A stretch of DNA of 33,838 bases. Origin: Rhodothermales bacterium (lineage in GTDB: Bacteria > Bacteroidota > Rhodothermia > Rhodothermales > JAHQVL01). The notes under the pieces are model-generated. The model was not told where the DNA came from and ran no database searches. It saw nothing but the letters and a program-made list of their open reading frames with translations. Within the stretch, counting starts at the first letter, position 1, and every line of letters begins with the position of its first letter. Shown in pieces: positions 1 to 33,838 of this stretch. The stretch covers positions 1 through 33,838 of the forward strand of contig JAWXAX010000156.1 in NCBI GenBank assembly GCA_034439735.1, given 5' to 3'. The translations under genes and the position numbers were made by a program.

Positions 1-2
1 AA

Positions 3-1736
3 AGGTATCGCTCTATCCTGGGCATCGACACCGAACGATGGGTGTACGCCTACGCCAACGAACAACACGACGATTATCACATCATCCGCCGGCGGATGAC
101 CAACACCGGCAACACCGACGCCGATCCCGAGATCGAACTTCCCGGGCAGTCGCTTCATGATGTGTTGTTCACCGACATGTACCGTTGGCGGGGCAGAGAA
201 CAGGCCGCTGATCATGGCTCAAATGCTCAGCTCTGGGGTAAATACACGATGATCGATATTGTAGGTGATGGCAACCAGGTATATCCCGTTGACTTCTCGG
301 CCATCTACATGTGGGCCGGTTATGACCCCGTATTTGCCTCCCAGTTCTGGGACAATATTGGCAGCCCCATGCTGCAGATTCGAAGAACCCAGGCCCCCGG
401 CGACACCATCGGCCGACTGGCGGGGATGTCGATGCCGGGGCGGGTTGTCCTCCATGCGGACCATTCCCCCGACGATCGCCGCTACGACCCGGACACACAG
501 CCTGTAGCGTTAGGCTGGATCGACAATGACGAAGTGCTGGCCGCTGATGGCAGCCCGGAGCAGGACTACTACGAGAAGGGGATGTTGACGCGCGAAAATC
601 CCAGCGTCCTACCCGGTGGCTCCTCGCGCATGTTCCCCCACTATGCCGACCGTATCGAACCAAGAGGCGAATTCTGGAATTCGACCCGTGACGCAGCGAG
701 CGGCAAGGCGGGAGGCCACTCCGCGTTGTTTACGTACGGCCCCTACCAACTGGCCTTCGGGGATAGCATCCAGATCGTCGAAGCCGAAGGCGCCGCCGGC
801 CTCAGCTACAAAGCCGCCACCGACATCGGCGTCGCATTCAAACAGGGCGGACTCAACCGCGATCTGACCATCCCCTTCGATGCCGACGGCGACGGCGTCA
901 TCTCGGACATCCCCTGGAATTACGATGTCTACAAAAACGGTGGTGAGCTCCTCACCAAAAACCAGTGGGTGCTGACGGAGCGTGACTCCCTTTTTCAGAT
1001 GATGTACCGCGCCCGGGATGTCTGGAACGCCAGCGCCGGCATGACCGAATATCCGATCATCGAACCGCCCCGGCCGCCGCGGCGCTTCGAAGTCACCTCC
1101 CTCCCCGATCACATCGCCCTCCGCTGGGAGGCCATGCCGGCTTCCCCCGATCCGGTGCAGTGGGAACTCTACCGCACCAGCGAATACGTGGATAACCTGC
1201 CCTACGAATTGCTGGCCGTTGTGCCCGGCTCCGCTCGTTCCTACGAGGATGCCGGCGTCATCCGTGGCGCGGAGTATTATTATTACCTCGTGGCCGTCGG
1301 CCCCCCGAACCCGGTCGATGAAAAGGGACTTGCCGGCACCCCGCGGGGGCTGCCGCTCAAAAGCGGGCGGTACTTCACCCAGACCTACTTCCCCACCGGG
1401 CTGCTGCGCTTTCCGGGTGAGGCGGTATCCGACTTCCGCATCGTCCCGAACCCGCTCAACCTGGCCGCGGATGAATCCGTCCGGCTTTTCCCCGGAGGAA
1501 ATTCCACACTGAGCCAGGTCGATTTCCTCGATATCCCGGGGCGCTGCACCATCTCGATCTACACCGAAGTCGGCGAGCTCATACGGCGCATCGAGCATAC
1601 CAATGGCAGCGGCAACACAACATGGGACCTGACCACGTCCTCCCGCCAGCCCATCGTAAGCGGGATCTACCTCGTACGCGTGGTCGACAACGATTCGGGC
1701 GCTGCCGACATCAAGAAACTGGTTGTGATACAATGA
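3..1736 (+). CDS. Secreted protein with fibronectin III and T9SS C-terminal domain (5' partial)
   Basis: The reading frame is open to the left edge of the window, so the true start lies outside; the first in-frame start-like codon (GTG at 42) is inside conserved-looking sequence and is unlikely to be the real start. From residue numbering at base 42, the first ~340 residues are not assigned. Residues ~345-435 look like a fibronectin type III domain (proline-rich PPRPPRRFEV, then LRWEAMP, then EYYYYLVAV). Residues ~470-564 form a T9SS type A-like sorting domain: VPNPLN, a beta-sandwich pattern with ISIYTEVGELIRRI, and the ending GIYLVRVVDN followed by KKLVVIQ. Such domains route proteins through the type IX secretion system to the cell surface or medium. 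The substrate is unknown. It converges with the lolD-like gene, with only 45 bases between stop codons. Confidence 0.85.
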   Translation, partial: RYRSILGIDTERWVYAYANEQHDDYHIIRRRMTNTGNTDADPEIELPGQSLHDVLFTDMYRWRGREQAADHGSNAQLWGKYTMIDIVGDGNQVYPVDFSAIYMWAGYDPVFASQFWDNIGSPMLQIRRTQAPGDTIGRLAGMSMPGRVVLHADHSPDDRRYDPDTQPVALGWIDNDEVLAADGSPEQDYYEKGMLTRENPSVLPGGSSRMFPHYADRIEPRGEFWNSTRDAASGKAGGHSALFTYGPYQLAFGDSIQIVEAEGAAGLSYKAATDIGVAFKQGGLNRDLTIPFDADGDGVISDIPWNYDVYKNGGELLTKNQWVLTERDSLFQMMYRARDVWNASAGMTEYPIIEPPRPPRRFEVTSLPDHIALRWEAMPASPDPVQWELYRTSEYVDNLPYELLAVVPGSARSYEDAGVIRGAEYYYYLVAVGPPNPVDEKGLAGTPRGLPLKSGRYFTQTYFPTGLLRFPGEAVSDFRIVPNPLNLAADESVRLFPGGNSTLSQVDFLDIPGRCTISIYTEVGELIRRIEHTNGSGNTTWDLTTSSRQPIVSGIYLVRVVDNDSGAADIKKLVVIQ

Positions 1737-1781
1737 GGGACAGGGATACCACGCGGAGCGTCGGCCCCTCATCTCCCCTGT

Positions 1782-2513
1782 TCACCGCCCTTCCACCACA
1801 CTGCCCTGCTCCATGCGCAACACCCGGTCCGCCAAAGCGGCGAGGGCCGGGTTGTGGGTGACGATAATAAACGTCTGGTCGTAGGCGCGGCTGAGGCGGA
1901 TCAGCTCCTGGTGGAGGCTTTCGGCAGTTTTTACGTCCAGATTACCCGTCGGCTCGTCCGCCAGGACCAGGCCGGGGCGGTTCATGAGGGCGCGGGCCAC
2001 GGCCACACGCTGCTGCTCGCCCCCGGACAACTCGCCGGGGCGATGCTCCAGCCGGCCACCGAGGTTGAGCGACGTCAGCAGTTCCTCGGCACGCGGGCGG
2101 GCCTCGCCGAAGGCCTTGTGCTGGATCAGCGCGGGCATGGCGACGTTTTCGACGGCCGTGAACTCGGGTAAGAGGTGATGAAACTGGAAGATGAACCCGA
2201 TCGACCGGTTGCGGAAGGCGGCCAGCGCCTCGTCGTCTTTTTGAAAGATATCCTCTCCCTGAAACAACACCCGCCCGCCGGACGGGCGATCAAGGGCGCC
2301 GAGCATGTGCAGCAGCGTACTTTTCCCGGTGCCGCTCTCCCCCACGACCGCCACCACCTCGCCGCGATTGACGGTGAACGACACGTTTCGAAGCACCTCC
2401 AGCCGCTGCCCGCCGGCCATCGGGTACCACTTGCTCAGGTCTTCGACGACGAGCAGGGGTCGAACCGTTCCGTTGGCGCCCGCGGAGGCGACATGCTCCG
2501 GTGCTTCATCCAT
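1782..2513 (-). CDS. lolD: LolD-like ABC transporter ATPase
   Basis: A 243-residue ATPase of the LolD/MacB/FtsE type, close to the usual LolD length (~230). Visible motifs are Walker A (GESGTGKST), a Q-loop region ([12 protein letters not shown]), the signature [15 protein letters not shown], Walker B with the family hallmark [10 protein letters not shown], and a switch histidine ([10 protein letters not shown]). LolD powers release of lipoproteins from the inner membrane by the LolCE permease. I chose ATG at 2513 because the 21 residues upstream of it are not conserved-looking; this start overlaps the stop of the upstream response regulator by 8 bases, implying translational coupling. No LolC/E-type permease gene is in the window, so the partner must lie elsewhere, and a MacB-type or other export ATPase cannot be excluded. 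Confidence 0.85.
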
Positions 2514-3894
2514 GCCGCTCGATCTCGTATTTGCCCATCTTATTATATAGATGTGAGCGCTGGATGCCGATCGCATCGGCCGTGCGGCTGATGTTCCACT
2601 CGTTCAAGGTGAGCTTGTGCTCGATAAACAGTTTCTCCGCATGATCGCGGAAGTCGCTGAACGACTCGTACTGATCGAGCATACTGGCCAACGAGGCGCC
2701 TCCGCCGCCGGCGTTGGGCTGCACGTACCGCTGCACGTCGCGCGGCAAGATCTCGTCGCCCTCGCTGAGGATGAGGAGGCGTTCGATGACGTTATGGAGT
2801 TCGCGGACGTTACCGCGCCAGTCGAACTCGGCCAGCAGCTTGAGGGCGGAGTCCGAGAAGCGCCGGGCCGGCAGGCCGTTGCGCTTGATCAGGTGCTCGC
2901 AGAACGTCGGCACCATCAGCGGGATATCCTCGCGTCGCTCGCGGAGCGGGGGCAGATGGATGAGGATGACGCTCAGACGATGGTAGAGGTCCTCGCGAAA
3001 CTCGTGGGCGTCAATCTGGGCGAGGAGGTCCTTGTTCGTCGCCGCCACGACGCGTACGTCCACCGGAATGCTACGATCGCCGCCGACGCGGCTCACCCGG
3101 TTTTCCTGCAGGGCCCGCAGCACCTTGGCCTGGGCGGAGAGGCTCATATCACCGATTTCGTCCAGAAACAGCGTCCCGCCGTGCGACTGTTCAAATTTCC
3201 CGATCCGCTGTTTGGTCGCCCCGGTGAACGAGCCCTTTTCGTGACCAAACAGCTCGCTTTCGATCAATTCCCCGGGGATGGCCGCGCAGTTGACCTCGAC
3301 CATCGGGCCGTCTTTCCGCGGCGAGAGGTGGTGGATCCACTTGGCGACAAGCTCCTTGCCAGTGCCGGCTTCGCCCGTTATCAGCACCCGCGCCTCGGTC
3401 GGCGCCACCCGCTTGATCGTGTCCTTGATCCGATGCATGACCGCGCTTTCGCCGATGATCGGAAGCAGCCGCGCCTCGTGGTGCTCCACGATGGTCTGGC
3501 GCATCCGGCGGTTTTCTTCCTGGAGATTCGAGCGGTCGAGCGCGTTGCGTAGCGTGACGAGCAACCGGTTCAGATCCGGCGGCTTCTCGATGAAGTCGAA
3601 CGCCCCCAGCCGGGTCGCCTCGACGGCCGTCTCGATGGTGCCGTGTCCCGAGATCATGACGACGGGCAGTTCGGGAAGCTCGGTACGGACGGCCTGGAGG
3701 ACCTCCATGCCGTCCATCCGCGGCATCTTGACGTCCAGCAGCGCGAGGTCGTAGCGGCCGGTCCGCAGCTTGGCCAGGGCGGATTCTCCGTCGACGGCTT
3801 CGTCGACCTCATATTCCTCGTATTCCAGGATTTCCCGAAGGGTGCGGCGAATGCTGGCTTCGTCGTCGATGACAAGAATACTGGCGTTGGCCAT
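2506..3894 (-). CDS. Sigma-54-dependent response regulator, NtrC family
   Basis: The 462-residue protein has the standard three-part NtrC layout. The receiver domain is residues ~5-118, with acidic pocket DD10-11 region, phosphoacceptor Asp54 ([11 protein letters not shown]) and Lys104 (IEKPPD). The AAA+ domain (~145-375) has Walker A GEAGTGKE, the sigma-54 contact loop as GSFTGA (residues 221-226; the usual form is GAFTGA) and Walker [10 protein letters not shown] Fis-type helix-turn-helix ends the protein ([22 protein letters not shown]). It would activate sigma-54 promoters when phosphorylated. No histidine kinase is adjacent, so it is an orphan regulator here. It sits between a TPR membrane protein upstream and lolD downstream on the same strand and is probably co-transcribed at least with lolD. 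Confidence 0.93.
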
Positions 3895-3933
3895 GGGCGA
3901 GCGTGCGGGCAGGTGGCGCGTTACGGGTTCTAT

Positions 3934-3970
3934 GTTCCTGGTTCAACGTTCCTGGTTCAACGTTCCGGGC
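3934..3970. repeat. 14-base tandem repeat, about 2.5 copies
   Basis: GTTCCTGGTTCAAC occurs at 3934-3947 and again, identically, at 3948-3961, followed by a partial copy starting GTTCC. It lies in the 144-base spacer between the TPR gene and the response regulator. The core GTTCAACGTT resembles motifs in other intergenic repeats of this window. Confidence 0.8.
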
Positions 3971-4004
3971 AAAGCATCTCCTGCCTGACCTACCCGCCCG
4001 GAAC
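3962..4004. repeat. Inverted repeat in spacer
   Basis: GTTCCGGGC (3962-3970) and GCCCGGAAC (3996-4004) are a perfect 9-base inverted repeat with a 25-base loop, just past the stop of the minus-strand TPR gene. There is no T-run, so it is at most a weak or attenuating terminator; it may simply be part of the repeat cluster. Confidence 0.45.
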
Positions 4005-4038
4005 CCGGAACGCGTAACGCGGAACCTGAAACGCCCGT

Positions 4039-4752
4039 CTACTCCGATGCGGCCGCCAGGGCGTCGAGGCGGGCCGTGTAGTATGCGATCTCACGCGCCG
4101 GCGCGGATTCCGGGTATTCGGATTCGATGCGTTCGTACATCGTTCGCGCCTTGGCGAAGTTACCGGCGCTGGCGTAATTGCGGCCGGCGTTTAGCAAATA
4201 CTGGGGGGTCGTAAAATCCGTCGCGAACACCGTCGCGGCGCGTTCGTAGCGTTCGGCCGCGCGGGCCGGTTCGCCTGTGTTTTCGTAGATGGCCGCCTCG
4301 GCCGCAAAGCTCGCGGAGCCAAGCACGGAATCGCCCTTGTCGAACGCTTCGAAGTGAGGCAGCGCCTCGGCGAACTTACCCAGGCGGTAGAGCGCGTCGC
4401 CGGCGTAATACGAGGCCAGGTTGCCGGCGTCGGTGCCACCGAATTCGCGGGCGACCTCCACCAAGCCGGCCGCGCCGGATTCCTCGCCGTCGAGCGCCAC
4501 CTGGAAATCACCCCGTTCATACGCACGAACGGCCGCGGCGAGCGCCGTCTGCGCCTGTGCCTCCTTCTTTTCCTGGAAGAGGTTATACCCGGCGCCCAGG
4601 ATCACCAACAACACCACCGCGCCGATAACCCCGAAAACCAGTGTTCGGTTATCCTCGAAGAAAATCGCCATGCGGCTATAAAAGGTGATCACCTTGTCTT
4701 CGCGAAGCTCGTGACGCCGCGATACCCGCGCCGGTGCCTTATGGGTTGCCAT
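4039..4752 (-). CDS. Membrane-anchored tetratricopeptide repeat protein
   Basis: A 237-residue protein with a basic N-terminal tail (~1-33), one strongly hydrophobic segment (~37-58, LVFGVIGAVVLLVILGAGY) and helical-pair repeats of TPR type from ~65 to the end (pattern A..YYAGDALYRLGKFAEALPHF, then NAGRNYASAGNFAKARTMY). The layout, one N-terminal membrane anchor followed by TPRs, resembles YfgM/CcmI-type periplasmic scaffold proteins, but I cannot assign a specific partner. It is transcribed divergently from gap and lies upstream of the sigma-54 regulator on the same strand, separated by 144 bases carrying repeats. Confidence 0.75.
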   Translation of the reverse strand: MATHKAPARVSRRHELREDKVITFYSRMAIFFEDNRTLVFGVIGAVVLLVILGAGYNLFQEKKEAQAQTALAAAVRAYERGDFQVALDGEESGAAGLVEVAREFGGTDAGNLASYYAGDALYRLGKFAEALPHFEAFDKGDSVLGSASFAAEAAIYENTGEPARAAERYERAATVFATDFTTPQYLLNAGRNYASAGNFAKARTMYERIESEYPESAPAREIAYYTARLDALAAASE

Positions 4753-4916
4753 GATCGGATCGTACAGATGCTACAAAAGAGGAACGAATCGGGGTGACGC
4801 GTGCTCCATATCGGACCGCCGCGCCGTGTTAAGCGGCTTTCATACGCGCTTGATGGGACTGGTATCCCGTAAAACCCGCGCTTTTACGCAAAATGCTAAA
4901 TTTGGTCATTTTTTGA

Positions 4917-6014
<1,098 letters not shown>

Positions 6015-6053
6015 AGCGCCGGCCGCGTCGCGATTCGACGCACACATCACAGT

Positions 6054-6092
6054 AAAAGAGCGGAGTAGGCACGATGCTCCGCTCTTTTTTTA
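6054..6092 (+). terminator. Rho-independent terminator after gap
   Basis: AAAAGAGCGGAG (6054-6065) pairs perfectly with CTCCGCTCTTTT (6077-6088) across an 11-base loop and runs into a T-rich tail. It lies 40 bases past the gap stop codon. Confidence 0.9.
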
Positions 6093-6099
6093 TTTATTG

Positions 6100-6107
6100 T
6101 ACCTTTG
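6100..6107 (+). promoter_or_regulatory. Possible -7 element upstream of pgk
   Basis: TACCTTTG matches TAnnTTTG just after the gap terminator, on the strand of pgk. No TTTG/TTG box is seen 19-21 bases upstream, so this is a weak candidate for the pgk-operon promoter. Confidence 0.3.
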
Positions 6108-6139
6108 CCTCCATTCCGGACGGTACGCGTGGCCTGAAC

Positions 6140-6185
6140 GGGGAGACACGCTATTCGTTTGGGGAGACACGATGTATCGTGTCTC
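6140..6185. repeat. Direct repeat plus perfect palindrome of the dispersed GAGAC family
   Basis: GGGGAGACACG occurs at 6140-6150 and 6161-6171 (21-base period). The second copy is the left arm of a perfect hairpin: GAGACACGAT (6164-6173), two-base loop, ATCGTGTCTC (6176-6185), followed by TACGGGCG. Related hairpins occur at about 10360, 14830, 14873 and 19135. Confidence 0.85.
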
Positions 6186-6258
6186 TACGGGCGGTTAACG
6201 TCAAAACGTGCAACGCGTACCGTAAACATCATTCCCTGTTGAACGAGGGGTCACTACA

Positions 6259-7458
6259 ATGCCTATTGTATCAGTATCCGATATCGACCTGACGGGCAAA
6301 CGCGCGCTGATTCGGGTCGACTTCAACGTCCCGCTCCGCGAGGACGAAACCGGCCGGCGCCACGTGTCGGACGATACGCGCATCCGCGCGGCCATTCCCA
6401 CCATCAAAAAGGTGATCGAGAGCAAGGGGAAGGCGATCCTGATGAGCCACCTCGGCCGGCCCAAGGGGGCTCCAGATCCCAAATACAGCCTCGCCCCGGT
6501 AGCGGAGCACCTGGAGCACCTGCTCGGCTCGCCCGTCCGCTTCGCCTCGCATCTGACGGGTGGGGCGATCAAGGAAGCCATCGAGCGGATGCCCGCCGGC
6601 GGCGTAATCCTCCTGGAAAACACCCGGTTTTACCCCGGCGAGACCAAAAACGACCCTGCCCTCTCGGCCGAACTCGCCGAGCTGGCGGATGTCTATATCA
6701 ACGACGCGTTCGGCTCGGCCCACCGCGCGCACGCCTCTACCGAAGGCGTCGCCCGGCTGGTGCCACAGGCCGTCATGGGGCTCCTCCTCGAACGCGAAAT
6801 CTCGTACCTGGGCCGCGTCCTCGACACGCCCGACCATCCGTTTGTGGCGGTCCTCGGCGGCGCCAAGGTGTCGGATAAGATCGGCGTCATCGAGTCGCTC
6901 CTGAAAAAAGTCGACTACCTGCTCATCGGCGGCGCGATGACCTATACCTTCCTCAAGGCGCGGGGCGTCGCGATCGGCAAGTCGCTCTATGAAGAGGATA
7001 AACTCGAGGAAGCCCGCAAGCTCCTTCGCGAGGCCGGCGATCGTATCGTGCTGCCCTCCGACCATCTCGTGGCCGCCGAGTTCAAGAACGAGGCCGCGCA
7101 CCATGTCGCGATCGGCGCCATCGACGGCGACTTTATGGGGATGGATATCGGGCCGGCGACGGTGCAGTCCTACCGCGACCTCCTGCTTAAGGCACGCACG
7201 GTCGTCTGGAACGGGCCGATGGGCGTGTTCGAGATGCCTAACTTCGCGCGGGGCACACTCGCCATCGCCGAGACGCTCGCCGAAGCCACCGAAAAAGGCG
7301 CACTGACCGTCGTCGGCGGCGGCGACTCGGTGGCAGCCATCACGCAAATGGGCTTCGAGGACCGCGTCAGCCACGTATCGACCGGCGGCGGCGCCATGCT
7401 CGAATTTCTCGAAGGCATCACGCTGCCCGGCGTTGCGGTGCTGAACACCAAACCCTGA
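6259..7458 (+). CDS. pgk: Phosphoglycerate kinase
   Basis: A 399-residue cytoplasmic glycolytic enzyme that transfers phosphate from 1,3-bisphosphoglycerate to ADP. Family signatures are all present: RVDFNVPL near residue 20, SHLGRPKG (substrate binding), the GSAHRAHAS loop, [12 protein letters not shown], and the nucleotide-binding GGGDSVAA near the C-terminus. Length is typical for a bacterial single-domain-pair PGK. The ATG at 6259 is preceded by GAGGGG (6245-6250) at good spacing. It follows gap by 244 bases with a terminator between, and it leads a closely spaced gene row (ABC ATPase 16 bases later, then permease and lipoprotein), which suggests shared transcription. Confidence 0.97.
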
Positions 7459-7474
7459 CGGCCGCGTCGTTCCC

Positions 7475-8443
7475 ATGCCGGCACCCGAACCGATCCGCAT
7501 CGAAGGCCTCACCAAAACCTACCGCACGGCGCTCTCACGCCGCTCCGTGCGCGCCCTTGACGCGCTCACGCTGCAGGTAGGCCGCGGCGAGATCTTCGGC
7601 TTGCTGGGTCCTAATGGCGCCGGCAAGACAACGCTCATCAAGATCCTCCTGGGGGTGGTGCGGCCGTCCGCCGGCAGCGCCACCCTCTTCGATCTTCCGG
7701 TCCACCTCCCCCAAGCCCGACAATCGATCGGTTATCTCCCCGAAAACCACCGCTTCCCGGATGTCTTCACCGCCGAGAGCCTGCTCACCGTCTACGGACG
7801 TATGGGCGGCGTTTCGCCGGCTCTCCTCCGGGAACGCATCCCCCGGCTGCTGGCGCTGACGGGGATGACCGACTGGCGCAAGGCCCGCATCCGCACGTTT
7901 TCCAAGGGGATGATGCAGCGTCTCGGACTAGCCCAGGCCCTGCTCAACGACCCGCAGATCATCTTCCTGGACGAGCCGACCGACGGCGTGGACCCCATCG
8001 GCCGGCGGGAGATTCGGGATATCCTGTCGACGCTCAAGGGCGAAGGCAAAACCATCTTCCTGAACTCGCACCTCCTCTCGGAGGTCGAGCGCTTGTGCGA
8101 CCGCATCGCCATCCTCAACAAAGGCTCGCTCGTGTACGAGGGTAACCTCGAAAACGTCGGCAAAGTGAGCGTCGCCTACGACATCACCTGCGCGCCGATC
8201 CCGGAGCCCTTGTTCGTGGAACTCGCGGCCAGGTTCGCGCTCACCGCTGGCGCGCCCGATCTCACCGGCCTGGCGCGGTACCATGTGGAAGATCTGCCGC
8301 TGGACCGACTCAACGAGTTGATCGACCGCCTCCGCGGCGCCGGCATCACCATTCAGGCCCTCCTCCCCCAGCGGCGCTCTCTCGAGGACGCGTTTATCCA
8401 GTTGCTGTCGGTCGAGGGTTCGATCGGAGGGGTCCGCGCATGA
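7475..8443 (+). CDS. ABC-2 type transporter ATPase subunit
   Basis: A 322-residue ATPase of the CcmA/NatA/DrrA group. Visible motifs are Walker [10 protein letters not shown] (residues ~46-54), a Q-loop region near YLPENH, the signature as [15 protein letters not shown], Walker [14 protein letters not shown] and the switch region [13 protein letters not shown]. The C-terminal ~90 residues form the accessory domain common in this group. It energises export through the permease encoded next; the two genes overlap in ATGA (8440-8443). The substrate is not evident. Location directly after pgk looks like simple operon sharing rather than a metabolic link. Confidence 0.92.
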
Positions 8444-9297
8444 TCGGCGTCTTTTTGTTGACCATCAAGGAGCTGATCGCGCGAAAGATCACGATCGGCC
8501 TGTTTATCGTCATCACCGTCATCTGGGGCGTGTTGTCGCTGGCCCTCCAGCTGGATATCATCGAGGGCTCGCTGGCCGGATTGCGTATCATGGGGCAGTC
8601 GACCCCGGTAACCAATCAATCCACCGACCCATCGACCGGAGAACAGATCGAGGACATCCTGTCGCTCGAGAAGGTGGTGTTCGAGGTCCAGCGCATCATC
8701 GCCGGCGTGTGTTACTGGTTGGGCATCCTGCTGGCCCTTTTCGCCACGGCCCCGATGATCTCCCATCTCCTGGAACGCGGGCGGGTCGATCTGCTGCTAT
8801 CGAAGCCCATCCATCGGATAGGCATCCTCGGCGGCCATGTCGGCGGAGTGCTTGTTATCATGTGCGCGATGGCGATCTATCTTTTTTTGATGGTGTGGAT
8901 CGTGATGTCGGTTAAATCGGGCATCTGGAATCCCTATTTCCTGGGCTCGCTGGTCATTGTTTGCGCCGTGTTCGCCACCATGTACAGCGTCGTGCTGCTG
9001 ATCGGGGTGTGGATCCAGAATACAGCCATCTCGCTGCTGGTGAGTTACGGCCTCATCTTTTTGTCCCTCATTCTGTCGCTGCGCGATCAGTTGCTGCTTC
9101 AGCTACATCCTGCGGGACGGATCACGTTCGAGATCCTCTACCACATCCTGCCCAACTTCGCCGAGGTCACCATGATCGTGGTGCAACTCGCCGCCGGCGA
9201 GGACGTAACGGCCTGGTACCCGTTGATTTCCACGCTGCTATTTGGCGCCGTGGTGTACGGAGCGGCCGGTTACCTTTTCGTCCGGCGCGATTATTAA
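8440..9297 (+). CDS. ABC-2 type transporter permease
   Basis: A 285-residue integral membrane protein with about six hydrophobic segments: near the N-terminus (IGLFIVITVIWGVLSLAL), then ~85-110, ~130-150, ~168-190, ~195-215, and a final one before the basic tail VRRDY. The pattern (an extracytoplasmic loop after the first segment, then clustered segments) fits ABC-2 permeases of the NosY/CcmB-like group. The start overlaps the ATPase stop by four bases, so the two are translated together. The exported substrate cannot be told from sequence. Confidence 0.88.
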   Translation: MIGVFLLTIKELIARKITIGLFIVITVIWGVLSLALQLDIIEGSLAGLRIMGQSTPVTNQSTDPSTGEQIEDILSLEKVVFEVQRIIAGVCYWLGILLALFATAPMISHLLERGRVDLLLSKPIHRIGILGGHVGGVLVIMCAMAIYLFLMVWIVMSVKSGIWNPYFLGSLVIVCAVFATMYSVVLLIGVWIQNTAISLLVSYGLIFLSLILSLRDQLLLQLHPAGRITFEILYHILPNFAEVTMIVVQLAAGEDVTAWYPLISTLLFGAVVYGAAGYLFVRRDY

Positions 9298-9314
9298 CAG
9301 CCAGCGAGATCCTC

Positions 9315-10319
9315 ATGATGTCCTTTCGCCTGAACCGCTTCTCCCCGCTTGCCCTGGCCCCTGCCCTGCTCCTCTCGGTAAGCCTATCCGCCTGTGATGC
9401 CGAGCTCCAGGATACGCCAGAATCCATGTCGCTCACGGCCCGCGGCGCCACCGAAGTCATGCCCGGCGATGTGCTGGCCATCGGGATGGTGGACCTCCAG
9501 TCGATCGCCGACAACCCACTCACAACGCCTTTCGGCGAAGCCGGCGTCTTTACCCGCCACCTGGAAGGCGAAGCCCGCGCCCGATTTGACGATTTTGTCT
9601 CTGTCACCGGTCTTGATCCCCAGGAGGATCTTTCGGAGGTCTATGCGGCCATTGAAGCAGAAGGCTCAAGCGAGCGCGTCAGCCTGGCCATATATGGCTC
9701 CTTCGATCGTGAAGCGACGGAGGCATACATCAACAGCCGGTTGGGTGATGCCCTTTCGCGTAGCGACTACGCCGGCGTGCCGGTGTATTCCAGCACCAAC
9801 GACCGTGGCGGCATCGCTTTCGCGCTCGCAAGCGACGAGATGGTCGTGGCTTCTTCAAATGTAGAGGGCGTCTCCGCGATGATCGATCGCCTCCAGGGCA
9901 ACGGGGAATCCGTCGCAGACAACGAAGCCCTGATGCGCCGCATCGCACGGGCCTCGTCCGCGGGGGATGTGTGGGGAGTCGCCCTCAAGCCGGCTTCCGT
10001 GGACGCACCCGATGGCTCAAGCGAAGTGGAAAACCAGCTCGCCCAGTTGTGGCTGGCCATCGATGCCGCCGGCGGCGGCGTGGACGTGCGGTCCGATGCG
10101 ATGGACACGCGCCTCCAGTTCTACCCGGCGGAGGGCGTGTCGACGGCTGATCTCGCCTCCCTGCTCCGCGGCGCCCTCGCGCTGGCCCGCGCCCAGGAAG
10201 GCATGAACGACGAACAGCGCGCGTTGCTGGACGACGCCGAGATCAACGCGGAGGGTGACTTCGTCTCCTTCCAGGTGACGGCTCCCAACGCGGTATTCGA
10301 GGGGATCGCCAAACATTAA
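9315..10319 (+). CDS. Predicted lipoprotein of unknown function
   Basis: A 334-residue protein starting at tandem ATG codons (9315 or 9318), 17 bases after the permease stop. A signal peptide with lipobox (LLSVSLSAC) predicts a lipid-anchored Cys near residue 30. The mature part begins with TPESMSLTARGATEVMPGD and has alternating short strands and helices (VLAIGMVDLQS, SLAIYGSFD, EMVVASSNVEGV), reminiscent of DUF3352-type proteins, but I do not recognise a firm family. No catalytic motif is visible. By position it may be a lipoprotein partner of the ABC-2 exporter; this is inference only. Confidence 0.75.
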   Translation: MMSFRLNRFSPLALAPALLLSVSLSACDAELQDTPESMSLTARGATEVMPGDVLAIGMVDLQSIADNPLTTPFGEAGVFTRHLEGEARARFDDFVSVTGLDPQEDLSEVYAAIEAEGSSERVSLAIYGSFDREATEAYINSRLGDALSRSDYAGVPVYSSTNDRGGIAFALASDEMVVASSNVEGVSAMIDRLQGNGESVADNEALMRRIARASSAGDVWGVALKPASVDAPDGSSEVENQLAQLWLAIDAAGGGVDVRSDAMDTRLQFYPAEGVSTADLASLLRGALALARAQEGMNDEQRALLDDAEINAEGDFVSFQVTAPNAVFEGIAKH

Positions 10320-10359
10320 CGGTCCAAGATTCCCTTTTCAGGAGACGAGGGATGGGGGG

Positions 10360-10404
10360 ACGCGATGTATCGCGTGCGTACGAGGGCGAAATTTCATTTT
10401 GCCC
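10360..10404. repeat. Dispersed palindrome pair
   Basis: ACGCGAT (10360-10366), two-base loop GT, ATCGCGT (10369-10375) is followed by GGGCGAAAT (10384-10392) pairing with ATTTTGCCC (10396-10404, one mismatch). The first hairpin and its ATGTATCG centre match the pgk-upstream element, including downstream GGGCG. The repeat lies inside an in-frame extension of the next gene and argues against an upstream start there. Confidence 0.7.
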
Positions 10405-10540
10405 AGCGGGAGCGCGGAGCGGCATCTGGCGTATTGTTGCGGCCTATTCTCATTCCCATGAGGCTTGTTCGAGCCGCTTTTATATGCCCGTACTCCAGCA
10501 GCGCAGCTATATCGATTTCAGCGTGGAAGCGCTCCCAACC

Positions 10541-11374
10541 ATGCCGGCGCCTCGCCGCGTTCTCATGACCACACCGGCCCACTTCGAGGTCGTCTACGTC
10601 ATTAACCCCCACATGGAGGGCCACATCGGGACGGTAGACCGGTCGAGGGCGCAGGGCCAGTGGCAGGATCTGAAATCGGCCTATGAACGGATAGGCATCC
10701 GGCCGGCCGTGATCGAAGGCTCACCGGGGCAGCCGGACATGGTCTTTTGCGCCAACCAGACGCTTCCCTTCACGACGGGTGGCAAAAATGGGGTGTTTCT
10801 GAGCCGCATGGAAGCGCCGCAACGGCGCGACGAGGTGACCCACTACGCCCGGTTTTTTTCGAGCATCGGATATACGACCGTACCACTGCCAGACGCCACC
10901 GCCGGCTCGTTTGAAGGCATGGGCGACGCCATCTGGCACCCCGGTCGCGCCCTGCTCTGGGGAGGGTACGGGTATCGAACCGACGCCGGCGTCTACCCCT
11001 TCATCGCAGAACGCCTGGGCGTACCTGTCGTATTGCTGGAACTGACCGACTCTGACTTCTACCACCTCGACACCTGCTTCAGCGTGCTCGACGAGCGGTC
11101 GGTCCTGATCTATCCCGGCGCGTTTACCCAGGCCGGCGTCGAACTCATCCACGCCTTGTTCGAGCGCGTCATCGAAGCGCCGGACGATGAGTCGCGGACG
11201 TTGTTCGCTTGCAACGCCCACTGCCCGGACGGCCGCCACGTGCTCATCCAGCGGGGATGCCGCGTAACGAACGAGCGGCTCCGCGAAGCCGGCTACGAAC
11301 CCATCGAACTCGACACCGACGAGTTTCTGAAATCTGGTGGATCGGTGTTCTGCATGAAGCAAATGTACTGGTAA
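10541..11374 (+). CDS. Arginine deiminase superfamily (amidinotransferase/DDAH-like) enzyme
   Basis: A 277-residue protein with the catalytic landmarks of the guanidino-modifying superfamily: an acidic substrate-binding segment PDMVFCANQT, the motif FEGMGDAIW with Glu and Asp, the catalytic His in FYHLDTCFS and the nucleophile Cys in KSGGSVFCMKQ near the C-terminus. Members hydrolyse or transfer amidino groups of arginine, methylarginine or similar compounds; closest in layout are dimethylarginine dimethylaminohydrolase-like proteins, but the exact substrate is not clear. The frame is open back to 10352; ATG 10484 is possible, but I prefer 10541 because the conserved domain begins there (RVLMTTPAHFEVVY), GGAAG-like GGAAG (10525-10529) precedes it and the upstream extension carries a dispersed repeat. 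Confidence 0.8.
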   Translation: MPAPRRVLMTTPAHFEVVYVINPHMEGHIGTVDRSRAQGQWQDLKSAYERIGIRPAVIEGSPGQPDMVFCANQTLPFTTGGKNGVFLSRMEAPQRRDEVTHYARFFSSIGYTTVPLPDATAGSFEGMGDAIWHPGRALLWGGYGYRTDAGVYPFIAERLGVPVVLLELTDSDFYHLDTCFSVLDERSVLIYPGAFTQAGVELIHALFERVIEAPDDESRTLFACNAHCPDGRHVLIQRGCRVTNERLREAGYEPIELDTDEFLKSGGSVFCMKQMYW

Positions 11375-11391
11375 TTGTCGATCATCGGCCG

Positions 11392-12069
11392 GTGAATCTG
11401 TCGATCGTCATACCGGCCCTCAACGAAGCCTCGCGCATCGAAACGACGCTGCACGCGGTGCGCCGCCAGTCGGGCACCCATGAAGTGATCGTGGTGGATG
11501 GCGGCTCCGTGGACAACACGGCCGCCCTGGCCGTGCCGCTGGCGAGGGTGATCCAGGCGCCGTGTGGTCGGGCCCGTCAGATGAATGCCGGCGCCGCCGT
11601 GGCCGGCGGAGACCTCCTGCTCTTTCTCCACGCCGATTCCTCCCTGCCCGAAGAAGGCATCAAGGCCATTCACGCCGCGATTGAGGACCCGGGCGTGGAG
11701 GCCGGCGCGTTCCGGCTCCGCTTCGATCGCACGTCTCCCCTGCTGAATTTTTACAGCCTCTGCACCCGCCTCTCCTCCCCGCTGATCTGTTTCGGCGACC
11801 GCGCCCTGTTTGTTCGGCGTGAGGTATTTGATGCCCTGGGTGGATTTCCGGACATTCCCGTCTTCGAGGACCTGGAGCTCGTCCGCCGACTCCACCGGCG
11901 CGGCGGTTTCGCCTTCCTCCCCGGCTATGTCACCACCGCCGCCCGCCGCTTCGATGAACACGGTCCCCTTCGGCAGCAACTCCTCAATAGCTACCTCTGG
12001 ACCCGCTACTTGCTGGGGACGCCTCCGGAAAAGCTGGCGGATTTGTATCGTTACGCTGTAAAACGTTAA
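11392..12069 (+). CDS. Family 2 glycosyltransferase, TIGR04283-like
   Basis: About 225 residues with a GT-A fold signature: LSIVIPALNEASRIETTL at the N-terminus, VVDGGSVDNT, the nucleotide-sugar region GRARQMNAGAAVAGGDLLLFLHADS (with HADS as the metal-binding DxD-like element), and FEDLELVRRLHRRG as the acceptor-side ED motif. The compact length and the RARQMN/LHADS pattern match the group annotated as rSAM/selenodomain-associated transferase 2 (TIGR04283). No in-frame ATG is near the domain start; GTG at 11392, 17 bases after the previous stop, is the best start. The usual partner genes of that group (radical SAM, arsenosugar genes) are absent here. The acceptor is unknown. Confidence 0.82.
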   Translation: MNLSIVIPALNEASRIETTLHAVRRQSGTHEVIVVDGGSVDNTAALAVPLARVIQAPCGRARQMNAGAAVAGGDLLLFLHADSSLPEEGIKAIHAAIEDPGVEAGAFRLRFDRTSPLLNFYSLCTRLSSPLICFGDRALFVRREVFDALGGFPDIPVFEDLELVRRLHRRGGFAFLPGYVTTAARRFDEHGPLRQQLLNSYLWTRYLLGTPPEKLADLYRYAVKR

Positions 12070-12120
12070 GGCGTTGATCGTTAAGGCGTTGAACGTTAAG
12101 GCGTTGAACGTTTGACCGTT
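12065..12120. repeat. 15-base tandem repeat, three copies plus a decayed one
   Basis: GTTAAGGCGTTGATC (12065-12079) is followed by two exact copies of GTTAAGGCGTTGAAC (12080-12094, 12095-12109) and a degenerate fourth. The first copy contains the stop codon of the glycosyltransferase, so the array begins inside the gene end. Confidence 0.9.
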
Positions 12121-12176
12121 TGCAGTGCGATCGAAACGTCGATCGACGAGGCCAGACGCAAATCCTCCATATCAGG

Positions 12177-12233
12177 GTCATCCTGAGACCCTTAGCCCGG
12201 CCGCTGCGCCGGGCTTTCTTATCGGGCATGACA
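12177..12233. repeat. GTCATYCTGAGACC element, copy 1
   Basis: Starts GTCATCCTGAGACCC, has an inner GC hairpin (AGCCCGGCCGCTGCGCCGGGCT), and ends CTTTCTTATCGGGCATGACA. The ends GTCAT and ATGAC are inverted. Copies 2 and 3 lie at 12310 and 12826. Confidence 0.8.
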
Positions 12234-12309
12234 TGATTGGGTCAGAATGGTTGGGCCAAATCCTTCATATTTGCCCGACGGGAAGCGCTATGCCATTGGC
12301 TGTTCCCGG

Positions 12310-12363
12310 GTCATTCTGAGACCGGGAGCCCAGCTTCGCGAGGCTTTCTTATCGAGGATGACA
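12310..12363. repeat. GTCATYCTGAGACC element, copy 2
   Basis: Starts GTCATTCTGAGACCGGGAGC and ends GGCTTTCTTATCGAGGATGACA; the interior differs from copy 1 (CAGCTTCGCGAGG), but borders and length agree. Confidence 0.8.
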
Positions 12364-12444
12364 GTGCTTCGAAAGTGGGCTAAAACGCACGTAGCGTGAA
12401 GAAAGGTTTCGCAGAGCATCAAGGATAATGAGGTATAGGAATGA

Positions 12445-12629
12445 CGCCGAGTGGTGTTTTTTATAAATCGCCCTGTCATCTCGACCAAAGTCGCCGGCTT
12501 GCCGGCGATGAAGCGGAGAGACCTCCTTATGGAGGGATGTGGTATTCTTTTGGAGGTCTCTCCGCTTCCCCCGCGTACGCGGGGGAGCGATCGAGATGAC
12601 AGGGCGATTCGTATTCACACCACTCTGCG
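12445..12629. repeat. 185-base nested inverted repeat (TGTCATCTCGA element)
   Basis: Outer arms CGCCGAGTGGTGT (12445-12457) and ACACCACTCTGCG (12617-12629) pair with one mismatch. A 19-base perfect arm pair, AATCGCCCTGTCATCTCGA (12466-12484) and its complement (12591-12609), follows. Innermost, AAGCGGAGAGACCTCC (12511-12526) pairs perfectly with 12552-12567. Small GC hairpins sit on each side of the centre. There is no coding content or transposase. Confidence 0.9.
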
Positions 12630-12702
12630 ACAAACCCCAACCCCATGGCTAGTCGCCGATCATAGAGGAGCGTCTCCACACCACATGGCATTAGCAGCCA
12701 GT

Positions 12703-12771
12703 CGAAGGACCTCCCGACCCATCGTGGCACCGAGGTTCAAAGCGTTCCACGATGATTCGGGAGGCCCTTCG
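12703..12771. repeat. Hairpin element CGAAGGACCTCCCGA
   Basis: CGAAGGACCTCCCGA (12703-12717) pairs with TCGGGAGGCCCTTCG (12757-12771, one mismatch), and inside it CATCGTGG (12720-12727) pairs with CCACGATG (12747-12754). CTCAGGATGACCC follows shortly after, resembling the ends of the other elements. Confidence 0.85.
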
Positions 12772-12825
12772 ACACGCCTGTCGCAAGCTCCAGGCGGCTC
12801 AGGATGACCCGTGGCTGAGGTGTTT

Positions 12826-12871
12826 GTCATCCTAAGATCGGGAGCCCAGCGATGCCGGGCATTCGTTTTGG
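12826..12871. repeat. GTCATYCTGAGACC element, copy 3 (3' end diverged)
   Basis: GTCATCCTAAGATCGGGAGC, then CCAGCGATGCCGGGCATTCG, parallels copy 2, but the terminal ATGACA is missing. Confidence 0.65.
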
Positions 12872-12932
12872 GAAAAGCAGGGGTGCTTCTCTGCTGCGGC
12901 CAGTCACAACTCCCACTTTTTTCTCCCACGGC

Positions 12933-12961
12933 TTGACATACGATTTCTATAATACTATAAT
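12933..12961 (+). promoter_or_regulatory. Consensus sigma-70 promoter of the BlaI/M56 operon
   Basis: TTGACA (12933-12938) and TATAAT (12956-12961) are separated by exactly 17 bases, a full consensus match. The predicted start of transcription is near 12968, about 50 bases before the start codon. A second TATAAT lies at 12948-12953 with poor spacing. Confidence 0.85.
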
Positions 12962-12968
12962 TATAGTA
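12953..12968. promoter_or_regulatory. BlaI/MecI-type operator overlapping the -10 box
   Basis: TACTATAATTATAGTA is a 16-base perfect palindrome covering the -10 box and the expected transcription start. BlaI/MecI repressors bind as dimers to AT-rich palindromes of TACAnnTGTA/TACTACA style over their own promoters, so autorepression by the adjacent gene is expected. Confidence 0.75.
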
Positions 12969-13017
12969 AGCCCGATAGTCAGTCACATACGCCCAAACGT
13001 TCAACGCCCCACGATTC

Positions 13018-13416
13018 ATGAAGCGAAACTCTCTCACCCCGCTCGGCGAGACCGAGATGGAGATTTTACGGCACGTGTGGGTGCTTGTCGAGGCGACCGT
13101 CGCGCAGGTCCACGAGCGGCTGCTGCTGGAGCGGAAAGTCGCCTACACGACCGTTATGACCGTCATGAAAAAGCTGGCCGAGAAGGGATTCCTCGCCTTC
13201 CGGGCCGACGGCAACACCTACGTCTACCGCGCCTCGCGGTCGCAGGAGGATGTCCAGCAGGAATTACTCGGCGGGCTCCTCGAAAAAGCCTTTGGGGGCT
13301 CGGGACTTTCGCTGCTTCAGTCGCTCGTGCGGCAGGAGTCGCTCACCGACGCTGAGCGTCAGGAAATCCGCCACCTCATCGAAACCATGGAGGACGACGA
13401 TGAACCTGCTCGATAA
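13018..13416 (+). CDS. BlaI/MecI/CopY family transcriptional repressor
   Basis: A 132-residue winged-helix repressor. The N-terminal half has the family pattern LTPLGETEMEILRHVW, then TVAQVHERL, the recognition helix VAYTTVMTVMKKLAEKGFL and the wing FRADGNTYVYRA. The C-terminal half is the helical dimerisation region, which in BlaI/MecI is cleaved after a signal from the membrane protease. The downstream M56 gene starts 17 bases before this stop codon, the classic repressor-sensor pair arrangement. A perfect palindrome over its promoter suggests autorepression. There is no clear ribosome binding site before the ATG. Regulated targets beyond its own operon are not visible in the window. Confidence 0.92.
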   Translation: MKRNSLTPLGETEMEILRHVWVLVEATVAQVHERLLLERKVAYTTVMTVMKKLAEKGFLAFRADGNTYVYRASRSQEDVQQELLGGLLEKAFGGSGLSLLQSLVRQESLTDAERQEIRHLIETMEDDDEPAR

Positions 13417-14824
13417 CCTCGAATTTCTGCGTATTACCGGCGAGGCCGCGCTGGCCGGCTACTGGATGCCTCAGCTCGTCTGGGCGGCGCTCGCCGGCGC
13501 GGTGTTACTCGCCCTGCGTTTCGTCCGCCTGTCCCAGCCGATCCAGGGCTATCAGCTGCTGACGGCGCTGTTGCTGGCGCTGCCGGCGGGGCTCCTGCTT
13601 GCCCCGCTGATCCGGTTCGAGATCGCCGCGCCCTGGACCTGGCTGGCCCCAACGGGCCCTTCGGATACCGGGGTCAGCGTGGGTTCACTACTCGCTGCCA
13701 CCGAGGCGCCCGCGACCGCGGCCTGGACCTTCATTCACACCCTCGGCCTGCTCACCTTCCTCGCCGCGGCCTGTGCCGGCGTGCAGCTGGCGGCCTTAGT
13801 ATACCGTTTGGTTTACTTGATTCGCATTCGCCGGATGCTGGCCATTCCCGCGCCCGAGGATGCCCAAAACCGACTGCACGCGCTGCGGGCCAGGCGAGGC
13901 TTCCGCCGCGAAGTCGCCCTGTTCGCAAGCCCCGAGGGGCATTCCCCCGTCACCTTCGGCTGGCGCCGGCCGGCGATCGTGGTGCCTGTCTCCCTGCTGG
14001 AAGACGACGGGGCGCTGGCGATGACGCTGGAGCACGAGTTGATCCACGTGGCGCATGGCGACTTCGCGCGGGGCGTGGTCGAGTCGATCATCCGGGCCGT
14101 CTTTTTCCTCAACCCTCTCGTCCACTGGGGGGTGGAGCGAACCGAGCGTTTCCGCGAGTTGGCATGCGACGCCGAGCTGCTCAGTCAGCCGGATTTTAGC
14201 CGGAAACGGTATGCCTTGCTCCTGGCGCGGTTTGCGTTCCAGCCGGCGCCCGACCAGCGTCTGGCGGTACACATGTCGTCCGCCGGCCGGCTCAAGGAAC
14301 GGGTTCAGGCGATGAGCGCCTACCGGGGAGGGCCGGCGTCGCCGAAGACCACCCGGAGGATCGCCCTGGCGGGATCGGCCGTGTTTTTTGTGCTCGGCAT
14401 CGCGGCGATGGGGTGTGAGGTGACGTTCGACCAGAGCCTGACCCTCAATCAGTACGCCCTGGAATCCCCGAACCCGGCCTCTCCGACGCCGCCCAATCCC
14501 ACACCGGCCGGCGAGGTTTTCATGATCGTCGAGCACATGCCGGTCATGATCGGCGGGCTCGAGCGGCTGCAAGCGTCTATCCAGTACCCAGACATCGCGC
14601 GAAAAGCCGGTATCGCGGGCCACGTATTCATCCAGTTCGTGGTGGATACCGAGGGCCGCGTGGTGGACCCCATCGTGGTGCGGGGCATCGGGGCGGGGTG
14701 TGATGAAGAAGCCGTCCGCGCCGTCTCCGAGATGCGGTTTTTGCCCGGCCAACAACGGGGCGTCGTCGTTCCGGTGAAAATGTCGATACCGATCACGTTT
14801 AAGCTGGAGGAGCCGGCGTCGTGA
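13400..14824 (+). CDS. M56 (BlaR1-type) membrane metallopeptidase fused to a TonB C-terminal domain
   Basis: A 474-residue protein. Hydrophobic segments lie at ~24-43, ~52-71, ~110-140 and, after the catalytic region, ~228-242 and ~320-338. The zinc site is HELIH (212-216), with the downstream acidic motif FRELACDAE (251-259) as in M56 peptidases. After the last membrane segment and a Pro-rich linker (~355-372), the periplasmic part is a TonB C-terminal domain (~373-470, with VFIQFVVDTEGRV and VRGIGAGCDEEAV). In BlaR1 this place is taken by a penicillin-binding sensor domain, which is absent here. It probably cleaves or triggers cleavage of the upstream BlaI-type repressor; the signal is unknown. 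Translation is coupled by a 17-base overlap. Confidence 0.9.
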   Translation: MNLLDNLEFLRITGEAALAGYWMPQLVWAALAGAVLLALRFVRLSQPIQGYQLLTALLLALPAGLLLAPLIRFEIAAPWTWLAPTGPSDTGVSVGSLLAATEAPATAAWTFIHTLGLLTFLAAACAGVQLAALVYRLVYLIRIRRMLAIPAPEDAQNRLHALRARRGFRREVALFASPEGHSPVTFGWRRPAIVVPVSLLEDDGALAMTLEHELIHVAHGDFARGVVESIIRAVFFLNPLVHWGVERTERFRELACDAELLSQPDFSRKRYALLLARFAFQPAPDQRLAVHMSSAGRLKERVQAMSAYRGGPASPKTTRRIALAGSAVFFVLGIAAMGCEVTFDQSLTLNQYALESPNPASPTPPNPTPAGEVFMIVEHMPVMIGGLERLQASIQYPDIARKAGIAGHVFIQFVVDTEGRVVDPIVVRGIGAGCDEEAVRAVSEMRFLPGQQRGVVVPVKMSIPITFKLEEPAS

Positions 14825-14829
14825 GACGT

Positions 14830-14897
14830 AGAGACGCAACATCGTGCGTCTCTCTTCTAACAAACATGCCGTAAAGACGCCACACCTTGCGTCTCTT
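14830..14897. repeat. Two copies of the dispersed GAGACGC palindrome
   Basis: AGAGACGCA (14830-14838) pairs perfectly with TGCGTCTCT (14845-14853). A second, imperfect hairpin has AAAGACGC (14873-14880) and GCGTCTCTT (14889-14897). They fill the 104-base gap between the M56 gene and the TonB-like lipoprotein gene. Confidence 0.85.
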
Positions 14898-14928
14898 CTA
14901 CCCATCCAACCCATAAACCCTTCGCTAT

Positions 14929-15348
14929 ATGAAAATGACCATCGTTTCCCGCATCATCCCCTGTGTAGTGCTACTGACCCTCACCGCGTGTGAGGTCCCC
15001 TCGGCCAGCGAGCCCGAACTCACCGCAGCGCCGGCGCAGGAAGAAATCATTTTTGTGGTGGTCGAGCAGATGCCGGCGCCCGTCGGTGGGCTCCAGGCCA
15101 TCATGGAGCGGATCCAATACCCTGAAGCCGCGAAAACGGCCGGCGTCGAGGGCAACGTGTTCATCCAGTTTGTGGTGGACGAACTGGGCCGGGTGGTGGA
15201 GCCCACCGTTGTCCGGGGCATCGGCAGTGGGTGCGACGAGGCCGCCCTGCAGGCCATCGCCAACACGACGTTTGAGCCGGGCCGGCAGAAAGGCCAGGCC
15301 GTGCGGGTGAGGATGTCGATCCCGATTTCGTTTAATCTCGACGCATAA
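14929..15348 (+). CDS. TonB C-terminal domain lipoprotein
   Basis: A 139-residue protein: signal peptide with lipobox (VVLLTLTAC, Cys ~21), a short Glu/Ala/Pro linker, then a complete TonB C-terminal domain (~40-138). My hand alignment with the C-terminal domain of the preceding M56 protein gives about 54 identical of 94 positions, including VFIQFVVD, VVRGIG and GCDE. Both proteins have Cys-Glu-Val right after a hydrophobic segment, so the duplicated unit may include the last membrane segment. Classical TonB has an N-terminal membrane anchor and couples to ExbBD; a lipoprotein lacking it cannot do so in the usual way. It may act as a binding partner or decoy of the M56 output domain. Confidence 0.85.
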   Translation: MKMTIVSRIIPCVVLLTLTACEVPSASEPELTAAPAQEEIIFVVVEQMPAPVGGLQAIMERIQYPEAAKTAGVEGNVFIQFVVDELGRVVEPTVVRGIGSGCDEAALQAIANTTFEPGRQKGQAVRVRMSIPISFNLDA

Positions 15349-16168
15349 AAAGGTATAATGACGCGCCTCTGATCTGGCGTCTCAAGCGGACGATGCGGTT
15401 TGGCGACGGGTACCTCCAGGGCAGCATCTGGGCGGACGGGGTATGTGGGGTTCGATGGTGTGACCTGGCTGATGCCCGGTGATCAAACCGTGTAGCGGGC
15501 GGCCAGGCTTTGCTTCAAGGTTACTTTTGACGTTGCTATTGCCGGGAGCTCGACGTACGCCACGTCGGGCCACGGCTTTGTCATTTTAACGACAAGTACC
15601 AGATGTGCGGACCATGCCCAAATAGGATACAACGGCCCAGGCGTGAGGGGTGGAGTTGTAACCATTCCACAATGGGGCGATCACCTATTTGATGAACGAA
15701 TCAGCCGGCTCACCCGCTGTCGGCCTTGAACGTGCCGAGAACGTTTCTGAAGCCAGATGATCACGATTTCTGTCACACCGCACAGGAAACGACAGAATAG
15801 CCAACAACATGTACTTACCGGTGACGAGTCCATTTTTTTGATTCTCAAACACCCGGTCTCCGATTCACTCGGGGCGCTTCAGGGTCTTTATTTGTTGTCT
15901 CAAACGTTGAATGATGGGAGTAATCGTTCGGAATTTCGTGTTCAGTGTTCCGAGTAAGGGAACTCATATCGCACGCACTATCGCGCAATCGCTCGGAACT
16001 CCGGCGCCATAATGCGACCACGGCATCCGGCAAATTCACGTCGTCGACCTAATCAGCAACACACGCTCCCGTCCTACAAGAACAGGTCAATACATCCTAC
16101 AGCGGCGCCAGGGCTCATTTGGTATTTAAAGAGTGGAAGGACAAGATAAACCTGACCTGACATCTAGT
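15349..16168. other. 820-base region without an intact gene
   Basis: No convincing complete gene is seen. The first ~380 bases have protein-like reading segments interrupted by stops and frame changes (see the pseudogene candidate). The rest is AT-richer non-coding sequence leading to the DUF3008 gene. No tRNA-like cloverleaf or terminator was recognised. Confidence 0.6.
15390..15730 (+). pseudogene. Possible decayed gene fragment
   Basis: Three segments on the plus strand read like protein but in changing frames: MRFGDGYLQGSIWADGVCG from the ATG at 15390, then FDGVTWLMPGDQTV up to a TAG near 15497, then a 70-codon stretch to a TGA near 15730 with VTFDVAIAGSSTYATSGHG and GYNGPGVRGGVVTIPQWGDH. 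I do not recognise the family. It could be a frameshifted secreted protein remnant or chance. Confidence 0.25.
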
Positions 16169-16360
16169 ATGCCCGCTAAATCAAAAGCCCAGCAACGAGC
16201 GGCCGGCGCAGCGCTGGCCGCTAAACGTGGCGAAATAGACGTCACCGATCTAGAAGACGCCTCCCGAGAGATGTACGAGTCTATGACCGAGGAGGAACTG
16301 CTAGAACTGGCCAGCACGGATCATGACGATTTGCCGGAAAAAAAAGACAACAACGACTGA
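16169..16360 (+). CDS. DUF3008 family small protein
   Basis: A 63-residue hydrophilic protein. The start MPAKSKAQQRAAGAALAAKR is the diagnostic N-terminus of DUF3008 proteins, and the middle (DASREMYESMTEEELLELAS) and tail (LPEKKDNND) also fit. The in-frame ATG at 16133 is less likely, since the family starts at MPAKSK. Function is not established; members occur near stress genes in many bacteria. It opens a three-gene AT-richer stretch with a DUF892 protein and an SDR, each separated by about 65-200 bases, all on the plus strand. Confidence 0.88.
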   Translation: MPAKSKAQQRAAGAALAAKRGEIDVTDLEDASREMYESMTEEELLELASTDHDDLPEKKDNND

Positions 16361-16562
16361 TACAACCAACACTCGGACATTTTGCTTCACTTGCGCGAAT
16401 CCAAGTTAAGCTTGTGATCAAACGACGTACCTGCCCATTTACGTAGGAGCACTTTGCGAAAACTCAACAATTCCAAAGTAATCCCATTTTCAGGTGGAAT
16501 TATCCTCCTGATTATAACCCAATCACGCGTAGCCGTTCACCATAACATAACCAGACAACACC

Positions 16563-17093
16563 ATGGCACTCAATACACTCAAGGACCTGTTGATTCACGA
16601 ACTGCGTGACCTTTACAGCGCAGAGACGCAGCTGTTAGATGCACTACCCAAGATGGTGGAAGCCGCAAGTCACGAAGACCTGAAGGAAGCGTTTCGAAAC
16701 CATCTGCATGAAACACAGAATCAGAAAAAGAGACTGACTCAAGTATTCTCCATCCTAAAACAGCCTGCGGACAGCAAGCGCTGCCTGGCGATGGAGGGTC
16801 TCATTAAGGAAGCGCAAGATCTGATTGCGGAACCGGCTGATATCAGCGTTAAAGACGCAGCTCTGATCGCAGCAGCCCAGCGCGTCGAGCACTATGAAAT
16901 GGCGGGGTATGGCACGGCGGTGGCCTATGCCGACCTACTCGACTATGAGGAAATCGAAGACCTTCTCAAAGAGACACTTGATGAGGAAGGGAATGCCAAC
17001 AAAACACTCAACAAGATCGCCACAGGCGGTCTATTTTCGAGTGGCTTGAATAAAGAGGCGTCCATTCCGCAACGGGCCACTCGCATGAGTTGA
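16563..17093 (+). CDS. DUF892 (YciE/YciF-like) ferritin-like protein
   Basis: A 176-residue, mostly helical protein. It begins LKDLLIHELRDLYSAETQLL, the hallmark of DUF892, and carries the ferritin-like four-helix pattern with paired carboxylate/histidine positions (RNHLHETQNQKKRL; AQRVEHYEMAGYGTA; ETLDEEGNANKTL). YciE/YciF-type proteins are stress-induced (osmotic, desiccation) and may bind a di-iron centre; the exact role is not known. A strong terminator follows directly, so it and the next gene are probably separate transcripts. Base composition is more AT-rich than the core genes of the window. Confidence 0.92.
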   Translation: MALNTLKDLLIHELRDLYSAETQLLDALPKMVEAASHEDLKEAFRNHLHETQNQKKRLTQVFSILKQPADSKRCLAMEGLIKEAQDLIAEPADISVKDAALIAAAQRVEHYEMAGYGTAVAYADLLDYEEIEDLLKETLDEEGNANKTLNKIATGGLFSSGLNKEASIPQRATRMS

Positions 17094-17100
17094 ATTCCAA

Positions 17101-17144
17101 GGTTGTCTGCAGCAACAATCTGCAGACAACCTCCTCTTTTTTTT
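17101..17144 (+). terminator. Rho-independent terminator after the DUF892 gene
   Basis: GGTTGTCTGCAG (17101-17112) pairs perfectly with CTGCAGACAACC (17120-17131) over a 7-base loop, followed by CTCCTC and eight T. It starts 7 bases after the stop codon and ends 15 bases before the SDR start. Confidence 0.92.
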
Positions 17145-17158
17145 ATAATGCAAATACT

Positions 17159-18004
17159 ATGTCCATTCCTCCTCAGCATCAAAATAAACAGCCGGGCATC
17201 GAGCACAAAATGATGCCTGAGCCTCGGTATTTTAATCCTGCCTATAAAGGCAGCGATAAACTGAAAGACAAAGTTGTGCTAATTTCCGGGGGAGATAGTG
17301 GTATTGGACGAGCTGTTTCAATTCTGTTTGCTCGAGAAGGTGCGGACGTTGGCTTTATTTATCTCGATGAACATGAGGATGCCAGGCAAACACAGCAGTA
17401 TGTTAAGTCGGAGGGACAGAAGTGTATCGCCATTTCGGGAGATATAGGCAATAAGGCCTTTTGTCAGAATGCGGTACAAAAATTCGTGGAGGAATTTGGC
17501 CAGATCGATGTACTCATCAATAATGCAGCTGTTCAATATGTACAAGAGAATCTGGAAGATATCACCGAGGATCAGCTGGAGAAGACCTTCAGAACCAATA
17601 TCTATTCTTACTTTTTCATGACGCAGGCAGTAATGCCTCACCTGAGAGAAAACGGGTCGATTATCAACACAACTTCAATTACGGCCTTTCGTGGAAAAGA
17701 TGTTCTAATTGATTATTCTTCAACAAAAGGCGCCGTACTGGCTTTCACCCGCGCGTTATCCCAGAATCTGGCCGGCCGTGGTATCCGAGTGAACGCGGTT
17801 GCGCCTGGCCCGATCTGGACCCCACTTATTCCGGCCAGTTTTCCTGAGGAAGATGTAGCAGGGTTTGGTGAAGATACCCCCCTTGGAAGGGTAGGTCAGC
17901 CTGAGGAAGTTGCACCCTGTTACGTATTCCTGGCATCGAATGATGCTTCATACATAACAGGCCAAACCATCCATCCAAATGGAGGTGAAATCGTTGGAGG
18001 ATGA
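17159..18004 (+). CDS. Short-chain dehydrogenase, YghA/general stress protein 39-like
   Basis: A 281-residue SDR with the N-terminal extension typical of the YghA/YdaD (GSP39) group (PPQHQNKQPGIEHKMMPEPR). NAD(P)-binding glycine motif as SGGDSGIGRA, NNAA after the fourth strand, and the catalytic Ser-Tyr-Lys as TTSITAFRG and DYSSTKGAV. The C-terminal GGEIVGG is also typical. The substrate is unproven for this group (aldehydes or sugars have been suggested). Start 17159 was chosen because the domain extension begins there; upstream in-frame residues run back through the terminator. AT-rich composition and neighbours suggest a stress-response cassette, possibly acquired. Confidence 0.9.
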   Translation: MSIPPQHQNKQPGIEHKMMPEPRYFNPAYKGSDKLKDKVVLISGGDSGIGRAVSILFAREGADVGFIYLDEHEDARQTQQYVKSEGQKCIAISGDIGNKAFCQNAVQKFVEEFGQIDVLINNAAVQYVQENLEDITEDQLEKTFRTNIYSYFFMTQAVMPHLRENGSIINTTSITAFRGKDVLIDYSSTKGAVLAFTRALSQNLAGRGIRVNAVAPGPIWTPLIPASFPEEDVAGFGEDTPLGRVGQPEEVAPCYVFLASNDASYITGQTIHPNGGEIVGG

Positions 18005-18104
18005 ACGAGGAATAGCCGATGTTATGCTTTTGTGAGATCCGGACTTCGATTGAGGCGTACATTCCCCCAATCCAATCACTCACTCCTGCACGACCACGCG
18101 CATC

Positions 18105-19124
18105 ATGGCCAATCTGATCGTTAAACCCGGCTGGCAACTCCCCGAACGCCTCATCACCCCGAAAGACGTATACGCCAACCGCCGGCACTTTCTCCGGCAG
18201 CTCGGCATGGGCTCCATCGCTCTGATGGCCACGGGCGGGTTCACGGCGTGCGCGGATGGGTCCGCCTCGGCCGGCGCCGGCGTGGCAGGGCCGCTCGACA
18301 CGATTCCGGCCAATGCGCCACGGACCGGGTACCCGGCGGCGCAAAACACGGCCTTCGCCGTAAGCGAGCGCCCCGTCACCGATCGGATCGTGGCCTCCTC
18401 GTACAATAACTACTACGAGTTCAAAAACGGAGGAGATCTGAAGGATCTGTGGGAGTTGACGGGAGACTACAACCCCTTCCCTACCGAACTGGAAGTGACC
18501 GGGCTGGTCGAGAAGAAATTCAAGATCGACCTCGCCGAACTGATCGGAGAAATGCCCATTGAGGAGCGTATCTACCGCTTTCGCTGCGTCGAGGCCTGGG
18601 CGATGACGGTGCCGTGGACGGGATTCCCGCTCAAGAAGCTCATCGAGCGGTGCAAGCCGACCTCAAAGGCCACTCATGTGCGCTTCATGAGCATCGCGCG
18701 GGCGAAGGAAATGCCGGGGATTCCAGCGACACCGTGGTACACCTGGCCGTATTATGAGGGGTTGCGGATGGATGAGGCGATGAACGACCTCGCGTTTGTG
18801 GCGACGGGGATGTATGGCGAGCCGCTCCCCAAACAAAACGGCTCCCCGTGGCGCTGGGTTATGCCCTGGAAATATGGCTATAAAGGCCCGAAAGCCGTCG
18901 TCAAGATCGAGTTCGTCGATAGGCAACCCAAGACCTTCTGGAACGACCTCCAGCCCGCCGAATACAGCTTCCTATCCAACGTCAACCCGAGCGTTCCGCA
19001 TCCGCGTTGGAGCCAGGCATCGGAGCGGTTGATCGGAGAAAACGATCGTCGCGTGCCCACGCAATTATTTAACGGATACGCGGAGTGGGTAGGCGATTTG
19101 TACCCCGAAGAGCCCCGTCGATAA
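18105..19124 (+). CDS. msrP: MsrP-like molybdopterin protein-methionine-sulfoxide reductase subunit
   Basis: A 339-residue YedY/MsrP-type oxidoreductase repairing oxidised methionines of envelope proteins. A twin-arginine signal is visible (NRRHFLRQLGMGSIALMATGG, Arg26-Arg27), so it is exported folded with its molybdopterin. The molybdenum ligand Cys161 lies in YRFRCVEAWAMTVPW; other family landmarks are WTGFPLKKLI, TPWYTWPYYEGLRMDEAMN, and GSPWRWVMPWKYGYKG near the C-terminus. The signal ends FTAC, with Cys49 in a lipobox-like position, so it may be a Tat lipoprotein. The usual haem-b membrane partner MsrQ is not adjacent. Convergent with the next gene across a palindrome cluster. Confidence 0.93.
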   Translation: MANLIVKPGWQLPERLITPKDVYANRRHFLRQLGMGSIALMATGGFTACADGSASAGAGVAGPLDTIPANAPRTGYPAAQNTAFAVSERPVTDRIVASSYNNYYEFKNGGDLKDLWELTGDYNPFPTELEVTGLVEKKFKIDLAELIGEMPIEERIYRFRCVEAWAMTVPWTGFPLKKLIERCKPTSKATHVRFMSIARAKEMPGIPATPWYTWPYYEGLRMDEAMNDLAFVATGMYGEPLPKQNGSPWRWVMPWKYGYKGPKAVVKIEFVDRQPKTFWNDLQPAEYSFLSNVNPSVPHPRWSQASERLIGENDRRVPTQLFNGYAEWVGDLYPEEPRR

Positions 19125-19134
19125 CGGTACCGTA

Positions 19135-19156
19135 GAGCCGCAATACCTTGCGGCTC
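19135..19156. repeat. Perfect palindrome of the dispersed family (GAGCCGCAA form)
   Basis: GAGCCGCAA (19135-19143), loop TACC, TTGCGGCTC (19148-19156). Two degenerate half-copies follow to about 19205. It lies between convergent genes and could also act as a bidirectional terminator, though no T-run is present. Confidence 0.85.
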
Positions 19157-19205
19157 CACCCCCGACGCACTACCTTGCGGCTCCCCCCCGCAATACCTCC
19201 CGGCC

Positions 19206-19682
19206 CTACCGAACCCCCGCCGGCATGCGCTCGGCCGGATCCCCGGCGCCGGCCAGCATCCGGTTCCAGAAGAAGAGCCCGACGGCGGCCATCAGCATGA
19301 CCCCGAAACACACGGCCGCCTGCACGGCCGCGATTTTCCACTGCGTCTGGGCGATGAGGCTGATGACAATGGGCTGCGCGGCGCCCCGGATGACCCGCAC
19401 CTCCAGCGTCTGCGCGTGTTCGACGCGGGGTAGCAGCGTATAGGGCAGCGCCATTTTCTCCTGCACGATCTCGGTGCCATCCGCCAGGTGCGCTTTCAGG
19501 CTTACATACCCAAAGGGGATGTCCGGCCGCTCGTTTTTCACAAACTCCAGCACCTCCGCCTCCGCCGCCTCGCCCTGCTCGAGCGTTTCGCGGAGATCCC
19601 CGGACACTTTCCACTGGTTGATGCCGAGCAGAAGTAAGCTGATTGGGACCAGCCAGAGGAGACGTGCGATGGAGCGTTGCAT
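19206..19682 (-). CDS. DUF3592-like two-helix membrane protein
   Basis: A 158-residue protein with hydrophobic segments at ~7-22 (ARLLWLVPISLLLLGI) and ~115-138 (AAVQAAVCFGVMLMAAVGLFFW), enclosing an extracytoplasmic beta-rich region of ~90 residues (AEAEVLEFVKNE, FGYVSLKAHLADG). This layout resembles DUF3592 proteins. No catalytic motif is visible and the function is unknown. The upstream 13-base tandem repeat separates it from the HNH gene on the same strand. Confidence 0.7.
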   Translation of the reverse strand: MQRSIARLLWLVPISLLLLGINQWKVSGDLRETLEQGEAAEAEVLEFVKNERPDIPFGYVSLKAHLADGTEIVQEKMALPYTLLPRVEHAQTLEVRVIRGAAQPIVISLIAQTQWKIAAVQAAVCFGVMLMAAVGLFFWNRMLAGAGDPAERMPAGVR

Positions 19683-19693
19683 GCGGGATGACT

Positions 19694-19732
19694 GGATGCC
19701 GGGGATGGATGCCGGGGATGGATGCCGGGGAT
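19694..19732. repeat. 13-base tandem repeat, three exact copies
   Basis: GGATGCCGGGGAT is repeated at 19694-19706, 19707-19719 and 19720-19732, immediately followed by a TTTAAACGTTAAACG palindromic stretch. It occupies the spacer between the HNH gene and the DUF3592-like gene. Confidence 0.92.
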
Positions 19733-19758
19733 GAATATCGTTTAAACGTTAAACGCGT

Positions 19759-20259
19759 TTACGCCAGAAACAGATACGGCTTCCAGGTATCGTCCACATT
19801 ACCGATAAAATCACGGATGAACATGACCTGGCTGGGGCGGAACGGCTGCCGGCGCAGCTCCATTCGGGCCTCTTCGGGCGTGCGGCTGCCTTTTCGGTTG
19901 TTACAGGGGGTACAGGCCGCTACCAGATTTTCCCAGCTATCCCCCCCTCCGCGGGATTTCGGGAGCACGTGATCCACCGTGAGGCTATCCCGACTGCCAC
20001 AGTACTGGCACCGAAAGCCGTCTCGCCGCAGCACGTTTTTGCGCGAGAGCATGATGCGCTTATAGGGAACACGGACGAAGTACTTGAGCCGGACGATGCT
20101 CGGCCAGGGGAAACGCAGCGAAGCCGTTCTGAGGAAATAGTCGGGCGCACTCTCCACCATCTCGGCCTTCTGGAGATGGACGAGCACTACGGCGCGCTGG
20201 ACACTGCAAATGGTGAGCGCGCGGTAATCCTGATTCAGGACGAGCACGTGACCGCTCAT
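19759..20259 (-). CDS. HNH endonuclease family protein
   Basis: A 166-residue protein of the widespread chromosomal HNH type. The N-terminal part (VLVLNQDYRALTICSVQRAV) is typical for this group, which often carries ~160-180 residues. The nuclease motif has two zinc-binding CxxC pairs, CQYCG and CTPCNN, the metal-binding LTVDHVLPKSRGG and the final NLVAACTPCNNRKG. It is expected to be a metal-dependent DNA nuclease, but the role of these stand-alone proteins is not known. A G-rich stretch precedes the ATG on the minus strand. There is no restriction or phage gene nearby. Confidence 0.92.
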   Translation of the reverse strand: MSGHVLVLNQDYRALTICSVQRAVVLVHLQKAEMVESAPDYFLRTASLRFPWPSIVRLKYFVRVPYKRIMLSRKNVLRRDGFRCQYCGSRDSLTVDHVLPKSRGGGDSWENLVAACTPCNNRKGSRTPEEARMELRRQPFRPSQVMFIRDFIGNVDDTWKPYLFLA

Positions 20260-20480
20260 GACTCCCCCCCCGGATGTAGGATGGGGGTGGCAGACTTCAG
20301 CCGATCACCATTCGATGGACACGCGTAAAACGCAAGTGCAGACGTGGCGTACTTGAAAGTGGCTTCCTCCGGTTTGCGTGCGGGATATCGCTAAAAACCT
20401 GGTCGGCCAGAAAATACAACGCCGGCCGGCAAGATTCATTACCCCTTCATTACGTCGGCTCAAAAAAAGGGATCCTGCCC

Positions 20481-21275
20481 TCAACCGAGCACCTGAACCG
20501 GGTCGCCGATGCGGACACGGCCGAGGGTGTCCGGAATGCCATTCTGCCCGAAACGCACCTTGCCGTCGCGTAGGCGGTAGGTGGCCAGCGTGCGAAGGGG
20601 CTCTTTTTGAAACACCCCGGCATCGGGGTCCAGCGTAATTATAACACACCGGGCGCAGGGTTTCACCAGGCGAAACGACACCTCCCCGATCCGCACCACG
20701 CGCCAGGTATCCTCTTCGAAGGGGACCTCGCCATTCAGCACGATATTCGGCCGAAACCGGGCCATCGAAACCGGTTGTTCGAGACGACCGTTCAGATCCC
20801 GCAGCGACGCTTCGGTCGTCAGCAGTACGGGGTATGCATCGGCGAAGCTGACGACATCCTGCGGGGCGCCATACACGGGATCGACGGGCCGGAGGGCGGA
20901 CTCGGGCATAAAGACCAGTCGGCAGGGAATCTCCAGTATTCGGGAGAGCCAGCCGGCCGGCGCCTCGCCGGCATCGACGGCTTCTACCGCATCGCGCCAT
21001 ACGGTAACTCGCCGCCTGGAGTCGGCTTCAGGCTGTTCGACCCTACACGGTTTCTCCCCTTCGATCCCCAGCTGGAGCCCGGAGGACAGGACATCCACGG
21101 ACACCATCGCAAGGCGGGGATGCGAGCGCTGGGTAATAAACTGCCCGCCGGCGTCGACGATCATCCAGCGGCGGTCGTGCTCGAAACCTCGCGGCATGAC
21201 GTCCACCTCGACCAGCGCCGTGGCGCCGGCGGACTTGATGGGATACCGATACAGTGCGGTGACGTAAAGAGACAT
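20481..21275 (-). CDS. MOSC domain protein with N-terminal beta-barrel (YcbX/mARC-like)
   Basis: A 264-residue protein. It starts LYVTALYRYPIKSAGA, the standard beginning of the MOSC_N domain (~1-120), and the MOSC domain (~125-262) contains VRFRPNIV-like ARFRPNIVLNG and the conserved cysteine motif KPCARCVIITLDP. mARC/YcbX-type proteins bind the molybdenum cofactor on that Cys and reduce N-hydroxylated compounds. I chose ATG 21275; the open frame extends 52 codons upstream but only from here does the domain start. YcbX often carries a C-terminal ferredoxin domain; this one does not. It lies near msrP, another molybdenum enzyme, though in opposite orientation. Confidence 0.9.
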   Translation of the reverse strand: MSLYVTALYRYPIKSAGATALVEVDVMPRGFEHDRRWMIVDAGGQFITQRSHPRLAMVSVDVLSSGLQLGIEGEKPCRVEQPEADSRRRVTVWRDAVEAVDAGEAPAGWLSRILEIPCRLVFMPESALRPVDPVYGAPQDVVSFADAYPVLLTTEASLRDLNGRLEQPVSMARFRPNIVLNGEVPFEEDTWRVVRIGEVSFRLVKPCARCVIITLDPDAGVFQKEPLRTLATYRLRDGKVRFGQNGIPDTLGRVRIGDPVQVLG

Positions 21276-21520
21276 CAGGATTCGATTTGTTGCGATTGTG
21301 CGTGGAACTGACTGAAGCCGAGGTTCGTTCGCAAAACAACGCTCTGAAATGCTCTCTGTCGCAAACTTCCTTTCCCGGGTGCTTTTCAGAAGTGCTCGCT
21401 GGTAGCCGCCATGATACTGCGGCCATAACACTGCGGCCGGGTTCGATTTTTGCCCTGCCTCCGTAGCGTGTACGCGGCCACTTTTGTCCTCCGCGTCTCT
21501 TCTGGACCGACGCTATTCAC
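21276..21520. other. Divergent intergenic region
   Basis: This 245-base spacer must carry the promoters for the MOSC gene (minus) and the PIN-fusion gene (plus). CACTTTTG at 21479-21486 is one mismatch from TAnnTTTG on the plus strand but lacks a well-spaced TTTG box. A short direct repeat (ACTGCGGCC twice, near 21417 and 21431) is present. No firm promoter call. Confidence 0.5.
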
Positions 21521-23257
21521 ATGACCACGGCCAACGTATTTCCCGATACGGCTTTGCTGCTGTCTCATCAGGGGCTCGACACCCTCGACTGGGAACAGTT
21601 GTATGGCGTCGATCGGGTGACGATACTCGTGGCGCCTGTGGTGTTACGTGAGCTGAGCCGGCTAAAAAACCAGGCCGGCCGCCCGCCTCAGGCCGAACGC
21701 GCCGTCGCCTGTTTCGATCAGGTCGTCCGCTTACTCCGCCTGGAAACGCACGCGGCCGATCCGGTCGTCTTCAAGACCGTGCAGGATCCCTCGATCGATT
21801 TCGAAGCCGAGCGACTCGATCCATCCAATCCGAGGGATCAGCTGGTTGCGACTATTATCGATTTCCAGCAGACGCACGCCCTCGAATATGTTGTCCTGTT
21901 GACGGACGATCCGGAGACAGTATTGAAGGCCGAGCGTGCCGGGATCGACGTAGAGCGGCTCTCGACCGCCATGGACCTGCCGGCTCACGAGCCGGCTTCC
22001 GTTTCGTCTGCCTCCGCACCAACTGGAGGGGATGGCATGGCGCCCCGGCAAAGCACCGACGGTCACGAGGCGTCGGCGCCTGACCGAATCGTCCCGCTGG
22101 ATGGGCTCATGGAGCGGAGTCCGCTCTATAAAAAGCTGCCCGAACCTAAATTACCCAGCCTCCCTCCGATTCCAGTGGCACGGCGCCCGTCGCCCACGCT
22201 TAGCGTGGCGACGACGACGCTGCCCGAGGCGTTCGTCCATCTGCCGTCCAATTCCGAACCTGTCCGGCGGGCGGCGCCTCCTGCGCCACCTCCTGCGCCA
22301 CCTGTCGATCCTGAGTCGGTTTGGGAAGCGCCCTCGCGGCCTGGCTACGTCGAGATGTACAGTGCCGACTCGGCCGAAACGGTCCAGGGCGCTACAAACG
22401 AATCCGCGCTTCACGCCCAGGCCGACACTGCCGCCGGCGAGTCGTTCACGGCGACACCCCCACATGGGCCCACGCTGACGCGCACCGTGCCTGAATTGCG
22501 CCTGGCCTACAACGACGGCGCCTACCGGTCAACCGCGCTCATTCGATCGCCCATTTTCCCATCGATCGACGAACTGACACAGGAGCTGACGCGTATCCGG
22601 CGGGACCATCCAAAACTGGCTTATCTCAAACCCGCCCCCGGCGAGGAAACCGTGGATCCGCGTCGTCTGCCCATCTATGAGCGCAAGAATCAGCGCATCA
22701 AGCGGTACAACGCGGCGCTGGACGCGTATTACGCGGCCACCGAAAAGTACCTGCACGACGTCTCGGAATTCGCCAACATGAACCGCCGGCGCACGGTACT
22801 CGCACTGAGCCTGATCAACGACGCACCGGTCGTGCTCAAGAGTCTGTATATCACGGTCCGATTCGCCAGCAACGTCCGCATCTTCTCGGACGATCATCTG
22901 CCGGATCAACCCATCCCGCCCGAACCGCCCGCGCGCCCGAACCTGGATGCGTTGTTCGATGCGATTCGTTTGCCGATCGTCCCCGTGCCGTCCGAACTCC
23001 GCCAGCCCTCCAACCTTCTCCTGCGTAGCCGTAGCCTGTCGCCCCTCGAAATCCGCTGGAACAAAGGGTGGGACGTGATCTACTCGATCCGCGAGCTCGA
23101 GCGGAGCCATGCGGTATCCTTCAATCCGCTGTATCTGGTCTTCAATTCGTTCGATAAAGCCACGTCGATCCGCATCCCCTATCGCATTACGGTAGCCAGC
23201 AGCACCCAGGAAGAACGCGGTCAGCTCGAATTACTCGTTCGCAAGGTCATCCAATAA
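21521..23257 (+). CDS. PIN domain protein fused to an unrecognised C-terminal beta-rich domain
   Basis: 578 residues in three parts. Residues ~5-150 look like a PIN ribonuclease domain of the PhoH-N type: VFPDTALLL (Asp9), APVVLRELSRLK (Glu44), RDQLVATIID (Asp106) and VVLLTDD (Asp129), giving the full acidic quartet. Residues ~150-320 are a low-complexity Pro/Ala/Ser linker. Residues ~325-578 are a folded-looking domain: LRLAYNDG, a helical RRLPIYERKNQRIKRYNAAL stretch, then LSLINDAPVVLKSLYITVRF followed by a proline-rich loop (DQPIPPEPPARPN) and beta strands to the end. The phrase resembles adhesin/Ig-like effector-associated domains that speak of a gap-tolerant ND-AP-V-LK-VRF pattern, but I cannot name a family. 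Monocistronic; no antitoxin is adjacent. Confidence 0.7.
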   Translation: MTTANVFPDTALLLSHQGLDTLDWEQLYGVDRVTILVAPVVLRELSRLKNQAGRPPQAERAVACFDQVVRLLRLETHAADPVVFKTVQDPSIDFEAERLDPSNPRDQLVATIIDFQQTHALEYVVLLTDDPETVLKAERAGIDVERLSTAMDLPAHEPASVSSASAPTGGDGMAPRQSTDGHEASAPDRIVPLDGLMERSPLYKKLPEPKLPSLPPIPVARRPSPTLSVATTTLPEAFVHLPSNSEPVRRAAPPAPPPAPPVDPESVWEAPSRPGYVEMYSADSAETVQGATNESALHAQADTAAGESFTATPPHGPTLTRTVPELRLAYNDGAYRSTALIRSPIFPSIDELTQELTRIRRDHPKLAYLKPAPGEETVDPRRLPIYERKNQRIKRYNAALDAYYAATEKYLHDVSEFANMNRRRTVLALSLINDAPVVLKSLYITVRFASNVRIFSDDHLPDQPIPPEPPARPNLDALFDAIRLPIVPVPSELRQPSNLLLRSRSLSPLEIRWNKGWDVIYSIRELERSHAVSFNPLYLVFNSFDKATSIRIPYRITVASSTQEERGQLELLVRKVIQ

Positions 23258-23267
23258 GGCGGCAAAG

Positions 23268-23332
23268 GGGTTAAGGTTCGAGGTCTAAGGTTTAATGAAC
23301 CCTACTAAACCCAGTACCTCGAAGCTTAACCC
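23268..23332. terminator. Inverted repeat between convergent genes (possible bidirectional terminator)
   Basis: A 17-base arm at 23268-23284 (GGGTTAAGGTTCGAGGT) pairs with 23316-23332 (ACCTCGAAGCTTAACCC) with one mismatch. It lies 10 bases after the PIN-fusion stop and 45 bases beyond the stop of the minus-strand dockerin gene. No T-run, so termination is an inference. Confidence 0.5.
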
Positions 23333-23377
23333 GTTCACCGATAGCGGGCATTTGAGGCCGAATTACTCCGAATTGGC

Positions 23378-26062
23378 TTATTTCTTCGAGACCGAGCAAT
23401 TCGATTCGGCCGGGAAGCAGGAAAGCAGGCCCGTTACATACTGTAGGACGAGCGATGCATCGTACGCCGTAACACTCGCATCACCCGAGGCATCCGCCGC
23501 CGTAAGCCCCACGCCGCTCAAGGTACTGATCGACGCTACGTGCTGGAGAATCAGCGCGGCGTCGAGGGCCGAGATCGAACCGTCCCCGGTTGCGTCTCCC
23601 TTCGAATAGGCGACCGTGGCGTCGTCGTCCGCAATCGTCAACGTGATCTTGTTCGCCACGGCATCGACCTCGTACCCCGAGCCGGCGCCCAACGTCAGGA
23701 TGGCCGTCTCTCCGCCCTCGTTCGTGGCATCATCGATCGGGTCGATCGTCAACGAGATCTGCGATACGCCGCTCTCGAGGATGACGGGCGTGGCGATGAC
23801 TTTGTAGTCGGTGCCATGAATGGCAGTCCCGGTAATCGTGAGGGTAATGGCCAGTCGGCTAGCGAGGTCGCCGGCGCGTTTTACAAACACCTTCGCTTTA
23901 TTGCCCGCACCGCCGGGTTCGCGGGCGGTCGGATTATTGGCGTCGAGGGTGAGCGAGATCATCGGCGTGCCCTGGTGGTCGTCGTCAGGATCATATTCGT
24001 AGAGCGAATCCCAATCCCCGAGTGGCCAGGCGTCCTTTCCCCATTGGGCGAGCGAGTCGATGAGAGAAGGAGCAACGCCCATATCATACATAAAGGGCAC
24101 GATTCGGTAGAAGTTGTCGGCGTAGTTGAACCGATCCTTCATCATGCTGCCGTTGCCGTTCCACCCTTCGGGCTTATAATTCGCTGGCTCGAGTTGGTCG
24201 TTGTCTTCTCCCCGTCCCCAGGCGCTGAGCGGGAACTCGAGGTTCTTGACGGTAAACGAACGCAGCAGTTTTTCGGATACCTGGCGTAGTTCTTCGGTAG
24301 TGAAGGTGCTCCAGGCCGTATTCACCCCCATCTCTGCCGCCAACCCATCGACAAACCAGTAGGGATGTACGTGGCGCATGTACCACCCCTGACCGCCGAT
24401 GCCGTCCTCGTTGTCGGTCATCTGCAGCATCTTGATGTAGGTGGCGGCCATGCGGGTGCCGGAGGTGAGGCCCGTGTAGTTCGAGAAGTCGCTGATATGC
24501 CCGAACTGGTACTTCCAGTCGACAGGGCTGTGCTCCAGCGGGTCCCGGTTGCCGGCGTTGATAACCATCTGCGCGTGATACCAGATGTGCGAAAAGACCT
24601 TGTCGAGCTTCTCGCTGCCGTAGGTAAACACATTCGGATCCTGCGCTTCGCGGCTGATGTGCGGGGCGACGTTGAAGATGTTGCGGGCTCGGGAGAACCA
24701 GGTATATTTCTCGCCGGCGTCATACATATCCGGCGCCCGGTCCTCCAGGTCGTATTGCTGCATGATCTCCCACACCTTCACGATCTGCCAGAGATGGAGC
24801 GAGAGGTGGGCGCGCACCTGCTTGGTGGCTGTCGCACCCGACGGCCAGGGTTCGTTCCGGCGAAAATCCGATACGGCGTTGTCCCAAGACTCGAAGTAAC
24901 CGATGATCTTCCCACTGGAGATGGCGCTTTCGACACCGCCGGCGAGGGCGTCATCGAGACCGCTTTCGTATTCCTGCGAAGCTTCGCTCGAGGTGAAGGT
25001 GCTCCAGTGGTCCTTCGGGTGGACGATCGGGAGCCAGCGGTTCCAGTCGGGCATCTGGATCGAAAGGGGAATCTCGCGCAGATTCAGTGTGGTTTTTGAC
25101 GAGGTCCGCGCGTTGGTGATGCCATCGGGAAAGAGGTAGGGAATGGCGTCGCGTTCATCATCGAGTACCCACTCCAGCCCGGCGCCGGCGGCCCACTGGG
25201 TAACCGGCTTGTTATCGGTGCCGGGGCCTGGTTGATACGGCGGGTTCCAGGGACGGCCGTGGGCCGGATACGGGAGCGACCGGATCCAGCTTGCGATTTG
25301 CTCGCCCTGCTTCTTGGTCAGGCCGTGGTGTTCCGCGCGGACAACGATCGACTTATTCGAGTAGTTAAAATACTTGAGGTCCCGCCCATCCGCCGCATGG
25401 CAGTCTGCGCACCGCGCCTTGATCGAACCGGTTAGAGGCTCGACGAGCGCCGCGTTCTTCCAGAGATCGGCGCCGGCGGCCAGGTCGGCGGCACTGGTGA
25501 GAATAGGCGCCCACTTCGAAGGATCGTCTTCCAAGAAGTCGACGGCGGACAACACCTCGGCGCCGCTACTGCGCAGCAAGTTGAATTTCAGCACCCGCCA
25601 GCCGGACGAGACGCCATCGGTGCCGTTGAAGCGAAACTGGATGGTGTTGGTGCCCGCTTTAACCAGGCCTGAGGCCAGCGAAATGGAGAACCGGATGGTG
25701 CTGTAGGCGCCGCCGATACCGTCGAGTGTCGCTTCGGGTTCGGCCATGGTTACGTTGCTGTCGCGGAGATCGAGCCAGGCGGCGTCATTGACCTTGACGC
25801 TGCCTTTGTTGTCGTAAGAGAGGTTATGTGCCTGGATCCAGAGGCGGTTGATGCTGGAGGCGTCGTTGACGGTTACGGTGACGGTTTCGATGTGGCCGGC
25901 GGCGCCATGCACTTCGATCGGCAGCGTAACCGGAGCAATAAGGGTTTGAACGACAGGGCTACTCTGGGCACGGCTGTCTAACGTAGCCAGTGCAAGGAGC
26001 ATGAAAAGACCGAGTCGAGCGAGGGCAATTGGAGTTACGAAAGAGAGGCCGTAGGTATGCAT
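23378..26062 (-). CDS. Secreted c-type haem protein with Calx-beta and dockerin modules
   Basis: 894 residues. Signal peptide ~1-32 (LARLGLFMLLALATLDSRAQ). A beta-sandwich-like region (~38-165) is followed by a haem c site CADCH (Cys218, Cys221, His222) within a short cytochrome-like segment (~170-260). The large middle part (~265-700) is unassigned, helical, Trp/Tyr/His-rich. A Calx-beta domain (~708-815) precedes two dockerin-type EF-hand repeats (GDATGDGSISALDAALILQH, ADASGDASVTAYDASLVLQY), and the tail LLSCFPAESNC ends the protein. Dockerins bind Ca and usually cohesins; no cohesin is in the window. Redox activity on a polymer or alcohol is a guess. It follows the DUF5060 gene by 41 bases, so they likely form an operon. 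Confidence 0.8.
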   Translation of the reverse strand: MHTYGLSFVTPIALARLGLFMLLALATLDSRAQSSPVVQTLIAPVTLPIEVHGAAGHIETVTVTVNDASSINRLWIQAHNLSYDNKGSVKVNDAAWLDLRDSNVTMAEPEATLDGIGGAYSTIRFSISLASGLVKAGTNTIQFRFNGTDGVSSGWRVLKFNLLRSSGAEVLSAVDFLEDDPSKWAPILTSAADLAAGADLWKNAALVEPLTGSIKARCADCHAADGRDLKYFNYSNKSIVVRAEHHGLTKKQGEQIASWIRSLPYPAHGRPWNPPYQPGPGTDNKPVTQWAAGAGLEWVLDDERDAIPYLFPDGITNARTSSKTTLNLREIPLSIQMPDWNRWLPIVHPKDHWSTFTSSEASQEYESGLDDALAGGVESAISSGKIIGYFESWDNAVSDFRRNEPWPSGATATKQVRAHLSLHLWQIVKVWEIMQQYDLEDRAPDMYDAGEKYTWFSRARNIFNVAPHISREAQDPNVFTYGSEKLDKVFSHIWYHAQMVINAGNRDPLEHSPVDWKYQFGHISDFSNYTGLTSGTRMAATYIKMLQMTDNEDGIGGQGWYMRHVHPYWFVDGLAAEMGVNTAWSTFTTEELRQVSEKLLRSFTVKNLEFPLSAWGRGEDNDQLEPANYKPEGWNGNGSMMKDRFNYADNFYRIVPFMYDMGVAPSLIDSLAQWGKDAWPLGDWDSLYEYDPDDDHQGTPMISLTLDANNPTAREPGGAGNKAKVFVKRAGDLASRLAITLTITGTAIHGTDYKVIATPVILESGVSQISLTIDPIDDATNEGGETAILTLGAGSGYEVDAVANKITLTIADDDATVAYSKGDATGDGSISALDAALILQHVASISTLSGVGLTAADASGDASVTAYDASLVLQYVTGLLSCFPAESNCSVSKK

Positions 26063-26103
26063 CGGTTATCTCAAGTGGGACAATCGAGGGGGCTTCGATC
26101 GGC

Positions 26104-28485
26104 TTAATTGCCTGTAGGTGATATACAGGGAGCATCGGCGGGAAAACAGGAGAGGATACCCACCAGATACTGTAAAATGAGGGAGGCGTCAAAGGCGCTG
26201 ATTTCACCATTGCCGGAGACGTCTCCGGCGATGAACGCCGCGCCGGCCAGAGCGATCGAACCGGCTGCGTGCTGTAAAATCATCGAGGCGTCGAGAGCAG
26301 AAACCGCGCCATTTTGTGACGGATCGCCGAGTAATGTGGGGGGCCCATCATCATTATCGAACAGAAGGATCGTCGCGGCGCCCTCTCCGAGTGCTATCGA
26401 ATGGTTAGGAGACACCGAAAGAGTGAGCACAATCGTTTCGGTGGGCTCGACCACCGAGTCGTCGATGACCTGGATATCGACCTTTTTCGAGGCCTTGCCG
26501 GCTTCGATGACGATGGTCGCCGGCAGCGGCTCGTAATCGACGCCCAGAGACGCCGTACCTGAAAGCGTATACAACAGGGTCAGTGGCGAGCTCAGATCGC
26601 CCGTTCGATCGAAGGAAAAGCGCCCGACAAGCGCATTCCCCCCCGGTTCGTGGGCCTCGCCGTCGACCACGCCGACCGAAACGACCGGCGTCTGCCCCAC
26701 CCCGCCGCCGGCCGAGGCCACCAGCGCCACCCAGTCCAGGGTAGAGGGCGACGGGGGTGCGCCCAGGGACAAGGTAGCGCCGCCGGTCACCTGTGCGGTC
26801 GACCCGGAAACGAGCGGTCCACCCGTCCGCGGGTTGTACCAGGAGACGTTGAACGTCCCTGTGGCGCCGGCCAGGTTGAGCGTGGTCGTTCCACCCGAAG
26901 GCAGATAGATGGCGTAAACGTGCCCACCAAGCGCAAAAACGTAATCATCAGCGGCCGGGGTCAGGGTGTTCGCGGCCTCCATGTCTTCGAAGGGGAGGTG
27001 GGTATCGAAGAAAGCCCGAGCGTATCCCATCTGTTCGAGGAGGATGTCGTACGAGCGCCAGTCTTCAAGGGACAGGTCATCCGTAGTGAACCACTCGAGT
27101 CCGGCGCCGCCGCCCATCAACATCCCCCAGAGTCCCCCTTTGCGCAGTTCGTCCGCGCGGGTGTTGCCGGCGTTGGGAGACTGCTCATCGCCATAGACGG
27201 CCCAGGGCCGGCCGGCAACCCGGCTCCGCTCGCGGTAATACTGGGCCAGTTCGTTGTAGTCCAGGTGGCCGGCCTGGAGCGAGGTCGCCTCGAAACTCGG
27301 AAGGCCGAGCATGGCGTCGTAAAAGGTGAAGGACTTGCTGTCGGACGTGTGTACGGTGATCGGGTGGTCGTAGGGATCAACCGCTCGGATGTAGTCCGCA
27401 AAGGCGATCTTCTGGTTATCGCCATTGGTGTTCTCTTCGCCGATATTCCACTGGACGGCCAGATGGTGGCCAAAGCGCGCGACGAGTTCGCGGTAGTAGA
27501 GCTTGCGGATGTCGTTGAGATTGTTGTTGTCCTGCCCGATGGGGCCGAGCGCCTTGGCATTTTCGCGCTCGGTGAGGACTACATGGAGCTGGAGTCCTTC
27601 TGCATCCATGTGGGCAAAGACCTTTTCCCACTGATCGAGCTTGCTGACGTCGAACCGCTCTCGTTCGGTGTGGGACGTCCAGGGCCACACGTCACAGCCA
27701 TCGCCCGAATCCAGATTATAGGTTAAAAGGTAAAGGTTGTTTGCCCCCACACTACTCAGATAGTTGATCCCGCCAATCAAGCCTTTGCCCTTGGATCCTT
27801 TCCAGAACGGGTCGCCGGTCTTCCAATCGGAGACATGCGGCGTGAAGGCGTGAAGTGAGTTGTCGATCCCTTCGCCGGCGCAATCGGTGTCGTAGGTGCC
27901 GTCGAAATCGGCGTAGGCGAGCAGGTTCTCCGGGGTATTGGGGGATACCTTGATGAAGTATTCGCCCGAGCCGGCGAATCGGAAATAGTGCTCGCCCACG
28001 TAACGCAGCATCCCTTTGCGGCGAAAATCCGTGTCGGGCTTGTCCGTCCCCCCGATGGTAAAGGCGCCGCTTGCGCCGTTAAAGGAGGTGGCTGCGCCGG
28101 CGCCTGTCGCGAGATCCACCGACACATAAGCGCCTGTCCGAAACGATGCGGTGTAGATCCATGCGCCTTCGTGGTCTGGCGTGAAGTGCACACGCCATTG
28201 ATTCCCACTCGTTGCACTGGTTTCGCCGGCGTTGCCATCACCCGCATAAAACCCGGGGACCGAATAGGTTACACCCGTCGCCGTATGGGTGAAGGTGACC
28301 TGGAGGCGGTAGTCCGTAAAGGGGTTGATCGCGGCCGTTTCACTCGTCTGCGGCCCGCTAAACGAAACCGTGACCCGGTGCCAGATGCGCAGCTCGCCGG
28401 ATACGACGTTCGCACGCAGCGGCAGTGCCCAGGCGACGGCCAGCACAGCGAGGAGACCACTTCTAAAACACAGATGACAGAACAC
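26104..28485 (-). CDS. Secreted DUF5060 glycosidase-like protein with Calx-beta and dockerin
   Basis: 793 residues, GTG start. Signal peptide ~1-25 (LLAVLAVAWALPLRA). DUF5060 domain (~27-125: typical WHRVTVSFSGP, then FTPDHEGAWIYTASF). A TIM-barrel-like glycosidase region (~150-470) has KVSPNTPENLLAY, LTYNLDSGDGCDVWPWT and QWNIGEENTN, where Glu350/Glu351 sit at the expected acid/base place. A small beta domain (~480-575, YAIYLPSGGTTTLNL, WYNPRTGGPL) is like the putative collagen-binding domain that follows such catalytic parts. Then Calx-beta (~590-700), dockerin repeats (~712-775) and the tail ILSCFPADAPC, matching its downstream neighbour. Polysaccharide degradation is likely; the substrate is not known. 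Confidence 0.85.
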   Translation of the reverse strand: MFCHLCFRSGLLAVLAVAWALPLRANVVSGELRIWHRVTVSFSGPQTSETAAINPFTDYRLQVTFTHTATGVTYSVPGFYAGDGNAGETSATSGNQWRVHFTPDHEGAWIYTASFRTGAYVSVDLATGAGAATSFNGASGAFTIGGTDKPDTDFRRKGMLRYVGEHYFRFAGSGEYFIKVSPNTPENLLAYADFDGTYDTDCAGEGIDNSLHAFTPHVSDWKTGDPFWKGSKGKGLIGGINYLSSVGANNLYLLTYNLDSGDGCDVWPWTSHTERERFDVSKLDQWEKVFAHMDAEGLQLHVVLTERENAKALGPIGQDNNNLNDIRKLYYRELVARFGHHLAVQWNIGEENTNGDNQKIAFADYIRAVDPYDHPITVHTSDSKSFTFYDAMLGLPSFEATSLQAGHLDYNELAQYYRERSRVAGRPWAVYGDEQSPNAGNTRADELRKGGLWGMLMGGGAGLEWFTTDDLSLEDWRSYDILLEQMGYARAFFDTHLPFEDMEAANTLTPAADDYVFALGGHVYAIYLPSGGTTTLNLAGATGTFNVSWYNPRTGGPLVSGSTAQVTGGATLSLGAPPSPSTLDWVALVASAGGGVGQTPVVSVGVVDGEAHEPGGNALVGRFSFDRTGDLSSPLTLLYTLSGTASLGVDYEPLPATIVIEAGKASKKVDIQVIDDSVVEPTETIVLTLSVSPNHSIALGEGAATILLFDNDDGPPTLLGDPSQNGAVSALDASMILQHAAGSIALAGAAFIAGDVSGNGEISAFDASLILQYLVGILSCFPADAPCISPTGN

Positions 28486-28751
28486 GCGCGCGGCAGCCGA
28501 TTAGGTACGCAGAACACCAAAAGCCTGGTGAGCGCAGGAACGAAACCGGTACGGCGATAGCGAGGGCGTCCGGGCCAGTCATGCACAGTCGATGGCTCGG
28601 GGGGCGACAAAGAGGATGCCAGAAGGCGACGGCCAGGGCCACGGGGAGTAACGGGCCCGACGATCGTAATAAAGCGATCCCTACAATACGGCCAGGGAGC
28701 GGGGCCGGCCCACCTGGCCAAGCCTCGCTCCCAAACCATGTATCAAAATCG
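28486..28751. other. Intergenic region with hairpin after the giant secreted protein gene
   Basis: 266 bases between two minus-strand genes. GGGAGCG (28695-28701) pairs with CGCTCCC (28726-28732), with additional GGCC pairing inside (GGCCGGCC against GGCC), 20 bases past the stop of the kelch/malectin gene; no T-run follows on the minus strand, so it is only a possible terminator. No promoter consensus was recognised for the DUF5060 gene. Confidence 0.45.
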
Positions 28752-31700
28752 TTATTTCAGCAGTATCATCTTGCCCGTATCACTCACCGTCTGCGCGGGC
28801 ATGACGGCTTCGACGCGGTAGAGGTAGACGCCGGAGGCAAGGCCGCGGCCATCCATCTCGATCTGCCGGCTCTGGCCGGCGGCCAGCTTGATCGCGTTGA
28901 TCTGGCGGACGCGCCGGCCGAGGAGGTCGAACACCTCAATGCTCACATCGGCGGCTTCCGGCAGGTCGAATACGATCTGCGTGACCGGGTTAAACGGATT
29001 CGGATAGTTTCCTTTAAGGCCAAAGGCTTCCGGCAGTTCGGACTGCCACTCGCTGAGGCTCTGGATCATCAGGGCGTCGGTTTCGGCATCTTCGATAGCC
29101 AGCGTGCCGCCCGTACGGACCCGGAAGGTCTCGACCTCGGCGCCGTTGCGCATCCGGCTGACCACGTACTCATTGTCGTTTCCACCTTCGGGCAGGGCCT
29201 CCATCCGCAGGGTGAGCGGGAAAGCCACGTGCTTGAGCTGGACGACGTTGGCAGTAGTTTTCGAGAGCCTCGACTGGTCGGCGTACCGGATATCGAACGC
29301 AACGTCTGGGGCCAGAGGCGGCATACTGTACTGTGTCAGCAGGGCGTCCTCGATCTCGCCACCGAAGTGGAGCGTTTGGAGCCGGCCCTCGTCATCGCTT
29401 ATCGCCACACGGCCGAAGCTTCCGAGGTCGGTCGGGTCGTTGGGGAGGCGGAAGGAGGACGTATTGCTGCAGTCGAAGCGCAACGCGCCGGCTTCTTTCG
29501 CCCGCACCCAGTACCCGCGTCCCTGCTGCAAGCGATCGGCCGGCTGGTAGCCGGAATCGGTGTCGTAGCGGTAGAGCGAGTTCGGAACGATGTGCTCGGC
29601 GCCGGCCATGAGGTTCAGGTCGAGGTCACACGAGGCGCCGGCGATCATATTCCAGCCGGCCTTGAGAGCCACTGTCATCGTATCGAGGCGTTCGCCCTGG
29701 AGCGTCGTCAGCTGTTCTTCCTCGGCGCGGGCCCAGTATCCGCGGCCGCCGATCATGGCGGTCGTGGGGGCATACTTGCCATCGGCATACTGGAGCAGCT
29801 CATCGGTGGCGAACGTCTGACCGGCGTTGGCTTCCGAAACGAGCGGCAGGCCGACGAGCGACCACGATCCGTCGAGCACTTGCTGGTAGCGGCGGACGAT
29901 GAACGTGTTGTCGACGCCGTTGTAGCGGGCATTAAGCGGCACCGTGGCCGGCGTCGGGACGATTTCGATCCCGCTGACGAACGGATTGTCGACGACGCGG
30001 AAGAAGTTGATGTCGATGTTGCCATCGGACACCGTCACGATGAAGCTCTTCTTCACCGCCGTCTGGTAGCCGGCGTCCGCGACGACGTCGTAGTCGTTGA
30101 GTACGAGGTTGTTTTCGATGACCACATCGAATAGCCGCTCGCCGATGTCGTTCGTGGCTGTTCCGGTTTCGGCGAAGTAGAGGTTGACCTCATAGTCGCC
30201 GGCCAGACCGACCGGAAAGTTCCACTCCATGAGCGTCCCGCCAACGGGATCCCATCGGTTGCTGCTGAAGATTTCGGACGGAGCGTCTGTGGTGTTGGAG
30301 CCAACGAAGGCGGCTTTGGAGATCGAGTTATCGCCCCCGGTGGCCGCGTTGCTGAACGGCGCCGGCTTGTTCTTCGTATCCCGCTCCCACACGATCGGCG
30401 TGTCGCTGATGCTGCCGTTGCCGGCGTTGACGCGGAACAGCGGATCGATTGTCGTGGCGGATTCGATAAACGTGGCGGTGATCGAGGCGTCCGTAAAAAC
30501 AGAGTAGTTGAACGGGTTGTCCGGGCTGACGATGTCACCCGACCAGGCGCTGAACTGCCAGCCTGGATCGGGGATGGCCGTGAGCGTAACCACCTCGCCG
30601 TCCGAGTACAGCGGCTTATCTGGCGTCTTCGTGACGGTACCGCTGCCAACGATGGTGACCTCGACAAACGAGAGGTGGACATTGGTCCCGTCGCCGGTGA
30701 GCGTGACGACCGCCGGCGAGCCGGCGCCGGTGTGCGCGATTTCGAGCGAGGCCGTTCGAACACCCTCCGTCGTTGGCGTGAGGACGACCTCGAGCGAATC
30801 CATGGCGCCGGAGGCCAGGTTGACCGAGCCCACGAAGTCGTGGCTGAACTCGGCGGCGTTAGCGCCCGTAATCGAGACGCCCGTCACCGTGCGGGCACCT
30901 GTCGACGTATTTGAGTAGTACACCTGCTTCGGGGCCGAGGCCACATCGACGGGCACGGAGAAGAAGTCGACGGTCGCCGGCGAGGCGAACAGGTCGGCGC
31001 CGAGGACGGGCCGGATCTCGAGAGCGTGGACAATCGGGTTGTCGATCACGTGCGCCAACTCGATGGTGACCGATCCGTCGGCCACGTTCACCACGGCCGA
31101 CTTCTTGATCGTCGTGTTCGCGCCGGCTTCGGCGAAGATGTCGAAGTCTTCGAACACCATCGCATTTTCCATTTTGATATCGAACACGCGACCCCCCACG
31201 GTATGGTTGCTCGCGTCCGATTCAAGGAAGTACAGATTGACCTGGTAGAGGCCTACCTGGGGCGCGGCGAAATTCCAGATCATCTCGACGCCGCCCGTCG
31301 GATCCCACCGGTTGGTGAGGAAAACATCGTTCGGGGCATCCGTGCCGTTGACGCCGGTGAAGGTCGTGATCTTACCCGTCCTATTGTCGTTACCGCTGGC
31401 GTTCACGTGGGGGGACGGGATATTCTTCGTATCGCGGTCCCAATCCTTGAGCGCATCGACGAGGTTGCCGCCGCCGGCATTCACGCGGAAGATCGGATCG
31501 CCCGTGACGACCCCGCCACCGCCATTGACGCCTTCGCCGCTCACGGGGATAGCGATCGAGCCGTTCGAGCCGTTGTGGTTTACAGTCAGCGTGGCGTTGA
31601 CCGCGCCGAGGGTGGTCGGTGCGAAGGTGACATCGGCGTACAGCGTGTCTCCAGGAGGGATGACCGCCGGCAGGCTGAAGGCATAGCTCAGGCTGAAGGC

Positions 31701-33838
31701 CGGGCTACCGGTGAGACTGAGGCTCGAAATCGAGATGTCCTGGTTGCCGCCAGTGTTATACAGGGCGATCATCTCGGCATCATCCAATCCCGTCTGGACC
31801 AGCCCGAAGGCCAGCGTCGTCGGGTCGGCCGCGAGCGTGCTCGGGACGACGGAACCGGGATCGGAAAGCGCCGTGCGGTCGAACACCTCCATGGTGCTCA
31901 TTTCGGGTCCGCCACCCGTTTCGCCCGAGCCGGCCGCGATATAGACGCGCGTGCCATCCACCACGGCCGCGGTGCCGTGGCGTCCGGTGTTCAGGGCGTC
32001 GAGCGTCCGCCAGCTATTGGTGCTGGTATCCAGGACTTCAACCTCGTTGTGCGCCAGCTGCTGGAGGCCGCTTTCGCCGCCGAGGATGAAGAGGTCGTTG
32101 CCGACGACCGCCGCGGCGGTGCCGCCGCGCGGGGTCGGGATGTTGCCGGTGAGGACCGGTAGCGTGGACCAGGAGCCGGCGTTAAAGTCGTATACATCCA
32201 CTTCGGGGATCGTGCTGCCGACGCTGCCGGCGCGACCGCCGGCGACGTAGAGCTTGTCGCCGATGATGGCCGCGTTGAAGTGGTCGCGTCCGCGGGGCAT
32301 GTTCGGCATGATCGTCCAGGCGCCCGTCGCGGGATCGTACTGGTCGAACATGGGCAGGTACACGGCCGAGCCGGCATGTCCGCCGAGGCTGCCGCTCACC
32401 AGGTAGAGCTTCCCGTTGTAGGCCACCGCTCCGGCGCTACCGCGGAGGCGGGCGGCGGGGATGGTCGCTCCGACGGTCCAGGTGTCTGTATTCGGGGCGT
32501 AGGTGTAGATGTTCGGCACGGGCGTTTCGCTCGGGAAATCACCCACATAAGCGCCAGCAACGTACACGACATTGCCCAGAGAGACCGCCTGGAAGTGGTG
32601 CATCTGGATCGGAGGCAGCGAGAGCTGCGTCCAGGCGCCAGTGGCCGGGACGAACCGATCCGTTCTGCGGCTGCCTCGACCGCCGATCAGGTAGAAATTG
32701 TTATCGTGCTTTACGAACGTATTCTCATGGCGCTGGCGCGGATCGGTCGGGGCCTGGTAGGTGTGCCAGAGGTCGGCGATCGGGTTGGGGTCCTGCGCGA
32801 CATCGATGGCATCCCAGGTGGCGGCGAAGACCGGGCCGGCGCCGGCCGAGGTCGAGATGATACCCACGGCGAGGCCCGAGGGCACGCCTGGAGCGACCTG
32901 GTACGTGCCCTGGATAGCCTGCAAGAGGCTGCCAGACACCTGGAGGGGGAGACCGAGGTAGACGGCTGGCTGGTTATCCTGGATGTACTTCGGTTGGATG
33001 GTGCCCGCGACCGGATTGACCGTGAGCAGGAGGTCGATGTTGATAGCATCGGCCGCGGTCGCGGCGATATAGTTGGTGACGGTGGCCACCCCGCCGGCTT
33101 CGTGGATCACCTGGAGCCCGCCGGCGCCCGCCTGGGCGTTGAGGGCCACCTTGACATAGTTATCCATGTTACCCGGCCCGATGTACATACCCAGCGCCTG
33201 ATTGTCCTGCGGCGTGACGCCGTCGAAGAACGGCCCGGTAATGCGCACCTTGACCGTGTAAGGCCCGGAGACGCCGGCCACGTTCACGCCAAACTGGAAG
33301 CCGTTCTCCTGCGTGTTAGTAGCACCCGTGGCATCTCCTTCGGAGACGGCGGAGACCGTGAAGAGGCCGGCCGTTCCGCCGGGCACGAGGTTATTCTCCT
33401 CGTACTGATCCAGATAATTCGTGACCCCGTTGGTCATGAGGCCCGTGAAGCCTACGCCGTAGAAGCCGGTGCCCGGGTCTTCGTTGAGGAGCGGGTAATT
33501 TACAGGCAGGGTGAGACCCGTGCCGTTCGTGGCATCGGTGGCGAAGGAGTCGTTGAGGTCGTTGACGCCGTCGTTGTCGTCATCCGCATCCAGGAGGTTG
33601 GACGTGAGGTCGCCGTCGTTATCCGCCGGCTTGCTGGCGGCCGAACACGGGTTGGACGCATTCAGCGTCTCGTCTTCGTTATCGAAGCCGTCGCCGTCCT
33701 CATCGAGGAGCGGGTCGGACACGCCGGTGCAGACGCCGCCGGCGGCGCCGCCGTAATCGCCCGGCTCAAACACCCAGATGTCGTAGCTGGCGAAGTCGGC
33801 CGCCCAGATGGTGCCGGGGAACGGATCGGTGTCGCCCT
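28752..33838 (-). CDS. Giant secreted protein with kelch, HYDIN-like, malectin and T9SS domains (5' partial)
   Basis: The frame is open to the right edge (21 more residues before the GTG at 33773, including PGTIWAADFASYDIWVFEPG), so the gene is cut. Numbering from 33773: thrombospondin type 3-like Ca repeats (~20-75, DEDGDGFDN, DADDDNDGVND); a lectin-like beta region (~100-325); about six kelch repeats (~335-630, VYVAGAY, LYLVSGSLGG, LYVAGGRAG, LFILGGESG); an ASH/HYDIN-type domain (~645-748); malectin-like domain 1 (~757-920, FRVNAGGG); a second ASH domain (~925-1030); an InlB-B-like repeat (~1035-1105, WSGDIVSPDNPF); malectin-like domain 2 (~1110-1273, FRVNAGNG); an unassigned part; and a T9SS domain (~1585-1673, YPNPFNP to YLYRVEA). 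It is likely a surface carbohydrate-binding or adhesion protein. Confidence 0.9.
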   Translation of the reverse strand, partial: GDTDPFPGTIWAADFASYDIWVFEPGDYGGAAGGVCTGVSDPLLDEDGDGFDNEDETLNASNPCSAASKPADNDGDLTSNLLDADDDNDGVNDLNDSFATDATNGTGLTLPVNYPLLNEDPGTGFYGVGFTGLMTNGVTNYLDQYEENNLVPGGTAGLFTVSAVSEGDATGATNTQENGFQFGVNVAGVSGPYTVKVRITGPFFDGVTPQDNQALGMYIGPGNMDNYVKVALNAQAGAGGLQVIHEAGGVATVTNYIAATAADAINIDLLLTVNPVAGTIQPKYIQDNQPAVYLGLPLQVSGSLLQAIQGTYQVAPGVPSGLAVGIISTSAGAGPVFAATWDAIDVAQDPNPIADLWHTYQAPTDPRQRHENTFVKHDNNFYLIGGRGSRRTDRFVPATGAWTQLSLPPIQMHHFQAVSLGNVVYVAGAYVGDFPSETPVPNIYTYAPNTDTWTVGATIPAARLRGSAGAVAYNGKLYLVSGSLGGHAGSAVYLPMFDQYDPATGAWTIMPNMPRGRDHFNAAIIGDKLYVAGGRAGSVGSTIPEVDVYDFNAGSWSTLPVLTGNIPTPRGGTAAAVVGNDLFILGGESGLQQLAHNEVEVLDTSTNSWRTLDALNTGRHGTAAVVDGTRVYIAAGSGETGGGPEMSTMEVFDRTALSDPGSVVPSTLAADPTTLAFGLVQTGLDDAEMIALYNTGGNQDISISSLSLTGSPAFSLSYAFSLPAVIPPGDTLYADVTFAPTTLGAVNATLTVNHNGSNGSIAIPVSGEGVNGGGGVVTGDPIFRVNAGGGNLVDALKDWDRDTKNIPSPHVNASGNDNRTGKITTFTGVNGTDAPNDVFLTNRWDPTGGVEMIWNFAAPQVGLYQVNLYFLESDASNHTVGGRVFDIKMENAMVFEDFDIFAEAGANTTIKKSAVVNVADGSVTIELAHVIDNPIVHALEIRPVLGADLFASPATVDFFSVPVDVASAPKQVYYSNTSTGARTVTGVSITGANAAEFSHDFVGSVNLASGAMDSLEVVLTPTTEGVRTASLEIAHTGAGSPAVVTLTGDGTNVHLSFVEVTIVGSGTVTKTPDKPLYSDGEVVTLTAIPDPGWQFSAWSGDIVSPDNPFNYSVFTDASITATFIESATTIDPLFRVNAGNGSISDTPIVWERDTKNKPAPFSNAATGGDNSISKAAFVGSNTTDAPSEIFSSNRWDPVGGTLMEWNFPVGLAGDYEVNLYFAETGTATNDIGERLFDVVIENNLVLNDYDVVADAGYQTAVKKSFIVTVSDGNIDINFFRVVDNPFVSGIEIVPTPATVPLNARYNGVDNTFIVRRYQQVLDGSWSLVGLPLVSEANAGQTFATDELLQYADGKYAPTTAMIGGRGYWARAEEEQLTTLQGERLDTMTVALKAGWNMIAGASCDLDLNLMAGAEHIVPNSLYRYDTDSGYQPADRLQQGRGYWVRAKEAGALRFDCSNTSSFRLPNDPTDLGSFGRVAISDDEGRLQTLHFGGEIEDALLTQYSMPPLAPDVAFDIRYADQSRLSKTTANVVQLKHVAFPLTLRMEALPEGGNDNEYVVSRMRNGAEVETFRVRTGGTLAIEDAETDALMIQSLSEWQSELPEAFGLKGNYPNPFNPVTQIVFDLPEAADVSIEVFDLLGRRVRQINAIKLAAGQSRQIEMDGRGLASGVYLYRVEAVMPAQTVSDTGKMILLK

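Follow-up and report, generated by a model that had tools for sequence, protein, structure and literature searches.

Domain organization and relatives of a Rhodothermales PIN-domain protein suggest a modular, probably defense-derived protein

Several described PIN-domain proteins offer points of comparison for the gene reported here. PhoH2 consists of a PIN domain plus a P-loop RNA helicase, and VapC of the VapBC systems is a short PIN protein with an adjoining antitoxin; VapC is not known to carry a C-terminal domain of 250 residues. SMG6 (EST1A) and Nmd4 are eukaryotic RNA-surveillance proteins that share the PIN fold. The SMG6 D1353A mutant is reported to be catalytically inactive, and the adjacent acids D474 and D475 of PRORP1 are both listed as catalytic (PMC12923823). 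DS-3 is a single-protein PIN defense system that has no antitoxin and is proposed to be auto-inhibited (PMC13092281).

The window is a 33,838-nucleotide stretch of DNA from a Rhodothermales bacterium (assembly GCA_034439735.1, contig JAWXAX010000156.1), and its gene at 21521..23257 (+ strand) codes for a 578-aa protein with a PIN domain, a disordered linker, and a C-terminal helix and Ig-like domain. The gene is real, with GC of 0.67/0.47/0.73 by codon position in the ORF and a homologue in the same bacterial family in which both ends are conserved. The PIN_4 domain occupies residues 1-155 (21521..21985, +) and is followed by a linker of 168 residues (156-323; 21986..22489, +) composed of 18% proline, 14% alanine, and 11% serine, with a pLDDT below 50 over most of its length. 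The C-terminal domain spans residues 324-578 (22490..23254, +) and is separate from near residue 324, so that the ∼170-residue Pro/Ala/Ser linker and distinct ∼250-residue C-terminal domain of the preliminary description both hold. The long Pro-rich linker is absent from the five homologues found beyond the bacterial family, where a short segment, probably a coiled coil, stands in its place.

The upstream neighbor is a divergently transcribed MOSC protein gene, the downstream gene is convergent, and no small partner ORF adjoining the gene was found in the ORF list, in agreement with the earlier statement that no antitoxin gene is present. A search for sigma-70 promoter-like sites upstream found none, a result that carries little weight in this phylum. 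The protein has no match in profile searches of NCBIfam, PADLOC, and PHROGs and only a weak match to the sequences of solved structures (E 0.062). The absence of a PhoH-type ATPase was also correctly anticipated, as there is no match to any PhoH or P-loop family and the C-terminal part is modeled as a beta-sandwich; unlike PhoH2, the protein has no helicase domain and carries the Ig-like module in its place. By description it resembles DS-3 in being a one-gene PIN nuclease without an antitoxin, but in DS-3 separate N- and C-terminal parts make up the PIN domain (PMC13092281). A VapC-like toxin with an overlooked or unlinked antitoxin would account for the PIN domain and for the toxin-antitoxin genes near a plasmid-borne homologue, but it is highly improbable for a 578-aa protein with no small adjoining partner ORF, no common neighbor among seven loci, and a C-terminal domain of 250 residues not known from VapC.

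Assignment of the N-terminal part as a PIN domain is upheld by sequence for the window protein and by predicted structure for a relative. Residues 9-146 match Pfam PIN_4 (PF13638) with an E value of 3e-7 and 31.2 bits, above the curated cut-off of 21.9 bits. AlphaFold2 models were built from two rows, the window protein and a Rhodohalobacter homologue, and the PIN region of the window protein itself is modeled with low confidence. In structure comparison, the PIN region of the Rhodohalobacter model groups with the PIN structures of Nmd4 (Z 15.2) and SMG6 (Z 13.4) and also matches those of Rrp44/Dis3, with an overall range of Z 10-15. A profile of the seven family PIN regions matches SMG6 (PDB 2hww) with an E value of 2.4e-5, and residue equivalences were counted along this profile alignment. 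Asp9 (21545..21547, +), Glu44 (21650..21652, +), and Asp130 (21908..21910, +) align with SMG6 D1251, E1282, and D1392, respectively, and are kept in all seven rows of the family alignment. The canonical third acid is kept in five of the seven members and is absent from the window protein and its nearest relative (G001), which have Arg105 and Ala, respectively, at the position of SMG6 D1353; an Asp follows directly in both copies (Arg105-Asp106 in the window; 21833..21838, +), and the DTN motif reads DTA/DTT in the two copies. The complete acidic quartet proposed earlier (Asp9, Glu44, Asp106, and Asp129) is thus retained for its first two members, but the fourth acid is Asp130 rather than Asp129 and Asp106 lies one residue late; because Arg105 occupies the canonical third-acid position, a complete quartet is unestablished. 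The protein also departs from SMG6 in its C-terminal domain and in being bacterial.

These residues are compatible with full, reduced, or no activity of the PIN domain in the window copy. One alternative is that it is catalytically impaired in this lineage and that the protein has been domesticated as a regulator that binds RNA or serves as a scaffold, like SMG5 with its inactive PIN domain. The Arg or Ala at the D1353 position, the DTA/DTT motif, and the inactivation of SMG6 by D1353A (PMC12923823) all point this way, as does the occurrence of the window and G001 genes in the same msrP-HNH neighborhood, outside recognized defense islands; impairment is nonetheless rather unlikely, with D9, E44, and D130 retained and an Asp directly after the lost position in both copies, reminiscent of the adjacent catalytic acids of PRORP1. 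With its displaced residue, the protein is a natural case for testing how many of the quartet acids a PIN domain requires.

The C-terminal domain is modeled in both proteins as strands, a helix, a long helix, and a beta-sandwich. The long helix (residues 383-423; 22667..22789, +) carries the conserved signature YNxxLxxYYxxxxxYL, and the Ig-like sandwich (residues 424-576; 22790..23248, +) includes a PxPP loop (P467, P469, and P470). Local confidence in this part of the window model is mostly moderate to good, unlike in the PIN part, and the Rhodohalobacter model has a mean pLDDT of 65.9. The closest structures, at Z about 10-11, are integrin alpha-chain domains with an Ig-like fold, and AP2 mu2, the alpha-2-macroglobulin receptor-binding domain, and other beta-sandwich domains rank just below them; the Ig-like beta-sandwich predicted here is a common fold and indicates no function. 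The preliminary description had singled out a phrase (residues 429-448) as recalling domains attached to varied effectors, and it is present but corresponds merely to two neighboring strands of the predicted sandwich.

That the C-terminal domain belongs to no recognized family, as first proposed, is borne out by profile searches with the window protein, in which no family in Pfam, NCBIfam, PHROGs, or PADLOC scores above its cut-off. The domain thus appears to be undescribed, as judged by sequence against these libraries and the open-licence papers searched. DUF11/CARDB-like Ig repeats have no match in the window protein in Pfam and NCBIfam-type profile searches. Weak matches of the C-terminal profile to large proteins fall on DUF11/CARDB-like repeats in those read and were taken to reflect a shared Ig-like fold or chance, and a match at locus L041 appears to be a chance one that falls on a helix.

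The same C-terminal domain is present in one protein with a different N-terminal enzyme. This protein (L025:632-2482, genome G626) has an N-terminal PRTase-CE domain (PF24390, E 4.6e-31; PADLOC PRTase_III-A, E 3.7e-23) and is thereby related to the PRTase-CE/retron type III-A PRTase effectors, followed by a C-terminal part that matches with an E value of 2.3e-8 using a profile built without it and 1.6e-8 using the seven-row model. The hhalign probability is 94% over the helix, the first strands, and the PxPP loop; DUF11 and the related TIGR01451 match this fusion only, both below cut-off. Whereas the window gene stands alone, the fusion is the product of an apparent operon (L025:632-5189) that also codes for a reverse transcriptase (RT_UG21, E 1e-112) and a trypsin-like protease. 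The three genes lie on one strand in the order reverse transcriptase, protease, fusion, separated by 48 and 10 bases, and the gene after the fusion gene resembles a type I restriction specificity subunit.

None of the other PRTase-CE loci fetched has the C-terminal domain, and the fusion therefore rests on one case; PRTase-CE was not found by name in the open-licence literature searched. The earlier suggestion of one C-terminal domain on varied effectors thus gains a single independent example, the N-terminal partner otherwise being PIN. Because it is also joined to PRTase-CE in a defense reverse-transcriptase operon, the module behaves like an exchangeable control module. A tentative and more specific possibility is that these proteins form a single-gene RNA-targeting defense family in which an Ig-like sensor, common with the PRTase effectors of UG21 systems and unrecognized across unrelated systems, switches on a PIN RNase. 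If the module were a shared sensor of the trigger, PIN RNases would be linked with defense reverse-transcriptase/PRTase systems, and profile searches with the shared domain could be used to identify further members.

Six homologues were found, all with the PIN region at the N terminus (an alignment of seven rows with the window protein), and PIN_4 scores above cut-off in five of them, the plasmid copy being unmatched. The nearest relative (G001, locus L008) is from another genus of the same family and is 44% identical to the window protein in the PIN part and 53% identical in the C-terminal part. Others are in a member of the same order (G047, L009), in Rhodohalobacter halophilus (G272), in another family of the phylum (G499 and G496; L018 and L019), and on the conjugative plasmid Lpl of the alphaproteobacterial Novosphingobium sp. 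PP1Y. The C-terminal domain is present in only 4 of 245 genomes of the class and in 6 of 395 drawn from the phylum. No relative was found in the genome contigs searched with the window protein, and a further scan of genome contigs returned only the Rhodohalobacter genome already known. Protein-based searches of viral contigs found no relative, a DNA-pattern search of them gave four loci with none matching the domain model, and phage records have no match to the protein. In the tree, the same-order copy does not group with the window protein, with weak support. Both the patchy spread and the presence of a copy on a plasmid are consistent with horizontal transfer. The last part of the plasmid homologue (L007:11117-11272) has matches at many unannotated sites on plasmids, as though the end of an insertion element lay within the gene.

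This distribution bears on the alternative that the protein is a housekeeping RNA-decay or quality-control nuclease of the SMG6/PhoH2 type and not a conflict effector. The closest solved PIN structures are those of eukaryotic RNA-surveillance proteins, and in two homologues the PIN region is matched by PhoH2-like profiles (PHROGs, E 1.1e-15; NCBIfam, E 6.1e-6, far under the full-length cut-off of that profile). A housekeeping role is nevertheless unlikely for a gene this rare and patchy within its class, with copies on a plasmid, beside an integrase, and in a defense island.

The defense island is that of Rhodohalobacter, in which the homologue adjoins a NACHT/nSTAND gene matching PDC-S60 (E 2.5e-23) in a cluster that also holds a Schlafen-type helicase and an HNH restriction-type nuclease. 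A nearby 428-aa protein (L014:10986-12272) has no Pfam match and only a marginal PADLOC match. The same-order homologue adjoins an integrase, with a DruE-like gene about 5 kb away, and the plasmid homologue lies beside HipA genes and an integrase. Two chromosomal homologues (L023 and L024) have ordinary neighbors, one of them UvrB-like by sequence reading. Location of the homologues in defense islands is thus seen for one, with another beside an integrase, but not for the window gene or the L023 and L024 copies. No PADLOC-DB 2.0.0 family of known anti-phage systems matches the window protein or any of the six homologues. A peptidase-like gene pair common to two loci was not taken as a partner, and all-against-all comparison of the neighbors at seven loci identified no common partner except MsrP and HNH in the nearest relative; the protein therefore seems to function without a partner gene.

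Taken together, the observations agree with an effector that stands alone, has an exchangeable C-terminal control module, and has a history connected with biological conflict. The analysis itself establishes the domain architecture, predicted fold class, homologues, PRTase-CE fusion, and gene neighborhoods. We favor, with moderate confidence, a single-gene PIN RNase effector with a sensing or oligomerizing module that is derived from defense and possibly altered in the window lineage; we infer the RNase activity, the sensing, the trigger, and the defense role. An N-terminal PIN endoribonuclease of the PIN_4/SMG6/PhoH2 kind would be tethered to the C-terminal regulatory module, which would keep the nuclease inactive or align it in a dimer. 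A trigger, such as a phage or stress product, would bind the module and release RNA cleavage, leading to growth arrest.

The window gene itself lies between the MOSC protein gene and the gene of a secreted, dockerin-bearing protein, and no recognized defense genes were found around it in Pfam, PADLOC, and NCBIfam searches; its neighbors are housekeeping or secreted proteins, and a defense context is not evident for this copy. The nearby MsrP gene, small gene, and HNH gene are also kept in G001, so that the gene occupies a common chromosomal position in both genera, and the same trio is present in two more genomes of the order, in which the fetched stretches do not contain the PIN gene. The long flexible linker, the displaced third acid, and this shared position therefore suggest that the activity is perhaps weakened or redirected. 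Further along the window, the stretch at 23378-28485 codes for two proteins of secreted type. Both contain a Calx-beta-like domain and a type I dockerin that scores above cut-off. A 1,673-aa protein at 28752-33773 has kelch, malectin, and Por secretion-tail domains.

Follow-up and report, generated by a model that had tools for sequence, protein, structure and literature searches.

Two genes for secreted proteins of 793 and 894 amino acids (aa) lie in tandem on the minus strand of the window (the whole 33,838-nucleotide stretch of Rhodothermales DNA that was analyzed), separated by 41 bases (Table 1). Both proteins begin with a hydrophobic, signal-like stretch, and both contain a type I dockerin (PF00404) that scored over the cut-off of 22.9 bits in the Pfam scan (32.0 bits for the 793-aa protein and 41.4 bits for the 894-aa protein) and again in a profile search. 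The dockerin is followed in each case by a short tail with two cysteines, and the proteins end CFPADAPC-ISPTGN and CFPAESNC-SVSKK, respectively, that is, 6 and 5 residues after the second Cys. Neither has a T9SS domain (PF18962/TIGR04183) at its C terminus; both stop after the dockerin.

Table 1. Positions in the window of the two dockerin genes, their parts and the upstream neighbor
Feature	Position	Strand	Content or evidence
793-aa secreted protein	26104-28485	minus	DUF5060, apiosidase-like, Collagen_bind_2, Calx-beta, dockerin, CFPADAPC tail, stop
DUF5060, residues 32-116 of the 793-aa protein	28138-28392	minus	Pfam, 75.4 bits
Collagen_bind_2, residues 512-587 of the 793-aa protein	26725-26952	minus	Pfam, 30.8 bits
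Calx-beta, residues 631-712 of the 793-aa protein	26350-26595	minus	Pfam, 41.4 bits (cut-off, 27)
Type I dockerin of the 793-aa protein, two EF-hand repeats	26164-26328	minus	Pfam; profile search, 37.0 bits; predicted model matches solved dockerins
CFPADAPC, predicted dockerin C-terminal loop of the 793-aa protein, Cys pair C780/C787	26125-26148	minus	
894-aa secreted protein	23378-26062	minus	CxxCH heme-type motif, weak Calx-beta, dockerin, CFPAESNC tail, stop
CADCH, residues 218-222 of the 894-aa protein, c-type heme attachment motif	25397-25411	minus	Kept in 13/13 homologues read
Calx-beta-like, residues 723-814 of the 894-aa protein	23621-23896	minus	22.6 bits, below the Pfam cut-off of 27
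Type I dockerin of the 894-aa protein, two EF-hand repeats	23435-23602	minus	Pfam; profile search, 46.6 bits
CFPAESNC, predicted dockerin C-terminal loop of the 894-aa protein, Cys pair C882/C889	23396-23419	minus	
Upstream neighbor	28752-33773	minus	Kelch, two malectin, choice-of-anchor-D, T9SS type A domain (28806-29006); no dockerin

A sequence-only reading of this locus had described the shared end of the two proteins as Calx-beta, dockerin and a CFPA-x3-C tail. The dockerin and the tail are indeed present in both, and Calx-beta is present in the 793-aa protein, but the corresponding region of the 894-aa protein falls short of the Pfam cut-off. The apiosidase-like match in the 793-aa protein is also below its cut-off. 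The Pfam scan found no catalytic family in the 894-aa protein, the large central region of which has no Pfam family, and all of the cysteines in this protein are the two of the CADCH motif and the pair in the tail. The CxxCH motif is kept in 12 homologues from outside the family (the three related genomes defined below) and in a relative from within it (L076), and because it is kept in all 13 homologues read, the protein looks, from its sequence, like a dockerin-tagged c-type cytochrome. The same reading had counted two other proteins in the window with T9SS domains. We found only one, the upstream neighbor, and no second T9SS domain was found in the contig when the whole genome was searched with PF18962 (E <= 0.1) and 20 other ORFs of the window were scanned with Pfam. 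Elsewhere in the window, a single ORF (13250-14824) fuses a BlaR1-type M56 peptidase domain to a TonB C-terminal domain.

The Cys tail is not a product of chance. The DNA pattern for CFP[A/V][D/E]xxC gave 18 matches in the family set of three genomes (the source genome G000, with 5.13 Mb in 304 contigs, G029 and G030), and the reversed control gave 1; 16 of the 18 fell within dockerin proteins, and the frames that held the other 2, of 36 and 75 aa, are spurious. Across an order set of 114 genomes, a dockerin-plus-tail profile matched 31 genomes with 69 matches in all, and we read 52 of them (29 in the family and 23 outside it, with 17 left out). Forty of these dockerins had the Cys pair, 11 had neither Cys, 1 was cut by a contig end and no complete one had a single Cys. 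Further proteins with a dockerin and a Cys tail, which the sequence-only reading had proposed to look for, were found in the source genome itself, where 9 of the 11 dockerin proteins bear the pair. A sample of 87 dockerins from named genomes (the best 80 of 178 loci, with ORFs containing masked runs left out), which is biased because the loci were picked by one short peptide pattern, contained two with the pair, both from a Rhodothermaceae MAG, 85 with neither Cys and none with a single Cys. The FP of the loop was common to most of the dockerins shown from this sample, and throughout the FCB group dockerins are closed by an FP that has no Cys beside it. Because the dockerins from named genomes mostly have FP without Cys, we read the FP as a segment of the dockerin and the Cys pair as an addition seen in this order, which would provide an annotation rule for dockerin ends in the FCB group (an FP loop, with or without the Cys pair).

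Structure prediction agreed with the placing of the tail within the dockerin. An AlphaFold2 model of the window dockerin with its tail (input alignment, 41 of 71 rows; 20 of 62 for another model) had a mean pLDDT of 89.7, with a value of 85 for residues 71-80, which hold the tail. VIA-align matched model residues 8-78 to the ScaB dockerin 4uyp_B (Z, 13.5; rmsd, 1.1; 71 residues aligned), and the first Cys and the FP of the predicted model fall within the aligned range. On the strength of this model, the window dockerin together with its tail has the dockerin fold, and the CFPxxxxC tail is predicted to cap a type I dockerin at its C terminus and not to be a separate address. The pair itself had been taken for a disulfide or an extra sorting signal. 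The former suggestion holds up: because complete dockerins have both Cys or neither, it is likely that the pair forms a local disulfide loop, C-F-P-x-x-x-x-C. An alignment of the pair-bearing dockerins took in 39 of the 40 rows. Nine of the 18 pair-bearing family proteins that stop after the tail have no further Cys after a crudely guessed signal peptide, which also favors a local disulfide.

The latter suggestion fared less well once we looked at what follows the tail. Among the 29 dockerin proteins read in the family, 19 stop after the tail (18 with the pair and 1 without Cys) and 10 run on for ~210-225 residues, 8 of these with the pair; the continuation consists of a cohesin-like module and a T9SS-type end. 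The T9SS end of the four run-on proteins in the source genome scored over the Pfam cut-off in three (on contigs C210, C24 and C129) and below it in one (C117). The sequence-only reading had treated the Cys tail as an address exclusive of T9SS and had named the tail within T9SS proteins as the observation that would count against this. A T9SS end follows the pair in 8 of the 26 pair-bearing family proteins (3 of 9 in the source genome), and the exclusive address has to be abandoned. A weaker part of the idea survives, in that 18 family proteins end 1-23 residues past the second Cys without a T9SS domain. Outside the family, among the 23 dockerin proteins read, no complete pair-bearing one stops after the tail.

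These observations bear on the notion that the CFPxxxxC tail acts in its own right to sort or anchor the protein, through processing or through a disulfide link to a surface partner, which we regard as very improbable. It would fit the position of the tail close to the end of 18 family proteins and the fact that both Cys are always kept together. However, the loop is followed by at least 56 residues in 22 of the 40 pair-bearing proteins (1 of the 22 being cut by a contig end), an FP loop without Cys closes dockerins in other phyla and 11 dockerins have neither Cys. There is also no obvious disulfide partner, because the two scaffold-pair proteins on C59 (described below) and the one-cohesin protein on C25 of the source genome have 2, 0 and 0 Cys, respectively. 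We rejected a separate sorting role because proteins that end in a T9SS domain contain the identical loop at an internal position.

Broken genes were rejected as the cause of the missing T9SS domains. The 1000 bases that follow each of the 19 terminal genes (only 95 bases in one case) contained no T9SS remnant at E <= 10, and the positive control for this search recovered 13 of 13 held-out positives. Moreover, similar domain sets terminate alike across genera, for example PA14 with Flg_new_2 (C302, L059 and L067), and accidental truncation is therefore disfavored. Two other proteins deserve mention with regard to their ends. A dockerin-like T9SS protein (L046:1-921 and L048:3-1385), with a dockerin score below the cut-off, appears to be split across the ends of contigs C139 and C10, which share end sequence. 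In an 865-aa dockerin protein at L016 (1314-3908), the hydrophobic stretch is followed by SMIGC, which resembles a lipobox, and this protein may be a lipoprotein instead of being freely secreted.

The module that follows the dockerin in the run-on proteins is, as judged by profile comparison, a relative of cohesin. Alignment with the cohesins of the source genome gave an hhalign probability of 97.2 and an E value of 4.5e-11 (with 19 of the 29 modules included, one of them after manual trimming), and in a 2420-aa relative Pfam calls the module a cohesin (29.8 bits; cut-off, 24.1). A search of PDB sequences gave weak matches, the best of which (E, 0.0093) was a cohesin. Foldseek was supportive only, with a cohesin-Fn3 pair as the top match and many Ig-like rows lower down at similar E values.

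The sequence-only reading had held that a dockerin implies a cohesin, and this was borne out in the source genome. A profile search with Pfam identified 13 cohesin modules over the cut-off in five proteins (six modules in a 1201-aa protein, one in a 285-aa protein, three in an 848-aa protein, one in a 475-aa protein and two in a 595-aa protein), and the modules were also matched to solved cohesins. Each of the five proteins carries a T9SS tail, which in the 595-aa protein scores below the Pfam cut-off. A further protein of 261 aa has a weaker cohesin, at 18.8 bits, together with a T9SS tail at 23.3 bits, and both are below the cut-off. The 1201-aa protein on contig C59, with six cohesins, DUF4397 and a T9SS domain, is a non-catalytic multi-cohesin protein of the kind expected of a scaffoldin. 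It belongs to a gene pair present in all three family genomes (C59 in the source genome, C29 in G029 and C25 in G030), in which a protein of 272-285 aa with one cohesin and a T9SS domain accompanies a protein of 894-1201 aa with three to six cohesins, DUF4397 and a T9SS domain. Proteins of 261-286 aa with one cohesin and a T9SS domain occur twice in each family genome.

Some cohesin genes lie directly beside dockerin genes. On C117, the frame of a 662-aa beta-helix dockerin protein opens right past the stop codon of the 595-aa cohesin-dockerin gene, with both on the same strand, and on C129 the gene for a 588-aa dockerin protein is followed by that for the 848-aa three-cohesin protein in the same arrangement. 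A three-cohesin protein at L019 (574-3117), which also has CARDB, a peptidase M23 domain and a T9SS tail, adjoins a dockerin gene. Recurring across the order is a dockerin-cohesin-T9SS protein of ~2,000-2,800 aa (L087:7657-14916, L086, L088 and others), and in most cases a separate gene for a cohesin lies immediately downstream of it; the L087 protein is a subtilase.

At the level of whole genomes, a cohesin was found in 29 of the 31 dockerin-bearing genomes of the order versus 13 of the 83 others, and the profile search found none in the remaining 2 dockerin-bearing genomes; the Fisher p of 8e-15 for this co-occurrence overstates it because the genomes are related. A separate cohesin gene lies on the same strand within 5 kb of 26 of the 40 dockerin genes outside the family, and inside the family 4 of 29 are near a cohesin gene, this adjacency count being a lower bound, with several same-frame repeats and weaker rows left out of the cohesin list. 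Co-occurrence, the adjacent cohesin genes outside the family and the terminal state common to proteins with the same domains in different genera all argue against the possibility that the dockerin has no cohesin partner and is a structural remnant or a clasp within its own molecule, such that the proteins act alone in the periplasm. We consider this unlikely, despite the existence of some homologues without any C-terminal address and of non-cellulosomal dockerins of unclear role, as noted in the part of one report available to us (PMC9012536).

Among the terminal dockerin proteins scanned in the family are DUF5060, beta-helix, PL14, PA14 and F5/8C proteins. Judged by their domains (DUF5060/apiosidase-like, beta-helix, PL14 and carbohydrate-binding type), several dockerin proteins are predicted to be carbohydrate active, as would be expected of a cellulosome. 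Exchanges of the C terminus were found among the relatives of both window proteins. In the phylum, 18 of 395 genomes encode a protein related to the catalytic part of the 793-aa protein, and the closest is a paralogue in the source genome, 69% identical over the catalytic part, in which a T9SS domain replaces the dockerin. Twenty homologues were read: 7 have a T9SS-like end (by eye), 12 have neither a T9SS domain nor a dockerin and 1 is cut. Relatives of the 793-aa protein therefore need not be extracellular. For the 894-aa protein, 11 genomes gave matches, and of 12 homologues from outside the family (a set that leaves out one contig-edge match), 9 have a T9SS-like end (by eye), 2 do not and 1 is in a doubtful frame. 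Both family members of this group end in a dockerin, L076 with CFPVELGC plus two residues.

We think it probable, from the domains and genomes compared here, that the dockerin enzymes dock onto scaffolds exported by T9SS to form a cellulosome-like, polysaccharide-directed surface complex. The 793-aa and 894-aa proteins would be exported by Sec and would fold and be oxidized in the periplasm, with the dockerin end locked by its short disulfide loop. They would then be held by the cohesins of T9SS-exported proteins, either at the surface or before reaching it, and the candidate holders are the six-cohesin T9SS scaffold, the adjacent one-cohesin-T9SS protein and the cohesin-dockerin-T9SS hybrids. 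Which cohesin binds which dockerin cannot be read from sequence. Against docking stand the 12 homologues of the 793-aa protein that have neither address, the small number of family dockerin genes near a cohesin gene and the two dockerin-bearing genomes in which no cohesin was found.

As for the outer membrane, SprA, the T9SS channel protein, is present once in each of the three family genomes. No secretin scored over the curated GspD cut-off, and because those found fall below both the GspD and the PilQ cut-offs, T2SS is an unlikely route. The enzymes without a T9SS domain would thus either reach the surface by another route and dock there or be carried out on cohesin-T9SS partners. In the latter case, a dockerin would bind a cohesin-T9SS carrier while still in the periplasm, and the two would exit together, folded, through the T9SS channel, the dockerin acting as a borrowed export tag. 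This proposal is doubtful, although several findings are consistent with it: the 18 terminal pair-bearing proteins without a T9SS domain, the lack of a remnant downstream of the 19 terminal genes, the two small one-cohesin-T9SS proteins in each family genome and the presence of SprA without a secretin at the GspD cut-off. In addition, heme attachment to a c-type motif takes place in the periplasm, so the 894-aa protein would have to leave in a folded state. However, the terminal dockerin proteins might leave otherwise, through a T2SS scoring below the model cut-offs or by other routes, or might stay inside, and we found no description of T9SS piggyback export in the portion of the literature available to us. 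If the proposal were correct, the one-cohesin-T9SS proteins of ~270 aa would be secretion adaptors for folded, oxidized and, in one case, heme-bearing enzymes, and a disulfide-closed dockerin would survive passage through the T9SS channel.

Docking onto T9SS-exported scaffolds, the reading that we prefer, would give the Rhodothermales a cellulosome-like system complete in its parts, with T9SS scaffolds and with enzymes that have no T9SS domain, and it makes testable the question of how cargo lacking a T9SS signal of its own gets to scaffolds that depend on T9SS. The system shares with the clostridial cellulosome the dockerin fold, the duplicated repeats and Pfam-recognized cohesins that match solved cohesins. 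It differs in that its cohesin proteins have T9SS tails, whereas clostridial scaffolds carry S-layer or sortase anchors, and in that binding is here a prediction. The sections available to us of the literature searched contained no mention of a Rhodothermales cohesin-dockerin system or of a Cys-closed dockerin tail, although a 2009 survey of non-cellulosomal systems may mention one, and none of the literature matches listed (the best 15 of 76) had a disulfide-closed dockerin end. A clasp of the first dockerin is described for a Clostridium thermocellum double-dockerin in the part of that report available to us (PMC12484212). In the structure 8x39 of this double-dockerin, the second dockerin runs into a Leu-Pro segment after the last helix, as the window dockerins run into their FP loop; unlike theirs, the aligned segment has no Cys pair.

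A cellulosome-like complex has also been proposed for "Ca. Stygibacter" of the Cloacimonadota, with signal-peptide enzymes that bear dockerins and a 3,755-aa scaffoldin-like protein that has cohesins and a C-terminal attachment domain (PMC8542988, as far as the portion available to us describes it). The likeness to the present system lies in the signal-peptide enzymes with C-terminal dockerins. "Ca. Stygibacter" belongs to another phylum, and the Rhodothermales system is marked by the Cys-pair loop, the conserved two-gene DUF4397 scaffold unit and the cohesin-dockerin-cohesin-T9SS hybrids. A parallel set of terminal dockerins, at least 11 in number, is present in one Cloacimonadota MAG (loci L106, L129, L136, L141, L150, L157, L163 and L172); their FP-type loop, which some of them reach only as far as its F, has no Cys.
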